Part shown: positions 1 to 64,000 of the stretch, piece by piece
How positions within the stretch are numbered: the stretch's first letter is position 1
Layout of the letters: the number at the start of each line of letters is the position of its first letter
Origin: Dehalococcoidia bacterium
Lineage (GTDB): Bacteria; Chloroflexota; Dehalococcoidia; SpSt-223
Assembly: GCA_025054935.1 (NCBI GenBank)
Contig: JANWZD010000012.1
Span: forward strand, 1 to 64,000
Length of the DNA: 64,000 nt
Reading direction: 5' to 3'
The notes under the pieces: model-generated
Told to the model about the DNA's origin: nothing
The model's database searches: none
What the model saw: the letters and a program-made list of their open reading frames with translations, nothing else
Made by a program: the position numbers and the translations under genes

Positions 1-1233
1 GCCTGGCATGAGCAGGCGCTGTTCTATCGGCTGATCCAGCCGGGGAAGAACCGGTGGAATGCGGCGTTCTGGTGTGGGAGCCCGTCGGTGGTGCGGCGAG
101 CGGCGCTGGAGGATGTTGGGGGGGTAGCGACCGAGACCATCACCGAGGATATCCATACCTCAGTCCGGATGCACGCTCGCGGCTGGAAGACGGTCTATCA
201 CAACGAGACACTCGCCTACGGCATTGCGCCGCAGACGTTTCACGCGTTTGCGGTGCAGCGGCTCCGCTGGGCGCAGGGGACGATGCAGCTGCTCCGGAGC
301 CCTGACAATCCGCTCATTCGGCCTGGTCTGACGCTCGCCCAACGGCTGAACTATTTCGCCTCGATGATGACGTATTTCGACTCCTACCAGAAGTTGGTTT
401 ACCTCCTCGCTCCGTCGATCGTTCTCACGACTGGCCTGTTGCCTCTCGATGTTCCGGCCACTGCATATCTTCTCAATTGGGTCCCCTACTTCGGACTGAC
501 TTTGCTCGCAAATGTCGCCCTGGGGCGGGGACAGTTCCGCTTCTTGCTCGTCGAGCAGTACAACCTGCTGAAAATGTTTGTCTTTCTGTGGGCGACGACA
601 GTGCTCGTCTGGCCGCGCCGGCTGACCTTCCGAGTAACTCCCAAGCGTGTTGATACGTCGGTTTCGCAGATGGAGCGCGTCCTGCTCCAGCCGCAGATCG
701 CGCTCCTTGTCGTCATCGGGCTGAGCGTTGTGCTCGCGCTCGTCAATCTGATCTGGGGGATCACGACGACCTACAGCCGTCCGGACATCATTCTCGCGAT
801 GGTGGGCTGGGCGGTGGCGAACGCGGGGATCTTGGCGCTCGGCATTCGCGCAGTGCTGCAGCGGCTCCACGCACGCGCGACGTATCGTTTCCCTGTCCAA
901 GTGACCATCGGGCTGACTGATGTCGCTGGCCGTCTCGTCAAGGGGAAGGCGGTTGATCTGTCGCCGACGGGGGTGGGCGTCTGCTTTGGCGAGCCGGTCA
1001 CGCTTGGCAAAGCGGTGAGCGTCGTCATCGAACTGCCCTCCGGGCTGATTGGGGCGCGCGGGGAGGTGCGCTATGTCGCGCCCCAGCCAGACGGCAATAT
1101 CAAGGTCGGCGTCCGGTTCATTGCGCTCCATCCCGCCGACCGCGAGCGGCTGATCTTCTTCCTCTACGTTGTGGCGCCGCGCTCGCTCACCCTCGCGCCG
1201 CCTGCTCCCGCGCCGGTGGCGCGCGTCGCCTGA
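1..1233 (+). CDS. Cellulose-synthase-like GT2 glycosyltransferase with C-terminal PilZ domain (5' partial)
   Basis: C-terminal part of a processive membrane glycosyltransferase of the BcsA type; the frame is open at base 1, so the start and first catalytic Asp motifs lie outside the window. The TED motif (bases 142-150) and QRLRW, the QxxRW acceptor-site motif (256-270), are intact. Several hydrophobic segments follow. The last ~110 residues form a PilZ domain with an RxxxR pair (RATYR) and DLSPTG (DxSxxG), the family's cyclic-di-GMP-binding signature. Inferred role: polymerisation and export of a beta-glucan-like exopolysaccharide, allosterically activated by c-di-GMP. No bcsB or other synthase partner follows; the next gene is on the opposite strand. 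The exact polymer cannot be told from this part. Family call firm, substrate uncertain. Confidence 0.88.
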   Translation, partial: AWHEQALFYRLIQPGKNRWNAAFWCGSPSVVRRAALEDVGGVATETITEDIHTSVRMHARGWKTVYHNETLAYGIAPQTFHAFAVQRLRWAQGTMQLLRSPDNPLIRPGLTLAQRLNYFASMMTYFDSYQKLVYLLAPSIVLTTGLLPLDVPATAYLLNWVPYFGLTLLANVALGRGQFRFLLVEQYNLLKMFVFLWATTVLVWPRRLTFRVTPKRVDTSVSQMERVLLQPQIALLVVIGLSVVLALVNLIWGITTTYSRPDIILAMVGWAVANAGILALGIRAVLQRLHARATYRFPVQVTIGLTDVAGRLVKGKAVDLSPTGVGVCFGEPVTLGKAVSVVIELPSGLIGARGEVRYVAPQPDGNIKVGVRFIALHPADRERLIFFLYVVAPRSLTLAPPAPAPVARVA

Positions 1234-1270
1234 ACGCGAACGGGCAGCGGTCGCGAGTGGGGTGGGGACC

Positions 1271-2638
1271 CTACCGTGGCGGCGGAGAAGGCTGCGGATC
1301 GTCGAGAAAGAACTCGCCCTTTTCATCGTCATAGCCGAACACCTCGGCATAACGCGCCCAATCGATCGCGGTATCAAGTTGCCGCCGCGCTTCGCCCGGA
1401 CTGAACGCTTCCTCCAGTTCGGCAATCAGCCGGTGGTCGCTTAGCCGTCCTTTCGGCGCAGCGCGGAGCTCCTCGGCGATTCGGCGGATCAGCTCCACTC
1501 GAACGAGGGCCTGCCGGCGGAAGATCTCTTTCTTCTCAAGAATGCTTGCCGCAGCGAAGCGCTCTCCTTCTGCCGTTAGGCGGACATCTCCTTCCTCAAC
1601 CTCCGCAAAATCGAGCAGGTCGGCCGCTTCGACGATGGGCAGCAGTTCGTCGACTTCCAGCTGGAGATCCCGCGCCAGATCATCAAGGCCGCGCCAGCCG
1701 CCCAAGGCGTGGAGCTGCTCGATGAGCCCCGAGATCTCGCCGATGGCGACATGCGGCAGCATCTGATACGTCGGCAGCGGCGCAGCCTCTTGGACCGGCC
1801 GCGCGCCGGGCAGCAGCTTCGCGACATCTTCGCGCGGGTTCGTCATGATCCGGTAAATCGTGTCGACCAGCTGGGAGGAGGCAGGGCTTTGGAAGCGCCG
1901 CTCTGTGACAGGAAGCCCTGGCAGTTCAGCCCGGATGCGGCCGGGATTGGCGCTGAAGACGAGGAGCCGGTCGGCGAGCCGCACCGCCTCTTCGATGTTA
2001 TGCGTCACGAGGAGGATCGCCCGGGTCGGAATGCGGCGCGACAGCCACAAGTCGAACAGTTCTCGACGCAGGTTCTCCGCGACAAGCACGTCGAGCGCCG
2101 AGAACGGCTCGTCCATCAGCAGAATTTCTGGTTCGACGACGAGCGCGCGCGCGAAGCCGACCCGCTGCTTCATGCCGCCGGACAGTTCGCGCGGATAGGC
2201 GGCTTCGAAGCCGTCGAGCCCGATGAGGTCGATCATCTCGAGCGCTTTGGCCCGGCGCACCTCGGGGGGCACGCCCTTCGACAACAGCCCCAATTCGACG
2301 TTCTGCAGGACGGTCAGCCAGGGATAGAGGGCGAACGTCTGGAAGACCATAGCGACCGAGGGGTTCGGCCCCTGCAGCGGACGGCCATGGACCCTCACCT
2401 CGCCTGCTGAGGGGGGGACAAGGCCGGCGAGGATCCGCAGCAGCGTCGATTTCCCGGACCCGGAGGGGCCGAGCAGGGCGACGATCTCGCCTGGACGAAG
2501 CTCGAGGCTGACGCGGTCGAGCACGAGCACGCGCTCCCGGCTGTTCCCGCCGCCGTCGTAGTACTTCACAATCTCGCTCGCGACAAGCAGGGTCTCCTGC
2601 TCTGCCGGCGCGGCCGGGGAGAGAAAGAACTGAGCCAT
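1271..2638 (-). CDS. ABC transporter ATP-binding protein, NitT/TauT type with AAA-associated C-terminal domain
   Basis: ATPase subunit of an importer of the nitrate/sulfonate/taurine class. The N-terminal half is a complete ABC domain: Walker [10 protein letters not shown] near residues 57-65, signature LSGGMKQR, and Walker B ILLMDEP. About 170 extra C-terminal residues match the AAA-associated domain that follows some NitT/TauT-like ATPases (winged-helix-like, function unclear). The ATG is preceded by a strong AGGAGGTG ribosome site. It lies 38 bases after the double permease gene on the same strand and must be its motor. No periplasmic binding protein is encoded nearby, so the substrate is open; anions, guanidine or metal complexes are all possible for this class. 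Confidence 0.9.
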
Positions 2639-2676
2639 CGCAACACCTCCTGAATTTACGCCGTGCGCTTGGCGCC

Positions 2677-4440
2677 TCAGTCAAGCCGGAAGCGCCGCTC
2701 GCTGAGAGCCGCAAGCCGCCGCCAGAGGAGCCGATTGATCAGCACCACCACGGCAGACATTGTCAGCGTGCTTGCCAGCAAGGTTGAGAAGTCGCCCGCC
2801 GCCGCGCTTTGCGCGATAGTGGCGCCCAAGCCGACTGTCTGGATCGTCTCTTGGCCGAAGGTGACAAATTCGGCGACGATGCTCGCGTTCCAGGCGCCGC
2901 CGGTCGCCGTGATCACGCCTGTCAGGAACGAGGGGAAAATTCCGGGCAGAATGAGATAGCGCCAGCGCCGCCAGCCGGTCAGCCGGTAGAGGGCAGCGGC
3001 TTCGCGCAGATCGTTGGGAATGGCCATCGCGCCCGCAATCACATTGAAGAGGACGTACCACTGCGTGCCGAGCAGCATCAGGCCCACAGCGGCTACATTC
3101 AGTCCCCCGGGCAGCGTCAGCAAAAGGAGCAGCAGCGCAGGAAAGAGCGCAGTTGCCGGGATGGAAGCGACGACCTGCACGATCGGCTGCGCCCGCTGCG
3201 CCAGCCGCGGGTTGAGGCCGATCGCGACCCCGACCGGGATCGTCCACGCCGCGCCGATGAGGAGGGCGGCGGCCACCCGAAGAAAGGTTGCGCCGGTGGC
3301 GACGCCGATCGCGAGCCAATCGCCGGGCGACAGCGCTGCGAGCAGCCGTGCCGCGCCGACAATGCCCCAGATGCCGAAGGCAGCGACCCCGGCTCCAGCG
3401 AGCGCGCCGCCCGCCAAGATGAGAAAGCGGGTGCCCGGCCGCGATGGCGAGGGGGAGCTGCTGCGCGATGGCGCCGGAAACAGCCGCCCGCCGAGGGTGT
3501 CGAGAAGACGCGCGAGCGGCTGGAGAAAGCGCCGCCCAAGCCAGTCGAGCACTGCAGAGCGGCGGAGCGCCGTGAGCACGGCGGACGTGGGGGCGAGCGC
3601 GGCTTCCGTCTGTTCCACCTTGAAGCGGTCGGCCCAGGCGATCACCGGCCGCCACACCAGCTGGTCGAGGAGCACGATCACAGCCACCAGCGTCGCTAGG
3701 CCGAGGAAGAGAGCGGCGATGTCCCCCTCGTCGGCCGCGGTGCGCAGGTAGGCCCCGAGGCCGGGCAGCTGAAAGCTCTGCTCGCCGAGGGTGAACTGTT
3801 CGGCTGCCATGAGGAAGAACCAGCCGCCCGCCCAGCTCATCATCGAGTTCCAGACCAACGGGATCGCGCCGAACGGCAGCTCCAATCGAGTAAACCGCTG
3901 CCAGCCGTTGAGGCGATGGATGGCCGCAACCTCACGCAGTTCGGAGGGGATGGTGATCAGCGAGTGATAGAACCCGAACGTCATGTTCCACGCTTGGCTG
4001 GTGAAGATCAGGACGATGGCAGCGAGTTCCAGCCCGACGTTGCTCCCTGGCAGGAGCGCGACCAAGGCCAGCACGACACCCGGCAGAAACGAAAGGATCG
4101 GGATGCTCTGCAGGATGTCGAGAATGGGAATGAGCACCCGTTCGGCCAGCCGGCTTGTCACCACGATGCGGGCGTAGACGAGGCTGAAGCTGAGCGAAAG
4201 GAGATACGCCAGCGCCATCCGCGCTGTCGAGAGCGCGGCGTAGCCGGGCAATGCCCAGGGCGAGAGGTCGATTTCGACAGTCGGGGTCATGGGGGCAGCC
4301 CAGCGGGCGGCAAGTTCGACGATGCCGACCGTGACGGCCGCCAGGCCGAGGAGCACCGCTCCGTCGGACCAGGGCGAGAACCGCTTCGGTGCACCCTGCT
4401 GGCTGCTGAGGGGAGGTTGAGGAAGTCGCGTCTCGATCAT
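2677..4440 (-). CDS. ABC transporter permease with two fused BPD_transp_1 domains
   Basis: A 587-residue permease made of two homologous transmembrane halves joined by a polar Pro/Ser/Arg linker near residues 315-340. Each half carries its own EAA loop ([12 protein letters not shown] in the first, [12 protein letters not shown] in the second), the contact site for the ABC ATPase. One polypeptide therefore probably supplies both membrane subunits of the importer whose ATPase is the next gene. Usual NitT/TauT permeases are about 250-300 residues and homodimerise. The ATG has a G-rich ribosome site. The transcript leader upstream contains a short ORF and a terminator hairpin, so expression is probably attenuated. 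Substrate unknown. Confidence 0.88.
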
Positions 4441-4480
4441 CGTGCACCCCCATCCGCCGCGTTTATGGCGGCAAGAAAAA

Positions 4481-4501
4481 TCCCCCGGACTGACCGGGGG
4501 A
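4481..4501 (-). terminator. Intrinsic terminator/attenuator ahead of the double permease gene
   Basis: On the minus strand an 8-bp GC-rich stem (arms 4501-4494 and 4488-4481) with a 5-base loop TCAGT is followed directly by TTTTT (4480-4476). It sits 40 bases before the permease start and after the short leader ORF. An upstream segment GACTGACCG (4556-4548) is perfectly complementary to CGGTCAGTC (4496-4488), which covers part of both arms and the loop, so an antiterminator can exclude this hairpin. It could also simply terminate read-through from valS. Confidence 0.7.
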
Positions 4502-4522
4502 GGGGGCAGCAGAAGGCGGCGG

Positions 4523-4594
4523 TCAGGCGCGCAGCGCGCGCTCCCCGCGGTCAGTCGGACGTCGGCGCGGCGGTCGGTCTGGTCTATCGTCCAT
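4523..4594 (-). CDS. Putative Arg-rich leader peptide (23 aa)
   Basis: A 24-codon ORF, ATG at 4594 and TGA at 4523, lies between the candidate promoter and the terminator hairpin of the double permease gene. GAGGGA stands 7 bases before the ATG. The product begins MDDRPDRPP and has 8 Arg and 4 Pro among 23 residues. Codons 13-17 encode the 9-base segment that can pair with the terminator. The layout (short ORF, antiterminator segment, terminator, transporter) is that of a ribosome-mediated attenuator; coding status is inference. No known leader-peptide family was recognised. Confidence 0.4.
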   Translation of the reverse strand: MDDRPDRPPRRRPTDRGERALRA

Positions 4595-4731
4595 AAGCGT
4601 TCCCTCTGCGCCGCGCTTGGCAGCGTCGGCCGGCGCTCAACCGCTGACTGGCAGGCGCGGGCGGCTGGTCCCGTTCCAAACGAGCAGTAACGAACTGAGA
4701 GACTGCCGCAGAAGCCACGGAGGCCGGCAGG

Positions 4732-4761
4732 ACTCTACACCTCGCGCCTGCCGACGCGCAA
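4732..4761 (-). promoter_or_regulatory. Candidate promoter for the ABC transporter leader
   Basis: On the minus strand TTGCGC (4761-4756), an 18-base spacer and TAGAGT (4737-4732). It would start a leader of about 285 bases ahead of the double permease. Both boxes are weaker than those of the valS or leuC promoters here. Confidence 0.35.
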
Positions 4762-4850
4762 GCAGCGCGAGGGCGCAGACTGCCCGCTGAGCATGGGACG
4801 TCTGCCTGCGCTCCCAGGAGAACGCGAATGCTGTGCCCGCGCGCTGGCAC

Positions 4851-7520
<2,670 letters not shown>

Positions 7521-7538
7521 CGTTTCCTCCTCCACGAG

Positions 7539-7773
7539 AAAACCCCCCGTCCGAAGACGAGGGGCTGCCTCATGGTATCACCTCGGGTTCGGCTGACCCC
7601 CGCGTCAGCCCTCTCGCGCACGCGGAGAGGTGAACTCGGTCGGCGTTGGGCGCGCCACCCCTCGACCTGCAACTCCCGAGCGACCTTCGGCGGCATCCTC
7701 CGGCCGGCGTTGCGCTGCTCGCCCCCGCTCTAGAGGAAGGAGAAGCCGCCGCTCCTCTCGTTCACCGCTCTGT
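7539..7773 (-). promoter_or_regulatory. T-box leader of valS with transcription attenuator
   Basis: The ~240-base leader has T-box architecture on the minus strand. Stem I: GAGAGG (7759-7754) with CCTCTC (7630-7625), then CGGCG (7751-7747) with CGCCG (7645-7641), leaving a specifier-type loop ACCGAGTTCA. Stem III: GGCTGAC/GTCAGCC (7610-7604, 7597-7591). Antiterminator: CGAGG (7585-7581) with CCTCG (7562-7558), enclosing the T-box-like GAGGTGATACC. Terminator: CCCCTCGTC, loop TTCG, GACGGGGGG, then TTTT (7564-7539). Terminator and antiterminator share bases 7562-7558. The specifier is ambiguous: GUU (Val) at 7635-7633, but the usual position before A reads UUC. The bulge reads TGAT where T-boxes have TGGN. 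Confidence 0.8.
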
Positions 7774-7779
7774 GCCGAG

Positions 7780-7809
7780 AGTGTAGGGAGGGGCGCAATA
7801 CGCCGTCAA
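7780..7809 (-). promoter_or_regulatory. valS promoter
   Basis: On the minus strand TTGACG (7809-7804), an 18-base spacer and TACACT (7785-7780). The predicted start near 7773 lies about 7 bases before stem I of the T-box, as is common for these leaders. Confidence 0.75.
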
Positions 7810-7830
7810 CTCCGCTCGCGGGGAGAGAAG

Positions 7831-8736
7831 CTAGCGGTCGAAGGGGGCGGAGGTAACGATCGCTGTTTGCTCCGAGGCGCCGCGCCGCGTCCTCCTTAGC
7901 AGCACCCGCTGCGCCGCTCCCTTTGCCTCTGCAAGAAAGCGGCTAACGAGCTCCTGCGGGGGCGGCGCACCGGTGAGAAAGTAGTATTGCGCCGTTCTGC
8001 CTTCGACATACGTACCGATGTAGGCAATCGCGACTTTCGGAACAATGCCGAGCCCGAATGGCGCAACGCCGACAAGCTGCCGCGCCAGCAGCCGCCAGAC
8101 ATAGGCTGCGCCGAGGATCGTCACAGTTTCGGCGAGGATCGCTTTCTTGTCGCCGAGCGGTCGACCGTAGGTCGCGCCCAGCTTGTACACCATCATGATC
8201 TGGTTCTTCGTCAGGATCAGCATCTCGGCGACGCCTGCGATGAAGGGGCCGAGCACGGGCACAACGTCCGGGATGTTGCTGATGGCGGCGATCTGCGCGT
8301 TGAGAAGTGCATATTCGCGGATCTGGTAAGCGGCGGCGAGATCGCGGAGCGCAGGCAGCCGCCGGCCAAGCCCGGCGGCCTCAAGCGGCAGCCGGTCGAA
8401 CAGTGCTGGGCCGAGAACCGTGACGATCGCCGCCGGATCGAGAGACGAGAGGTCGACGATGTCGGCAGCCCGGTCGTTGGGGGTGACAAGGCGCACGCGG
8501 ACGATCTCCCCAACGCGCTCTAGCTGTATCTCGAGCGCCGGGGAGTCGACGTCATGGCCGACGATGCCGACCTCTCCCCCGTGGCTGAGCGCCTCGATAA
8601 TCGCTTGGCGTTCGGCTGGCGAGGCGCCCACCACTGCGATCCGAGCGGGACGAGCGATCTGCTCGTCAATCTCCGCGAAACTGCTGTCGCGAAGAAGTCC
8701 CCACACTGTGGTGAGGGCGCCGAGTCCACTCGCCAT
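7831..8736 (-). CDS. DUF697 family membrane protein with degenerate GTPase-like N-terminus
   Basis: 301 residues. The C-terminal half resembles DUF697 (seen in YcjF and GTPase-associated proteins), with the stretch NQIMMVYKLGATYGRP and hydrophobic helices suggesting membrane association. Residues ~30-130 look like a nucleotide-binding fold (IAVVGAS followed by alternating strands), but the P-loop is lost: GASPAERQ stands where GxxxxGK[ST] would be. It is therefore probably not an active GTPase. It is transcribed alone toward valS; a TACAAT -10-like box lies at 8837-8832. The valS promoter begins 22 bases beyond its stop. Function unknown. Confidence 0.72.
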   Translation of the reverse strand: MASGLGALTTVWGLLRDSSFAEIDEQIARPARIAVVGASPAERQAIIEALSHGGEVGIVGHDVDSPALEIQLERVGEIVRVRLVTPNDRAADIVDLSSLDPAAIVTVLGPALFDRLPLEAAGLGRRLPALRDLAAAYQIREYALLNAQIAAISNIPDVVPVLGPFIAGVAEMLILTKNQIMMVYKLGATYGRPLGDKKAILAETVTILGAAYVWRLLARQLVGVAPFGLGIVPKVAIAYIGTYVEGRTAQYYFLTGAPPPQELVSRFLAEAKGAAQRVLLRRTRRGASEQTAIVTSAPFDR

Positions 8737-8927
8737 CCTCTGTCCCCCGTGCGCCCGCTCTCCGGGCGAGCTGGTTCGAGTCGGTCGTGCCTCAGCCGGC
8801 GTCGCGCGCAGTTCGCCGAACTACGCGCTCAATTGTACCGTCCCGGTCGCGCCGCGTGCTCTCAGGAACGAGCGGTTTGATGCGGGAAGCGACGGCCGTC
8901 TCCCTGCGGAGCAAGGCACAGCCGACC

Positions 8928-10466
8928 CTACCACCCTACAGGCACGAGACGGATGTCGCGCACTTGGACATCCTCCCAGCGGTTAGCCGCAACTTGGAAC
9001 GCCGGCAGCCACTGTCCGACGCGGATCTCAAGGATGTTCAGCCCCGAGCGGAGCACCCCCTCCGGAACGCGGAAGCGGAGCCGCGTCCAGTAGGACGCAT
9101 AGTCCCAGTCGCGGCCGGGCCAGTAGGGAGGGTCGAGCAGCTGGCCATTGATCAGGATGCGGTTGCCGCGGTCGTTCGGCTGGAGTGCTTGGAGCGTCAG
9201 CTCCCACTGCCCGGCGGGGTTATCGACATAAAACTCGCCGCGCCAACTGAGCGCCAGCCGGCCGAACCCGTGGAGGGGCCGCCAGGGCGCGGCGAGGTCT
9301 GGTTGGTCGCCGAGGTGGACCGGCACGTCGGCGGCGAGGATCTCGATCGGGCGGCGGTGAAGGCCGAAAAGCAGACAGCTTGCCGGGAGGAGGCGCAGCG
9401 GGATCGGGCATGACGGCTGACGGACCGGGCGGGGCGGCGCGCCCTTGGGCATCGTGCGCAAGGCGTCCCAGCTCGGTTTTGTCGCCTCGTAGCCCGGCTC
9501 GGCGAGCCGAAAGCCCGCCTGATTGTCATCATCCGGCTCGTCGGCGCCGAGGCTCCAGACGGTTACCATCCCGACCCACGGCCATTCGCGCGCGGCGAGG
9601 GCGAAGGCTTCCACGAGGTAGCGGCCGCGCTGCTCCTCGCTCACTGCCGGCCCGCCAACGGGTGAGGTCGGGTCGACAGTCCAGCCGAGCTCCGTGATCC
9701 AGATCGGCCGGTCGGCAAGGCCGGCTTCGACTAGGATCGCGCGCTGCTGTTCGATGCGCCGAATGTTCAGACCGCCGTTGGCCTCGGCGGGGGCATCCGG
9801 CGGCAGGCCGAAGCCGTAGGCGTGCGCGGCCAGAACGTCGAAATCGCGTCCGCCGGGGGCGGCAAGCTGGCGGCGCAGGAACACGCGGTCGTCCATCGCC
9901 CGGGCGCTCATCTCGTTGGTTGGCGCGAGCCCGGCGGCAATGACGAGGGCGTTCGGGTCGGCGGCGCGTACTGCTGCTGCCGCGTCGCCGAGCAGCCGGG
10001 CGTAGGCTTCAGGGTCGGGGGGGTCGCCGCCCCATTCGTGGGCGAGGTTCGGCTCGTTCCAGATGATGTAGCCGGCGACGCGCCCGCGGTAGCGCTCGGC
10101 GACCCGCGAGACAAATGCGGGGTAGAGCGTGGGGTCGCGCGGCGGTCCGTTTGTCCGCCCGGGCCGTGCCCAAGCCGGCTGGTGGTCGAGCCGCAGGACG
10201 ACCCGCACCCCGTAATAGTCGGCGGCGCGGAGAATGGCGTCGGGATACTCCCAGTAGAACTCGCCGGGCGACGGCTCGACCTCGCGCCAGGCGAGCAGTT
10301 GAACGACCCAACCAAAGCCGGCCTCGGCCACGAGGCGCATCGGCCGGTCGTGAATGCGCACCGTGTGCACGGCGTAGCGCAGGGACTCGGCCGGGGGGCG
10401 GGCGATTGCCACGCCGCCGATCACCAGCGCGAGCAGGAGCATCACGAGCGCCAGCCGGACGATCAT
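8928..10466 (-). CDS. Membrane-anchored glycoside hydrolase, GH39/GH5-like (clan GH-A)
   Basis: 512 residues. An N-terminal hydrophobic helix (about 4-22) serves as signal or anchor, followed by a TIM-barrel hydrolase domain. The clan GH-A acid/base Glu is in IIWNEPN (E138) and the nucleophile Glu in IWITELGW (E259), so the enzyme should be an active retaining glycosidase working outside the membrane. A beta-rich C-terminal region of ~140 residues could bind carbohydrate. The frame is open ~80 codons further upstream, but ATG 10466 is chosen: it overlaps the stop of the preceding propeller gene (ATGA) and starts the hydrophobic segment. Co-transcribed with that lipoprotein and the DHA2 exporter. 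Substrate unknown. Confidence 0.8.
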   Translation of the reverse strand: MIVRLALVMLLLALVIGGVAIARPPAESLRYAVHTVRIHDRPMRLVAEAGFGWVVQLLAWREVEPSPGEFYWEYPDAILRAADYYGVRVVLRLDHQPAWARPGRTNGPPRDPTLYPAFVSRVAERYRGRVAGYIIWNEPNLAHEWGGDPPDPEAYARLLGDAAAAVRAADPNALVIAAGLAPTNEMSARAMDDRVFLRRQLAAPGGRDFDVLAAHAYGFGLPPDAPAEANGGLNIRRIEQQRAILVEAGLADRPIWITELGWTVDPTSPVGGPAVSEEQRGRYLVEAFALAAREWPWVGMVTVWSLGADEPDDDNQAGFRLAEPGYEATKPSWDALRTMPKGAPPRPVRQPSCPIPLRLLPASCLLFGLHRRPIEILAADVPVHLGDQPDLAAPWRPLHGFGRLALSWRGEFYVDNPAGQWELTLQALQPNDRGNRILINGQLLDPPYWPGRDWDYASYWTRLRFRVPEGVLRSGLNILEIRVGQWLPAFQVAANRWEDVQVRDIRLVPVGW

Positions 10467-12166
10467 CGCGTTCGCCAGACCCCGCTGTCCGTCGCGACAA
10501 CGAGCGCGCCATCGCGCGGGTCCCGAGCAACAGCGTTGATCCGCTCGCCGGCAAGGCCGAGCGCGCGCCAGCCGAGGCCGACGCGCTGAAAGACGCCGTC
10601 GCTGCTTGTTGCGGCGATCTCGACCCGGCCATCCGCGCCGGCAAGCAGCGCGACGACATGGCGCTCGTCCAATCCGCTCCGCCGCCACGCGCTGCCATCC
10701 CACCGCCACAGCCCATCCGATGTTCCAGCGACCAAGCCCTCAGTGGTGGGGAGGAGGGCGCTCACCGTGCCGGAGAGCGGCGGGAGTGCCCGCCAGACAG
10801 TGTCGTCGAGCCGATAGACGCCCTCATCGGTGCCCGCCCAGAAGGCGCGGCCATCGCTCGCAACAGCGAAGACGGTTCGGCCGGCCAGCCCGGCGTCGGC
10901 GAGTGCCCATGTCGCGCCGCGGTCGCGGCTTTGCAGCGTCCGGTCATACTCGACCCGGGCGATCAGGGTGTCGCCGCCGGCGGCGATAGCGGGGATGATC
11001 GCCCGGCGGTACTCGGCCTCGGTCACCGGTTCCCACGTGCGGCCGCCGGTGACCGAGCGAAGGATGCCGCGCTCGAAGGTGCCGGCGAAGAGCGTATCGC
11101 CCGCTGGCAGCACAAACAGTGTGAAGGTCTCGCGCAGGTCGCCGCTGAGCGGCCGCCAGCCCTCGGCCTCGCGGCGGTAGACGCCGTCGCTCGTTGCCGC
11201 GAGCAGCGTTCCTCCGTCTGCGGCCAGGCCGCGGACCAAAGGCCGGCCAACGCCCTCCCCGCTTCGCTCCCAGCCGTCGGCCCCGGCCGCAAGCACGCCG
11301 TGCGCGGTCACCGCCCAGACCCGCGTTCTGCCCGCTGCGGCGTAGACCGTTGCGCTGAGCGCTCCTCCGACCGGTGTCCAAGTTGTGCCGCCGTCGCGAG
11401 ATTGGAAGACCCCTGCTCCCTCCGTCGCCGCAAGGAGCGCGCCCGCTCCAGCGCCGACTGCCACGACCGGGCGCGGCAGCGGAGGCCCGGGCTCCCACAC
11501 CTCCCCAGTGGCGCTGATCCAGAGGCGGCCCTCGCTGCGCGCGGCGAGACGGCCGGCACTGTCCGCAGCGACTGAAGAGACCACCTGCGGCAGCGGCGAC
11601 ACATGCTGCAGCCGTCCATCGTGCAGCAGATGGATGCCGCTGCCGGCCGTGGCGATGACGAGACCGGCGCGTCCGCGGGCGAGGCTGAGCACAGTGACGA
11701 GGGGATCGAAGCGGGCGACGACAGACCAGCTCTGGCCGCCGTCCGGCGAGCGCAGCACTTCCCCCTCGCCGCCCGCCCAAGCGGTGCCGTCAGGATCGAA
11801 ATGCACGGCGTAGATAGGAGACCGGGATGAGGTTCTCCGCCACTGCCGGCCGCCATCTTCTGTGCGGTAGACGCCGTCGACAGTCGCAGCAAGGGCAGTG
11901 CCCGGCTGGGGAGCGGCGGCCACGCCGTAAGCCGCCACGCCGCGCAGGTCGGCGGCGGTGTGCCAGCTGTCGCCCGCGCGACGGACGGCGACCCCCTCCT
12001 CGCGGTACAGGGCGACATAGACGGTCTCATCCGGCCCCACCGCAAGGCCAGTCGCCATCGCGTAGCGCGGAAGGCCGGCGTCATCGCGCACCCATGCCGG
12101 CGCGGCGCCCAGCGGGTGACAGCCGGCAAGCGCGGCGATGAACAGGAGCGCGACGAGCGGGCGCAT
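10463..12166 (-). CDS. Asp-box (BNR/YCF48-like) beta-propeller lipoprotein
   Basis: 567 residues starting with a lipoprotein signal ending at the lipobox LAGC (Cys 16). The rest is built of propeller-blade repeats with Asp-box-like motifs, for example YRTEDGGRQW, LRSPDGGQSW, FQSRDGGTTW and LQSRDRGATW, as in sialidase/sortilin/YCF48-like folds. No sialidase catalytic Arg triad was identified, so it is more likely a binding or scaffold protein at the cell surface. A larger open frame runs upstream to 13216, but that part is the opposite-frame shadow of the MFS gene; ATG 12166 starts the signal peptide. Follows the DHA2 exporter by 14 bases and overlaps the hydrolase start by 4. Confidence 0.82.
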   Translation of the reverse strand: MRPLVALLFIAALAGCHPLGAAPAWVRDDAGLPRYAMATGLAVGPDETVYVALYREEGVAVRRAGDSWHTAADLRGVAAYGVAAAPQPGTALAATVDGVYRTEDGGRQWRRTSSRSPIYAVHFDPDGTAWAGGEGEVLRSPDGGQSWSVVARFDPLVTVLSLARGRAGLVIATAGSGIHLLHDGRLQHVSPLPQVVSSVAADSAGRLAARSEGRLWISATGEVWEPGPPLPRPVVAVGAGAGALLAATEGAGVFQSRDGGTTWTPVGGALSATVYAAAGRTRVWAVTAHGVLAAGADGWERSGEGVGRPLVRGLAADGGTLLAATSDGVYRREAEGWRPLSGDLRETFTLFVLPAGDTLFAGTFERGILRSVTGGRTWEPVTEAEYRRAIIPAIAAGGDTLIARVEYDRTLQSRDRGATWALADAGLAGRTVFAVASDGRAFWAGTDEGVYRLDDTVWRALPPLSGTVSALLPTTEGLVAGTSDGLWRWDGSAWRRSGLDERHVVALLAGADGRVEIAATSSDGVFQRVGLGWRALGLAGERINAVARDPRDGALVVATDSGVWRTR

Positions 12167-12180
12167 GGTCAGCAAATAGC

Positions 12181-13698
12181 TTAGGGGATCGCGGCACGCT
12201 CCGGGACTGCCGGCTCTTCTTGCCGGAGATTGGGCACGACATGGCGGCGCGCGCTGCCGCGCGGCATCAGAAGCGCGGGCGCGACGGCGACTGCCGCGAA
12301 CGCTCCGGTCAGCCAGAGCACGGGCCCGAGCGCCGCGCCAATGGCTGCTGCCGACGCGGCGACCAGGTCCGGCGGGAGGGCAGCGCGCTGGCGGGCATCG
12401 AGCAGTTGGTTTGCGATGGCGGCGTCGACCCCGTCGAGGCGCGTTGCCAGCGCGGCGCTGAACAGCGCGCCCAGCATCGCCACGCCGACCGTTCCGCCGA
12501 GCATGCGCGCGAACTGGACCGTCGATGTGGCAACGCCGCGGCGCGACCAATCGACGGCGTTCTGCACCGAGACCGTGAAGGCAGTGAAGCCGAACCCGGC
12601 GCCGATGCCGAGCAGCGTGAGCAATGTCAGCAGCAGCCACGGCGCCGCCAGAGGCCAGGAAGCGACCCCCAGCGCGCTGCCCGTGACGACGATCGTGCCA
12701 ACTGTTGCCGCCCATCGGTAGCCGAGGGTCAGGATGATCCGCCCGGCGATCACCGCGCCGATGGTCCAGCCGATCGACAGAGGAATGAGAGCGATGCCCG
12801 CGTCGATGACCGTGCCGCCCCGCGCTCCCTGCACAAGCACGGGAATGAAGGTCGGCGCGCTGAACACTACGGCGCCGAGCGCGAGGGCGCCGAGTGTCGA
12901 GGCGCGGATGATCGGATGCTGGAAGAGCGCAAAGGGCAGGACCGGCGCGGCAGCGCGGCGTTCGATGGCGACAAACGCTGCCAGCAGCGCGAGGAACAGC
13001 GCCGTCAGGCCGAGGGTCGTCGGCGAGAGCGGGCCGCGGTTGCGCAGTTCGATGAGCGCAAATTGGAAGACCGTCACCGTCGCGATGAGGGTCCCCGCGC
13101 CTGCCCAATCGATGGGGGCGCCGTTCCGCGCGAGTGGCGGCTCGACGAGAGAGAAGCCGACAAGCGCTGCCGAAACGAGGCCGACCGGGACATTGAGGAG
13201 GAAGATCCATTGCCAAGCAAGCTGTTCAACGATCAGCGCGCCCAGCACCGGCGCGATGACGCTCGCGAGCCCCCACACGGCGCTGAACAGCCCCTGAATG
13301 CGGGCGCGCTCCTCGAGGGCGTAGAGGTCGCCGACGATGGTGAAAGCGAGCGGCTGGATCGCTCCGGCGCCGACCCCTTGGAGCACTCGCGCTGCGATCA
13401 GCTGCTCCATCGAGCCGGACAGCCCGCAGAGGAGCGATCCCACGACAAACAGCCCGACCCCGAGGAGATACGTCCGGCGGCGGCCGGAGAGGTCGGCGAG
13501 CTTGCCGAAGACAGGAACGGTGGTCGATGAGGTGAGGAAGTAGGCGGTGAACACCCAGGCGTACAGGTCCACCCCGCCAAGTCGGCCGACAATCGTCGGC
13601 ATGGCTGTCGCGACGATCGTCGCCTCCGTGGCAGCGAGGAAGATGCCGGTCAGGACCGCGAGCGTGACCAGCTGGCGCCGGCGGCCGACCATCTCCAC
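12181..13698 (-). CDS. MFS drug exporter, DHA2 (EmrB/QacA) family
   Basis: About 505 residues with the 14-helix pattern of the DHA2 family of proton-coupled exporters. Visible are the motif-A region GKLADLSGRRRT after helix 2 and the motif-C-like stretch GLASVIAPVLGALI in helix 5. GTG 13698 is chosen because AGGAGGG lies 7 bases before it; the longer TTG start at 13725 would lie upstream of the predicted transcription start. Its promoter carries a perfect palindrome between the -35 and -10 boxes, so a repressor probably controls the unit. First gene of an operon with a surface propeller lipoprotein and a glycosidase, an unusual pairing for a drug pump. Substrate unknown. Confidence 0.88.
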   Translation of the reverse strand: MEMVGRRRQLVTLAVLTGIFLAATEATIVATAMPTIVGRLGGVDLYAWVFTAYFLTSSTTVPVFGKLADLSGRRRTYLLGVGLFVVGSLLCGLSGSMEQLIAARVLQGVGAGAIQPLAFTIVGDLYALEERARIQGLFSAVWGLASVIAPVLGALIVEQLAWQWIFLLNVPVGLVSAALVGFSLVEPPLARNGAPIDWAGAGTLIATVTVFQFALIELRNRGPLSPTTLGLTALFLALLAAFVAIERRAAAPVLPFALFQHPIIRASTLGALALGAVVFSAPTFIPVLVQGARGGTVIDAGIALIPLSIGWTIGAVIAGRIILTLGYRWAATVGTIVVTGSALGVASWPLAAPWLLLTLLTLLGIGAGFGFTAFTVSVQNAVDWSRRGVATSTVQFARMLGGTVGVAMLGALFSAALATRLDGVDAAIANQLLDARQRAALPPDLVAASAAAIGAALGPVLWLTGAFAAVAVAPALLMPRGSARRHVVPNLRQEEPAVPERAAIP

Positions 13699-13724
13699 TG
13701 CGCCACCCTCCTCTGCCTCGCGCA

Positions 13725-13753
13725 ATGCTAGTGGGAACCGCCAAGGCGGTCAA
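13725..13753 (-). promoter_or_regulatory. Promoter with palindromic operator for the DHA2 exporter operon
   Basis: On the minus strand TTGACC (13753-13748), a 17-base spacer and TAGCAT (13730-13725). The perfect palindrome ACCGCCAAGGCGGT (13737-13750, 6-bp arms, 2-base centre) overlaps the -35 edge and spacer, the classical place for a repressor site. It lies in the divergent region shared with the NadD-like gene and could also affect that gene. Confidence 0.65.
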
Positions 13754-13793
13754 TCGCTCGACGGCGAGGCGGCCACCATGCTACATCCTCCTT

Positions 13794-14621
13794 GTGCGGC
13801 CGCCATTCGATATCGACTCGCTTGCCGATCTGCTGACCGTTCGCCAGCTAGTGCAGGCCGTGGAGGCGCTGCCGCGGCCGGCTGCCCGCTGGGTCCGGCC
13901 GCCAACTGTCCTGCCGCGATGGGCAGCCTTGATCGCCGGCTCGTTCAACCCGCCGACGCGCGCCCACCTTGCACTCGTTGAGGCAGCGCGCGCTGCTGGC
14001 GCTGATCTTGTCGCGTTTGTCCTCCCGGTGCGCAGCGTTGACAAAGAGACGGTCGAGGCGGCGACGGTCGAGGACCGGCTGGCGCTGCTGGATGCGATTG
14101 CCGCTCGGCTTGGCACGGCGCTGGCGCTCACCAACGCCGGGCTCTACGTTGACCAAGCGCGTGCCTTCCGCGCCTTGCTGCCGGATGCGCGGCGCAGTTT
14201 TGTCATCGGCTTTGACAAACTGGTGCAGATCCTCGACCCGCGCTACTACGATGACCGGGAGCGGGCGCTGGACAAGCTGGTCGCTCTTGCTGACCTGCTC
14301 GTGGTGCCGCGCGCTGAGGCCGGGGAGGAGACGATCCGCGCTCTCCTTGCCCAGCCGGCTCATCAGCGCTGGGCGGCGGCGGTGACGGTGCTGCCGGCAC
14401 CTTCCTCGCTCGAGGCGCATCTCTCGGCGTCCGCGGTTCGCGCCGGCCTGCACGACGGTGACCTCGACCGCTGCCTGCCCCCAGAGAGCGCGGCGTTCGT
14501 CCGGCGCTGGCAGCCGTACCGCCCCGGCCCCTACGCCGAGCGCTGGCGCGCGCTCGAGCGGGCGTTGCAGGGAGGACCGCCCGGCGCGGGAGAGACGAAG
14601 TTGCGTCCTTCGCGGGAGTGA
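13794..14621 (+). CDS. NadD-like nucleotidyltransferase
   Basis: Member of the cytidylyltransferase/NadD fold. The nucleotide-binding motif GSFNPPTRAHL matches GxFxPxHxGH loosely (Thr replaces the first His), and LSASAVR near the C-terminus matches the ISxSxxR motif. A plausible reaction is adenylyl transfer to nicotinate mononucleotide or a related phosphate, but an extension of ~55 residues before the motif and the changed His make a canonical NadD role doubtful. GTG 13794 is 7 bases after a TACATC box with TCGACG 18 bases upstream, suggesting a leaderless mRNA; an ATG at 13725 in the same frame is the alternative start. Transcribed divergently from the DHA2 operon. Confidence 0.72.
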   Translation: MRPPFDIDSLADLLTVRQLVQAVEALPRPAARWVRPPTVLPRWAALIAGSFNPPTRAHLALVEAARAAGADLVAFVLPVRSVDKETVEAATVEDRLALLDAIAARLGTALALTNAGLYVDQARAFRALLPDARRSFVIGFDKLVQILDPRYYDDRERALDKLVALADLLVVPRAEAGEETIRALLAQPAHQRWAAAVTVLPAPSSLEAHLSASAVRAGLHDGDLDRCLPPESAAFVRRWQPYRPGPYAERWRALERALQGGPPGAGETKLRPSRE

Positions 14622-14636
14622 ACGAAAATTCGTTCA
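14619..14636 (+). promoter_or_regulatory. Perfect palindrome TGAACGAAAATTCGTTCA, probable operator
   Basis: An 18-base inverted repeat with 8-bp arms and a 2-base centre. It starts at the stop codon of the NadD-like gene and ends 19 bases before the PDZ-protein ATG. It has no loop or U-tract suitable for a terminator, and its AT-rich centre suits a dimeric helix-turn-helix regulator. The protein that binds is not identifiable. Confidence 0.5.
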
Positions 14637-14655
14637 TCGCTTAGTGGGGGAACCG

Positions 14656-15582
14656 ATGCCCCGGTCCCGGCGTCGCTCGCTGAAGCTGCTGATCCCGTCG
14701 GCGCTGCTGTTTGTCCTGCTCTGTCTCGTCGCTCCGCTGCTGGTCGGCCTCGGCCTGCGGGCGCAGCGCGGCAATGAAGCGCCGCTCGGCGAGCTTGGCG
14801 GCGGGCAAGCGTGGGTCGGCATCCGCATGCGCCCTGTCACGCCGGAGGCCGCAGCGGTGCTCGGCCTGCCCACTACCAATGGCGCCCTCATCGACCGCAT
14901 CTATCCGACGAGCCCGGCCGAGCAGAGCGGACTGCAGCAGTTCGATGTCATTATCCAAATCAATGGCCAGCCCGTGGCGACGGTCGATGCCGTGAGCGGC
15001 GTGTTCAGCGGAATGCGTCCGGGCACGCCGGTTTCGATCACCGTCCTTCGCCCTGACCCGAGCGGCCGAAGCGCAGCGCAGCGGCGGGAGATCGCCTTGG
15101 TGACGGGCACGCGGCCGCGCATCGGCGAAGTGCGCGGCTGGACCGACTACCGCAGCGCGAATGTTCCCTATCAGTTTCGCTATCCGAACACGTGGTTCAT
15201 CGATGATGTGGGGGCGCCTGCCGAGCCGATCCTGATCGCGCCTCCGACGCCCTATAACGACGTCGTCCAGTTCCAAGTCTCGGCGAACGTGCCGGCGCTC
15301 GACCAATGGTACCGGCAGGTGCTGGAGAGCGCGCGCGAAGGGGCGGCCGAGGTGCGGGTCGAGAATGAGCGTTCGGTGACCTTGGCGAACCTCCCGGGGC
15401 GCCGCGCCAGCCTGACCATCATCGGCAGCGCTAATCTCGAGCAGAAAGTCGAATTTGTCCTCATTCGCGACAGCGCGACCAGCCGAGGCTACTTCATCTT
15501 TCTGTCAGCTCATCCTGTCTCCTATCCTGACTTGCTTCGCAACTTCGAGGATATCTTGGCAAGCTTTAGCATTCGCGGTTAG
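14656..15582 (+). CDS. Membrane-anchored PDZ-domain protein with PsbP/DUF1795-like C-terminal domain
   Basis: 308 residues: a short basic N-terminus and one transmembrane helix (about residues 8-28); then a PDZ domain (about 45-155) with the GVxxG-like segment replaced by WVGIRMRPVTPE and the typical sequence SPAEQSGLQQFDVIIQING; then a ~150-residue domain beginning WTDYRSANVPYQFRYPNTWF, which resembles PsbP/LpqN-type folds. No trypsin-like protease domain is present, so unlike HtrA it is probably an extracytoplasmic binding or adaptor protein. ATG 14656 has GGGGG 5 bases upstream. A palindrome lies just before it. Confidence 0.75.
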   Translation: MPRSRRRSLKLLIPSALLFVLLCLVAPLLVGLGLRAQRGNEAPLGELGGGQAWVGIRMRPVTPEAAAVLGLPTTNGALIDRIYPTSPAEQSGLQQFDVIIQINGQPVATVDAVSGVFSGMRPGTPVSITVLRPDPSGRSAAQRREIALVTGTRPRIGEVRGWTDYRSANVPYQFRYPNTWFIDDVGAPAEPILIAPPTPYNDVVQFQVSANVPALDQWYRQVLESAREGAAEVRVENERSVTLANLPGRRASLTIIGSANLEQKVEFVLIRDSATSRGYFIFLSAHPVSYPDLLRNFEDILASFSIRG

Positions 15583-15631
15583 GCAGTGCTACACTCCCGG
15601 CTAGCCCAGACAACCCGACCCGGACTATCCA

Positions 15632-16009
15632 GTGCAGGACCCCGAGGCCGTTCCTGACGCGCCGCATTCGCTCGAGGCGGCCTATCAGGAAGCGCTCCAG
15701 CTGATCAAACAGAGCCGCTGGACAGAAGCGAAGCGCGCTATTGAGCGCGTCGAAGCGGTTGACCCAACTTACAAGAATGCGGCCAAGCTGCGCGTGATGG
15801 TCGAGGAAGTGATCCAGACCTCGTTCTACGGCTTCCGCCTGCCGCCGCATCTTGCCGCGCAGCAGCGGCCGCCTGCCGTCCAGACAGCGAGTGACGAGGA
15901 GCCAGAGGACGACCTGCCGCCGCCGCGCCGCACGCGCTGGCCGCTCCTGCTCACCGGCCTGATCGTCCTGCTGATGCTCGTCGCCATCTGGATGATGTTC
16001 CCGCGCTAA
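15632..16009 (+). CDS. Small TPR-like protein with C-terminal membrane anchor
   Basis: 125 residues. Residues ~10-65 form a helical repeat region with TPR-like character (AYQEALQLIKQSRWTEAKRA), followed by a Pro/Glu-rich linker and one C-terminal hydrophobic helix ending in FPR. This tail-anchored layout places the helical domain in the cytoplasm. The GTG has no clear ribosome site; TACACT at 15589-15594 could be the -10 box of its own promoter. It follows the PDZ gene by 49 bases. No specific function is recognisable. Confidence 0.6.
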   Translation: MQDPEAVPDAPHSLEAAYQEALQLIKQSRWTEAKRAIERVEAVDPTYKNAAKLRVMVEEVIQTSFYGFRLPPHLAAQQRPPAVQTASDEEPEDDLPPPRRTRWPLLLTGLIVLLMLVAIWMMFPR

Positions 16010-16128
16010 TCCTCTGCTCGCTGCGGCTCCGCCGCGAGGCGACCCCGGCTGCGGAGCGCAGAAGCGGCCAGAGCAACCCCGCGAGGTGCGAGAGCGGCGC
16101 GCCGGTCGGGGGCGAGGGCGCAGCGTCG

Positions 16129-16158
16129 TAGACAGGCGTCGTCCAGCCAGACTACAGT
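16129..16158 (+). promoter_or_regulatory. Promoter of the MacB/LolD-type ABC operon
   Basis: TAGACA (16129-16134), an 18-base spacer and TACAGT (16153-16158). The -10 box ends 7 bases before the ATG at 16165, so the mRNA should be leaderless. Confidence 0.65.
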
Positions 16159-16164
16159 AAAACG

Positions 16165-17379
16165 ATGCTTACTCGAGAGAAGGCTGCCCCGCCTGCTGAC
16201 CTCCCCATCCCCGTCAGCTTCCGCCTGCCGCTGGCGCTCCGCAGCATCGTCCGTCGCTGGCGGAAGGTAGTTGGGGCGACGATCGGGCTTTCGTTTGCGC
16301 TTTCCGTCGTTGTCGCCTTCCTCGAGCTGTCGGCAGGGGGAACCTATCTCTTCACGAGCGAGTACACCGAGACGGAGATGGATATCTACGTTCTGATGCA
16401 GGGGGGGGTGATCGCGCCGATCTTGCCCGGCGAGCGTCTTGGCGAGATCGAGGATGGACGGCTCTTTCTCAGCCAAGTCCGCGCTTTTCCGGAAGTGCGC
16501 GCCGTGATCGGCATCTATCTGACGGCGCTCAGCCGCGAGCGCGAGCGGCTGCCGAACGGCCAGCAAGCGACCGAGCCGTGGACGGCGGTCGGGGTCTACG
16601 GCGACCCGAGCCGTGTCGCCGGCACGCTGGTGCTCAAGGAGGGGCGCTGGTTCCGCCCGGGCAACGAGATCGTCGTCGGGCAGAGCTTAGCCGACGCTCG
16701 CAGGCTGCGCGTCGGCGACACCGTGATCCTGAACGGCCGCCGCTTTCAAATTACGGGGGTCGGGCATCTGCGGGGGGTCGGGTATGGCTCGAACGGCTAC
16801 GCCTATCTTGATTTCGATACCGCGCGCGAGCTCTCTCGGGGGCGAGATGTTGTCAACCTCGTGATGATCGACACGGCAAACCCTGCCGCGACGGCGGCGC
16901 GGATCACCCGTGCCCGCGACGTTCAGGTGCTGACGAAGGATGAGGCGATCGCCTCCGTCTTGGAGCTGGCAAACTCGCGCCTTGTCGTCTACGTTCTGTT
17001 TTCCGGGCTTGCGCTCGGCGTTGCGGGGCTGTTCATTGCCAGCGTTCTGGGCGCCTCTGTCAACGAGCGGCGGACCGAGTTTGCGACGATGCTGGCAATC
17101 GGTCTGCCGAAGCGGACGATCCTCAGCCTCGTTCTCGGCGAGGCGCTGGTGATCGCGGTAATCGCTTCGTTCGTGGGCACGGTGATCGGCATCGGGATCG
17201 GCGAGCTGATGAATGTCTACTTTGCGCCGATTGCTCAGATCGAGCGGATTGCGGTCTTCGAGCCGGTGATGGCCGCGCAGATCCTCGCTATTTCGATCGC
17301 GCTTGGCGCGATTGCCGGGTTCTTTCCGGCTCGGGCCGCGCTCAGCCTGCAGCCGGCAGATGCCCTGCGCGAGGCATGA
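16165..17379 (+). CDS. ABC transporter permease, FtsX/MacB family
   Basis: 404 residues with the 4-helix MacB/FtsX layout: one helix near residues 30-55, a large extracytoplasmic domain of ~220 residues, then three C-terminal helices, the last ending near GFFPARAALSLQPADALRE, the family's typical tail. Such proteins are mechanotransmission permeases for export of drugs, peptides or lipoproteins rather than classical pores. The ATG lies 7 bases after a promoter -10 box. It overlaps the ATPase gene by 4 bases, and an HlyD-like adaptor follows, making a MacAB-like set in the order permease-ATPase-adaptor. Substrate unknown. Confidence 0.86.
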   Translation: MLTREKAAPPADLPIPVSFRLPLALRSIVRRWRKVVGATIGLSFALSVVVAFLELSAGGTYLFTSEYTETEMDIYVLMQGGVIAPILPGERLGEIEDGRLFLSQVRAFPEVRAVIGIYLTALSRERERLPNGQQATEPWTAVGVYGDPSRVAGTLVLKEGRWFRPGNEIVVGQSLADARRLRVGDTVILNGRRFQITGVGHLRGVGYGSNGYAYLDFDTARELSRGRDVVNLVMIDTANPAATAARITRARDVQVLTKDEAIASVLELANSRLVVYVLFSGLALGVAGLFIASVLGASVNERRTEFATMLAIGLPKRTILSLVLGEALVIAVIASFVGTVIGIGIGELMNVYFAPIAQIERIAVFEPVMAAQILAISIALGAIAGFFPARAALSLQPADALREA

Positions 17380-18053
17380 TGTTCGAACTTCGCTCGGTGA
17401 CACGGGAATACCGTCTCGATGAGGTGACCGTCACCGCGCTGGAGGACGTCTCGCTTCGGATCGAGGAGGGGGAATTCGTCGCTATCCTCGGTCCGTCGGG
17501 TTCGGGGAAGAGCACCCTGCTCAACCTGCTCGGACTGCTCGACGTGCCGACGGCGGGAGAGGTGCGGTTTGACGGCCGCGATGTCGTCCACCTCTCGGCG
17601 GGCGAACGGGCGCGGCTGCGCCTCGAGGCGATCGGCTTCGTCTTTCAGCGGTTTCATCTCGTCTCGGCGTTTTCCGCAATCGAAAATGTCGCCTTGCCGC
17701 TCGAGGCAGCGGGCTGGCCGGTGCACGAACGGTGGGAACGGGCGGCAACCTTACTGCGGTCGGTCGGGCTGGGCGACCGGCTGGTCTTTCCGCCGGCGCG
17801 GCTGTCGGGCGGGGAGCGCCAGCGGGTCGCGATCTGCCGCGCGCTCGCCAACCGGCCCCGCCTCGTGCTCGCCGACGAGCCGACAGGCCAGCTCCACAGC
17901 GAGGACAAGGCCGGGATCATCGCGCTCTTTCAGCAGCTGAACCGCGACGGAAACACCATTGTTGTGGTCACGCACGACCCTGAAATGGCACGCGCTGCCC
18001 GCCGGATCATCGAGCTGCGCGATGGCAGGATCGTCCGCGAGGCGCGAACGTGA
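17376..18053 (+). CDS. ABC transporter ATP-binding protein, LolD/MacB family
   Basis: 225 residues, the standard length for the stand-alone ATPase of MacB/LolD-type systems. Walker [10 protein letters not shown] near residues 34-42, signature RLSGGERQR, Walker B RLVLADEPTG with the catalytic Glu, and the switch His in VVTHDPEMA are all intact. Its ATG overlaps the permease stop and its stop overlaps the adaptor GTG, so the three proteins are translationally coupled. It should energise the FtsX-like permease. Confidence 0.92.
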   Translation: MMFELRSVTREYRLDEVTVTALEDVSLRIEEGEFVAILGPSGSGKSTLLNLLGLLDVPTAGEVRFDGRDVVHLSAGERARLRLEAIGFVFQRFHLVSAFSAIENVALPLEAAGWPVHERWERAATLLRSVGLGDRLVFPPARLSGGERQRVAICRALANRPRLVLADEPTGQLHSEDKAGIIALFQQLNRDGNTIVVVTHDPEMARAARRIIELRDGRIVREART

Positions 18054-18709
18054 CCGAACGCGCACTGCCGCACCGCCGGCCGATTGCGCTGCGGTGGGCA
18101 GCGATCGGCGCGCTGAGCGCGCTTGCAGTTGGAGCGATCGCGCTCCTCAGCCAGTTGCGGCCCGGAGGCGGGGCAGCGACGCCGATGTCGCTCCTCGACC
18201 AGCCGGTGGCGGTTGAGGCGCGCGGTCGAGTGGTGCCGGAGACATGGGCAAACCTCGCGCCGACCATATCGGGGCAGGTAACGGCGGTGTTTGTCCGGGA
18301 GGGACAGGAAGTTGCCGAGCGGCAGGAGCTGATCCGGATCGAAAGCGACCTCGGCGCTTTCACGCTCGTCGCCCCGTTCCGGTCGATTGTCGCTCAGGTG
18401 AATGCGAAGCGGGGCGAGACCGTTCTCGCGGGCCAACCTGTCGTTGTCGTCGGCGATCTCTCCCGCTTCGTGATCGAGACGACCGACCTGAACGAATATG
18501 GCGTGGCGCGGATCCGCGTGGGCCAGCGGGCCGAGCTGACGTTTGAAGCGCTCGAGGGGCTGGTCGGCAAGGGGGTCGTGCGCAGCATCGCGCTGCGCGG
18601 TCAGGCGAGCCCGACGGGCGATATCACGTATCCCACTGTGCTCGAATTTGATGTTGCCGACCCCCGCCTGCGGTGGGGGATGACAGTGCGGATCCGCTTC
18701 GAAAACTAG
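18050..18709 (+). CDS. Short HlyD/MacA-like membrane-fusion adaptor
   Basis: 219 residues: N-terminal transmembrane helix (about 12-32), then a barrel-sandwich (lipoyl-like) domain split in two halves (ISGQVTAVFVREGQEVAERQ and IVAQVNAKRGETVLAGQPV) with practically no coiled-coil hairpin between them, then a beta-barrel domain. Typical MacA/HlyD adaptors are 350 or more residues with a long hairpin that reaches an outer-membrane channel; its absence fits a cell without a TolC-type partner. GTG 18050 overlaps the ATPase stop. It probably guides substrate from the FtsX-like permease outside the membrane. Confidence 0.8.
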   Translation: MTERALPHRRPIALRWAAIGALSALAVGAIALLSQLRPGGGAATPMSLLDQPVAVEARGRVVPETWANLAPTISGQVTAVFVREGQEVAERQELIRIESDLGAFTLVAPFRSIVAQVNAKRGETVLAGQPVVVVGDLSRFVIETTDLNEYGVARIRVGQRAELTFEALEGLVGKGVVRSIALRGQASPTGDITYPTVLEFDVADPRLRWGMTVRIRFEN

Positions 18710-18714
18710 CGGCT

Positions 18715-19044
18715 TTAGGCGAGCGCCTCGTCGATCGCCGCCTTGATGCGCGGCTTGGGAAGCGCACCGACGATCCGCTTCGCCTCGACGCCGCCTTTGA
18801 AGACGATGAGCGTCGGGATGCCCATAATGCCGAGCTGGCTGGGCGTCACCGGGCTTTCGTCGGTGTTCAGCTTCGCGAACTTGACTTTGCCTGCATACTC
18901 CTCGGCGAGCGCCTCGACCGCGGGCGCGACCATCCGGCACGGCCCGCACCAAGGCGCCCAAAAGTCAACCAGCACAGGCAGGTCGCTCTCCAGCACCTCC
19001 TGCTGGAAAGTCTGGTCCGTTACCTCAATCAGATTGGCAGCCAC
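18715..19044 (-). CDS. trxA: Thioredoxin
   Basis: 109 residues with the thioredoxin fold and the redox-active WCGPC at residues 32-36; the cis-Pro is in GIPTLIVFKGG. It reduces protein disulfides in the cytoplasm, using electrons from thioredoxin reductase (not in this window). GTG 19044 is chosen: AAGGAG lies 6 bases upstream and the start matches normal thioredoxin length, while the open frame extends 30 codons further without a ribosome site. Convergent with the ABC adaptor gene (5 bases between stops) and divergent from htpX. Confidence 0.95.
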   Translation of the reverse strand: MAANLIEVTDQTFQQEVLESDLPVLVDFWAPWCGPCRMVAPAVEALAEEYAGKVKFAKLNTDESPVTPSQLGIMGIPTLIVFKGGVEAKRIVGALPKPRIKAAIDEALA

Positions 19045-19245
19045 CTCGCACTCCTTCTGCGCCGGCGCTTCGCTAGGGAGCGGCAGCCGGCCTTCCAAGC
19101 GTAGCATCTCTGCAGGAGAGTGACGCAACAGCAACGCCGCTCTCCTTGCCGATCTGATATGAGTCTAACGGGAGCGACTCTTCACGTGACGCGAAGTTTC
19201 GTATCCTTATCCTTAGCATGGGAGACCGCCCTGGAGGGAGAGGCC

Positions 19246-20100
19246 ATGAACAATCTCAAGACCTTGCTCTTGCTCGCCCTGCTGACCGGCTTGCTGATCT
19301 TCGTTGGGCGGCTGGTCGGCGGCGTCTCGGGGATGGTGGTCGCCTTCATCTTCGCGATCGCGATGAACTTTGGCGCTTACTGGTTCTCCGACAAGATTGC
19401 GCTGCGAATGGCGGGGGCTCATGAAATCGATGAGTCGCAGGACCCCGAGCTGTTCGCGATGGTGCGGCACTTGGCACTGCGTGCCAACCTGCCGATGCCG
19501 CGCGTTGCCGTGATCGATGATCCGTCGCCGAACGCCTTTGCCACCGGGCGCGACCCAGCGCATGGCGTCGTTGCGGTGACGACGGGCATCCGCCAGCTGC
19601 TGACCCCGACCCAGCTCGCCGGCGTGATCGCGCACGAGCTTGCGCACATCAAGAACCGCGACACCTTGACGATGGCGATCGTGGCGACGATCGCGGGGGT
19701 TATCAGTTTCATCGGCCAGATGGCGTCGTGGGCGCTGATGCTGGGCGGGTTTGGCCGGAGCGACGAGGAGGAGGGCGGCGGCGTCCTCGGCGGGCTGTTC
19801 GCGGTCATCGTCGCGCCGATCGTGGCGATGCTGCTCCAGTTTGCGATCTCGCGGGCGCGCGAATATGAGGCCGACGCGCTCGGCGCGCGCATCGTCGGCG
19901 ACCCGGAAGCGCTTGCCAGCGCGCTGGCGCGTCTTGAGGCGATGGTGCAGCGCGTCCCAATGGAGGCGTCGCCGGCGACGGCGCATCTGTTCATCGTCAA
20001 TCCGTTTGGCGGGCTGAACATCGCGCATCTGTTCAGCACGCACCCGCCGACGGCCGAGCGGATCGCGCGTCTGCGGGCGATGCAGTTCGCCTACCGCTAA
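19246..20100 (+). CDS. htpX: Membrane zinc metalloprotease HtpX
   Basis: 284-residue M48B protease of membrane protein quality control. HELAH (HExxH) is at residues 130-134; the third zinc ligand Glu is in [11 protein letters not shown]. Two N-terminal helices (about 6-22 and 28-46) and a hydrophobic pair after the active site match HtpX. It cleaves misfolded membrane proteins on the cytoplasmic side. ATG 19246 has GGAGGGAGAGG just upstream; the frame is open 42 codons earlier without support. No CIRCE-type heat-shock element was seen in the divergent region shared with trxA. Confidence 0.95.
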
Positions 20101-20118
20101 TCTGACGGCCACTCGCCG

Positions 20119-21021
20119 ATGGGACAGGGGTGGATACTTGACGGCGAGTGGCGCCCGTTTCGCATCGGCGGCCGGCACGATCTCCGCGCCGCCGCATGGC
20201 GCCCAGGGAGCGAAGAAGCGCTCGTTGCGGGCAACCACGGCACGCTCGCCTTCGTTGGACCGACGGCCCGCGTTCTCCCTCCTCCGACGCGCGACAATCT
20301 GCGCGGCATCGCTTGGCGGCCGGACGGCGCCTGCGCGCTCGCGGTGGGCGACGGCGGAACGATTGTTGTCGTCGCGGAGACCCTTCGCCTGACGCCCGTG
20401 CTGACGCCGGTCAATCTCCGGCGGGCGGCGTGGCATCCCACGGGCGCGTGCTGTCTTATTGTCGGCAACGACGGGCTTGCGCTGCTCTGGACTGACGGCC
20501 GAACGCGGGCGGTCGGGTGGGGGCGCGCTCACCTGCGCGACGCTGCGTGGCGGCCGGACGGCGAAGAAGCGGTGATCGCTGGGAACGGCGCGCTGTACCG
20601 CTATCGCCGCGATGAGGATGACCTCGAGGTCATTGCCGAGCTGCCCGACGGCGATTTCACCGGGGTGGCCTGGCTGCCGGGGGGAGAGCGCTTCTTCGCC
20701 GTGGGCTACCGGCAGGTCGGCGCGGCGCTTGATGCCCGCGAGACGGTGGCGTGGCTTGGGCCGAAGCTCGAGCCGGCCTTCGCCGGGATCGCGGGCCACA
20801 CGTTCGTCCAAGCGGTCGCGCGGCCGGGACGCGAAGAGGTGTGGATCGTCCAGCAGCCGGCGTATGCGGCGAGCGAGTCGCGCCTCCTGCGCTGGTCGGG
20901 GGGCGCGCCCGAGGTGGTCTTCCGCCACGAGACGGCGCGTCTTGTCCAGCTCAGTTTCGATGAACGGGGCGAGCGGGCGGTTGTCGTCGGCTCGCCTCGC
21001 GCTGCCTTCTGGCGCAGCTAA
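20119..21021 (+). CDS. Small beta-propeller (WD40-like) protein
   Basis: 300 residues made of about six or seven ~42-residue repeats around LRxAAWRPxGxxALxVGN, for example LRAAAWRPGSEEALVAGNHG, LRGIAWRPDGACALAVGDGG and LRRAAWHPTGACCLIVGNDG. This fits a single beta-propeller. There is no signal peptide or membrane helix, so it is probably cytoplasmic. It starts 18 bases after htpX on the same strand and is probably co-transcribed. Its stop overlaps the scpA stop by 4 bases in convergent orientation. Ligand or partner unknown. Confidence 0.7.
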   Translation: MGQGWILDGEWRPFRIGGRHDLRAAAWRPGSEEALVAGNHGTLAFVGPTARVLPPPTRDNLRGIAWRPDGACALAVGDGGTIVVVAETLRLTPVLTPVNLRRAAWHPTGACCLIVGNDGLALLWTDGRTRAVGWGRAHLRDAAWRPDGEEAVIAGNGALYRYRRDEDDLEVIAELPDGDFTGVAWLPGGERFFAVGYRQVGAALDARETVAWLGPKLEPAFAGIAGHTFVQAVARPGREEVWIVQQPAYAASESRLLRWSGGAPEVVFRHETARLVQLSFDERGERAVVVGSPRAAFWRS

Positions 21022-21827
21022 GCGCTGCCGGCTGCGGGGCGGCCGGGCGCTTCGTCATTGCCTGCCTCGCTCTGCGGCGAGCGCGGGGCGCGGGGGCGCC
21101 GCAGGAGGATGTCGCCGAACGGCTGCAGCTGCTCGACCTCGGCCTCGCCGCGGCGGACCATCTCAAGCATTGCCAGAAACGTCGCCACGATCGCCGCAAC
21201 GCCCTGATGGGCGCCGACGGCGGAGCGGAACGAGAGTGTCTCGTGGCGGGCGAGGAGGCGGCGGAGGGTCTCGATCTGCTCGGCGACGGTTATGGCGGGT
21301 GGAGGGAGCGCGTCCGCTGCGCTCGGGCGGCGGCGATGGGCGAGGCTGAGGAGGAGCTGGCGCAGCCGCTCCGGGGGAAGGGAGATCGCAAGCCGGCGCG
21401 CCGGCGCGAGCGCGGGGGGCACGCGGCGCGGCCAGCAGCGCAGTCCGGCCTCCTCGCGCTGGCGGAGCGCTGCCGCGGCGGCTTTGAGGCGCTGGTAGTC
21501 GCGCAATTGACGGGCGAGCGCCTCGGCGGCGGCGATGGCGTCCGGCTCGTTTTCTTCCTCGCGGGGCGGGACGGCGGGAGGCGGCAGAAGCCGGATCGAT
21601 TTGAGCAGCAGCAGCTTGGCGGCGACGACGAGGTAGGCGGCGATCTCGTCGAGGTCGGCGGCGTTCGCCTCGAGATAGGCGAGAAACTGGTCGGTGACGG
21701 CGAGCAGGGAAACGACGCTGATGTCGAGCTCATGCCGCTCGATGAGGGCGAGAAGAAGGTCGAGCGGGCCGTCGAACACCTCGAGGTGAACGGCAAAGCG
21801 GGGCCGACTGGCGAGGTCGAGGGGCAC
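21018..21827 (-). CDS. scpA: Segregation and condensation protein A
   Basis: 269 residues matching the kleisin subunit ScpA of the SMC-ScpAB condensin. The N-terminal region (FDGPLDLLLALIERHELDI) is the conserved SMC-contact helix, and the C-terminal ~70 residues form the winged helix that closes the ring. GTG 21827 has GGAG 5 bases upstream. It follows aroH by one base and is thus last of a trpA-aroH-scpA unit. scpB and smc are not in the window. Confidence 0.92.
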   Translation of the reverse strand: MPLDLASRPRFAVHLEVFDGPLDLLLALIERHELDISVVSLLAVTDQFLAYLEANAADLDEIAAYLVVAAKLLLLKSIRLLPPPAVPPREEENEPDAIAAAEALARQLRDYQRLKAAAAALRQREEAGLRCWPRRVPPALAPARRLAISLPPERLRQLLLSLAHRRRPSAADALPPPAITVAEQIETLRRLLARHETLSFRSAVGAHQGVAAIVATFLAMLEMVRRGEAEVEQLQPFGDILLRRPRAPRSPQSEAGNDEAPGRPAAGSA

Positions 21828-21828
21828 G

Positions 21829-22200
21829 TTACTCCTCGATGGGCGGAGTGGAAGTGCGGAGAGTGACGGCGTCGCGGAGGTAGACGTGCTCGATCTCGTC
21901 TTGGGCTTTGTCGGTGTTCACGAGGACGAGGACGCGAATGCAGGCGGGCAGGGCGCCCGGCACATTCATCTCATGGCCGCAGAGGAGGGGCACGTGGTGC
22001 CAGCCGAGCTGACGCGCTCCGACGGCGGGAAAGTCGGCGTTCAGGTCGGGGGTGGTGGTGAAGAAGACGGCAGCGATCTGGTCGACGGCGATGGCGTTGC
22101 GGTCGACGATGGCGCAGAGCAGCTCCCGGGTGGCGGCGAGGATGGCGCGCGAGGAGTTCTCCTCGACGGTGATCGCGCCTCGGATGCCGCGGACCATCAT
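21829..22200 (-). CDS. aroH: Chorismate mutase, AroH class
   Basis: 123 residues closely matching the monofunctional trimeric AroH (Bacillus-type) enzyme that converts chorismate to prephenate for Phe and Tyr synthesis. Known active-site positions are conserved: Arg7 in MMVRGIRGA, the Glu in CGHEMNV, the Arg in [12 protein letters not shown], and the HVYL segment. The start codon overlaps the trpA stop (ATGA), so it is translationally coupled to a tryptophan gene, placing two competing branches from chorismate in one transcript. Confidence 0.95.
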
Positions 22201-22997
22201 CGGGCCGGTGCCAACGCGCGCAGGTCGCGCAGATAGTCGGCGAGCGCTTGGGCAGCTTCGGCGGTGGTGGGGCGGTCGATCCGGTCGACGACGGCGCTGC
22301 CGACGATGGCGAGGTCGGCAAGGCGTCCCACCTGCTCAACGTGCTCGGGGGTGCTGATGCCGAAGCCGACGGCGATTGGGAGGTCGGTGACGGCGCGAAC
22401 GCGGGCGAGAAACGCCGGCAAGTCAGGGGGGAGGTCGCGCCGGGCGCCGGTGACCCCGGTGACGCTGACGCAGTAGAGGAAGCCTCGGGCGGTGCGGGCG
22501 GCGAGGCGGAGGCGCTCCTCGGTGCTGGTGGGGGCGACCATCGCCACGAGCGCGATGCCGACCGCGTCGAGGGCGGCGCGGAGATCGCCCGCTTCTTCGG
22601 GCGGCAGGTCGGGCACGATGCAGCCGTCGATGCCGGCGGCGGCGGCGTCGCGCGCGAAGCGTGTCAGCCCGTAGCGGAGAAAGGGGTTGTAATAGCCCAT
22701 GAAGAGGAGCGGGATGGTCACGCCGGCGCGGCGGACGGCGCGGGCGGCGTCGAGGCAGGCTGCGAGCGTGATGCCGTTCTGAAGGGCGCGGGTCGTTGCG
22801 CGCTGGATGGTCGAGCCGTCGGCAAGCGGGTCGCTGAAGGGGATGCCCAGCTCGATTGCGTCGGCGCCGGCGGCGGCAGCAGCGCTGGCGAGGGCGACAG
22901 TCGAGTCGGCGTGGGGAAATCCCACCGGGAAGTACGGAATGAGCCCGACCCGTCCGCGCTCGCGCAGGGCGCGGAGCGTCTCCTCCAACGTTGCCAT
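22197..22997 (-). CDS. trpA: Tryptophan synthase alpha subunit
   Basis: 266-residue TIM-barrel protein that cleaves indole-3-glycerol phosphate to indole and glyceraldehyde 3-phosphate, passing indole to TrpB. Both catalytic acids are in [14 protein letters not shown] (Glu and Asp), and the phosphate-binding segment near IAVGFGIS is present. ATG 22997 is chosen, with GGGAG 4 bases upstream; another in-frame ATG lies at 23041. TrpB is not in the window, so the usual trpBA pair is split. First of trpA-aroH-scpA. Confidence 0.96.
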
Positions 22998-23059
22998 CGC
23001 GCTCCCAGTGCTCCGTGTGGCGATGCGCCACTCTTTTTCCATGATAGCGAAAAGCGGGG

Positions 23060-23779
23060 TCAGAGCGCGGCGAGGGCGCGGGTGGCGGTGTAGACGGCGA
23101 GCAGGGCGAGGGCGTTGAAGCTGGCGTGGAGGAGAATGGGAGGCCAGAGCGAACCGGACCAGAGCCGAAGGAGGGCCAAGAGGATGCCCAAGAGGAAGGT
23201 GGGGAGCATCACCTGCGGCACGAGATGCGCGACGGCGAAGAGCGCCGAGCTGACGGTGACAGCGCCTGCGGTGCCCAGACGGCCGACGAGGCCGGGGAGG
23301 ATGAAGCCGCGGAAGAACGTCTCTTCGGCGATGGGGGTGATGACGGCGCCGCTGAGCAGGGCGATCGCGAGGGAGAGGGGGGTGGCGCCGACGAGCACGT
23401 CGATGCGTTGGGGGTTTTCTTGGCCGAGGCCGAGCGCCTGCAGCGCCAGCCCATAGGCGAGCTGGATGATCAGGCCGGCGAGCAGCAGGCCGGCTGCGGC
23501 GAGCAGGGCGTCGGGGGGAAAGCGGCGAAAGCCGAGCGCGGCGAGGCCGCCGCGTCGCGCCGCGAAGGCGAGGGCGATGCCGAGCAGGCCGAGCTGGGCG
23601 GCGGTAATCGCGCCGATCGAGACTGGCCGGGCGAACGGCGCGACGTCGATGACTGGCCGAAGGAGGGCGAGAACGGCGAAGGCGCCGCCGACAATCAGGA
23701 TGACGAGCGCGATGGCGGCGGCGATAGCGCCGAGAATGTCTCCGATGCCCCACGGAACTGGACTGCGCTCGACGTCCAC
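23060..23779 (-). CDS. CPBP family intramembrane metalloprotease
   Basis: 239 residues, largely hydrophobic. Family motifs are present: EETFFRG (EExxxR) and a later helix with LHASFNAL carrying the metal-binding His. CPBP (CAAX protease/bacteriocin-processing) proteins cleave within membranes; bacterial members have been linked to bacteriocin self-immunity and protein processing. GTG 23779 has a G-rich ribosome site. It lies 62 bases upstream of trpA on the same strand and may be co-transcribed, with no obvious functional link. Confidence 0.87.
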   Translation of the reverse strand: MDVERSPVPWGIGDILGAIAAAIALVILIVGGAFAVLALLRPVIDVAPFARPVSIGAITAAQLGLLGIALAFAARRGGLAALGFRRFPPDALLAAAGLLLAGLIIQLAYGLALQALGLGQENPQRIDVLVGATPLSLAIALLSGAVITPIAEETFFRGFILPGLVGRLGTAGAVTVSSALFAVAHLVPQVMLPTFLLGILLALLRLWSGSLWPPILLHASFNALALLAVYTATRALAAL

Positions 23780-24028
23780 CCGCTCTGTCCCCTGTGACCG
23801 CGGCGGCTTTCGCGCCGTCGGATCAATGGTAGCGCGATTGCGGGACCGAGCGGGAAGCGGCGGGCCGGGCGCGCGCCGTTGTTCGGGGTTGGTGTCCTTG
23901 GAACGACATTGGGGGTCGAGAGCTGAGAACTGCGCTCAGACAAAACATGTCCGATTGCGGCACAAGATGTCTCCAGAAATCACAGGTGGCATATCATTTC
24001 ACGGCAACGGAAGGAGCGGGCGAGGGCA
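23780..24028. other. Divergent intergenic region, nothing firm
   Basis: Separates the CPBP gene (minus) from the AT-rich orphan (plus). GC content falls from about base 23,930 onward. A TATCAT box at 23993-23998 could serve the orphan, but no -35 partner is convincing. No RNA gene or repeat was recognised. Confidence 0.5.
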
Positions 24029-25015
24029 GTGTCACTCAGCGACTGGCTGCGGCAAGTTATAGAAGAGACCGTGCTGCTTCTGTTTCCAGGACGCCCTCTG
24101 CCTGCGGGGCTAGTAAAGAGGCATGTCTGGCGGGATCAGAAATATGTTGGAGCGGCTGCAGGACGAGTCGTTCCCTGGGAAGGGTGGAGCGCCAATCTTG
24201 CCAATCTCGATGCGAGATATCGCGCAATATTTGCAGATGTGGTCGATAACATCCTTCCAGAAAGCGAACGTTATCGGCTGTTTGGGGATGCTTTTTCGGA
24301 GGAGATCCGCGAGCTCAATCGCTTTGTCGTTCTGTTTGTCCTAGATTTTCCTCTGGAAACTGAGCAGGACATCATCCTCGCTGGGTTTACTCCTCGTCGA
24401 ATGGCTCGTGTTCTGCATGCTTGCAAAATAGTCTCTGTAGAAGAGTTTCTCGACAAGACGACTTTGCACTGGGCAGCTGTGTTAACGCGCCTTGTGATGC
24501 TGCAACGTTTTCTCTCCATCCATCGAAAACCTCTTGAGGGGAATGAGCTTCCTTTACAGCATCTCTTATATCAGACCGGCTATCTTCACAAGCTGATCGT
24601 CTCATCAGGGCTTGAGCTTTATTCGATTGATCCCCCGCGAAGATCTGGAAGATTTGGGCATGATCTAGAGATATTGGCTAGAAATCCTGTCAAAAGTCCT
24701 GAGAAAATAAAGATAGGGGTCGAGGCATACTTAAAATCTCCTGGATATCATCTGGACAGCATCCCTCAATACATTAAGCGATTCTCGCTCGATGCTATCA
24801 TGGTTGTTGCTCCTGATAATCCGCGTCCCGTTTTGTTTCCGAGATTGTCAAGTCTTGGAATTCCGGTCTATGAGGCGCATCGAGTGGCAGAACTTGGCCG
24901 CCCAAATTTTCTCGGCTTCTATCATCTTCCGCTTCATCAAGTGATTGCTGATCTGCGAGGGCTCTCGGAGCGGATAGTAGAAGTCATTCCTGCTCTAAGT
25001 TTTCAAAAAGATTGA
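24029..25015 (+). CDS. Orphan hypothetical protein, AT-rich gene
   Basis: 328 residues with no recognised domain, signal peptide or membrane helix. It appears soluble, mostly helical in the N-terminal two thirds, with a C-terminal part (DAIMVVAPDNPRPVLFPRLS) of alternating strand-like segments. Base composition is very unlike the neighbours: 24661-24720 has only 22 G/C in 60, and codons use A/T in third position freely. This indicates recent transfer. No integrase, tRNA-end duplication or flanking repeat was found. GTG 24029 has GAGGG 5 bases upstream. It stands between trpA-side genes and the conserved tRNA-Thr/tuf cluster. Confidence 0.7.
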   Translation: MSLSDWLRQVIEETVLLLFPGRPLPAGLVKRHVWRDQKYVGAAAGRVVPWEGWSANLANLDARYRAIFADVVDNILPESERYRLFGDAFSEEIRELNRFVVLFVLDFPLETEQDIILAGFTPRRMARVLHACKIVSVEEFLDKTTLHWAAVLTRLVMLQRFLSIHRKPLEGNELPLQHLLYQTGYLHKLIVSSGLELYSIDPPRRSGRFGHDLEILARNPVKSPEKIKIGVEAYLKSPGYHLDSIPQYIKRFSLDAIMVVAPDNPRPVLFPRLSSLGIPVYEAHRVAELGRPNFLGFYHLPLHQVIADLRGLSERIVEVIPALSFQKD

Positions 25016-25267
25016 GTGATGTCTCCGGACGAGGCGGCAGTTCAGTGTCCTCGCGCAATCCTCGCTCCTCCGCGATTAGGGACGTCCACTTCTGCGCGAG
25101 TGCCGCCTTTCTGCTGTCACGGGCCTCGCGTTTCTCCAGCCTACGGCGCCGGCGGCCCCCTCGGCGATGCCTCTCGCGTCGATGCTTGGCAGCGTGCAGT
25201 ACTGATCGATCCGGCGGACAAGGTAGGCGGGCGCCAGTTCCTCTTGGGCGCTGGAGAAATCTCGGCC
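25016..25267. other. Non-coding stretch before the tRNA-Thr promoter
   Basis: No convincing gene. Open frames on both strands here lack ribosome sites and resemble nothing known. The sequence returns to high GC. The tRNA/tuf promoter follows. Confidence 0.5.
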
Positions 25268-25297
25268 TTGATCTTTTTCCGCGGCGTGCCATATCAT
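25268..25297 (+). promoter_or_regulatory. Promoter of the tRNA-Thr-tuf cluster
   Basis: TTGATC (25268-25273), an 18-base spacer and TATCAT (25292-25297). The predicted start near 25304 is ~48 bases before the tRNA. Confidence 0.7.
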
Positions 25298-25351
25298 ACG
25301 GTGGCAGGACCGGCGGAATCCCGCTGGTCGTTTTTGCGATCAGCGCGAGTT

Positions 25352-25424
25352 GCCCGCGTAGCTCAGTTGGCAGAGCACGTTCTTGGTAAGAACGGGGTCA
25401 CCGGTTCAAGTCCGGTCGTGGGCT
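25352..25424 (+). tRNA. tRNA-Thr (anticodon GGT)
   Basis: Complete cloverleaf: acceptor GCCCGCG/CGTGGGC (one G-T), D stem GCTC/GAGC, anticodon stem CGTTC/GAACG with loop TTGGTAA giving anticodon GGT (reads ACC/ACU), 5-base variable loop, T stem ACCGG/CCGGT with loop TTCAAGT. Discriminator T at 25424; the next bases are CCG, so CCA is not encoded and must be added. Directly upstream of tuf, as in the tRNA-tufB arrangement of many bacteria. Confidence 0.97.
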
Positions 25425-25508
25425 CCGCAGCCGGTTCGCCGTCGAGCGGCACCCATCCCGCCGCTCGAGCGTGGGGTCGATCAGCCACACTTCTCGGAGG
25501 AATAACTT

Positions 25509-26708
25509 TTGGCCCGCAAGAAATTTGAGCGCACAAAACCACACGTCAACGTCGGCACCATCGGCCATATCGACCATGGCAAGACCACGCTGACCGCTGC
25601 CATCACCAAAGTCTTGTCACTCAAAGGAGAAGCCGAGTTCCGGCCCTTCGAGTCGATTGACAATGCGCCGGAAGAGCGCGCGCGTGGCATCACCATCGCA
25701 ATCTCCCATGTCGAATACGAGACCGATAAGCGCCACTATGCCCACGTCGACTGCCCCGGCCACGCCGACTATATCAAGAACATGATCACCGGCGCCGCCC
25801 AGATGGATGGCGCGATCCTCGTCGTCGCCGCTCCCGAAGGGCCCATGCCGCAGACGCGCGAGCACATCCTGCTCGCCCGTCAGGTCGACGTGCCCGCTAT
25901 GGTCGTCTTTCTGAATAAGGTCGACGAAATGGACGACCCAGAGCTGCTGGAGCTGGTCGAACTCGAGCTGCGCGAACTGCTGAGCAAATACGGCTTCCCC
26001 GGCGACGAGATTCCCATCATCCGCGGCTCGGCGCGCAATGCCCTCGAAAGCACCTCGACGGACATTAACGCTCCCGAGTACAAGCCGATCCTCGAACTGA
26101 TGGACGCCGTCGACAATTACATCCCCACGCCTGTCCGCGCTATCGATAAGCCGTTCCTGATGCCGATCGAAGACGTCTTCGGAATCAAAGGGCGCGGCAC
26201 CGTCGTCACCGGGCGCATCGAACGCGGCGTCGTTCGCGTGGGCGACGAAGTGGAGATTGTCGGGTTCGGCGAGAACCGGCGGACGGTCGTCACCGGCGTC
26301 GAGATGTTCCGCAAGACCCTCGACGAAGGGCAAGCGGGCGATAACGTCGGCTGCCTCCTTCGCGGCATCGAGCGCGACGAGGTCGAGCGCGGCCAAGTGC
26401 TCTGCAAGCCGGGCAGCATCAAGCCGCACACGAAGTTCAAGGCCCAAGTCTATGTCCTTTCCAAGGAAGAGGGCGGCCGCCACACTCCCTTCTTCAACGG
26501 CTACCGCCCGCAGTTCTACATCCGAACAACCGACGTCACCGGCACGATCCATCTGCCCGAAGGCGTCGAGATGACGATGCCCGGCGACAACGTCGAAATG
26601 ACGATCACCCTCATCACGCCGGTGGCGATCGAAGAAGGCCTGCGCTTCGCTATCCGCGAAGGCGGACGCACCGTCGGCGCCGGCTCGGTGACGCAGATCC
26701 TCGAATAA
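25509..26708 (+). CDS. tuf: Elongation factor Tu
   Basis: 399-residue GTPase that delivers aminoacyl-tRNA to the ribosome. G motifs: GHIDHGKT (G1), RGITI (G2), DCPGHADY (G3), NKVD (G4), GSARNAL (G5); domains 2 and 3 are complete. The start is TTG: the translated beginning [20 protein letters not shown] aligns with the universal EF-Tu N-terminus and GGAGG lies 8 bases before it, with no ATG or GTG available. A TTG start on one of the most abundant cell proteins is unusual. Preceded by tRNA-Thr, followed by rpmG-secE-nusG. Confidence 0.98.
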
Positions 26709-26720
26709 CGGCACGCACCG

Positions 26721-26748
26721 GTGGCCCGCTCCCCGCAGGGCGGGCCAC
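26721..26748 (+). terminator. GC-rich hairpin after tuf, no U-tract
   Basis: Perfect 9-bp stem GTGGCCCGC/GCGGGCCAC (26721-26729, 26740-26748) with a 10-base loop, in the gap between tuf and rpmG. No run of T follows. It may be a partial terminator or an mRNA processing/stability element that sets tuf apart from the genes downstream. Confidence 0.45.
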
Positions 26749-26772
26749 GGGTCTGCCGCCTGAAGGGGCGCT

Positions 26773-26943
26773 ATGGCGAAGAAGAAAGGCGAGGCACGGG
26801 TGCTGATCACCCTCGCCTGCGTGGAGTGTCGGGAGCGTAATTACCTGACCGAGAAGAACAAGCGCAACGACCCCGATCGGCTAACCTTGCGAAAGTACTG
26901 TCCGCGCTGCCGCGGTCATCGCGAGCATCGCGAGACGCGCTAA
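26773..26943 (+). CDS. rpmG: Ribosomal protein bL33
   Basis: 56-residue large-subunit protein. It begins [19 protein letters not shown] and keeps two zinc-knuckle pairs, CVEC and CPRC, so it is the zinc-binding (C+) form. The length matches L33. GAAGGGG lies 7 bases before the ATG. The position between tuf and secE is the common bacterial order rpmG-secE-nusG-rplK-rplA. Confidence 0.97.
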
Positions 26944-26983
26944 GCGTCGCCCAGCGCGGGAGGCGTGGCGAGAGGAGTACGCG

Positions 26984-27289
26984 ATGGCACTAAAACAGAC
27001 GGCCCGTCCCGGTCAGGCCGCGCGGCCAGCGCCGCGTCCGCCGAAACCACCGGTGGCGCGCGGCCACGCCGCTCCCGGTCGTCGCCTCCGCTTCAAAGCG
27101 CCAGACTTTCGCTTCGCGCGCGACATCATCGCCGAACTGAAGAAAGTCACGTGGCCCTCGGCGCAGCAAGTGCGCGAGCTGACGATCGTCGTCCTCATCA
27201 TCTCCTCGGTGGTCGGCGTAATCTTGGGCGGGATCGACTGGGTCTTCTCGAAGTTGGTGGAAGTCCTGCTGCTGCGGCCGATTTTCTAG
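26984..27289 (+). CDS. secE: Preprotein translocase subunit SecE
   Basis: 101 residues: a Pro/Arg-rich N-terminal tail of ~35 residues, an amphipathic helix with the conserved ELKKVTWPS segment, and one transmembrane helix near residues 68-90. This is the single-spanning bacterial SecE that clamps SecY in the Sec translocon. AGAGGAG precedes the ATG. The basic tail is longer than in typical short SecE. It lies 40 bases after rpmG and 29 before nusG. Confidence 0.95.
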   Translation: MALKQTARPGQAARPAPRPPKPPVARGHAAPGRRLRFKAPDFRFARDIIAELKKVTWPSAQQVRELTIVVLIISSVVGVILGGIDWVFSKLVEVLLLRPIF

Positions 27290-27318
27290 GTCACCAGCGC
27301 CAACTGAGGTAGCTCGCT

Positions 27319-27918
27319 ATGCAGACGCATGACACGCCCACTCCTCCTGCTGACGCCACGCTTCCGCCCCCCGAATCCGAGCAGCCTGCCGCGCCGCGCG
27401 GCGAGTGGTACGTCATCCACACCTACTCCGGCTACGAAAACAAAGTCAAACGCAACCTCGAGCACCGCATCGAGTCCATGGATATGCGGGACAAAATCTT
27501 CGAGGTGGTCATTCCGACCGAAGACGAGATCGAAGTCAAGGACGGCCAGCGCCGCCAAGTCCAGCGCAAGGTCTATCCTGGCTATGTCCTCGTCAACATG
27601 ATCATGGATGACGACAGCTGGTATGTCGTTCGGAACACCCCGGGGGTCACCGGCTTCGTCGGCTACGGCAACCGCCCGGTGCCGCTCGAAGATCAGGAAG
27701 TGAAGCAGATCCTGCGGCAGATGGCCGCCGAGACCCCGCGGATCAAAATCGGCTTTCAGAAGGGCCAGAGCGTCCGGATCATCGATGGCCCCTTCACCGA
27801 ATTCGTCGGCACCGTCGACGATATCAACCACGAGAAGGGGAAAGTGCGCGTGCTGGTGTCGTTCTTTGGGCGCGAGACACCAGTCGAGCTCGATTTCTTG
27901 CAAGTCGAGAAACTGTAG
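27319..27918 (+). CDS. nusG: Transcription antitermination/termination factor NusG
   Basis: 199 residues with an acidic/Pro-rich N-terminal tail (~25 residues), the NGN domain starting near EWYVIHTYSGYENKVKRNLE, and a C-terminal KOW domain (KGQSVRIIDGPFTEFVGTVD). It binds RNA polymerase to modulate pausing and couples it to ribosomal protein uS10 or Rho. GAGGTAG precedes the ATG. It sits in the standard secE-nusG-rplK order. Confidence 0.97.
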   Translation: MQTHDTPTPPADATLPPPESEQPAAPRGEWYVIHTYSGYENKVKRNLEHRIESMDMRDKIFEVVIPTEDEIEVKDGQRRQVQRKVYPGYVLVNMIMDDDSWYVVRNTPGVTGFVGYGNRPVPLEDQEVKQILRQMAAETPRIKIGFQKGQSVRIIDGPFTEFVGTVDDINHEKGKVRVLVSFFGRETPVELDFLQVEKL

Positions 27919-27933
27919 CGAGGCGTTCGCCCG

Positions 27934-27970
27934 CCTCTCCCGCCATCGCCCTGCGGTGGCGGAGCAGAGG
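27934..27970 (+). promoter_or_regulatory. Strong hairpin between nusG and rplK (leader or processing element)
   Basis: Inner stem CGCCATCGC/GCGGTGGCG (27941-27949, 27953-27961, one T-G) with a 3-base loop, extended by CCTCT/AGAGG (27934-27938, 27966-27970). No U-tract. It lies in the 175-base gap where the L11-L1 operon leader, target of L1 autoregulation in other bacteria, is expected; whether L1 binds here cannot be told. Confidence 0.4.
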
Positions 27971-28093
27971 TCGGCCTCTTCTCAGGAACGCGCGCCCACT
28001 GCGCCAGGCGCGGCCGGCCGCACCTCCGGACCTGCGGCGCGTGCCGGGAGTACCGGCCGCACAGCGCGAGGATGACGCTGGGAGTAACAAACT

Positions 28094-28516
28094 ATGGCGA
28101 AGAAGGTCAAAGCAGTCGTCAAGCTGCAGATCCCTGCCGGCAAGGCGACCCCGGCGCCGCCCGTCGGACCGGCGTTCGGCCCGCACGGCATCAACATTAT
28201 GGCGTTCGTGAAGGAATATAACGAGCGCACTGCCTCCCAAGCCGGCATGATCATCCCAGTGGAAGTGACGATCTACGAGGATCGATCGTTCACGTTCATC
28301 ACCAAGAGCCCGCCCGCCAGCGATCTGCTCAAAAAAGCCGCCGGCATCGAGAAAGGCAGCAAAGCGCCAAATCGCGAGAAAGTCGGCCGCGTCTCGAAGG
28401 AGAAGATCCGCGAGATCGCAGAGATAAAGATGAAAGACCTCAATGCCACCTCGATCGAGGCGGCGATGAAGATCATCGAGGGCTCGGCCCGCAGCATGGG
28501 GATCGTCGTCGAATAG
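28094..28516 (+). CDS. rplK: Ribosomal protein uL11
   Basis: 140 residues, normal length. The N-terminal domain ([20 protein letters not shown]) and C-terminal 23S-binding domain are intact. L11 forms the GTPase-associated centre with 23S helices 43/44 and the L10-L12 stalk and is needed for stringent-response sensing by RelA. GGGAG lies 9 bases upstream of the ATG. First gene of the rplK-rplA unit. Confidence 0.98.
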
Positions 28517-28573
28517 AGAAGGCTCAGAGGGGGAGTGCGCTCTCGGCACGCCCGTACCCCGGAGGAAATGACA

Positions 28574-29290
28574 ATGCGAAAGCGTGGCAAGCACTATCTG
28601 GCAGCGCTCGAAAAGATCGACCCGGCAAAACGGTATGACCCGAGAGAAGCGATCGCGCTCGCCAAGGCGATCCGCTTCGCGAAATTCGATGAAACTGTCG
28701 AGCTGCACCTTCGGATGGGGCTCGACCCCCGGCATGCCGATCAGCAGGTGCGCGGTGTTGCGCTCTTGCCCCACGGCCTCGGCAAGCGCGTGCGGGTGCT
28801 CGTGTTTACTGGCGACCCCGAAGGCATCCGCAATGCCCAAGAAGCGGGCGCCGATTACGTCGGAAGCGACGACCTGATCCGCCGCATCGAAGAAGGATGG
28901 CTCGACTTCGACGCCACGATCGCGACGCCGGAGGTAATGGGCAAAGTGAGCCGGCTCGGCCGCATCCTCGGCCGCCGCGGCCTGATGCCGAACCCTCGCT
29001 CCGGCACCGTCGTCCAGCCGGCGGACGTTGGCCGCGCAATCCGCGACGCGCGCAAAGGCCGCGTCGAGTTTCGGCTCGACCGCACCGCGAACATCCATGT
29101 GCCGATCGGCAAAGTCTCTTTCGACGACGCAGCATTAGTCGACAATTTGGCGACAATCATCGATGCGATCGTCAAGGCGAAGCCGAGCGGCGCCAAAGGC
29201 CAGTACGTCAAGAGCGCAACGCTCACGACGACAATGGGCCCGGGCATTCCGCTCGACCTCAGCTCGACGCTCGCCTTGAAGGCCGCGTAG
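28574..29290 (+). CDS. rplA: Ribosomal protein uL1
   Basis: 238-residue protein of the L1 stalk, which helps release deacylated tRNA from the E site and in other bacteria represses its own operon. It begins MRKRGKHYLAALEKIDPAKR; the GRILGRRGLMPNPRSGTV segment is the family signature. Two ATGs are close: 28574 is chosen because GGAGG lies 8 bases before it, while 28568 is only 2 bases from that site. Followed by the rplJ leader. Confidence 0.97.
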   Translation: MRKRGKHYLAALEKIDPAKRYDPREAIALAKAIRFAKFDETVELHLRMGLDPRHADQQVRGVALLPHGLGKRVRVLVFTGDPEGIRNAQEAGADYVGSDDLIRRIEEGWLDFDATIATPEVMGKVSRLGRILGRRGLMPNPRSGTVVQPADVGRAIRDARKGRVEFRLDRTANIHVPIGKVSFDDAALVDNLATIIDAIVKAKPSGAKGQYVKSATLTTTMGPGIPLDLSSTLALKAA

Positions 29291-29415
29291 CATCCGCGCC
29301 TCGCCGGAACTGCGGGAAGAGGCGCCACAATCGAACAGCCGAAGACGCAGGCGCGCGCTGCGCTTAATCTCCTGCCGAGGCGCTCGCGACTGGTCCGACG
29401 GACCGGCGTGCTCGC

Positions 29416-29441
29416 GTGGCCTCTGCAGGTGCGGAGGCCAC
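29416..29441 (+). promoter_or_regulatory. L10 leader hairpin upstream of rplJ
   Basis: Perfect 8-bp stem GTGGCCTC/GAGGCCAC (29416-29423, 29434-29441) with a 10-base loop, 32 bases before the rplJ ATG. The 183-base gap between rplA and rplJ is the usual site of the L10 leader, where the L10-(L7/L12) complex represses translation. The match is positional; conserved leader motifs were not verified. Confidence 0.5.
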
Positions 29442-29473
29442 AGCGCTTAATGGGGCAGAGAGAAGGGAGGACC

Positions 29474-30421
29474 ATGCCGACCAAAAAGAAGGTCGAAACC
29501 GTTCGCGAGCTGACCGACCTCCTCAGCCGCAGCTCAATCACGGTGCTGACCGACTATCGTGGCCTGTCGGTGGCCGAGCTGAACGCCGTCCGCGCGCGGT
29601 TCCGCGACGCGGGAGCGGAGTATCACGTGGTCAAAAATACGCTCGTCCGGCGAGCAGCACATGCGACGGGCTGCGAGGCGGTCGAGCAGTTTCTCGTCGG
29701 CCCGACCGCGATCGCCTTCGGCTTCGACGATCCCGTCGCGCTCGCCAAGGCGGTCCAAGACTATCTCCGAGCGACACGGACGGTGCTCACCGTCAAAGGC
29801 GCTGTCCTCGACGGCCGGGCGGTCTCCCCGGAGCAGCTCGCCGAAATCGCCGCGCTGCCGCCCAAGATTGAGCTGTTCGCCCGCGTGCTCGGCGCCATTC
29901 AAGGGCCTGCCGCGGCGCTGATCGGCGCTGTCCAAGGCGCCCTCGTGCAGTTGCTGCTCACTCTCCAAGGGCGGGTGAAGCAGCTGGAAGATCAAGGAGC
30001 AACCCCGGCAAGCGCCGGGCTGGAGGGAACGATGGCGACCAAGATCGACACCCTGATCGAGCAGATCAAGAGCATGACCGTGCTGGAAGCGGCGGAGCTC
30101 GCCAAGCGGCTCCAAGAGGAGCTTGGCATCACCGCCGTCGCTGCCGCTCCGGTGGCCGCTGCTGCCGGCGCGCCCGCCGCCGCCGAAGCCGCTGCTCCTG
30201 CCGAAGAGAAGACCGAATTCGATGTCATCCTCACGGGATTCGGCGATAAGAAGCTGGAAGTGATCAAAGTGATCCGGGAGATCACCGCCCTGGGGCTGAA
30301 GGAAGCGAAGGACTTCGTCGAATCGGCGCCCAAGCCAGTGAAGGAAGGGATTTCCAAGCAAGAAGCCGAAGCTCTCAAGGCGAAGCTCGAGGCCGCCGGC
30401 GCGACCGTCCAAATCAAATAA
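29474..30421 (+). CDS. rplJ-rplL: Ribosomal protein uL10 fused in frame to bL12 (L7/L12)
   Basis: One uninterrupted frame of 315 codons. Residues 1-186 are L10: the N-terminal rRNA-binding domain starts [20 protein letters not shown] and the C-terminal helix that docks L12 dimers ends near VKQLEDQG. Residues 187-315 are a complete L7/L12 from [12 protein letters not shown] to TVQIK. The joining segment [11 protein letters not shown] has no stop codon; normally rplJ ends and rplL follows after a gap. Full translation would give an L10-L12 fusion with one tethered L12. An internal ribosome site (30022-30026) would still allow free L12. ATG 29474 follows AGGGAGG. A lost stop codon through sequencing or assembly error is the main alternative. 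Confidence 0.85.
30004..30019 (+). promoter_or_regulatory. Hairpin in the rplJ-rplL joint
   Basis: CCCGGC (30004-30009), loop AAGC, GCCGGG (30014-30019), ending 2 bases before the internal Shine-Dalgarno GGAGG. Placed to modulate internal initiation of L7/L12 or to slow ribosomes completing L10. Function inferred from position only. Confidence 0.45.
30032..30421 (+). CDS. rplL: Ribosomal protein bL12 (L7/L12), internal start within the rplJ frame
   Basis: 129 residues, full normal length: N-terminal dimerisation/L10-binding helices, Ala-rich hinge (about residues 37-60), and the C-terminal factor-binding domain with [23 protein letters not shown] 30032 has GGAGG at 30022-30026, 5 bases away, as good as the sites of rplA or rplJ. 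Because ribosomes need 4-6 free L12 per L10, independent initiation here is expected even though the frame is continuous with rplJ. Confidence 0.9.
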
Positions 30422-30432
30422 CCTTCCCCGTC

Positions 30433-30464
30433 GACCTGCTCGGGCCAGAACGCTCGAGCAGGTC
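30433..30464 (+). terminator. Hairpin terminating the rplJ-rplL unit
   Basis: Perfect 10-bp stem GACCTGCTCG/CGAGCAGGTC (30433-30442, 30455-30464) with a 12-base loop, starting 12 bases after the rplL stop. No U-tract follows. Position argues for the operon end. Confidence 0.6.
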
Positions 30465-30892
30465 AGGCCTTCCCCTCGCCGCCTGCCGCTCGACGGCGCG
30501 CGGGTTCCTGCTGCTGCCCACGCGCCCTCCTCACCGACCCGGTCAGCGGCACACGCCCAAGAGCGTGGCACGCCGCCCGGCCTGCCATCGGCGCGCCGGT
30601 GAGGTTCGCGTTCCTTGCCTGGGCAGTGCGGTCACGGCGCTGCCCGCCAACGCCTCTCTTGCGGCTGCTCCGTGCGTCACGCTGTCGCCGGAATGGACGC
30701 GTGATCCTGCTCCAACGCCACCGCTGCGTTCATGGAAGACGGACGGCGCGGACCTGAGCAGCGCCGCTCCACGCCGCCTGCTGCTCCCTCAGAGAAGACT
30801 GGCTGCTCCATGCCAGCTGGCGGAGACGCGCGCGGGCGCATGCTGCGGACAGCTATGCTAAACTACAGTTGCCGAAGCATTAGGAAATCGAA
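30465..30892. other. Non-coding stretch between rplL and the MarR gene
   Basis: About 430 bases without a convincing gene; the open frames lack ribosome sites and have no recognisable product. At the right end TATGCT (30854-30859) or TACAGT (30864-30869) may be the -10 box for the MarR unit, but no good -35 was found. Confidence 0.5.
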
Positions 30893-31363
30893 ATGGATAC
30901 CAGCGAGCAGGTGAGTGATCTCCTCCTCCTTCTCCCAGAGCTGGTGCGCCGGCTTCGCCCCCGCCCTCCGCGCGACAGCCATCCTCCTTCTCTCTCGCTC
31001 GCTCAGATCAAGGCGCTGACCCATCTTGCTCAGCACGGTGAAGAGAAGATGTCGGAACTGGCGCGCGGGCTCGATATCTCGCTGCCGGCCGCGACCGACC
31101 TCGTTGACCGGCTCGCGGCGGGCGGTCACGTCGAGCGCGTCCGCGACGAGCGCGACCGTCGGATTGTTCTCGTGCGCCTCTCTCCCCAAGCGCGCGCGCG
31201 CATCGAGCCGATCCTCCGCCTGCGCCGCCGCGCCGTCGAGCAGACTCTCGCCGCTCTCGACGACCACGAGCGTGCTGCCTTCATCAAGGGACTGCATCTC
31301 CTCGCTCAGAACCTCGCCGCGGAGCTGGGCGAGGCGACGCCGGAGCGCCGCGGCGATGCCTAA
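30893..31363 (+). CDS. MarR family transcriptional regulator
   Basis: 156 residues with the MarR winged helix-turn-helix: recognition region MSELARGLDISLPAATDLVDRL and wing RVRDERDRRIVLVRLS. N- and C-terminal helices supply dimerisation. Such regulators usually repress an exporter operon and release DNA on binding small phenolic or hydrophobic ligands. ATG 30893 has AGGAAA upstream. It overlaps the first MFS gene by 8 bases and the two exporters form one unit with it, so it is their likely repressor and autoregulator. Confidence 0.92.
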   Translation: MDTSEQVSDLLLLLPELVRRLRPRPPRDSHPPSLSLAQIKALTHLAQHGEEKMSELARGLDISLPAATDLVDRLAAGGHVERVRDERDRRIVLVRLSPQARARIEPILRLRRRAVEQTLAALDDHERAAFIKGLHLLAQNLAAELGEATPERRGDA

Positions 31364-32606
31364 TGTCCTCGCTGAGCGCGCTGAGCGCGCCGGCCGAGTG
31401 CTGCACACCGCCTCTCCTTTCCGCGTCTTGCGCCACCGCAACTTCCGCCTCCTTTGGATCGGCACGCTCGTCTCCAACTCGGGCGACTGGATGGACCAGA
31501 TTGCGCTCAACTGGCTCGTGCTGACGATGACCGGCTCGCCGGTTTACCTTGGCGTGCTCAACCTCTGCCGGAGCGGGCCGATCCTGCTCTTCACCTTGTT
31601 CGGCGGCGCGGCGGCCGATCGCTTCGAGCGCCGCCGGCTGATGATGATCACGCAGTCGGGCGCGATGCTGACCGCCATCGGCCTTGGCGTCGTTGCGCTC
31701 GGCCACGGCTCGGTCGGGCTGGTGCTGGCGCTCGCCGCTCTGCGCGGCGTGTTGATGTCGGTCAACCTGCCAGCACGCCAAGCCCTCATCTCAGAGCTTG
31801 TCCCGCGCGAGGAGCTCACTGCCGCGATCAGCCTCAACTCCGCTACCCTCAACATCAGCCGCGTCCTCGGCCCTTCTCTGGGCGGCGTTCTGATCGCGAC
31901 CATCGGCATCGCCGGCGCGTTCTTTCTCAATGCGGCCACCTTCATCGCCGTTCTCTACGGTCTCTACGAGATGCGCGGCCTCGCTCGCCCCGCGCAGCGC
32001 GAGGAGCCCGTCCTCCGCAGTGTGCTCGAGGGGCTGGCGTTCATTCGGCAGGACCGCATTCTCCGCTCGCTGCTCGTTGTCGCGCTCGCGCCGCTGGCGC
32101 TGGGCATGTCGTATCAGCCGATGCTCGCCGTCTTCGCCAAGGAGGTGCTGGACGTCGGCTCGGTTGGGCTCGGCGTGATGATGTCGGCTGCCGGCCTCGG
32201 CGCGGTCGTCGGCGCGCTCGGCGTCGGCACCATTGCCGGCGGGATCCGGCGCGGCCGGCTGATGTTCGCCGGCATGGCGCTGTTCGGCGTCGCGCTGGTC
32301 GTCTTCGCCTTGTCGAGCGCGCTCTGGCTCTCGGCGCTGGCGCTGCTGGCGGTCGGGATTGGCAGCGCCGTCTATCAGGCGCTGAACAACACCCTCATTC
32401 AGGTTCACGCGCCCGACGCCCTGCGCGGCCGGGTCATGAGCATGCTCTTTCTCACTCGCGGCCTTGTGCCGCTTGGGGCGATGCTGGCAGGCGTTGGCGC
32501 CGCGACGATCGGTGCGCCGACGACGATGGCGCTCTTCGGTGCCCTCATTGTCGTTCTGACGGCGGTCGCCCTCCTTGCGGGAACCCCGGTGCGAGAGCTG
32601 CCGTGA
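31356..32606 (+). CDS. MFS exporter, EntS/MFS_3 family (first of pair)
   Basis: 416 residues, 12 hydrophobic helices. It starts with the family's typical SPFRVLRHRNFRLLWIGTLV and has the motif-A loop GGAAADRFERRR. MFS_3/EntS-like proteins export siderophores, macrolides and other small molecules. ATG 31356 lies inside the end of the MarR gene (8-base overlap) and the stop overlaps the GTG of the second exporter by 4 bases. The tightly coupled sibling suggests the two could act together or have different ranges. Substrate unknown. Confidence 0.88.
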   Translation: MPNVLAERAERAGRVLHTASPFRVLRHRNFRLLWIGTLVSNSGDWMDQIALNWLVLTMTGSPVYLGVLNLCRSGPILLFTLFGGAAADRFERRRLMMITQSGAMLTAIGLGVVALGHGSVGLVLALAALRGVLMSVNLPARQALISELVPREELTAAISLNSATLNISRVLGPSLGGVLIATIGIAGAFFLNAATFIAVLYGLYEMRGLARPAQREEPVLRSVLEGLAFIRQDRILRSLLVVALAPLALGMSYQPMLAVFAKEVLDVGSVGLGVMMSAAGLGAVVGALGVGTIAGGIRRGRLMFAGMALFGVALVVFALSSALWLSALALLAVGIGSAVYQALNNTLIQVHAPDALRGRVMSMLFLTRGLVPLGAMLAGVGAATIGAPTTMALFGALIVVLTAVALLAGTPVRELP

Positions 32607-33850
32607 CGATCCGTGCCGCGCCAGCCTCGGCGAGCACACCCCGTCGCACCGGCTTTTCCGCCCTGCGGCACCGCAACTATCGCCTCCTCTGGAGCGGCAT
32701 GCTCGCGACCAGCACCACGATGTGGATGGAGCAGCTCGCCTACGGCTGGCTGGTGCTCGAGTTGACTAACTCGCCGTTTCTCCTCGGCTTCGTCAGCTTC
32801 TGCCGCACGGTTCCTACTATCCTGTTCTCCATCTGGGGCGGCGTTCTCGCTGACCGCCTCGACCGTAAGCGGCTGCTCCTGCTCTGTCAAACGCTGACCT
32901 GGGCGACCATCACGGCGCTGGCGCTGCTGACGACCCTGCGCCTCGTTGAGGTGTGGCACGTCTTCCTCGCGGCTTTCCTCGCCGGCACCGCCCAGTCGTT
33001 CAACCTCCCCACCCGCCAGTCGATCATCAACGACGCGGTCGGGAAGGAGGACCTGCCCAACGCCATCGCTCTCAATTCCCTCTCATTCAACGTCTCCAAG
33101 GTGATTGGGCCGAGCATCGCCGGCATCATCGTCGGCGCAGCAGGCACGGCTGCCGTCTTCTGGACGGAGAGCGCGATTATGCTGTTCGCCCTCGTCACGA
33201 CCCTGTTCCTTGCTCTTCCGCCGCGTCCCTTCGAGCCGTCCGATCAGTCGCCGCTGCGCGACCTCGCCGACGGCTTCCGCTATGTCCGTCACGACGCCCT
33301 CATTCTCGGGCTGCTGCTCGCCGCTGCCGCGCCGGTCCTGCTCGCCTGGCCGTATCAGATGCTGCTGCCAGTGCTTGCTCGCGATGCGATCGGAACCGGA
33401 CCAGAGGGGCTCGGCATCCTGATGTCGGCCTCGGGCATCGGCGCCATTGTCACCATCTCGCTGATGGTGTTCCTCGGCCAGCGCGGACAGCGGCAGCGCG
33501 TTCAGTTCGTGGCGATGGTCGCCTTCGGCGTCTTTCTGATGCTCTTTTCGCAGTCCACCCACCTCTGGCTGAGCGTGATTATTATCGCGTTCATCACCGG
33601 CAGCAGCATCCTCTACAACATCCTGAATCAGACAGCGCTCCAGACCTCCGTGCCCGACCGCATCCGCGGCCGCGTGATGGGGATCTATATGCTGGTGATG
33701 GGACTGAACCCGCTTGGCGCCCTGCTCTTCGGAGCGCTCGCCGATGCGGTCGGTGTCCAGCCGACGGTGCTGCTGATGGGGGCGCTCACCGTTCTTGCCG
33801 CTGTGCTGCTGTTCTGGTGGCACCCCGCGCTTCGGCGAGCAGAAGCGTAG
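32603..33850 (+). CDS. MFS exporter, EntS/MFS_3 family (second of pair)
   Basis: 415 residues, 12 helices, clear paralogue of the preceding exporter: both begin with LRHRN[FY]RLLW and share the motif-A loop, here GGVLADRLDRKR. GTG 32603 overlaps the stop of the first exporter; a much longer open frame upstream is a shadow of that gene. Last gene of the MarR unit. Convergent with the M50 protease gene, with 181 bases between and no clear terminator. Confidence 0.88.
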   Translation: MTIRAAPASASTPRRTGFSALRHRNYRLLWSGMLATSTTMWMEQLAYGWLVLELTNSPFLLGFVSFCRTVPTILFSIWGGVLADRLDRKRLLLLCQTLTWATITALALLTTLRLVEVWHVFLAAFLAGTAQSFNLPTRQSIINDAVGKEDLPNAIALNSLSFNVSKVIGPSIAGIIVGAAGTAAVFWTESAIMLFALVTTLFLALPPRPFEPSDQSPLRDLADGFRYVRHDALILGLLLAAAAPVLLAWPYQMLLPVLARDAIGTGPEGLGILMSASGIGAIVTISLMVFLGQRGQRQRVQFVAMVAFGVFLMLFSQSTHLWLSVIIIAFITGSSILYNILNQTALQTSVPDRIRGRVMGIYMLVMGLNPLGALLFGALADAVGVQPTVLLMGALTVLAAVLLFWWHPALRRAEA

Positions 33851-34031
33851 CGGGAACGATCACCGGGCTGGCTGGTTCGACCGTGACCCCAACGCAATCT
33901 CCGGCCCGCGCGCACGCTGGGGCGACGGCGATGAGCGAAGGCAGTCGGCCGGCTGTCAACCAGGCGAAGCTGGGCGCTCCCGGAAAACGGGTCGCCGCAA
34001 CGCGGAAAGACACATTGGTCGAAGCAGCGGA

Positions 34032-36077
34032 TTAGGCTGCCGTGCGCGCCAGTAGCTCTCTAGCGCGGGAGCGCACGCTCGGCGCCGGGTCGTGCTCGGC
34101 GAGCGCGCCGACGGCGGCGAGGAAGGGGGCGCGTGCCGCGGCTGGCCAGCGTTCGAGCACCGCGAGCGCCTTGGTGCGCGTTGTGACAGGTCCCGCAAGC
34201 GCCAAGGTGAGAAGCGGACCGCCCGCGGCCGGGAAGCGCGCCGCGATGTCGAGCGCCACAGTCAGCGCGTGGGCGATCTCCCATGGCGTCGTCTCGCCGG
34301 CCGGCTGGAGTCGGCCAGCAGCAGCGGCGACAAAGCGCGCGGCATCGTCCTCGGCGATCTGGTCGCCGAGCGCTCTCAGGAGCCCGGCGAGCTCATCCGG
34401 CTCGGCGAGAGCAAGCCAGCGGAAACATTCCTCGACGGTCGGCCGGCCGATCGCCCGCGCCGCTGTCAGCGCGTCTCGCCGCGCTGCGGGGGTTGCCGCC
34501 TCAGCGATCGCGCGCTCAGCGACTGCCGCCCAGCCCGGGTCACTCAGGCGCGACTGGACCGTCGCCAGCAGGGCGGGCCGCTGCCCCTCGTCGACAATGC
34601 CCGGCTCAGCGAGCGCGGCGCGGAACAGTTCGAGCCGCAGCAGCTGGGTCAGGTCGCGCCGTTCCGCGGTGAGGGCAAGGTAGCGTTCGAGGGTCACCGC
34701 GGCATCCTCGTACTGGGCGAGCGTACCATCCGGTCCGCCGACGACAGCATCATGCGCGAGCGCGGCGAGGAGCGCGCCGGCGCCGTCAACGATGGTCGGG
34801 TCGGGCGCGGTCGCGAGGATCTCCGCCAGCCGCGCCGCGCGGGCGATCGTAAGCGCGCTGTAGCCCTCATAGCCGGGCGCGAGACCGCTCGTCACCAGCA
34901 GCCGGCGCATCGCCGGGGTCGGCGCGCTGGCCAGCAGTTCGACGAGTTCAACCTTGGCGAGCCCCTCCAGCTGAGGCAGGAGACGGCGGCCTGCTTCGTC
35001 GAGGCTGCCCAGCGCGGTCGCGAGGCCGCTTACGGCGATCCGGGTGAACGCCGGGTCGCGAGCAAACCGCTCGAAGATCGGCACGTCCGCCGGCTGTCCA
35101 AAGAGCGTCAGCAGCGCGAGCGCGTACTTCGCCGTCCCGATATGCTCGGTCGCGACGAGCAGCGCGCGCGCCTGGTCGTAGAGCGTCTCGGCGTTCTTGC
35201 CTCGGCTCTCCGCCAGCACCGCCTCGAGCGCTTGCCGAATGGCGACGCCGCGCTCGTCGGCGGCGAAGGCGGCGTCGGCACGAAGACGAGCGGCGTCGGA
35301 GCGGTCGGTGACGAGCGCGCGGGCGGCCGAGAGGATCTGGGGCACCTCAGCGGGCGGCGCGTCCGGATCAGGCTCGGGGACGGGACGGCCGGCCAGCACC
35401 GCCGCATAGACCGAGGCCGGGTTGGCCGGCGGCGGCGGCGCGCTCGGGGCGCTCCCGCCGGTGATGCGGGCATAGCGACGCCGGACCGCCGGCCAGCGCG
35501 AGCCGGCGATGAGCAGAACGAGCGAGACGCCATGGACGACGCCGGCGGCGAGGGCAAGACCGGGCGTCGCCGGGCTGTAGAGAACGGCAAAGTCGCTGCC
35601 GGCGAGTTCGCCGAGATTGGCCAGCGTTAGGAGCGGGTAGAAGACGAGGATCTGCAGCAGCTGCAGCATGCCGAACACGAGGATGAGCTGATTGATCGCC
35701 GGGCGGATGGGCCAGCGCAGCCCGACCGCGATCGCTCCCCAGCCGAGCGTCAACGTAACGAGCGGGCCCGCCGCCGCGATCAGCCACTGCTCGCTCGGCG
35801 TCACGCGCCCGGCGTAGGCCGTGTAGCCCCAGTAGAGGAAGAAGCCGATGCCGCGCAGCTGCGCTCCCGTCAGAAGGACCGCAGCGGCATGGCCGAGCTC
35901 GTGCAGATAGACCGCCGGCGGCGTCAGGAGCAGGAACGCCGTCAGGCTAGCGAGGCTGCGCGCCCCCGGCGTCGGCTCCTCAGCCAGCAGCCCCCGCCAG
36001 CCGCGGGCAAGCTGGATCAGCGTGTAGAGCGCCGCGCCGGCATAGAGGAGCGAAAGGAGACCGAAATCCACAGCCAA
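34032..36077 (-). CDS. M50-like membrane metalloprotease with large C-terminal helical domain
   Basis: 681 residues. The N-terminal ~225 residues are hydrophobic with HELGH (HExxH) in the second helix near residues 59-63, as in site-2-type M50 proteases. The usual second motif with its Asp ligand is not obvious; the Asp in GELAGSDFAVLY is a candidate. After a Pro-rich linker, residues ~240-681 form a soluble Ala/Leu/Arg-rich helical region resembling HEAT-type repeats. The start is uncertain: TTG 36077 or GTG 36071, neither with a good ribosome site. It lies 40 bases after the substrate-binding protein of the riboswitch operon and may be its last gene. Function unknown. Confidence 0.7.
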   Translation of the reverse strand: MAVDFGLLSLLYAGAALYTLIQLARGWRGLLAEEPTPGARSLASLTAFLLLTPPAVYLHELGHAAAVLLTGAQLRGIGFFLYWGYTAYAGRVTPSEQWLIAAAGPLVTLTLGWGAIAVGLRWPIRPAINQLILVFGMLQLLQILVFYPLLTLANLGELAGSDFAVLYSPATPGLALAAGVVHGVSLVLLIAGSRWPAVRRRYARITGGSAPSAPPPPANPASVYAAVLAGRPVPEPDPDAPPAEVPQILSAARALVTDRSDAARLRADAAFAADERGVAIRQALEAVLAESRGKNAETLYDQARALLVATEHIGTAKYALALLTLFGQPADVPIFERFARDPAFTRIAVSGLATALGSLDEAGRRLLPQLEGLAKVELVELLASAPTPAMRRLLVTSGLAPGYEGYSALTIARAARLAEILATAPDPTIVDGAGALLAALAHDAVVGGPDGTLAQYEDAAVTLERYLALTAERRDLTQLLRLELFRAALAEPGIVDEGQRPALLATVQSRLSDPGWAAVAERAIAEAATPAARRDALTAARAIGRPTVEECFRWLALAEPDELAGLLRALGDQIAEDDAARFVAAAAGRLQPAGETTPWEIAHALTVALDIAARFPAAGGPLLTLALAGPVTTRTKALAVLERWPAAARAPFLAAVGALAEHDPAPSVRSRARELLARTAA

Positions 36078-36117
36078 AGTCTACGCGGTTTCGCTGCCGG
36101 GCAGGAGAAAGGCGCCA

Positions 36118-37707
36118 TTACGACAGCTTCTCGACCGTATCGAAGGTCGGCTGGAAGTTGATGCGCTGGCGGAGCCCGCGGATCGTGCGGCGGTAGGCGT
36201 AAGGCGCTTTTTCGTGATAAAGCGCAAAGACGGGGACCTCGGTAGCAGCGATCTCCTGCAGCCGCTCATAGATCGCGAACCGGCGGCGCGGGTCGCGCTC
36301 CTGCCGTCCCGCTTCGACGAGCTGGTCGACTTCGTCATTGCGGTAGCCGCCGCGGCTCGTCGTATTCGCGCCGCCGCGCGAGTACATGAAGTTGCCCATG
36401 ATGAAATCGGGGTCGCCGTTCGCCCAGCCCAGCTGCCCGAAGCGGAGCGCCCACTCTCCCCGATTGACGACGTCGGTCAGGGCGGCGGTTTCGAGCTGCT
36501 GCAGCCGGAGGTCGATGCCGAGCGGCCGAACGACGACCTGCAGATAGGCCGCGATCTCCTTGTACGGCCGCGCCTGGCCGGCGCCATCCGTGTAGGGGAG
36601 CAGCGCCTCGACGCGGCGATCCCCGAGCGCGGCTCGGGCAAGCCGCGCCGCCTCGGCAGGATCGTAGCGGGGCGTGCCCTTCGGCGAGAACCAGCGGGCG
36701 GAAAACGGCGAAAGCAAGCTCCGTCCCGGCTCGCCGAACCCCCGCACAATCTCCTTCGTCACTTCTTCCCGGTTGAGCGCGAACGCCACCGCTTGGCGGA
36801 GCCGAACGTCATTGAATGGCGGCTGCCCGCAGTTGAAGAAGAGATACTGGGTGATCGAGATCGGGTCTGACCCGACAATGATGTCCGGCTCGTTCCGCAG
36901 CTGCTCGGCCTGTGCCGGCAGGATCGCTCCCAGTTCCACGAGCGCGTCCACCTCGCCTGCCCGCAGCGCCGAGACGCGCGTGTTCGGGTCGGGAAGGACG
37001 CGCGCTTCGATGCGGCGGACGCGGGCGCGCGGACCCCAGTAGCGGTCGTTCCGCTCCAGAATGGCAAATTGGCCGCGCTCCCACTGTTTCAGGATGAAGG
37101 GCCCGGTCGCGGCCGGGATATCGAGGAAGTCGCCGTTCGGCGCGAACGAGGCGGGCGAGAACATTGCCGAGAAGAAGTTCGACATCGTCGCCTCGAGGAG
37201 CGGATACGGCCGCTCATGGACGATCTCGAAGGTGTACTCATCGATCGGCCGGAGCTCGGCCACCGGACCGTAGGCGACCGGGGCGTTCATCGCGGTGTAG
37301 GGCGACGTTCGCGGGGAAATCTGGAAATTGCGCTCGATATTGCGGATCGCGGCGGCAGCGTTGAACGGCTGCCCGTCGGTGAAGGTGACCCCGCGTCGGA
37401 GGGTGAAGGTCCAGCGCAGGCCATCGTCCGAGAGCTGCCAGCGCTCGGCCAGCCACGGGACCGGCTCCAGCCCATCGCCAAGCCGGATCAGCGGCTCGTG
37501 GACCATCAGCGAGGTGTGCGTGAAGTAGGGGTCTTGGGGCCCATTGGCGAGGTCGCGCGACAGCCCGACCCGAAGAGTCGCCTCGAGGTCGGGCTGCGGC
37601 GCGACCGTCGCGGAGCCGGTCTCTTGGAGGCGGCACCCGACGAGGGTGCCGAGGGCGCCAAACGCAATCCCGCCCAGTACTGTCCGGCGGGAGATCGTGC
37701 GGGTCAT
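36118..37707 (-). CDS. ABC transporter substrate-binding lipoprotein, family 5 (peptide/nickel type)
   Basis: 529 residues. The N-terminus has a twin-arginine motif SRRTVLG followed by a hydrophobic stretch and the lipobox LVGC, so it is probably a Tat-exported lipoprotein that folds, perhaps with a cofactor or metal, before export. The rest is a complete SBP_bac_5 domain (YFTHTSLMVHEPLIRLGDG near the start). Family members bind peptides, nickel chelates, heme or sugars. ATG 37707 overlaps the flavin oxidoreductase stop (ATGA). As part of a cobalamin-riboswitch operon, a cobalt complex, corrinoid or corrinoid precursor is a reasonable but unproven ligand. Confidence 0.9.
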   Translation of the reverse strand: MTRTISRRTVLGGIAFGALGTLVGCRLQETGSATVAPQPDLEATLRVGLSRDLANGPQDPYFTHTSLMVHEPLIRLGDGLEPVPWLAERWQLSDDGLRWTFTLRRGVTFTDGQPFNAAAAIRNIERNFQISPRTSPYTAMNAPVAYGPVAELRPIDEYTFEIVHERPYPLLEATMSNFFSAMFSPASFAPNGDFLDIPAATGPFILKQWERGQFAILERNDRYWGPRARVRRIEARVLPDPNTRVSALRAGEVDALVELGAILPAQAEQLRNEPDIIVGSDPISITQYLFFNCGQPPFNDVRLRQAVAFALNREEVTKEIVRGFGEPGRSLLSPFSARWFSPKGTPRYDPAEAARLARAALGDRRVEALLPYTDGAGQARPYKEIAAYLQVVVRPLGIDLRLQQLETAALTDVVNRGEWALRFGQLGWANGDPDFIMGNFMYSRGGANTTSRGGYRNDEVDQLVEAGRQERDPRRRFAIYERLQEIAATEVPVFALYHEKAPYAYRRTIRGLRQRINFQPTFDTVEKLS

Positions 37708-38717
37708 CGTCTCGCTCCTTTCTTCTCCGAGCCGTTCGCGCGCCAAGCACGGAACTCCGGGTGATGCAGCACGGCCGACGCGAAGCGCTCCAAGTACATC
37801 AGGGTCTCCTCGGCGCTCAGCGCGCCGTTGCCGTTGAACACGAAGCGAAAATGGTCGGCTCCCTGCTCGGCGATCAGCTGCTCGAGTGCGCGCCGGCAGC
37901 CCGCGCCGTCGCCGATGATCGCCTGCTCGGCGCAAAACTCCGCAAAGGGGCGCTCGCGGAACGGCTGCCCGCGCTCGCGCGCCAAGGCGCGCCGGCGGTC
38001 TTGGACCGCCTGCCAGAGCCGGACCGCGAGGTCCTTCGCTTCCGCCGGTGTCCGCCCGATGCAGACATAGCGGCTGAAGGAGACGCGCCGCGGCCCCTCC
38101 ACGCCGAGCGCTTGCCGCGCCTTCTCGAGGAGCGCAAGCTGCCGCTGCTCTGGCGGCTCGAGGCTGAGGAGAAGCCGGTAGCCGCGGGCCGCCGCAAATG
38201 CGATCGTTTCGTAGGAGGCGCCCGCGACGAAGATCGGCAGCGGCTGGGCCGGCCGCAGGGTCACGGGCAGGTCGGCGAAGCGCCAGCAGGCGCCCTCGGC
38301 GCTGACGGCGGGCGAGCTCCACGCCTTGAGCAGGAGGTCATGCGCCTCGAAAAAGGCGGCGCGGCGCAGGTCGTCCGGAACGGCGCGGCTCAGGCCGGGG
38401 CTGGAGCCGCGGCCGATCCCGACATCGAGCCGGCCGCTCCCAAGCTCGTCCAACTGGGCCAGCGCTTCGGCAAGGAGGACAGGGTGATACAGCGGCAGGA
38501 CGACGACCGAAAGCCCGACCCGGATCGTGCTTGTCCGCGCCAGGGAGGCAGCGGCAAGCAGCAGGGCAGAGGGCGCGCCGCTGAGCCCCTCCGAAAAGTG
38601 CTGCTCATTGAACCAGACCGAATCGAATCCCAGCTGCTCTGCTGCCTGCACCAGCGACAGCAGCGGCTCAGGATGGCGGATGCCGCGCTGCAGTCCCGCG
38701 ACCCCGAGATGCACCAT
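37704..38717 (-). CDS. LLM-class (luciferase-like) flavin-dependent oxidoreductase
   Basis: 337-residue TIM-barrel protein of the bacterial luciferase superfamily (FMN- or F420-dependent). Typical segments: VWFNEQHF near the N-terminus, DVGIGRGSSPGLSRA, and a C-terminal region matching the luciferase-like domain. The family includes monooxygenases that attack chelators, sulfonates and amines. It lies between permease and binding-protein genes, overlapping by 1 base upstream and 4 downstream, so it is made in step with the transporter and probably acts on the imported compound. Under cobalamin-riboswitch control, a role in processing a corrinoid or cobalt ligand is inferred. Confidence 0.9.
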   Translation of the reverse strand: MVHLGVAGLQRGIRHPEPLLSLVQAAEQLGFDSVWFNEQHFSEGLSGAPSALLLAAASLARTSTIRVGLSVVVLPLYHPVLLAEALAQLDELGSGRLDVGIGRGSSPGLSRAVPDDLRRAAFFEAHDLLLKAWSSPAVSAEGACWRFADLPVTLRPAQPLPIFVAGASYETIAFAAARGYRLLLSLEPPEQRQLALLEKARQALGVEGPRRVSFSRYVCIGRTPAEAKDLAVRLWQAVQDRRRALARERGQPFRERPFAEFCAEQAIIGDGAGCRRALEQLIAEQGADHFRFVFNGNGALSAEETLMYLERFASAVLHHPEFRAWRANGSEKKGARR

Positions 38718-39562
38718 CAGTGCGTCCTCCACCGCGGGTCGAGCCGGTCCTGAATGGCATCGCCGACAAGATTGGCGAGGACGGCAAAGCCGACAATGCA
38801 CACTCCCGGAGCGAGCATCAGCCACGGCGCGGCGCCGAGGTAGGCGCGGCTCTCCGCAAGCATCGTCCCCCAGTCTGCCGAGGGCGGCTGCGTTCCAAGC
38901 CCCAGAAAGCTCAGCGCCGAAACAGTGAGCAGCGCTTGGCCGAGGTTGAGACTGGCGAGCACAACAACGGTCGGCACTGTTGCCGGCAGCAGATGGTGGC
39001 GCGCGATCCGCCATGGGGTCGCCCCGATTGCGGTGGCCGCCTCGATGAACTGGCTGGCGCGGACGCTCGCTGTCACGCTGCGGACGATCCGTGCTTCTTC
39101 GGCCCAGCCTGCGCCGATCAGGGCGATGACGACGGCAAGCCGCCCCGTTCCGAGCGTGCCGAGGATCGCCAAGGCGACGAGAAGGCCCGGCAACGCCAGC
39201 AGCATGTCCAACAGCGCGCAGACGAAACGATCGACCGCGCCGCCGCGCGCCCCGGCGAGTATCCCGACCGCAGCGGCAAGCGCCATCGAGCCGCTGACGG
39301 CGAGCAGCGCCGTCAGCAGGGCCGCCTGCCCGCCGTGGAGGAGACGGCTGAGGACATCGCGGCCGAGCTGGTCGGTGCCGAGCAGCGCCTCCGGCCCCGG
39401 CGGGAGAAGCCGGCGGCCGAGCGCGATCTCGTTGGGGTCGGCGGGCGCAAGCGCGGGCGCAAGGAGCATGAGTGTCAGGCTGGCCCCAAACAGGAGGACG
39501 GGCGCCCACGCGCGCGTGGCGCGCACGGCGCGCGCGCGAAGGAGAGGAGGAGCGACGGTCAT
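38717..39562 (-). CDS. Peptide/nickel-type ABC transporter permease, DppC family
   Basis: 281 residues with six predicted helices. DppC hallmarks: LLGTDQLGRDVLSRLLHG in the first loop and the EAA region EAATAIGATPWRIARHHLLP. It pairs with the DppB-type permease upstream to form the channel; its ATG overlaps that gene's stop (ATGA). The longer open frame upstream belongs to the partner gene in another frame. No DppD/DppF ATPases are encoded in this operon. Confidence 0.92.
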   Translation of the reverse strand: MTVAPPLLRARAVRATRAWAPVLLFGASLTLMLLAPALAPADPNEIALGRRLLPPGPEALLGTDQLGRDVLSRLLHGGQAALLTALLAVSGSMALAAAVGILAGARGGAVDRFVCALLDMLLALPGLLVALAILGTLGTGRLAVVIALIGAGWAEEARIVRSVTASVRASQFIEAATAIGATPWRIARHHLLPATVPTVVVLASLNLGQALLTVSALSFLGLGTQPPSADWGTMLAESRAYLGAAPWLMLAPGVCIVGFAVLANLVGDAIQDRLDPRWRTH

Positions 39563-40506
39563 CGCGCCCTCCATCCGCCGAGCGCGACCCGCGGGTCGAC
39601 CACGCTCGTCACCACGTCTGTCACGAAGTTCGCCGCGATCACCATCGAGCCGGTGAGGAGGACATAGCCCGCGATCACGGGCACATCGCGGCCCGAGATG
39701 GCCGTAATCACCGCTGTCGCCATGCCCGGCCAAGCGAAAATCGTCTCGACGATGACCGTGCCGGCGAGGATATTGCCGAACCGGACGCCGACAGAGGCGA
39801 TCAGCGGCGCGGCGGCGGCGCGCAGGACATGCTGGATGGCGACCGTCCGTTCGGGGAGCCCCTTGGCGCGCGCGGTCCGCACGAAGTCTTCGGCCAGCAC
39901 GCTCCGGACCGCGGAGCGCGTTAGGCGGAGCGTTGCGGCAGCAGGGACGACCGACAGCGCCGCCACGGGGAGGATGAAATGCTGCCACGCGCCGTACCCG
40001 GCGACCGGCAGCAGACGCAGGCGCTCGGCGACGACAACACTCAGCCCGATCGCCAGCAGGAAGGACGGCAGCCCGGCGGCAAGAACGATCGCGCCGCGCA
40101 CGCCGAGGTCGACCGTCGCCGACCTGCTGAAAGTGACGGCGAGCCCAAGGCCGAGGCCGACGACCGTCGAGACGACCAGCGTCGCGAGGCCGAGTTGAAC
40201 CGTCGGCCAGATCCGCTCGCCGAGGATGGCCAGCACCGGCCGGCGGCTCAGGATCGACCGGCCGAGGTCGCCCTGGATGACCCGCCCGAGCCAACGGACA
40301 TATTGAACGGGAAGCGGCGCGTCAAGCCCGAGCTGCCGCCGATACTCGGCCAGCAGCTCCGGGGTCGGTGTCTGACCGTCCTGCTCGAGCGCGATCAGGG
40401 CGGGGTCGCCCCGCGCAGCGCTCACCAGCAGGAAGGCGGTGATGGTAATGACGAAGAGAGTAGTGAGAGCGAATATCGCTCGCTGCGCGAGATACCGAAT
40501 GGCCAT
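39559..40506 (-). CDS. Peptide/nickel-type ABC transporter permease, DppB family
   Basis: 315 residues, six predicted helices, beginning MAIRYLAQRAIFALTTLFVI. The EAA-type region is in VRTARAKGLPERTVAIQHVL and the family signature GTVIVETIFAWPGM is present. ATG 40506 is chosen over in-frame upstream codons, which lie within the riboswitch expression platform. The ribosome site is weak (GGGATGG, 8 bases away), consistent with translation or transcription control by the riboswitch. First gene of the operon. Confidence 0.92.
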   Translation of the reverse strand: MAIRYLAQRAIFALTTLFVITITAFLLVSAARGDPALIALEQDGQTPTPELLAEYRRQLGLDAPLPVQYVRWLGRVIQGDLGRSILSRRPVLAILGERIWPTVQLGLATLVVSTVVGLGLGLAVTFSRSATVDLGVRGAIVLAAGLPSFLLAIGLSVVVAERLRLLPVAGYGAWQHFILPVAALSVVPAAATLRLTRSAVRSVLAEDFVRTARAKGLPERTVAIQHVLRAAAAPLIASVGVRFGNILAGTVIVETIFAWPGMATAVITAISGRDVPVIAGYVLLTGSMVIAANFVTDVVTSVVDPRVALGGWRAR

Positions 40507-40548
40507 CACTGGCCATCCCGCGCGGGGCCCGCCAAGCACGCGCCGACG

Positions 40549-40607
40549 GGGGGACAGGTGCTGCCCATCGCTGGTCCCCCAGAAGCAGAATCGCTCGCCG
40601 TGGGACC
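40549..40607 (-). promoter_or_regulatory. Expression platform of the cobalamin riboswitch
   Basis: Two mutually exclusive hairpins can form on the minus strand: GGTCCC (40607-40602) with GGGACC (40578-40573), or GGGGGAC (40580-40574) with GTCCCCC (40555-40549). They share 40578-40574. No U-tract follows, so control may be at translation or via Rho; which state is ON cannot be decided from sequence. Confidence 0.45.
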
Positions 40608-40642
40608 TCCCGACCGCCGCGCTGCTCGGCACAGGGTCAGGT

Positions 40643-40753
40643 CGAGTGGGCGAGGCGACCGGACTCCAGCCTCACGGGCTGATTACCGTTGCGGCACAGT
40701 GCCGGAATTGCACCGGACTTCGCTCGCTGCCCCTCTCAGGGCAATCCCACCCG
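40643..40753 (-). promoter_or_regulatory. Cobalamin riboswitch aptamer
   Basis: Minus-strand RNA with the conserved core of cobalamin riboswitches: GGTGCAATTCCGGCACTG, then GCCGCAACGG (40695-40686) and GTAATC, and the B12-box-like GAGTCCGGTCGCCT (40666-40653). P1 closes the element: CGGGTGGG (40753-40746) with CCCACTCG (40650-40643), 8 bp with one G-U. It begins ~6 bases after the predicted transcription start and lies 137 bases before the DppB-type permease. By family rule, adenosyl- or methylcobalamin binding turns the operon down, so the operon is expressed when B12 is scarce. Confidence 0.93.
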
Positions 40754-40765
40754 AGCGTGGGCAGG

Positions 40766-40795
40766 ACTGTAGCAGGGAGGATGTCGGCAGATCAA
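40766..40795 (-). promoter_or_regulatory. Promoter of the cobalamin-riboswitch operon
   Basis: On the minus strand TTGATC (40795-40790), an 18-base spacer and TACAGT (40771-40766). The predicted start near 40759 is just upstream of aptamer P1. Between here and the nuoN stop (40796-41027) no gene or U-tract terminator was seen. Confidence 0.75.
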
Positions 40796-41027
40796 GGGCG
40801 GGGACGGCGGCTGCGCCGCAGGATCAGGCAGAGAACCCGCCCGTCTCGGCACAGGCGCGCCGGGCCGCGTCCCTTCCGCGGAGGCGCTCCGCTGCCGAGC
40901 CTCGCCACGCGCCAGAACGCGAGACCGTCCTCTTCGCGCGCGAGCGGCCAAGAAGCTGGGCGCAGCGATCGGCTGTGATCCGTCTTGAGCGACGACTGCA
41001 CTATGCCCCGATCTACCTTCCCGGCGG

Positions 41028-42449
41028 TTAGGGCGCAAGAGTGCGCGAGGCGAGGTCGGACAGCGCGATCAGCGGATTGGCGAGGAGAAAGACGACCACG
41101 ACGCCGATCGAGGCGAGGGCGACCGCGGCGACCGTCGGCGCGGCGGCCGTCACCGCCGTCTCTTCGTCGGCGGGCAGCAAGTACATCGCCCGGACGATGC
41201 GCAGGTAGTAGTAGGCGGAAACGGCGCTGTTCAGCACGGCGATCACGACCGCCCACGCCAGCCCCACTTGGACCGCCGCGCTGAAGAGGTAGAACTTGGC
41301 GAAGAAGCCGGCGGCAGGCGGCAGGCCGGTGAGCGAGATCAGGCAGAGCGTCAGCGCCGCCGCGAGGAACGGCGCCCGCTTCGCCATGCCGTTGTAGGCG
41401 CTGATCTCGTCGCTGTTGAGCCGGTTCGAGATCGCGATCACGGCTGCGAAGGCGCCGAGGTTGGTGATCGCATACGCAAGCAGGTAGAAGATGACGGCCG
41501 AACGGCCGAACTCGGTCTGCACCGCCAGCCCGAGCAGGACGTAGCCGGCTTGGGCGATCGAGCTGTAGGCGAGCATCCGCTTGATATTCGATTGGACCAG
41601 CGCCGCGATATTGCCGAAGGTCATCGTCAGAACCGCCAGCGCCACCCAGAGGACGCTCCAGTCGACCGGGAAGTCCGGCGGCAGCGCCAGCCAGAAGAAG
41701 CGGAGGATCGCCGCGAAGGCCGCCGCCTTGCTCCCCACCGACAGCAGGGCGGTAATCGGCGTCGGCGCGCCCTCGTAGACGTCGGGCGTCCACATCTGGA
41801 ACGGCACCGCCGACACTTTGAAGCCGAAGCCGGCGACAACCAGCGAGAGCGCCAGCAGCAGGACGCCTCGGTCGGGGGAATGCGTCACGCTCAGCTCGCG
41901 CGCCATCGCCGCGTACGTCGTCTGGCCGGTCAGCCCGTAGAACAGCGCCATGCCGTAGAGCAGGATCGCCGACGACAGCGCGCCGAGCAGGAGGTATTTC
42001 ATGCTCGCTTCGGTCGACTTCTGGTCCTTCAGGAAGCCGGCAAGGGCGTAGAACGAGATGCTCATCAGCTCGATCGCGATGTAGGTCGTCATCAGCTCGG
42101 TCGCGCTCGAGAGGAGCATCATCCCGGCGACTGCCATCAGGATGAGCGAGAAGAACTCGCCGCGGTAGCGCGGAAAGCGGTCGGCATATTCCACTGCCGC
42201 GAGCAGCCCGAGAGCGGCGATGCCGAGGAAGAACAGCTTGAAGAACAGGCTGTACGGGTCGACCGCGACAGCATCGAGCAACGAGCCCCGCTGCGTCCAG
42301 AGGGCGAGCGTGAAGCCGAGCGGCGCCAGCAGTCCGACGAGCGAAATCGTCGCCAGCGTCGTCTTGTTGCGGACGACGAGGTCCAGCATCAGGACGACCA
42401 TCGCCAGCGTGATCAGCGAAGCTTCGGGCGCGATGAACAGCAGGTTCAT
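41028..42449 (-). CDS. nuoN: NADH-quinone oxidoreductase subunit N
   Basis: 473-residue antiporter-like membrane subunit of complex I, 14 helices. The conserved segment YSSIAQAGYVLLG and the Lys/Glu-bearing helices of proton half-channels are present. ATG 42449 gives the normal N-terminus (MNLLFIAPEAS); the open frame extends 17 codons into the nuoM end. Last gene of the operon; no U-tract terminator was found after it. Confidence 0.96.
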   Translation of the reverse strand: MNLLFIAPEASLITLAMVVLMLDLVVRNKTTLATISLVGLLAPLGFTLALWTQRGSLLDAVAVDPYSLFFKLFFLGIAALGLLAAVEYADRFPRYRGEFFSLILMAVAGMMLLSSATELMTTYIAIELMSISFYALAGFLKDQKSTEASMKYLLLGALSSAILLYGMALFYGLTGQTTYAAMARELSVTHSPDRGVLLLALSLVVAGFGFKVSAVPFQMWTPDVYEGAPTPITALLSVGSKAAAFAAILRFFWLALPPDFPVDWSVLWVALAVLTMTFGNIAALVQSNIKRMLAYSSIAQAGYVLLGLAVQTEFGRSAVIFYLLAYAITNLGAFAAVIAISNRLNSDEISAYNGMAKRAPFLAAALTLCLISLTGLPPAAGFFAKFYLFSAAVQVGLAWAVVIAVLNSAVSAYYYLRIVRAMYLLPADEETAVTAAAPTVAAVALASIGVVVVFLLANPLIALSDLASRTLAP

Positions 42450-42456
42450 AGCAGCA

Positions 42457-43944
42457 TCATCCGCCGAGCCGAGCAAGGATCGGCTGCAAGCCAGATTCAA
42501 AGACGCGGGTCAGCACTGTCGGGTAAACGCCGACGAGCACGATGATGGCAACGAGCGAGAAGAGCGGCACCATGTCGATCGGGTCGGCGTCGGTGAGATG
42601 GGCCCACCGCGGATTGAGCGGCCCGAAGAAAACGCGCCGGTACATGAACAGGATGTAGCCCGTGGCGAGCAGAACGCCGAAGGCGCCGAGCACGGCCGCC
42701 CACGCATAGGCTTGATAGGAGCCGAAGAAGATCAGGATTTCGGCGACGAAACCGGCGAGCGACGGCAGGCCGAGCGAAGCGAGCCCCGCGATCAGGAACA
42801 CTGTCGCCAAGACCGGCATCCGCGCCGCGATCCCGCCGAAATCGGCGATCTGGCGCGTGTGCGCTTTGTGGTAGACCACGCCGACCGCCGCGAAGAGGAG
42901 GCCGGTGATCGTCCCGTGGGTGAACATCTGGAGCGCGGCTCCGTTCAGGCCGAGCATATTCAGCCCGGTGACGCCGCCCGCCACGCCAAGCAGAACATAG
43001 CCCATATGCGACACCGACGAGTAGGCGACGAGCCGCTTCATGTCGGGCTGCATGATCGTGACGAGCGCGCCGTAGAGGATGCTGATAACGGCGAGGGTGA
43101 CGAGGAGCGGCGCGTACGCCTGCATCTGCTCGGGGAAGATCGTCAGCAGCACGCGGAAGATGCCGTAGGCACCCATCTTCAGCAGGACGCCGGCAAGCAG
43201 CACCGAGATCGCGGTCGGCGCGTCGCCGTGGGCATCCGGCAGCCAGGTGTGGAGCGGCCAGACCGGCAGCTTCACCGCAAACGCGATCAGGATGAAGAAG
43301 AACATTAGGGTCTTCAGCGGCGCAGCGTAGCTCTGGTTGGCAAGCGCAAAGATATCGAACGTCGCCTGAGCCGAGTTGAAGTACAGCAGGAGGATGCCGA
43401 CGAGCATGAACGCCGAGCCGGCGAGGGTGTAGATCAGGAACTTCATGGCAGCGTACATCCGCCGGCCGCTGCCCCAGATGCCGATCAGGAGATACATCGG
43501 GATCAGCTCGACTTCCCAGAACAGGAAGAAGAGGAAGAAGTCGAGCGCCATGAAGACGCCGAACACCCCGGTCTGCAGCAGGAGCAGCAGGATGTGATAT
43601 TCGCGGACGCGGGTGTCGATGGCGTTCCAAGAGATGAAGACGGCGAGGAACGAGAGCAGCGCGGTCAGCAGCACGAGGGGGGTCGAGAGGCCGTCGACGC
43701 CGAGGTAGTAGTCGACATTGAACTGCGGCGAGGTGGGAATGCGGATCCAGGGCAGCCGCTCGACGAACTGGAGACCGCCTCGGTTCAGGTCGTAGGCGAA
43801 AAAGAGATAGCCTGAAAGCGCGAGCGCAAGCCCGGTGACGACGGCAGTAACAATCCGCACCAGCCGGTCGTTCCCGCGCGGAAGAGCGAGCAGGATCAGC
43901 GCGCCAACCACCGGCAGGAAGAGGAGAACGCTCAGCAGTCCCAC
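42457..43944 (-). CDS. nuoM: NADH-quinone oxidoreductase subunit M
   Basis: 495-residue antiporter-like membrane subunit. The signature YSSVSHMGYVLLG and WLPDAHGDAPTAISVLL mark the family, and the conserved Glu of helix 5 is in FFLFWEVELIPMY. GTG 43944 has GGGAGG 4 bases upstream and lies 1 base beyond the nuoL stop. One of three proton-pumping modules, between nuoL and nuoN. Confidence 0.97.
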   Translation of the reverse strand: MGLLSVLLFLPVVGALILLALPRGNDRLVRIVTAVVTGLALALSGYLFFAYDLNRGGLQFVERLPWIRIPTSPQFNVDYYLGVDGLSTPLVLLTALLSFLAVFISWNAIDTRVREYHILLLLLQTGVFGVFMALDFFLFFLFWEVELIPMYLLIGIWGSGRRMYAAMKFLIYTLAGSAFMLVGILLLYFNSAQATFDIFALANQSYAAPLKTLMFFFILIAFAVKLPVWPLHTWLPDAHGDAPTAISVLLAGVLLKMGAYGIFRVLLTIFPEQMQAYAPLLVTLAVISILYGALVTIMQPDMKRLVAYSSVSHMGYVLLGVAGGVTGLNMLGLNGAALQMFTHGTITGLLFAAVGVVYHKAHTRQIADFGGIAARMPVLATVFLIAGLASLGLPSLAGFVAEILIFFGSYQAYAWAAVLGAFGVLLATGYILFMYRRVFFGPLNPRWAHLTDADPIDMVPLFSLVAIIVLVGVYPTVLTRVFESGLQPILARLGG

Positions 43945-43945
43945 G

Positions 43946-45937
43946 CTACCTCCCGATCAGCCCGCCGGTCCAGACGAGGGACACGACGAAGAGCAGCACT
44001 GCGCCGAGCGCGAGGAAGATGCCGTAGTACTGCACGCGGCCGGTCTGCCAGCGGCGGAACCCCTCGCTCAAGACGCTGAAGAGCGTCCCTAGGCCGTTGA
44101 CGACCCCGTCGACGATGTTCGTGTCGAACCAGCCGAGCGCCCGCGAACCGCGCAGGAACAGGAGGTTGATCGCGCCGTCATACAGTTCGTCGAGGTAATA
44201 CTTGCGCTCCAGCAGCGTCGTCACCGGCCCGAAGGCGCGAGCGACTGCCGCGGCACGGCCGGGCACGGCGTAGAGGAACCAGCCCGCTGCCAGCCCTGCG
44301 AGCGCGACCGCGGTCGAAAGCGCCGCGATCGTCAGGTTGATCGGCGGCGCTGCGCCGTGAACGCCGGGCACGTTGTGCAGGTAGTGATGAAACCCGCCGC
44401 CGAGCGCCCAGAAGCCAGCGACGGTCGCCGGCACCATCAGCACCATCAGCGGGAGCGTCATCACCCACGGCGATTCGTGCGGCGTCGCGCCGTGGTGGGC
44501 CGGCGCCGGCATCCCCGGCACGAGCGCAGGATGGGCGTCATGGCCATGCTGCTCCGCCGAGCGGTGGTCGCTGCTCCCGTGCTCCGCGTGGCTGGCAGCG
44601 CCCCGGTGAGCGCCGAAGAAGGTGAGCATCAGCAGCCGCATGATGTAGAACGCCGTGAGGAAAGCGGTGACCTCGGCGATCACGAACAGGATGACGTTCC
44701 CGTGAATGAGCGACTCGGCGATGATCTCGTCCTTGCTCCAGAAGCCGGCGAAGGGGAAGACGCCGGCGAGCGCGAGCGCGCCGACGACGAAGGCAGCGAA
44801 GGTGACCGGCATGAAGCGCCTCAGGCCGCCCATCTCGCGCATGTCCTGCGTTCCCGCGCCGTGGATAACCGAGCCGGCAGCGAGGAAGAGCAGCGCCTTG
44901 AAGAAAGCGTGGGTGAACAGGTGGAAGATGCCGGAAACGAGCGAGCCGACGCCGAGGCCGAGCATCATGTAGCCGAGCTGGGAGATTGTCGAGTAGGCGA
45001 GCACCTTCTTGATGTCGGTCTGAACGAGCGCGATCGTCGCCGCGAAAAGGGCGGTGACCGCGCCGATCCAGGCGACGATGGTGAGCGCCGCCGGGACACC
45101 CGCTACTCCCGTTGCAGCTTCGAAGAGGGGGAAGGTTCGGGCGACGAGGTAGACGCCCGCGGCGACCATCGTCGCGGCGTGGATGAGCGCCGAGACCGGC
45201 GTCGGACCTTCCATTGCGTCCGGCAGCCAGACATGGAGCGGGAACTGCGCCGACTTGCCGATGGCGCCGGCAAACAGACCGAGGGCGGCGATGAGCAACG
45301 CCCCGGCCGCGATCTCCTTCGCCTCAGCGGCGGCGATTAGCCGCGGGATATCGGTTGTGCCGGCGGCGACGAAGAGCGCCATCAGGGCGATTGCGAAGCC
45401 GAAGTCGCCGATGCGGGTGGTGATGAACGCTTTCTTGGCCGCCTCAGCAGCCGACGGCTTGGCGTACCAGAAACCGACGAGCAGGAACGACGACAGGCCG
45501 ACCAGTTCCCAGCCGACATAGACGAGGACCAGGTCCTGCGCCAACACCAAGCCGAGCATCGACACCGAGAAGAGCGAGAGGTAGGCGAAATAGCGGCTGT
45601 AGCCGGGGTCGCCGGCCATGTAGCCGATCGAGAAGAGGTGAACGAGGAAGCTGACGCCGGTGACAACGACGAGCATCACCGCTGTCAGGGCATCGATCTG
45701 GATCGAAAAGGGGAAAGAAACTTGGCCGACCTGAATGAACGGGATGGCGGCACGGAACGGCTCGCTGCGCGTGAAGAGGGCGAAGAAGAACGGCAGCGAG
45801 AGCAGAAACGCCGCACCGACCGCGAAGGTCGAGACGTAAGCGGCAATCGCCCGGCCCCGCAGGACGAGAGCGTTCAGCAAGAACGCCAAAAGCGGCAGGA
45901 AGAGGATCAGCCACGCTAGGTCGGCAGTCACGGTCAT
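43946..45937 (-). CDS. nuoL: NADH-quinone oxidoreductase subunit L
   Basis: 663-residue distal antiporter-like subunit with the long C-terminal lateral helix region expected for NuoL. Family segments LPLLAFLLNALVLRG, WELVGLSSFLLVGFW and WLPDAMEGPTPVSALIHAAT are present. A His-rich loop (about residues 470-510) stands before the last helices. ATG 45937 is chosen; upstream codons in frame have no support. It is separated from the small gene upstream by 73 bases. Confidence 0.97.
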   Translation of the reverse strand: MTVTADLAWLILFLPLLAFLLNALVLRGRAIAAYVSTFAVGAAFLLSLPFFFALFTRSEPFRAAIPFIQVGQVSFPFSIQIDALTAVMLVVVTGVSFLVHLFSIGYMAGDPGYSRYFAYLSLFSVSMLGLVLAQDLVLVYVGWELVGLSSFLLVGFWYAKPSAAEAAKKAFITTRIGDFGFAIALMALFVAAGTTDIPRLIAAAEAKEIAAGALLIAALGLFAGAIGKSAQFPLHVWLPDAMEGPTPVSALIHAATMVAAGVYLVARTFPLFEAATGVAGVPAALTIVAWIGAVTALFAATIALVQTDIKKVLAYSTISQLGYMMLGLGVGSLVSGIFHLFTHAFFKALLFLAAGSVIHGAGTQDMREMGGLRRFMPVTFAAFVVGALALAGVFPFAGFWSKDEIIAESLIHGNVILFVIAEVTAFLTAFYIMRLLMLTFFGAHRGAASHAEHGSSDHRSAEQHGHDAHPALVPGMPAPAHHGATPHESPWVMTLPLMVLMVPATVAGFWALGGGFHHYLHNVPGVHGAAPPINLTIAALSTAVALAGLAAGWFLYAVPGRAAAVARAFGPVTTLLERKYYLDELYDGAINLLFLRGSRALGWFDTNIVDGVVNGLGTLFSVLSEGFRRWQTGRVQYYGIFLALGAVLLFVVSLVWTGGLIGR

Positions 45938-46010
45938 CGCTCCTCGCTCCACGGCGGTCGGGCTGCGGGCAAGGCGGCAGGGAGCTGGGACGGGAAAGGA
46001 CGTCGGGTCA

Positions 46011-46205
46011 TCAGGTGTTCCTGAGCGCTTCTTCGGCGACGTGGTCTTTGCCGAGCGGCACGAGCACAACATAGCGGGCAGCCTCGCCCCGCTGGCGTTC
46101 TTGGGGGTGGGGCCAGGCCATCGCCGGCACGCCGCCCGCCTCGAACAGCTCGCGCCACATCTGCGCCATCTTCTTGTTCGGGACTATCCGCGCGACGATG
46201 TACAC
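46011..46205 (-). CDS. Small DUF2007-like protein inside the nuo operon
   Basis: 64 residues, soluble, beginning MYIVARIVPNKKMAQMWREL and containing ARYVVLVPLGKDHVAEEAL. The pattern (a short strand, a helix selecting position along a chain, a second strand ending in VLVP, then a helix) resembles the DUF2007 family of putative signal-transducing proteins, but the match is by eye. GTG 46205 lies 4 bases after the nuoK stop, so it should be co-translated with complex I subunits. It is not a standard Nuo subunit; an assembly or regulatory role is possible. Confidence 0.55.
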   Translation of the reverse strand: MYIVARIVPNKKMAQMWRELFEAGGVPAMAWPHPQERQRGEAARYVVLVPLGKDHVAEEALRNT

Positions 46206-46209
46206 CGCA

Positions 46210-46545
46210 TCACCACTTCAGCAGATTCAGCCGGTCGGGGTCGATCGTCTCGCGCCGGCGGTAGATCGCGAGGATAATGCCGAGCCCGAGCGCCGCTTCG
46301 GCGGCGGCGACGGTCAGGATGAAGATCGCGAACGCCTGCCCGGTCAGGGGGACCGGCTGGCCGGCAACCGTCGAGACGGGGCCGAAGCGCGAGAAGGCGA
46401 CCAAGGCGACGTTCACGGCGTTGAACATCAGCTCGATGCCCATCAGAATGGCGACCGCATTGCGCTTGGCGAGCGCGCCGTACAGCCCGATGCAAAAGAG
46501 CATCGCGCTGACGACTAGGAAATGGTTCAGCGTTACCGGCATCAT
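46210..46545 (-). CDS. nuoK: NADH-quinone oxidoreductase subunit K
   Basis: 111 residues, three helices, homologous to MnhC/MrpC. The membrane-embedded acidic residues needed for proton translocation are in MGIELMFNAVNV (Glu) and AAAEAALGLGI (Glu). ATG 46545 overlaps the nuoJ stop by 4 bases. Confidence 0.97.
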   Translation of the reverse strand: MMPVTLNHFLVVSAMLFCIGLYGALAKRNAVAILMGIELMFNAVNVALVAFSRFGPVSTVAGQPVPLTGQAFAIFILTVAAAEAALGLGIILAIYRRRETIDPDRLNLLKW

Positions 46546-47045
46546 CCGCGGTCCTCGCGCGCGATCACGATCGCCCCGATCATCGCCGCCAGCAGGACGA
46601 CGGCAGCGATCTCAAACACCAAGACGTAGGGGTTGAAGAGCGCCTTCGCAATCAGCATCGTCGTGCTCTCCGGCAGCGCCGCCATCGTCGCGGTGGCGGG
46701 AAAGACGCCGGCCGCCAGCACGACCGCCATCACCACAAACAGCGAGAGCGACAGGCCAAGCGCGGGGATCCACTGCCGCCCTTCTTGGTTGCCCGATTGG
46801 ATCTGATGGGTGAGCATCACGGCGAAGACGATCAAGACCGCGATCGCCCCCGCATACACCATGATCTGAATGCCGAAGAGAAAGTCTGAATTGAGGACGA
46901 GATACAGCCCGGCGACGGCGAGGAAGACGACGGTCAGAAAGATCGCCGAGTGAAACAGATTGCGCGAGCCGACGACGCCGACAGCCGCGACGACCGCGAC
47001 GATCGAGAGCACCCAGAACGCGATCGCGGGAGCAACGTCGGTCAT
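46542..47045 (-). CDS. nuoJ: NADH-quinone oxidoreductase subunit J
   Basis: 167 residues, five helices, with the conserved helix-3 segment GIQIMVYAGAIAVLIVFAVM that forms the pi-bulge hinge of complex I. Its start overlaps the nuoI stop and its stop overlaps the nuoK start, so it is tightly coupled within the membrane-arm gene set. Confidence 0.97.
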   Translation of the reverse strand: MTDVAPAIAFWVLSIVAVVAAVGVVGSRNLFHSAIFLTVVFLAVAGLYLVLNSDFLFGIQIMVYAGAIAVLIVFAVMLTHQIQSGNQEGRQWIPALGLSLSLFVVMAVVLAAGVFPATATMAALPESTTMLIAKALFNPYVLVFEIAAVVLLAAMIGAIVIAREDRG

Positions 47046-47608
47046 CGCTCCTCCCTCGTCGTGCCGGACGGCAGCAGGTCAGCGAGGCGCGGCAGCGAGG
47101 CGAGGGAGGCCGCCTCCTCGTTTGCCCGCGGCGAGGGGGCGACGAGCGGCAGATTGATCCGGTCGGGCAGGTCGGTGGCATATTCCGGCACGCCAAACTC
47201 GCTCGGGTCGTTCGGGCCGTCGATCAGCTGCTGCTTGGTGATGTACATCGTCCGCCGGTCGTAGGTCGCCAGCTCATAGCGGCTGCCCATGAAGACGGCG
47301 GCGAAGGGACACGCCTCAACGCACAGCCCGCAGTACATGCAGCGCTCGCCGTGGAAGTCGTAGCGGTCGACGACGCGCCGCGAGGGGTCGATCGGGTGCG
47401 GATGCGTTTCGATGACGATGACGCCGTGGGGGCAGGCCTTGGCGCACATTGAACAGCCGACGCAGCGATCCTCATACCAGACAAACGACGTGCCGCGGAT
47501 GCGCCGCGGGATCGGCAGCCGCTCTTCCGGATATTGGACCGTCACTGGTTTGCGGAAGAAGTGCTTCATCGTGACGGCCATCGCTTTCAAGATGCCAAAC
47601 CCGTTCAT
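47042..47608 (-). CDS. nuoI: NADH-quinone oxidoreductase subunit I (2x[4Fe-4S])
   Basis: 188 residues with two ferredoxin-type motifs, CVGCSMCAKACP and CMYCGLCVEACP, ligating clusters N6a and N6b that lead electrons to N2 in NuoB. ATG 47608 starts MNGFGILKAMAVTMKHFF; a later Met (MAVTM or MKHFF) could be the true start. It lies 12 bases after nuoH. In this complex, which lacks NuoEFG genes nearby, NuoI would be the entry point for electrons from an unknown donor such as ferredoxin. Confidence 0.97.
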   Translation of the reverse strand: MNGFGILKAMAVTMKHFFRKPVTVQYPEERLPIPRRIRGTSFVWYEDRCVGCSMCAKACPHGVIVIETHPHPIDPSRRVVDRYDFHGERCMYCGLCVEACPFAAVFMGSRYELATYDRRTMYITKQQLIDGPNDPSEFGVPEYATDLPDRINLPLVAPSPRANEEAASLASLPRLADLLPSGTTREER

Positions 47609-47620
47609 GCTGCGCTCCAG

Positions 47621-48853
47621 TTACGACTGCGCCGAGACCGGCGCTCGGGCTGTCATTGCGGCTTGCGCTGCGAGGCGCCGCGCACGCATATCCTCTGGGC
47701 GATTAGCGCGGCGCGGCAAGCGCGAGAGCGCCCAAAGCACGAGCGCGCCGGCAGTCACCCACTGCAGGATGGCGACCGCAAGCAGCGGCACGCCGGGGAT
47801 GAGCAATCCGAGCGAGGTAATCAGGATGCTCAGCAGCGCCAGCGGCACCAGTACCTTCCAGCCCAGGTTCATCAGCTGGTCGATCCGCAGCCGCGGGAAG
47901 GTCGCCCGCATCCAGATGAGCAGGAAGAAGATGAAGTAGCTCTTCAGGATGAACAGCAGCCACGGCGGCAGGACCTGGTCGAGCCAGAACAGCTTCCAGC
48001 CGCCGAGAAAGAGCACGTTCAGCATCGCCCCGAAGGCGAGAGCATGCGTGTACTCGGCGGCGTAGAACATGATGAACGCCATGCCGCCGTACTCGGTGTG
48101 GTAGCCGGCGACGATCTCGCTCTCCGCTTCGACGATGTCCATCGGCGTCCGGTTCGCTTCGGCGATCGAGGCGACGGTGAAGACGAACAGCGCGAGCGGC
48201 AGGATGAGCGCGTAGACGACGGTCTGCTGATTGGCGATTGTGAGCGTGTTCATCGTCCCGGCAATGAGCACCACGCTGATCACCGCCAGCACGAGCGGCA
48301 CTTCATAGGAGACAAACTGGGCGACAGCGCGCATGGCGCCGAAGAGGGCGAACTTGTTGTTCGACGCCCAGCCGGCCATGAAGGCGGCGAAGGCGGCAAG
48401 GGAGGTGATCGCTTGGAAGTAGAGGACGCCGATGTCCATCGAGACAGGCGTCATCGTCGGCCCAAAGGTGAAGACGGCGAAGCCCATGAATGCGGGGATG
48501 AAGGCGACGATCGGCCCGAGCATGTAGATCGGCTTGTCGGCGCCGGCCGGGATGACCAGCTCTTTTCCGACCCCTTTGAGCGCATCGGCGATCAGCTGCA
48601 ATGTGCCGTTCGGCCCGACACGGTTCGGCCCAATCCGGATTTGGAAGCGGCCAAGCAGCCGCCGCTCGCCGAAAACAAGTACGACATTGCTGACAGCGAC
48701 CCACAAGAAAGCGCCGACAGCGCCGCCGAACCCAAAGAGAAGATAGATCACCCAATCGGGCAAGCCGGTCTGCGCCTGCAGCCAGGCAAGGACCGTCCCC
48801 CACATGCTGCTCAAGTTCCAGATGAACTGGTAGTAGAAGGCGACGAAGTCCAT
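47621..48853 (-). CDS. nuoH: NADH-quinone oxidoreductase subunit H
   Basis: 410 residues, eight or nine helices, forming much of the quinone-binding chamber. Conserved segments: GERRLLGRFQIRIGPNRVGP near residue 70 and EANRTPMDIVEAESEIVAGY in the loop between helices 5 and 6, rich in the acidic residues of the E-channel. The start overlaps the nuoD stop. A C-terminal extension of ~35 residues (Arg/Ala-rich) follows the last helix. Confidence 0.97.
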   Translation of the reverse strand: MDFVAFYYQFIWNLSSMWGTVLAWLQAQTGLPDWVIYLLFGFGGAVGAFLWVAVSNVVLVFGERRLLGRFQIRIGPNRVGPNGTLQLIADALKGVGKELVIPAGADKPIYMLGPIVAFIPAFMGFAVFTFGPTMTPVSMDIGVLYFQAITSLAAFAAFMAGWASNNKFALFGAMRAVAQFVSYEVPLVLAVISVVLIAGTMNTLTIANQQTVVYALILPLALFVFTVASIAEANRTPMDIVEAESEIVAGYHTEYGGMAFIMFYAAEYTHALAFGAMLNVLFLGGWKLFWLDQVLPPWLLFILKSYFIFFLLIWMRATFPRLRIDQLMNLGWKVLVPLALLSILITSLGLLIPGVPLLAVAILQWVTAGALVLWALSRLPRRANRPEDMRARRLAAQAAMTARAPVSAQS

Positions 48854-49974
48854 CAGCGGTCAACCTCGCCGACGACGATATCGACCGAGCCGAGGATGAC
48901 GATCATGTCTGCCACTTTCCAGCCGATGCACATTTCGCGGAACGGCGTCAGGTTGATCAGCGACGGGGCGCGAACGTGAAAGCGGTAGGGCGCGGTCGTG
49001 CCGTCGGAGACGAGGTAATACCCCAGTTCGCCTTTCGGCCCTTCCACCGCTTGGTACACCTCGCCCTTCGGCGGGCGGAACGTGCCCGAGACAAAGTCGG
49101 GGGAGAAGGGATGACGCACATCCCCCTCCGGAAGCCGCTCGAGGCACTGCTCGATGATCCGCAAGCTCTGGCCGACTTCCCAGAAGCGGACCATGAAGCG
49201 GTCGTAACAGTCGCCGTTCTGGCCGACGATGACATCGAAGTCGACTTGGTCGTAGTAGAGGTACGGGTTCGCTTTGCGGAGATCCCAAGCGACGCCCGAG
49301 CCGCGCAGCATCGGTCCGCTGCAGCCGCAAGCGATTGCCAGCTCCTTCGGCAGGATGCCGACGCCCTTCGTGCGCGTGATCAGCAGGTCACTGTTCGCCA
49401 GAAAGTCGTAGTACTCATCGATCCGGCCGGGCATCTCGTCAAGGAACCGCCGAAGGGCAGGGAAGAACTCAGGCGGCACGTCCTGCGCCACCCCGCCGAT
49501 CCGCATGTAGTTGGTCGTCAGCCGTTGGCCGCAGGTCATCTCGAAGAGGTCGAGGATCTGCTCGCGGTCGCGGCCGATCATGTACATAATCGCGGTGCCC
49601 CAGCCGCCGAGGTCTTGGAAGAACGTTGCGGCGGCAAAGAGGTGGCTGGCGATCCGCTGCAACTCGGCGAAGATCATGCGCAGCCACTGGGCGCGCGGGG
49701 GCGCTTCGATCCCGGCGAGCTTCTCGACGGCCAGCACGTAGCCGAGCTCGTTGCTCATTGCCGAGAGATAGTCCATTCGGTCGGTGTAGGGGATGCACTG
49801 GGTGTAGGTCTTCTCTTCCGCCAGCTTCTCGGTGCCGCGGTGGAGATATCCCATCACGGGCTTCAGGTCGACGATCGTCTCCCCGTCGACGGTCAGCTGC
49901 ACGCGAAAGACGCCGTGCGTGCTCGGATGCTGCGGTCCGATGTTGACGACAAACGGCTCGGTCTTCAGTGCCAT
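48853..49974 (-). CDS. nuoD: NADH-quinone oxidoreductase subunit D
   Basis: 373-residue 49-kDa subunit, related to the large subunit of [NiFe] hydrogenases and lining the quinone site. The conserved NIGPQHPSTHGVFR at the N-terminus carries quinone-contacting His residues. ATG 49974 is chosen (MALKTEPF), 8 bases after nuoC; the frame is open 22 codons further but only through the end of nuoC. Followed directly by nuoH: nuoE, nuoF and nuoG, usual between D and H, are missing. Confidence 0.97.
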   Translation of the reverse strand: MALKTEPFVVNIGPQHPSTHGVFRVQLTVDGETIVDLKPVMGYLHRGTEKLAEEKTYTQCIPYTDRMDYLSAMSNELGYVLAVEKLAGIEAPPRAQWLRMIFAELQRIASHLFAAATFFQDLGGWGTAIMYMIGRDREQILDLFEMTCGQRLTTNYMRIGGVAQDVPPEFFPALRRFLDEMPGRIDEYYDFLANSDLLITRTKGVGILPKELAIACGCSGPMLRGSGVAWDLRKANPYLYYDQVDFDVIVGQNGDCYDRFMVRFWEVGQSLRIIEQCLERLPEGDVRHPFSPDFVSGTFRPPKGEVYQAVEGPKGELGYYLVSDGTTAPYRFHVRAPSLINLTPFREMCIGWKVADMIVILGSVDIVVGEVDR

Positions 49975-49982
49975 GGTCTGCT

Positions 49983-50441
49983 CTACTGGGCAAGCGGAAG
50001 GAAATCCTTCCGCAAGGGATGGCCGCGAAATTCCTCCCACAGAAAGAGGCGCCGCAGGTCGGGGTGTCCGGCGAAGCGGATGCCGAAGAGATCGTAGATC
50101 TCGCGCTCTTGGAACTCGGCGGTCTGCCAGAGGTCGACCAGTGACGGCACGACCGGGTCGTCCCGAGTGTCGGTGCGCACTTTCAGCGCCAGCTCGTGGT
50201 TGTGCTGGAGTGAGCGCAGCACATAAACGACCTCGAAGTAATCGTCCTCGATGTAGTCGACCGCAGTCTCCATGACGAGATAATCGAAGGCGAGCGACGG
50301 CTCATCACGAAGATACTGACACACCTCGACCAGCGAAGCTGGAGCGAGCCGGACCCCAAACGCATCGACAGCCTGAACCGCGTCGGGAAAGCGCGCTCGG
50401 ATCAGGGCGGCGACCTCTGTTGGAGGGAGGATGGTCGTCAT
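49983..50441 (-). CDS. nuoC: NADH-quinone oxidoreductase subunit C
   Basis: 152-residue 30-kDa subunit, separate from NuoD (not fused as in enterobacteria). The signature [21 protein letters not shown] and the following [21 protein letters not shown] are intact. ATG 50441 overlaps the nuoB stop by 4 bases. Confidence 0.97.
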
Positions 50442-51106
50442 GCGGTTGCCCGAGCTGACTGGGTGGACCAGTCCTGCACCTGATAGGCAGCGCCGGAGTC
50501 AATCCGCTCGCGGCGGACGATGCCCTGCTTCTGGATCTTCTTGTGCAGCAGCAGGATCCCGTAGAGAAGCGCGTCAGGGCGCGGCGGGCAGCCGGGTACA
50601 TAGACATCGACCGGGATGATCATGTTCACCCCGGGGACGACGCTATAGCTGTTGAAGTAGGGCCCGCCGGCATTGGCGCACGAGCCCATCGAGATCACCC
50701 ATTTGGGCTCGGGGATCTGGTCGTAGATCCGCCGGATCGGAGCCGCCATCTTCCACGTGACCGTGCCCGAGACGATGATGAGGTCAGCCTGGCGCGCCGA
50801 AGGACGGAACGCCTCCATCCCGAAACGCGCGATGTCGTACCGCGCCGTTGTGCTCGCAATCATCTCGATGGCGCAGCAGGCGAGCCCAAACATCAGCGGC
50901 CAAGTGGCGGACTTGCGCGCCCAATTCAGCACGAGGTCGACGCGGGTCAGGAAGACATTGCGGCCGATCAGATCCTCGGTCGGAATTTCGTCTGGATACG
51001 GCACCCGCGGCGCGCCGTAGAGGATAGGAACCTCGGTTGAGCCGGAATCGTGCAAGACGACGCCCGGCGGTGGCTGGATCAGCCCTTCCCAACGCTCGGT
51101 CGTCAT
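50438..51106 (-). CDS. nuoB: NADH-quinone oxidoreductase subunit B
   Basis: 222 residues carrying cluster N2, the last electron carrier before quinone. Cluster ligands are visible: tandem Cys in GLACCAIEM, Cys in [10 protein letters not shown] and Cys in [11 protein letters not shown]. An N-terminal extension of ~45 residues precedes the core and ~45 residues follow it. It starts 3 bases after nuoA. Confidence 0.97.
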
Positions 51107-51109
51107 CGG

Positions 51110-51478
51110 CTACCTCCACTCCAAGGCGCGGCGCTTCCACTCATAGGCAAAACCGACCACCAAGATGAGCAGAAAGATCGCCATCGCCACAAACAGCCCA
51201 AGGCCAAGCTGGGCGTCGACCGCCTCCCGGAAATACACTGCCCACGAGAAGAAGAAAATAGCCTCCACATCGAAGACGAGAAAGATGAGCGCATATAGAT
51301 AGTAACGAGTATTGAATTGCACCCAAGTTGCGCCTTCTGTCTCGATGCCACACTCGTAGGCGGTCTCTTTGACCGGGTCTGGCTTCTTCGGCGCAAGGAA
51401 CCGTTCGGTGACGATGCCGCCCAATGGAAAGAGGATCCCAAAGAAAAGGAAGAACAGTAAGTAGACGTAGTCGCCCAC
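51110..51478 (-). CDS. nuoA: NADH-quinone oxidoreductase subunit A
   Basis: 122 residues, three helices. The conserved loop with ETAYECGIE (the Cys reports active/deactive state in other species) and RYYLYALIFLVFDVEAIFFF in helix 2 identify NuoA. GTG 51478 has GGAGGA 5 bases upstream. First gene of the operon, following a promoter at 51541-51570 and an untranslated leader of ~55 bases. Confidence 0.97.
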   Translation of the reverse strand: MGDYVYLLFFLFFGILFPLGGIVTERFLAPKKPDPVKETAYECGIETEGATWVQFNTRYYLYALIFLVFDVEAIFFFSWAVYFREAVDAQLGLGLFVAMAIFLLILVVGFAYEWKRRALEWR

Positions 51479-51540
51479 GACGGTCCTCCGAAGGGCGCCC
51501 TCGGCTGCCGCAGCGTTCCTGCGCCTGTCCGACCGCGGCG

Positions 51541-51570
51541 ATTATCGCACAGCTCTGAGAAGGCGAGCAA
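51541..51570 (-). promoter_or_regulatory. nuo operon promoter
   Basis: On the minus strand TTGCTC (51570-51565), an 18-base spacer and GATAAT (51546-51541). It is the only strong match in the region upstream of nuoA. Confidence 0.72.
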
Positions 51571-51943
51571 GTGAAAGTTGTAACAAGCGTCCAGCCCGCC
51601 GCTGTGCGGCGGCTTCTCGCGGCGGCCGCGCGCCCGTTCGGGGCGCAGCAGATGCGCGGACAGCGCGACCGCGAGCGGCGACTCCCGCTCCAGCGACCCT
51701 GACAGCGCAAAGCCGGGGCCCTGCCGTTCCTTGCCGCGAAACGGAGGCGGGCATCCTGAGAGGTGCAGCAGTATCGTTGTTGCGCGGCCCGCAGAGCGCG
51801 GCGACCCCGCTTGGGGCAGACGCCTCGACGGTCTGCCTGCCCCGATGAGAACGGGACACCGGCGCCGCCCTCGCTTGGAAGCGGCGCGCCGAGGAGCGGG
51901 GTGCCGCTGCTGGGCGCCGGCGACGACCACGAACTGCGTCGCC
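51571..51943. other. Non-coding stretch between the nuo promoter and the cupin gene
   Basis: About 370 bases without a supportable gene. It holds a hairpin GGCAGAC/GTCTGCC (51815-51821, 51831-51837) with a 9-base loop and no U-tract, about 100 bases past the cupin stop on the minus strand; it could terminate cupin transcripts. Confidence 0.5.
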
Positions 51944-52288
51944 TCAGCCGCGTTTGGACGAAGGCCAGCGCACGGTCACGACTACTGACTCGGCGTCGGC
52001 GACCCAGCGATGCGAGAGACCGGGCGGCCAATGAGCAAAGTCCCCCTCTGCGGCGAGAAGCGCCTCGCCATCGGGAAAGAGGATGCGGAAGCGGCCGCGG
52101 ACGAGAATGCACAGCGTTGTCGCTTCATCGGCCGACCATTCCTGCCGGGCATCGCCGGCAGCGTGCCGCGCCCACTTCACTTCTACCTCATCGGAGTGAA
52201 GCGGTCCTTCAACGAAGTGGCCGACGATCCAGCTTCGATACGGTGCGCCCGCCGCGAACGCGTTGCCCACGGTCACGCGGTCAATCAT
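51944..52288 (-). CDS. Small cupin-domain protein
   Basis: 114 residues forming one cupin barrel: a strand-rich core with DARQEWSADEATTLCILVRG and EGDFAHWPPGLSHRW. The usual metal-binding GxHxH cluster is reduced; a His is kept in the second motif. The acidic TLCILVRGRFRILFPDGEAL pattern is typical of regulatory or signal-type cupins. ATG 52288 starts MIDRVTVGNAF; the frame is open 38 codons further through Pro-rich, non-conserved codons. No ribosome site is clear. Transcribed alone. Function unknown. Confidence 0.72.
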   Translation of the reverse strand: MIDRVTVGNAFAAGAPYRSWIVGHFVEGPLHSDEVEVKWARHAAGDARQEWSADEATTLCILVRGRFRILFPDGEALLAAEGDFAHWPPGLSHRWVADAESVVVTVRWPSSKRG

Positions 52289-52470
52289 CGGCCGGTGGCG
52301 ATGAGGCGTCTCTCGCTGCGGTGGGAAGAGCGCCGGCGCAGCCGGCCGCCGTAGTGGCGTAGGCGGGCAGGGAAGTGCCGCGCGCGGCTGCCGGCGGGGC
52401 AATGAATGCCGGGCCGCTCAGGAGGCTGACGTGCTGCAGGGCGCGTCTCTTTGCCGGCATGGAGAGCATA

Positions 52471-52499
52471 TTGTACCGCTCCCATCGCTTGAGTAGGAT
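52471..52499 (+). promoter_or_regulatory. Promoter of the tandem membrane-protein genes
   Basis: TTGTAC (52471-52476), a 17-base spacer and TAGGAT (52494-52499). Predicted start near 52506, ~55 bases before the chosen GTG of the first gene. Confidence 0.55.
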
Positions 52500-52560
52500 C
52501 TCGCCGCCTCGGCGCGGGGTAGCGGGACGGCCCCGCTCCCGCGAGGCAGTTGGATGGAGC

Positions 52561-54030
52561 GTGCCTGCCCTGATCTTGGCGGTCGGCCTAAGCGCGGTCG
52601 CCATTGTCCCTTTGCTCTCGCCGGGGTTCTTCCACAACCATGCCGGGCTGTTGCCGGCCTATCTCGCGGCACGCCCGCTTGGCTGGGCGACGGCGCTCGG
52701 TCTTCCGGCACTTGGCCCACTGCCGCACGCTGCGCTGGCGCTGGTCCAGCTCGTGTCGCCGGAGCCGGCGAGCGCGCTCAAGCTCCTGCACGGCGCCGCG
52801 CTCCTCGCCGGGACAGTCGGCGCGTTTGCCGCCGGGGCGGCGCTCTGGCGCCTCGCGCGGCCGACCCGCGCTGCTGACGCTTGGCAGGGCGGCGTGCTCG
52901 CGGCCACGCTCTACGCCGCGGTGCCGCTCCGGCTCGCTGCCACCTATGTCCGCGGTGACCTCGGCGAAGCGTTCGCCGGGGCTTTGCTCCCTTGGCTCGC
53001 TGCGCTGGCGCTGGGCGGCGCGCCGCCCGCCGCGCTCGCGGGGGGAGCCCTCGCGTTGGCACTCGCCCAGCCGGCGCTGGCTGCTGGGGGCGCGCTCGCC
53101 GCGCTCGCGCTGCGGTGGGCGGCCGGCCGGCGCGCCTTCCCCGGGCCTGCAGTCGCGCTCGCGAGCGGGGTCGCCGTCGGCGTTGCGGCGTGGCTGCCGA
53201 GTTGGCGCAGCGTAGGCGTGGCGCCTGTTTCGCCCGATTCGGTCCAGCCGGCGCATCTCTTGCTCGCCCGCTGGGGATACGGCACATCGCCGGAGGCAGG
53301 GATGCCCATCCAGCTGGGGGTGGTGGCAGTCGGCGGCGGCCTGATCGCCCTCCTTGCCGGTCAATGGCCCGGCCGGCTGAAGGCAGCGCTAGCCGGGATA
53401 ACCGCCGTCGCGGTCGCGCTCAGCCTCGCGGGACCGCTCTGGTCGCCGCTGGTCGCGTTCGTCGGCCAGCCGTGGCTGCTGCTTGGCCTCGCTGCGCTCA
53501 CTCTCGTCCTGCTCGCCACGGGCCTGCCGCTGCCCGCAGGACGCGAGGCGGTCGCCAGCGTCATCGCGCTTGCGCTGGTCGCGCTCGTTGCCGTCTTGAA
53601 CGCGCTTCAGCCGATCCCGCTGGCTGCCCTGTCGCGCGGCGACCCGGTGCTGGCTGTCTTCGGTGACCGGGTCGTCCTGCTCGCCAGCCATCGCGATCCG
53701 CCGGCTGCTCCCCGGACGATCACGGTTGATTGGCAGGCGCTCGCCGATGGGGTCGAAGACTATCGGGTCCGACTGCGCCTGCTCGATCGTGACGGCGCGC
53801 CGGTCGTCGAACGCGACTTTGTTCCCCTGAACGGCGTCCGTCCAACCGGCGGGTGGGTGAAAGGCGAGGTGATCCGCGACACACTTCCCCTGCCGGGTGG
53901 ACTTCCCCCGGGCAGCTATCGGGTCGGGATCGGGCTTGTGCGCGCAAACGGCGAACGGCTGCCGGTCCGCGACCAGCAGGGCGGCCGTCCCGCTGACGAA
54001 GTGATCCTTGCCGAGGTGACAGCGCCGTGA
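52561..54030 (+). CDS. Polytopic membrane protein, first of three tandem relatives
   Basis: About 489 residues, Ala/Leu-rich, with ten or more hydrophobic segments and a soluble beta-rich C-terminal domain of ~120 residues (from ITVDWQALADGVEDYRVRLR). The segment AATYVRGDLGEAFAGALLPW corresponds to [YD][VLY]VR[GS]xxxE in the two genes downstream and resembles polytopic proteins annotated as PTPS-related or GT-C-like. GTG 52561 has GGATGGAGC before it and follows a promoter; the open frame begins at 52375, with an ATG at 52459, but these lie before the predicted transcription start. A role in glycan or lipid-linked sugar transfer at the cell surface is possible, not shown. Confidence 0.68.
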   Translation: MPALILAVGLSAVAIVPLLSPGFFHNHAGLLPAYLAARPLGWATALGLPALGPLPHAALALVQLVSPEPASALKLLHGAALLAGTVGAFAAGAALWRLARPTRAADAWQGGVLAATLYAAVPLRLAATYVRGDLGEAFAGALLPWLAALALGGAPPAALAGGALALALAQPALAAGGALAALALRWAAGRRAFPGPAVALASGVAVGVAAWLPSWRSVGVAPVSPDSVQPAHLLLARWGYGTSPEAGMPIQLGVVAVGGGLIALLAGQWPGRLKAALAGITAVAVALSLAGPLWSPLVAFVGQPWLLLGLAALTLVLLATGLPLPAGREAVASVIALALVALVAVLNALQPIPLAALSRGDPVLAVFGDRVVLLASHRDPPAAPRTITVDWQALADGVEDYRVRLRLLDRDGAPVVERDFVPLNGVRPTGGWVKGEVIRDTLPLPGGLPPGSYRVGIGLVRANGERLPVRDQQGGRPADEVILAEVTAP

Positions 54031-55310
54031 CCGACGTTGAAGCGCTGGCTGCCCACTCTCCCGTCCGGGCGGCCGCGAAGGCGGTGCGCGGGGTGCGCGC
54101 GTCGTATCCGGCAGCAGCGCTCCTCCTCTCGCTGATCGCTGGGTGGCCGTTGCTTCATCCCGAATTCCTCGGCGGCGCGCCCGGCGCGCTCCGCAGCCTC
54201 GAGCGGCTGCTGACGCTCGAAGCGACCGGCGCGTGGCCGCTTTGGGTCGATGCCGAGGGCCCTCTTCCCGTCGTGCTGGCGTGGGCGCTCGCGAAGGCCG
54301 GAGCTGGTCCGCTCATCGCCATCAAGCTGGTTATGGCGATTGCGGTGGTCGGTTCGGCGCTGACGATGTACTGCATCGCTGCCGACCTGTGGGGGCGTCG
54401 GGGAGGGCTGCTCGCGGCGCTGCTTTTCGTCTATGCCCCGACGCGGCTGGTCGACCTTTACGTTCGCGGCGCCGTCGCGGAGGCGCTCGCCTGGCTCTCG
54501 CCGCCGCTTCTGCTCTGGGCAGGGCGCCGCGCTATCCTCGCCCGTTCTGCTCGATCGGCTGGCGCTGCCGGCGCTGCTGCCGGGGGGGGCGTGCTCTTCC
54601 TGCTGCTCACGCACCTCGGCGTCGCTCTGCTTGCGCTTCCGGCGGTCCTGCTGTTCTTCGCCTGGACGCTGCTGACCGCGCGCAGGGGAGAGAAGCGGGG
54701 CGCTGCTTGTGGGAGGAGGGCGGTCGCGCTGAGCGGCGCCGCGCTGGCAGGGGCGCTTCTCAGCGCGGCGCTGCTCGCTCATGCCCCGCGCGCCGCTGCC
54801 GGCGATCCTGCCGCCTTCATTGTGTTCCCGCATCAACTCCTTTCGCCGCGCTGGGGTATCGGCGCGCCGGCGCCGGGTCCGGATGACGCGATCTCCTTCG
54901 ATCTTGGGCTTGCACCGACCACGTTGACCCTTGCGGCAGTGGTGCTCGCCTTCTGGCAGCGCGAAGGACGCCATGCTGCCTTGCGGCTGAGCCGGCGCCG
55001 GCGTGCCGCGCTCGGGTTCTTCGCGACGCTCGCGCTGATCGCGACGCTGCTTACCTTACCGCCCACCCTGCCCTTCTGGTCGGCGCTGCCTGGCGCGGCG
55101 GCGCTCGAACTGCCTTGGCGGCTGCTCGGCGTGGCCGCTCTTGCCCTTGCCGCTGCCGGCGGTGCCTGCGGACTGCTCTCCTTCGGCCGTCCCGCGGGGC
55201 AGGTCGCCCTCGTCACCTTCATCGGCGTTGCCATCCTCGCCGTCTTCCCCTATCTCCAGACGCCGGAGGGCATCTTTCGGCCGCCGCCCCCGGGCGCGCC
55301 GCTGCGCTGA
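54027..55310 (+). CDS. Polytopic membrane protein, second of three tandem relatives
   Basis: 427 residues with about ten hydrophobic segments and the shared motif TRLVDLYVRGAVAEALAWLS after the fourth. It keeps the membrane part of the family but lacks the C-terminal soluble domain present in the first and third proteins, ending near FRPPPPGAP. GTG 54027 overlaps the stop of the first gene by 4 bases. A HQLLSPRWGIG segment is shared with the third protein (FQLLSPDWGYG), supporting common descent. Function unknown; GT-C-like or PTPS-related membrane enzyme is the best guess. Confidence 0.7.
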   Translation: MTDVEALAAHSPVRAAAKAVRGVRASYPAAALLLSLIAGWPLLHPEFLGGAPGALRSLERLLTLEATGAWPLWVDAEGPLPVVLAWALAKAGAGPLIAIKLVMAIAVVGSALTMYCIAADLWGRRGGLLAALLFVYAPTRLVDLYVRGAVAEALAWLSPPLLLWAGRRAILARSARSAGAAGAAAGGGVLFLLLTHLGVALLALPAVLLFFAWTLLTARRGEKRGAACGRRAVALSGAALAGALLSAALLAHAPRAAAGDPAAFIVFPHQLLSPRWGIGAPAPGPDDAISFDLGLAPTTLTLAAVVLAFWQREGRHAALRLSRRRRAALGFFATLALIATLLTLPPTLPFWSALPGAAALELPWRLLGVAALALAAAGGACGLLSFGRPAGQVALVTFIGVAILAVFPYLQTPEGIFRPPPPGAPLR

Positions 55311-55330
55311 GCGGACGCTGGCGGCTTTCT

Positions 55331-55336
55331 ATACTC
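55331..55336 (+). promoter_or_regulatory. TATACT -10 box before the third membrane protein
   Basis: A near-consensus -10 element ending 6 bases before GTG 55342; the -35 region (CTGAGC or TGAGCG) is weak. It suggests a leaderless transcript starting at or next to the GTG. Confidence 0.5.
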
Positions 55337-55341
55337 TCGGC

Positions 55342-57123
55342 GTGCGGGGAAACAGGAAGCTGGACCGCGGGATGCTGGTGGTGGCGGCGCTCTCGCTGGC
55401 GGCGTGGGCGCCGCTGCTGACGGACGGCTATTTTCTGAACGCCCACGACGCTGCGCACAGTCTCATCTTTGTCACGCAATTTGAGCAGTCTCTGCGCGAC
55501 GGGGCGATCCTGCCTCGCTGGGGGCCGGATTTCGCCTTTGGCTACGGCTATCCGCTCTTTGTCGTGTACAACCCGCTCAGCGCTGGGTTGGCCGGCCTGC
55601 TCAGCCTCGCCGGCCTAGGCACACTCGGCGGGGTGAAAGCCGTCTATCTCCTCGGCTTTGTCGCAAGCGGCTTGACGATGTATCTCTTCGTCCGCGCACT
55701 CTTTGGGAGTGCTGCCGGCGTGCTCGCGGGGGTCCTCTATGTCTACGCTCCCTACCGGTTTGTCGACGTCTACGTGCGGAGCGCTGCCGCCGAGTCGCTC
55801 TCCTTCGTCTTTCCGCCGCTCGTGCTGTGGGCCGCGTACCGTCTTGCCCATCCCCGCGGGCCCCGCCTCGGCGTCGTGATTGCCGGCGGTCTTGCCCTCG
55901 GAGGGCTTGTCCTCACCCACACGGGGATGACCGCCATGGTCGCGCCGCTCCTTGCCGCTTGGGCGCTCTTCCTCGTTGCGCGGCGCGGCTGCCGGCTGCG
56001 CTGCCATCCCGCGTTCGCGCTCCGGTCCGTCGGCGCGACGGTGACCAGCCTTGCGGCGATGGGCGGCGTGGCGCTCGCTGTCTCCGCGGCCTACTGGCTG
56101 CCGATGCTCGCGGAGCTGCGCTACACCAAGAGCGATCAATGGACCGGCTATCCCTTCACCGACCATTTTGTCTACCCGTTTCAGCTGCTCTCGCCCGACT
56201 GGGGGTATGGCTTCAGCGGGCCGGGACCGCGGGATGAAATGGCATTTCAGCTCGGCATCCTTCTCGTGGTGCTGACACTGCTCGCGATCAGCCGGCTTGG
56301 GCAGCGGCGCAGCCGGGGAACGGTGCTGTTCTTCCTCGGGGCGACCGCAGTCGCGCTCGCTCTCCTCTGCCCACCGGCGCTCGTCATCTGGGAGGCGGTG
56401 CCCCTTGGCAGCGTGATCCAGTTTCCATGGCGGCTGCTGGGGATCGTGGCGCTAACGACTGCGGTAGTGGGCGGCGCGGCGCTGCCGGCGCTCGCCGACC
56501 GGCTCTCGCCGGCGTGGGCCGCGTTCAACCGGAGGCCCGGACTGCTCGCTCCGCTTCTCCTGCTCGCGGTCGTTGCGAGCCAGGCCTATGCAGTGCCGCA
56601 AGCAACGCCGGTCACCGCTAACGATGTCGCCCCCGGCGCCGTCGTTGAGTTCGAACTGCGCTGGGAGAACCGCACTGGGGCGACGGCCTTTGCGACCGAG
56701 ATCCCGACCACCTCTCCTCTCGTCGAGCAGTATCGTGCCGGCCGCCCGCTGCAGAAAGCCGTCGCTGCCGACCCTGAGGCGACGGTCACGATGCTCCATC
56801 ACGGCGGCAGTTCAGATGTCGTCCGGGTCACTGCGCCGCGTCCGACCGAACTGACCTTCCTCACCTACGACTTTCCCGGCTGGACAGTCTATCTGAACGG
56901 GGAGCGCGTTCCTCATCGTCGCGCCGGGCCTCACGCTCTGATTGCGCTCGATGTTCCCGCGGGGGAGCATGTCGTCGCTGCTCGCTTCGAGCATACGCCC
57001 GTTCGGCTCGCGGGCGAACTGATCAGCGGGGTCACCCTCCTCGGGCTGCTTGCTCTTGCGCTTGGTGTCCTCTGGCGCCGCGCTGCGCGTGCGGTCAATA
57101 CGTGCCTCGCCGCCGGGCGCTAG
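55342..57123 (+). CDS. Polytopic membrane protein, third of three tandem relatives (PTPS-related/GT-C-like)
   Basis: 593 residues: N-terminal helix, an extracytoplasmic loop with NAHDAAHSLIFVTQFEQSL (acidic/His residues where GT-C enzymes have catalytic ones), about ten more helices, and a C-terminal beta-rich domain (LTFLTYDFPGWTVYLNGERV) followed by a last helix. The motif YRFVDVYVRSAAAESLSFVF is shared with the two preceding genes. This is the most complete member. GTG 55342 stands 6 bases after TATACT and 32 bases past the previous stop, so it can be transcribed separately. Probable envelope glycosyl- or phosphotransfer function, unproven. Confidence 0.75.
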   Translation: MRGNRKLDRGMLVVAALSLAAWAPLLTDGYFLNAHDAAHSLIFVTQFEQSLRDGAILPRWGPDFAFGYGYPLFVVYNPLSAGLAGLLSLAGLGTLGGVKAVYLLGFVASGLTMYLFVRALFGSAAGVLAGVLYVYAPYRFVDVYVRSAAAESLSFVFPPLVLWAAYRLAHPRGPRLGVVIAGGLALGGLVLTHTGMTAMVAPLLAAWALFLVARRGCRLRCHPAFALRSVGATVTSLAAMGGVALAVSAAYWLPMLAELRYTKSDQWTGYPFTDHFVYPFQLLSPDWGYGFSGPGPRDEMAFQLGILLVVLTLLAISRLGQRRSRGTVLFFLGATAVALALLCPPALVIWEAVPLGSVIQFPWRLLGIVALTTAVVGGAALPALADRLSPAWAAFNRRPGLLAPLLLLAVVASQAYAVPQATPVTANDVAPGAVVEFELRWENRTGATAFATEIPTTSPLVEQYRAGRPLQKAVAADPEATVTMLHHGGSSDVVRVTAPRPTELTFLTYDFPGWTVYLNGERVPHRRAGPHALIALDVPAGEHVVAARFEHTPVRLAGELISGVTLLGLLALALGVLWRRAARAVNTCLAAGR

Positions 57124-57152
57124 TTGCACTGGCCGATCGCTTTGGATACAGT
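57124..57152 (+). promoter_or_regulatory. leuCD promoter
   Basis: TTGCAC (57124-57129), a 17-base spacer and TACAGT (57147-57152). Predicted start near 57160, leaving a ~34-base leader, too short for a leucine attenuator or T-box. Confidence 0.75.
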
Positions 57153-57193
57153 CAAAACAGCAGACCCGTGAGGATAAGTAGAGGAAGTGCGCC

Positions 57194-58606
57194 GTGGCCC
57201 CGAAGACCATGTTCGAAAAGATCTGGGACGCGCATGTTGTCTATGAAGAGCCGGGCAAGCCGACGCTGATCTACGTCGACTTGCACCTCATCCATGAGGT
57301 CACGTCGCCTCAAGCGTTCGAGGGACTGCGGCTTGCGGGACGGCGCGTTCGCCGGCCGGATCTCACCGTTGCCACGGTTGACCATGCCGTCCCGACGTGG
57401 TCGCGCGATCTGCCGGTGACGGACCCGATCGCCGCTACCCAGATCGCGACCATGGCGGCGAACGCCCGCGAGTTCGGCATCACCTTCTACGACATCCGCT
57501 CGCCTAACCAAGGGATCGTCCATGTCATCGGGCCGCAGCTCGGCTATACCCAGCCCGGCAAGGTGATCGTCTGCGGCGACAGCCACACCTCGACCCACGG
57601 CGCCTTCGGCGCATTTGCGCTTGGCATCGGCACGAGCGAGGTGGAGCATGTCCTCGCGACCCAGACGCTGCCGATCGTGAAGCCGAAGACGATGGAGATC
57701 CGCGTCGAAGGGACGCTGCCGCCCGGGGTTACGGCGAAGGACCTTATCCTCGGCATCATCGGCCGGATCGGCACTGCCGGCGGCACGGGCTACGTCATCG
57801 AATACACCGGCGAAGCGATCCGCTCCCTCAGCATGGAAGGGCGGATGACCGTCTGCAACATGTCGATCGAGGCCGGGGCGCGCGCCGGCATGATCGCTCC
57901 GGACGAGAAGACCTTCGACTACCTGCGCGGCAAGCCCCACGCGCCCCAAGGCGCCGACTTTGACAAGGCGGTGGCGGCGTGGCGGTCGCTCGTGAGCGAC
58001 CCGGGCGCTGTGTACGACCGGACCGTCATCATCCGCGCTGAGGAGCTGGAGCCGTATGTCACGTGGGGCACCACCCCCGGCATGGTCGCCCCGATCACGG
58101 GGCGGGTTCCTCAGCTCGAGGAGTTTGCCCCCGGACCGCAGCGCCAGAGTGTCGAGCGCGCGCTGCATTACATGGGCTTGCAGCCCGGCACGCCGATCCG
58201 CGACATCGCCATCGACCGGGTATTTATCGGCTCCTGCACCAATTCGCGGATCGAAGACCTGCGCGCTGCCGCCGCGATCGTGCGCGGGCAGAAAGTCCAT
58301 CCCAAGGTGCGGGCGATGGTCGTTCCTGGCTCAACGGCGGTGAAGCGCCAAGCGGAAGCGGAAGGCCTAGACCAGATCTTCCTCGAGGCGGGCTTCGAAT
58401 GGCGCGAAGCTGGATGCTCGATGTGCCTCGGCATGAACCCGGATATTCTCGCGCCGGGCGAACGCTGCGCCTCCACTTCCAACCGTAATTTCGAAGGGCG
58501 GCAGGGCAGAGGCGGGCGCACCCATCTCGTCTCGCCCCAGATGGCCGCTGCCGCCGCTATCGCGGGGCACTTTGTCGACGTCCGCGAATTCGTCAAGGAG
58601 CGCTGA
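57194..58606 (+). CDS. leuC: 3-isopropylmalate dehydratase large subunit
   Basis: 470 residues of the aconitase family, isomerising 2- to 3-isopropylmalate in leucine synthesis with LeuD. The three [4Fe-4S] ligands are in GSCTNSR and GCSMCLG; substrate-site segments [20 protein letters not shown] and [11 protein letters not shown] are intact. GTG 57194 with GAGGAA upstream gives the standard N-terminus. Followed by leuD with no intervening base. Confidence 0.97.
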
Positions 58607-59212
58607 ATGGAACCGCTGCGCGTCGTTACCGGGATCGTCGCCCCTCTTGACCGCCAAGACGTTGACACCGACCAGATCGTCCCCAAGCAGTTCCTGAAGC
58701 GGATCGAACGCACCGGCTACGGCCCGGCGGCGTTCTACGACTGGCGCTATCGGGAAGATGGGTCCGAAAATCCGGATTTCATCCTGAACAAGCCGGCCTA
58801 TCGCGGCGCGAGCATCCTCGTGACGGGCAAAAACTTCGGCTGCGGCTCCTCGCGGGAGCATGCGCCTTGGGCCCTGCTTGAGTACGGATTCCGCGTCATC
58901 ATCGCGCCGAGCTTCGCGGATATCTTCAACAACAACTGCCTCCAGAACGGCATTTTGACGATCACGCTGCCGGAAGAGCAGGTGAACGATCTCATCCGCC
59001 GCGCTCTCGAGCAGCCGGGGATGCAGTTGACGGTCGACCTCGAGAAGAAAGAGATCCGCGGCGACGGCATTCACCTCCCCTTTGAGGTCGACGAGTTCAA
59101 GCGCTACCGGCTGCTGAACGGCCTCGACGATATCGGGCTCACCTTGCAGCATGAGGACGCTATCGCCGCCTACGAGCAGCGCCGCCCGGAATACCTCACG
59201 TACGGGAAATAA
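58607..59212 (+). CDS. leuD: 3-isopropylmalate dehydratase small subunit
   Basis: 201-residue swivel-domain partner of LeuC. The conserved [17 protein letters not shown] segment binds substrate, and [12 protein letters not shown] near the N-terminus is typical of bacterial LeuD. The ATG follows the leuC TGA directly (TGAATG), so translation is coupled. Convergent with ffh, 34 bases between stops. Confidence 0.97.
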
Positions 59213-59246
59213 CGGCTCGGCCGCCGGCCGTCATCCGCGCGGCGCG

Positions 59247-60593
59247 CTAGAAGCGCAGCCGCACTCCCTTCGGCAGTTTCCCAGCGCGCAGCGGCCCGCT
59301 CGTGGTCATCTGCTTCATCAGTTTGCGCATCTCCATGAACTGCCGGATCAGTTCGTTGACATCAGCGGGGGTGGTGCCGCTGCCGCGAGCGATGCGGCGG
59401 CGCCGACTGCCGTTGAGAATTTCAGGATGGCGGCGCTCTTCTGGGGTCATTGAATAGATAATCGCTTCGATCCGCTTCAGCTGGCGGTCATCGAGCGCGC
59501 CCGAGGGCAGGCTCTTGGTGAGACGGTTCATGCCCGGGATCAGCTCGAGGATCTGCTGCAGCGGTCCCATCTTCTTCAGCTGCTGAAGCTGCGCCAGAAA
59601 ATCTTCGAGGTCGAAGGTCGCCTGACGCATCTTTTTCTGCAGCTTGAGCGCTTGCTCCTGGTCGAAGGCGGCCTGCGCCCGCTCGATCAGCGTCAGCACA
59701 TCGCCCATGCCGAGAATGCGCGAGGCAAGCCGGTCGGGGTGGAAGGGCTCAATGGCATCGGCCTTCTCGCCGACGCCAAGGAACTTGATCGGCACGCCGG
59801 TGACGGCGCGGATCGAGAGCGCCGCGCCGCCCCGCGCGTCCCCGTCAATCTTGGTCAAGATCAGCCCGGTCAGGCCGACCCGCGCGTGAAAGGTCTCCGC
59901 CGTGCGGACCGCGTCTTGCCCCGTCATCGCGTCGGCCACCAGCAAGGTCTCGTGCGGTGCGAGGGCATCCCGGATTGCAACCAGTTCGCCCATCATCTCC
60001 TCATCGATCGTCAGGCGGCCGGCGGTGTCGAGCAGGAGATGCGTGGCGTTCAGCTCGCGGGCACGGCGAAGGGCGTTGCGGCAGATTGCGAGCGCGCCGA
60101 CGGCGGGAGGCTCATGATGCACGGGGACATCGAGCTGTCTGCCGAGAGTGACGAGCTGGTCGATAGCGGCAGGACGCCGGACGTCCGCGGCGACGAGCAG
60201 CGGCCGCTGGCCCGCGCGGCGGAGGTGAAGCGCAAGCTTGGCGGCGGTCGTCGTCTTGCCGGAGCCTTGGAGGCCGACCAGCATGATGATCGTCGGCGGT
60301 TGCGGCGCATGTTCGAGGCGGCTGTTCCCGCCGCCGAGGATCGCCACGAGTTCTTCATGGACGATCTTGATCACCTGCTGGGCGGGAGTGAGGCTGCGGA
60401 GCACCTCCGCGCCGAGCGCCCGCTCCTTCACGCGCGCCTCAAACTGGCGGACCACCTTGAAATTGACATCCGCTTCGAGCAAGGCGCGCCGCACTTCCTT
60501 CATCGCCTCGTCGATGTCACGTTCATCGAGGCGGCCTTTGCCCGAGAGCTGGCGGAAGACGGCCTGCAGTTTGTCGGAGAGCGAGTCAAACAT
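59247..60593 (-). CDS. ffh: Signal recognition particle protein Ffh
   Basis: 448-residue SRP54 GTPase: N domain (1-85), G domain with GLQGSGKTT at 107-115, DVRRPAA, DTAGR and TKIDGDARGG, and a C-terminal Met-containing M domain for signal peptides and 4.5S RNA. It targets ribosomes making membrane proteins to FtsY. GAGGG lies 5 bases before the ATG and a TACAAT box is ~25 bases upstream on the minus strand. The 4.5S RNA gene was not found in the window. Confidence 0.98.
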   Translation of the reverse strand: MFDSLSDKLQAVFRQLSGKGRLDERDIDEAMKEVRRALLEADVNFKVVRQFEARVKERALGAEVLRSLTPAQQVIKIVHEELVAILGGGNSRLEHAPQPPTIIMLVGLQGSGKTTTAAKLALHLRRAGQRPLLVAADVRRPAAIDQLVTLGRQLDVPVHHEPPAVGALAICRNALRRARELNATHLLLDTAGRLTIDEEMMGELVAIRDALAPHETLLVADAMTGQDAVRTAETFHARVGLTGLILTKIDGDARGGAALSIRAVTGVPIKFLGVGEKADAIEPFHPDRLASRILGMGDVLTLIERAQAAFDQEQALKLQKKMRQATFDLEDFLAQLQQLKKMGPLQQILELIPGMNRLTKSLPSGALDDRQLKRIEAIIYSMTPEERRHPEILNGSRRRRIARGSGTTPADVNELIRQFMEMRKLMKQMTTSGPLRAGKLPKGVRLRF

Positions 60594-60679
60594 CGTAACC
60601 CTCGTTCTGCTCGATTGTACGGCACGGGCGGCCCGCGGGCAGGCGACGCCGTGGGGAGCGTGCTGGCGAATGCGGATGC

Positions 60680-60709
60680 TTGCAGGCGCCGTGCGGCGGG
60701 TGCTACGCT
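60680..60709 (+). promoter_or_regulatory. Promoter of the second DppBC-type permease pair
   Basis: TTGCAG (60680-60685), an 18-base spacer and TACGCT (60704-60709). It ends 10 bases before ATG 60719, giving a leaderless or nearly leaderless mRNA. Confidence 0.65.
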
Positions 60710-60718
60710 GCGCGTGGT

Positions 60719-61639
60719 ATGGCGCGGTTTTTGCTCCTTCGCGGAATCCAGCTCGTTGTCGTCATGTTCGTCGTCTCGACGCTGCTGTTCCTGCTCCTGC
60801 GCGCCTCAGGCGATCCGGTCATCCTGCTTGCGGGCGAGGGGGCGGATCCGCAGGTTGTCGAGCGGATCCGCGAGGCCTACGGCTTCAACGACCCGCTCTA
60901 TGTGCAGTATTGGCGGTTCATCTCCGCGGCGATGGTTGGCCAGTTCGGCGACTCGATCGCGGCGCGTCGGGATGCGATGGGGCTCGTGCTGAGCCGCGTG
61001 CCGGCCTCTGCCGAGCTCGTCGGCGCCGGGTTTGGGATGGCGGTCCTCATCTCGATCCCGCTCGGGGTGACTGCGGCGGTGCGGCGCGGCCGGGTGACCG
61101 GCGTGCTCGCCCAGACCATCGCGTTCGTCGGCCAGAGCGTGCCGACGTTTGTGCTCGGCCTGCTCCTCATCCTCGTCTTCGCCGTTCAGCTCGGCTGGTT
61201 TCCTCCCTTTGGCCGCGGCTCCCCCGGGCAACTGGTCCTGCCGGCGGTCACGCTCGGAACGGTCCTGCTTGCCAAAACGACGCGGCTTGTCCGCTCGGGA
61301 ATGCTCGAGGTGCTCAGTTCCGACTACGTGCGGACAGCGCGGGCGAAGGGGCTGAGCGAACGGGCGGTCATCTGGCGGCACGCGTTGCCGAACGCGCTTA
61401 TCCCTGTCGTGACGGTGCTCGGGCTGGACCTCTCGACCCTGATCGGCGGGACAGTGATCGTCGAGACGATCTTTGGATGGCCCGGCTTGGGACGTCAGAT
61501 CGTCGATGCCATTTTCATTCGGGACTACCCGGTGGTGCAAGCCGCAGTCTTTCTGATCGCCATTGCGGTCGTGCTGATCAACACCGCTGTCGACCTGGTC
61601 TATCGTATCCTCGATCCGCGCGTTCGGGTGAGCGCATGA
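60719..61639 (+). CDS. Peptide/nickel-type ABC transporter permease, DppB family
   Basis: 306 residues, six predicted helices, beginning MARFLLLRGIQLVVVMFVVS. The EAA-type region VRTARAKGLSERAVIWRHAL and the signature GTVIVETIFGWPGLGRQIVD are intact. ATG 60719 lies 10 bases after a promoter -10 box. Its stop overlaps the DppC-type gene start by 4 bases. No binding protein or ATPase follows in the window. Confidence 0.92.
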   Translation: MARFLLLRGIQLVVVMFVVSTLLFLLLRASGDPVILLAGEGADPQVVERIREAYGFNDPLYVQYWRFISAAMVGQFGDSIAARRDAMGLVLSRVPASAELVGAGFGMAVLISIPLGVTAAVRRGRVTGVLAQTIAFVGQSVPTFVLGLLLILVFAVQLGWFPPFGRGSPGQLVLPAVTLGTVLLAKTTRLVRSGMLEVLSSDYVRTARAKGLSERAVIWRHALPNALIPVVTVLGLDLSTLIGGTVIVETIFGWPGLGRQIVDAIFIRDYPVVQAAVFLIAIAVVLINTAVDLVYRILDPRVRVSA

Positions 61640-62553
61640 CCAACCTTGCTCCTGCGGTGCCGCCGATTGTCACGCCAGCCCGACTGCCTCGCGGCCGCGG
61701 CCTCCTCTCGCGGCTTGTCGCGGGGCTGCTCCGCAACCCGACGGGGCTGCTCGGCCTCGCTATCGTCATTGTCGTGGTCATCGTTGCCCTGTTCGCGGGG
61801 CAGTTGGCGCCGCAAGACCCGATCCAGCAGCGGATTGTGGCGCGGTTGCGCCCGCCGGGCTATGTCTCGGCGAACAATGTCACCTATCTCCTCGGTACAG
61901 ACCAGTATGGGCGCGATATTCTCAGCCGCCTGATCTTCGGCGCCCGCGTCTCTCTCAGCCTCGGCTTCTCGGTAGTCATTCTCGGAACGCTCATCGGCGT
62001 CACGATGGGCCTCGTTGCGGGGCTCGTCGGCGGGGTTGTCGAGGCAGTCGTGATGCGGGTTGTTGACGCGCTCGTGTCGGTGCCGTTCCTGATCGTTGCT
62101 GTCGCCGTAATCGCGGTGTTCGGTCCGGGCCTGCAGCAGCTCATCATTCTGCTGACGATGTTTGTCTGGGGCCAGTTCGCTCGCCTTGTGCGCGGAGATG
62201 TGCTCTCGGTCAAGGAGAAAGAGTATATCGAGGCGGCATTTGCGATCGGCGCATCACGGCTGCGGGTAGCGTGGCGGCATGTGCTGCCGAACGTCATCTC
62301 GCCGGTAATCGTGCTTGCAACCTTCAGCGTCGCGCAGCTGATCGTCGCTGAAGGCGCTCTTTCCTTCCTCGGGCTGGGCGTGCCGCCGCCGACCCCGTCC
62401 TGGGGCTCAATGCTGAGCGAAGGGCGCGGCTATATCGACAGCGCGTGGTGGCTGAGCGTTTTTCCGGGGCTGGCGATCACGCTCACGGTCGTTGGCGTCA
62501 ACTTCCTCGGCGATGCCCTGCGCGATATCTTCGACCCGCGGCAGCATCTGTAA
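61636..62553 (+). CDS. Peptide/nickel-type ABC transporter permease, DppC family
   Basis: 305 residues with DppC hallmarks: LLGTDQYGRDILSRLIFGAR, EAAFAIGASRLRVAWRHVLP, and ALSFLGLGVPPPTPSWGSML. An N-terminal cytoplasmic tail of ~30 residues precedes helix 1. ATG 61636 is chosen because it overlaps the DppB stop; the much longer open frame upstream is a shadow. The pair is distinct from the riboswitch-controlled pair at 38717-40506, and its substrate is unknown. Confidence 0.92.
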   Translation: MTNLAPAVPPIVTPARLPRGRGLLSRLVAGLLRNPTGLLGLAIVIVVVIVALFAGQLAPQDPIQQRIVARLRPPGYVSANNVTYLLGTDQYGRDILSRLIFGARVSLSLGFSVVILGTLIGVTMGLVAGLVGGVVEAVVMRVVDALVSVPFLIVAVAVIAVFGPGLQQLIILLTMFVWGQFARLVRGDVLSVKEKEYIEAAFAIGASRLRVAWRHVLPNVISPVIVLATFSVAQLIVAEGALSFLGLGVPPPTPSWGSMLSEGRGYIDSAWWLSVFPGLAITLTVVGVNFLGDALRDIFDPRQHL

Positions 62554-62697
62554 TCCCCCTTTTTGACCACGGCGGAGAGGACGAAGTTAGGACTAGGAGC
62601 GCTCTCTGCCGACGCCGCCCCACCGATAGACTGAAAACGTACGGAGGAAGCGCCCAGCGCGCGAAGCAATCATGCGGAGATCAGCTGCCACGCTGAC

Positions 62698-64000
62698 GTG
62701 GCCGCGCCGACCCAATCGCCGGTGGCCGCGGTGGGACTAACGTTCGCCGCTCATCCACTCCCCTCGCTGATCGGCGCGATCCTGACGGGCGGTCTCGTCC
62801 TCTTCGTCGCGATGCGCCGGCGCTCAAACGCGATAACCCCGATTTTCGCGCTACTCTGCGGCGCGGCAGCCGTCTGGTGCGCCGGCAACGCGCTCGAGTT
62901 CAGCACCACTGCCCTGGAATGGCGTGTCCTCTGGGGCAAAACGCAGTATCTCGGCTCGCAGTCGGTGCCGGTCCTGTGGCTCCTGTTTGCGGTGATCTAC
63001 TCCGGCCACGGGGCGTGGCTGCGCTGGTGGAAGATCGCGCTTCTCTCGGTCGTGCCGGCGCTCACCGTTGCTGCTGTCGCCGCTTATCCCGCAAGTCAGC
63101 TCGTTTGGGTCTCCTTCGGCCTGCGCGAGGATGGCCAATTCGTTGAGTCGGCGACTGTTCGCGGGCCGCTGTTCTGGCTTGCGGCGGCATACGGCTACGC
63201 GCTCGTGCTGACCGGGATTGCGCTGATCGCGCTTGTGGCATTCCGCTCGCCCGCGCTCTACCGGCGGCAGGCGATGACGCTGTTGCTCGGCGCGGTCGTT
63301 CCGCTCCTTGCCAACATGACCTTCGTCTTCGGGATGCGGCCGCTGCGCATGGATACGACACCGTTCGCCTTCGCGTGCGCCTGTCTCATCTTCGCGCTCG
63401 GCTTGTTTCGCTACCGCCTCTTCGACCTTGCGCCGATCGCCCGCGAAGTCGTTCTCGATAATTTGAGCGACGCGGTCGTGGTGCTTGATAGCCGCGGGCG
63501 GATCGTCGACGCAAACCCAGCGGCGATCCGCCTCATCCGGGCGCCGCTGAGCGAACTGCTGGGCATGCCGGCGGCGGTTCGGCTGCCATTCTGGTCCGCC
63601 CTTTCCCGCTATCTCAGCGACCCCGCGCGAACGCCGGAGACGGTGGTCGACGAGCGGTACGGTCAGGTCTATGAACTGCGCGCGGCGCGCATTCTCGCTG
63701 CGGAGAATACCGTTGCCGGCCTCGTCGTTCTCCTCCGCAACGTCAGCGACCGCTGGCAGGCGGAGCAGGCGCTCCAGCGGGCGAATGCGGAGCTGGCAGA
63801 GCGCGTGCGCGAACTGGAGCGGCGCCACTCCGAGCTCTCGCTGCTTGCCCGCCTCGCCGAGCAGCTGCTGTCGGCGGCGGACCAGCAGGCGATCGTCGAC
63901 GCTGTCGCGGCGATTGCGCCTCAGCTTTTTGTCGGCGAGTCGGGGCTGGTTGCGCTGCGCGAGCACGATCGATTTCGGGTTGTCGCGGCGTGGGGCGATG
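62698..64000 (+). CDS. Sensor histidine kinase with 7TM, PAS and GAF domains (3' partial)
   Basis: 434 codons to the window edge, so the kinase domain itself is not seen. Residues ~20-235 form seven hydrophobic segments matching the N-terminal 7TM region of histidine kinases (VWCAGNALEFSTTALEWRV, LGLFRYRLFDLAPIAREVV at its end). A PAS domain follows (LDNLSDAVVVLDSRGRIVDA), then a ~40-residue coiled coil of Glu/Arg/Leu repeats, then the start of a GAF domain (LSLLARLAEQLLSAADQQAI). GTG 62698 is tentative; other in-frame GTGs lie close and no ribosome site is clear. TTGACC at 62565-62570 may be the -35 of its promoter. Confidence 0.78.
   Translation, partial: MAAPTQSPVAAVGLTFAAHPLPSLIGAILTGGLVLFVAMRRRSNAITPIFALLCGAAAVWCAGNALEFSTTALEWRVLWGKTQYLGSQSVPVLWLLFAVIYSGHGAWLRWWKIALLSVVPALTVAAVAAYPASQLVWVSFGLREDGQFVESATVRGPLFWLAAAYGYALVLTGIALIALVAFRSPALYRRQAMTLLLGAVVPLLANMTFVFGMRPLRMDTTPFAFACACLIFALGLFRYRLFDLAPIAREVVLDNLSDAVVVLDSRGRIVDANPAAIRLIRAPLSELLGMPAAVRLPFWSALSRYLSDPARTPETVVDERYGQVYELRAARILAAENTVAGLVVLLRNVSDRWQAEQALQRANAELAERVRELERRHSELSLLARLAEQLLSAADQQAIVDAVAAIAPQLFVGESGLVALREHDRFRVVAAWGD

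Follow-up and report, generated by a model that had tools for sequence, protein, structure and literature searches.

Cobalamin regulons have been described as covering the synthesis and transport of B12, the transport of cobalt, and isozymes that serve as replacements (PMC3766115). The locus analyzed here, located in a stretch of 64,000 nucleotides from a Dehalococcoidia bacterium (the window), raises the question of what a predicted cobalamin riboswitch controls when the operon behind it holds no btu, cbt, or cob gene, as had already been stated from the sequence alone, and encodes instead two permeases, a flavin oxidoreductase, and a binding protein. The features of the locus, all on the minus strand, are the following:

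40608..40746, minus strand: predicted AdoCbl/cobalamin riboswitch aptamer (RF01482, RF00174), kept in the congeneric genome G003
40746..40753, minus strand: 5' arm of the P1 stem, CGGGUGGG (sequence and minimum-energy fold)
40643..40650, minus strand: 3' arm of the P1 stem, CCCACUCG (sequence and minimum-energy fold)
39559..40506, minus strand: DppB/NikB-type ABC permease (PF00528, PF19300; Opp2B 275 bits against a cut-off of 350; NikB 253 against 447)
38717..39562, minus strand: DppC/NikC-type ABC permease (PF00528; Opp2C 255 bits against a cut-off of 300; NikC 248 against 358)
37704..38717, minus strand: luciferase-like flavin oxidoreductase (LLM) of the riboswitch/Zur-associated clade (PF00296, 166 bits; tree; AlphaFold2 model)
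36118..37707, minus strand: family-5 (NikA/DppA-like) solute-binding lipoprotein (SBP) with a Tat signal (PF00496, 261 bits; Tat/lipobox SRRTVLGG...LVGC)
34032..36077, minus strand: M50-type peptidase/repeat protein, possibly the last gene of the operon (PF13398, 35 bits; same position in G003 with 73% identity)

The aptamer matches the AdoCbl riboswitch model RF01482 over its complete length (model positions 1–149) with 44.6 bits and an E-value of 3.8e-7 in a search of 401 bases, narrowly below the Rfam gathering score of 50. Against RF00174, positions 40636–40765 reach 31.4 bits (cut-off 31.5; genome-wide E-value 4.7e-6), and the leader is one of only four matches to this model in the 3.57 Mb host genome, the other three lying upstream of btuF, cobT-cobS-btuC-btuD, and cobT. 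Since the RF01482 score is below the gathering score, an Rfam scan of the window at that threshold returned only a tRNA. Thus, the covariance-model search proposed by the sequence-only reading did yield a significant cobalamin riboswitch match, although the curated cut-offs were narrowly missed, and the assignment therefore rests on significance, full length, leader position, and conservation. The 8-bp P1 of that reading also stood, with 40746–40753 pairing with 40643–40650 in the minimum-energy fold (folding z-score, −3.0). The aptamer is kept in G003, where it scores 34.0 bits and precedes the same operon while the flanking non-coding sequence has diverged. Covariation across six aptamers of the lineage was poor, with helices misplaced by the automatic alignment, and is disregarded here; a mir-8791 match on the leader was attributed to chance. 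Taken as a prediction from sequence, the presence of a cobalamin riboswitch at the head of the operon is confirmed.

Each gene start of the operon overlaps the preceding stop (ATGA, TGATG, and ATGA), which bears out the proposed coupling of uptake to the LLM, and the M50-peptidase/repeat gene begins within ~40 bp after the SBP gene, an arrangement kept in G003. No ATPase gene was found within the operon, the host genome encoding its intact pairs of oligo_HPY ATPases on contigs C4 and C1, and neither a flavin reductase nor a chelator gene was identified in it. The whole operon is present in G003 with 70–81% identity. Class- and phylum-wide searches of Chloroflexota recovered this single ortholog and one 42% relative (G352), which shows the order SBP-DppB-DppC-LLM with no riboswitch; the combination of riboswitch and Dpp/Nik-type importer was seen only in this genus.

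A precedent for such a gene set is found in Chelativorans BNC1, where EppA (NikA/DppA-like) and the monooxygenase EmoA mediate the uptake and oxidation of EDTA (PMC7312458). Like the window operon, EppABCD and EmoAB join a NikA/DppA/OppA-like SBP and a type I importer to an FMNH2-dependent monooxygenase encoded with them, and EmoA acts on the imported chelator. Unlike it, this system is catabolic, has no known control by B12, includes its own ATPase (EppD), and takes up metal-free EDTA; moreover, EmoA belongs to another LLM subfamily. Nik-type importers are also found after B12 riboswitches, as in the nikABCDE operons of Clostridium tetani and Desulfitobacterium, which have been read as cobalt uptake systems (PMC2667541). 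These operons, however, encode two dedicated ATPases (NikD and NikE) and have no reported LLM, whereas the window operon lacks such ATPases and its proteins remain below the NikA, NikB, and NikC equivalog cut-offs. NikA, the best equivalog model for the SBP, scores only 186 bits against 393. An assignment of the SBP through the ligand residues of NikA is unsupported by the pairwise alignment, which places a non-Arg residue opposite the ligand-binding Arg137 in a loosely aligned stretch. The staphylopine and pseudopaline importers CntABCDF, which import Ni/Co/Zn chelates, also hold a cluster-C SBP and NikBC-like permeases, but the window proteins are far below the cut-offs for CntA (NF047575, 133 bits against 800) and CntC (NF047573, 197 against 440), and we know of no LLM or riboswitch associated with these systems. 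BtuBFCD shares cobalamin-riboswitch control with the window operon and a FecCD-type importer with its proteobacterial counterparts, whereas the importer encoded in the window belongs to a different ABC type. Finally, TIGR04027 (KPN_01858 LLM) and TIGR04028 (KPN_01854 SBP), a pair likewise made up of an LLM and a family-5 SBP, are both matched within the operon, with 82 bits against 413 and 98 against 469, indicating that the window proteins are relatives and not members.

The LLM falls among the luciferase-like monooxygenases by both its Pfam match and the TIM-barrel fold of its AlphaFold2 model (pLDDT 88.8), which is nearest to FMN monooxygenases of the bacterial luciferase/RslO1 type. EmoA does not appear among the 50 best structural matches of the model, nor does the NTA/EDTA monooxygenase model among the 25 best of the 30 NCBIfam matches; among the models listed, the enzyme lies outside the EmoA/NtaA subfamily. 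It belongs to a rare clade that splits from other LLMs with an SH-aLRT of 99. Members of this clade were found with an importer operon downstream of a cobalamin riboswitch at 23 loci from Chloroflexota and Alpha-, Beta-, and Gammaproteobacteria (the last represented by one MAG). Protein searches of whole genomes or plasmids, which are free of peptide-pattern bias, recovered seven of these loci, all of them riboswitch-linked, and none of six more distant LLM loci carries a cobalamin riboswitch. The survey for the same four genes that the sequence-only reading had proposed showed the LLM clade with some chelate-type importer, but not the exact gene set, to recur in other phyla. In the open-access literature searched, nothing relevant was found on LLM enzymes associated with cobalamin riboswitches, which is weak evidence of absence.

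In Proteobacteria, the importer of these sister cassettes consists of an SBP, a FecCD permease, and an ATPase, sometimes accompanied by a TonB receptor. The TonB receptors of the Variovorax cassettes score best against siderophore receptors and also match the B12 receptor (BtuB) model with 119 bits (cut-off 600), while the SBPs of the sister cassettes reach 32–46 bits with the BtuF model (cut-off 234). The Ponticoccus cassette carries an additional FhuF-like reductase and lies divergent from nrdHIEF, which has its own riboswitch, and cobN and cobW adjoin some cassettes. In Martelella (L042 and L044), no riboswitch was found, and GATATGTTATTACATTAC lies upstream of the LLM gene; its reverse complement has 2 mismatches in 18 positions to the Agrobacterium-group Zur box, the consensus of which is quoted in PMC2706843. 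The same motif occurs between the adjacent divergent COG0523 genes, and 2 Mb of simulated sequence contained no site with three or fewer mismatches; both cassettes hence hold a predicted Zur box upstream. The Nitratireductor leaders (L038 and L039) hold a riboswitch followed by a Zur-like box before the LLM gene (2 mismatches; 0 of 300 shuffles), and the cassette at L054, with a weaker box, is divergent from zur-COG0523. No Zur box was found in the window.

CbiC and CobI/CbiL are missing in a number of carriers, among them the host, Nitratireductor pb3, and both Variovorax genomes, which would therefore have no need of cobalt unless a salvaged corrinoid without metal is the substrate of CobN. 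Providing cobalt for B12 synthesis de novo is rejected as the sole role, the host having no ring pathway. With fragmentary MAGs and Martelella left out of the comparison, CobN is encoded by the host and by most of the other carriers lacking ring synthesis. Nitratireductor pb3 has no CobN either, yet the riboswitch is kept.

Shut-off by adenosylcobalamin is the established logic of these riboswitches, and binding of this cofactor to the leader would turn the operon off. Under cofactor scarcity, a chelated metal, most likely a cobalt–metallophore complex, would be caught by the NikA/DppA-like lipoprotein and imported by the two permeases with the power of an ATPase pair encoded elsewhere. In the cytoplasm, the LLM may then use reduced flavin and O2 to oxidize the organic part of the chelate, much as EDTA monooxygenase acts after EDTA import, and the freed metal could reach the riboswitch-controlled CobN chelatase of the host. 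The sister cassettes would perform the same task with their FecCD-type importer, under a B12 riboswitch, Zur, or both, depending on the metal needed. We give about an even chance to this reading of the operon as an importer of metal chelates (cobalt under B12, zinc under Zur) with a chelator-breaking FMN-type oxygenase. The 23 riboswitch loci, the clade split, the Zur swap, the TonB receptor, the FhuF-like reductase, CobN, and the EDTA and nikABCDE precedents favor it. Against it stand the missing ring synthesis in carriers, the absence of CobN from pb3 and of a Zur box from the window, the missed NikA and CntA cut-offs, the apparent loss of Arg137 of NikA, the non-EmoA character of the LLM, and the failure to identify a flavin reductase or chelator gene in the operon.

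Of the substrates named in the sequence-only reading, and the substrate is something that we infer, a cobalt chelate fits best with the Zur boxes, the FhuF-like reductase, and the siderophore-type TonB receptor. The missing corrin-ring synthesis of the host leaves some room for a corrinoid. Under this alternative, the main rival and in our view rather unlikely, the operon would encode a second corrinoid importer. Its SBP, alone or with a TonB receptor, would take up corrinoids for which the canonical Btu system is ill suited, to be processed by the LLM with reduced flavin, for instance by a CblC-like removal of the upper ligand. The corrin ring is beyond several other carriers as well; pb3, for one, lacks CobN along with the ring genes, and its cassette still has a riboswitch at its head. 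Transporters of B12 count among the classical targets of riboswitches (PMC3766115), BtuCD/BtuF belong among the FecCD/PF01497 importers, and the Variovorax receptors do match the B12 receptor model. Nevertheless, these receptors and the SBPs are far below the BtuB and BtuF cut-offs, the Zur boxes indicate a metal, pb3 and Variovorax already own separate riboswitch-controlled BtuB-type operons, and no corrinoid-processing LLM appeared in the literature searched. A small benzimidazole-type precursor, imported and oxidatively tailored for CobT, is very improbable: it fits poorly because of the TonB receptors of sister cassettes, which are required for large ligands, and it conflicts with Zur control and with the location of a bluB-like gene in a different riboswitch operon of Variovorax, even though the host has two cobT copies, both riboswitch-controlled, and flavin/O2 chemistry can serve lower-ligand supply, as in BluB.

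Several LLM enzymes act upon organosulfur compounds. The operon might alternatively import and oxidize a nutrient, such as a source of methionine or organosulfur, that makes a step requiring B12 dispensable, and so bypass B12 instead of supplying it. Isozymes independent of B12 form one of the known classes of riboswitch targets (PMC3766115), to which the nrdHIEF operon beside the Ponticoccus cassette belongs. This bypass is nonetheless improbable, given that the TonB receptor, FecCD permease, and FhuF-like reductase are parts of chelate import, that cobN and cobW adjoin some cassettes, and that Zur control would be left unexplained. An equally doubtful reading takes the operon for an ordinary peptide importer that, with an LLM, came by chance to lie downstream of a riboswitch now in decay. 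The aptamer scores slightly under the curated cut-offs, the Dpp-type version occurs in only two genomes of the genus, and the operon has no ATPase; on the other hand, aptamer and operon are kept in G003 despite the diverged surroundings, and the LLM clade is riboswitch-linked across distant phyla.

That unrelated bacteria share this rare oxygenase, downstream of either B12 switches or zinc-repressor sites, suggests that there is an undescribed way of importing chelated cobalt or zinc and opening the chelate. Bacterial cobalt acquisition from chelates is poorly known, and a rare family of oxygenases that accompanies B12 riboswitches in different phyla, and Zur in close relatives, is a candidate for the oxidative release of metal from metallophores; with a corrinoid as its substrate, the LLM would instead be new among the enzymes of corrinoid processing. 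Cultured carriers are found in the genera Nitratireductor, Aminobacter, Devosia, Variovorax, and Martelella. Tentatively, these cassettes may represent a transferable "cobaltophore" uptake system with oxidative release, in which an undescribed family of metallophore-destroying LLMs would be combined with an importer that varies with the phylum (FecCD-type in Proteobacteria, Dpp/Nik-type in Chloroflexota), and riboswitch and Zur control would be exchanged according to the metal.

The window operon encodes, in order, a DppB/NikB permease, a DppC/NikC permease, a luciferase-like flavin oxidoreductase (LLM) and a family 5 solute-binding protein (SBP; a Tat lipoprotein), with these elements around it:

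40608-40746, minus strand: adenosylcobalamin riboswitch aptamer, matched end to end by RF01482 (44.6 bits, E 3.8e-7)
34032-36077: M50-type peptidase whose long C-terminal part is repeat-like, directly 3' of the SBP gene and conserved in the congener G003

The riboswitch and its 8-bp P1 stem, both proposed in the sequence-only reading, are borne out by this full-length covariance-model match and by the presence of the stem. The scores lie narrowly below both curated cut-offs (44.6 versus 50 for RF01482; 31.4 versus 31.5 for RF00174), which is why the default Rfam scan does not report the aptamer. Only four RF00174 matches exist in the whole host genome, the remaining three being located before btuF-methyltransferase-cobN, cobT-cobS-btuC-btuD, and cobT.

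The aptamer precedes the operon by about 100 bases, and all the genes are joined by stop/start codon overlaps. No ATPase gene is found within the operon; two intact ATPase pairs of matching type are encoded on other contigs of the host. Aptamer, gene order and trailing M50-type gene are all retained in G003 (a Dehalococcoidia bacterium KatS3mg060 contig). A short out-of-frame ORF (~40490-40560) between the aptamer and dppB, terminating in TGATG across the dppB start, could couple translation; its stop is absent in G003. G003 also holds a second, unrelated LLM gene just upstream of its riboswitch (L030, 5591-6490); the window lacks an LLM gene at this place.

An alignment of three LLMs, scanned against a genome collection by means of peptide patterns, recovered full-length relatives (37-48%), chiefly from Alpha- and Betaproteobacteria. 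The majority belong to operons preceded by high-scoring cobalamin riboswitches (79-135 bits), in Nitratireductor (4), Aminobacter, Roseinatronobacter, Variovorax (2), Pseudorhodobacter, Devosia, Oryzicola, and three MAGs. Whole-genome searches, added to offset the peptide-pattern dependence, showed the LLM to be rare (2/385 Alphaproteobacteria; 6/258 and 5/201 genomes of two families), and each of the five further loci that they uncovered has a same-strand riboswitch 3-6 kb upstream. Given 2-7 riboswitches in a genome of 3-6 Mb, the probability that all five would do so by chance is roughly 1e-13. Loci on two plasmids (Variovorax paradoxus and Ponticoccus) are also riboswitch-linked, the Ponticoccus LLM being convergent to the riboswitch operon and outside it. 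On this plasmid, p-SCP4, two divergent cobalamin riboswitches (L155, 13037-13799) precede the importer cassette and nrdHIEF, respectively. No riboswitch was found at six more distant LLM loci. In the tree, the riboswitch-linked LLMs group with the window pair, with the Martelella/L054 type and with four unclassified rows, and the split of this group from other LLMs has an SH-aLRT of 99. Of the four genes that the sequence-only reading proposed to survey behind B12 riboswitches, the LLM clade recurs there (23 loci in total), whereas a riboswitch-linked Dpp/Nik-type importer is confined, among the surveyed loci, to the window's genus; the 42% Chloroflexota relative G352 has a Dpp-type importer and LLM, but no riboswitch was found nearby.

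The AlphaFold2 model of the window LLM (pLDDT 88.8) is closest to RslO1, bacterial luciferase, and other FMN monooxygenases of this kind, with F420 enzymes ranking behind. A precedent is EmoA with EppABCD, where a monooxygenase of the LLM type attacks a chelator after its import and where the SBP, like that of the window, is of the NikA/DppA class (PMC7312458). The window LLM falls outside the EmoA subfamily among the family models listed, so the arrangement is shared, not the membership.

Proteobacterial cassettes hold a PF01497 SBP, a FecCD permease, and an ATPase, 5' or 3' of the LLM. Those of the Burkholderiales type start with a TonB receptor, which in Variovorax best matches a siderophore-receptor model (154 bits), followed by the B12 receptor (119 of 600). 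The Ponticoccus cassette has an extra FhuF-like protein, the L051 neighborhood a CbiX-ferredoxin fusion, and the L058 neighborhood cobW-cobN behind a second riboswitch; in genome G1434, the LLM is directly followed by cobN. A further riboswitch operon of Variovorax (L137, G650) encodes a TonB receptor, a PepSY membrane protein, CobW, and CobN. Proteins of a possible metal-handling family adjoin LLM cassettes or cobW-cobN:

L054, 7433-7894: DUF1636 protein
L058, 6765-7217: DUF1636 protein

Two Martelella cassettes lack a riboswitch (for L042, within the ~480 upstream bases examined). Both carry in the LLM leader GATATGTTATTACATTAC, which recurs between adjacent divergent COG0523 genes. Against GTAATGTAATAACATTAC, the Agrobacterium-group Zur box (PMC2706843), this motif has 2 mismatches in 18 positions; 2 Mb of simulated sequence contained no site with three or fewer mismatches. 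Between the riboswitch and the LLM start of Nitratireductor L038 and L039 lies a box that departs from the Rhodobacter-group consensus by two mismatches (0/300 shuffles) and was kept while adjoining bases diverged. The L054 cassette, divergent from zur-COG0523, has a box with five mismatches. Zur-box matches in the remaining riboswitch leaders are at chance level, except for a weak one in L051. With control by zinc status predicted in one branch and by B12 in another, the cassette is most simply a putative chelated-metal importer.

Alternatively, the cassette is possibly a second corrinoid importer. CbiC and CobI/CbiL were not found in the host and several other carriers, so corrin-ring synthesis is not expected there. 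Several of these ring-lacking carriers, including the host (1240 bits), encode CobN, which would leave a use for cobalt provided that metal-free corrinoids are salvaged. Ring genes and CobN are both absent from Martelella, where the cassettes have a Zur box only, and from Nitratireductor pb3, where riboswitch and Zur box occur together. Besides, BtuB-type operons with riboswitches of their own are present in pb3 and Variovorax, so these do not depend on the cassette alone for corrinoids. Together, gene content and Btu operons favour a metal chelate as the substrate.

The btuF-methyltransferase-cobN operon of the host, a corrin-ring auxotroph, is itself riboswitch-controlled (L031, 6276-12336, contig C5 of G000), and its CobN (1421 aa) has a Cys-rich N-terminal extension. 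Variovorax and G1434 likewise have CobN without ring synthesis, perhaps for cobalt insertion into salvaged metal-free corrinoids.

Among the substrates suggested from sequence alone (a cobalt chelate, a corrinoid, or a lower-ligand precursor), the cobalt chelate is the best supported, with transport, substrate, chemistry and repression all being predicted.
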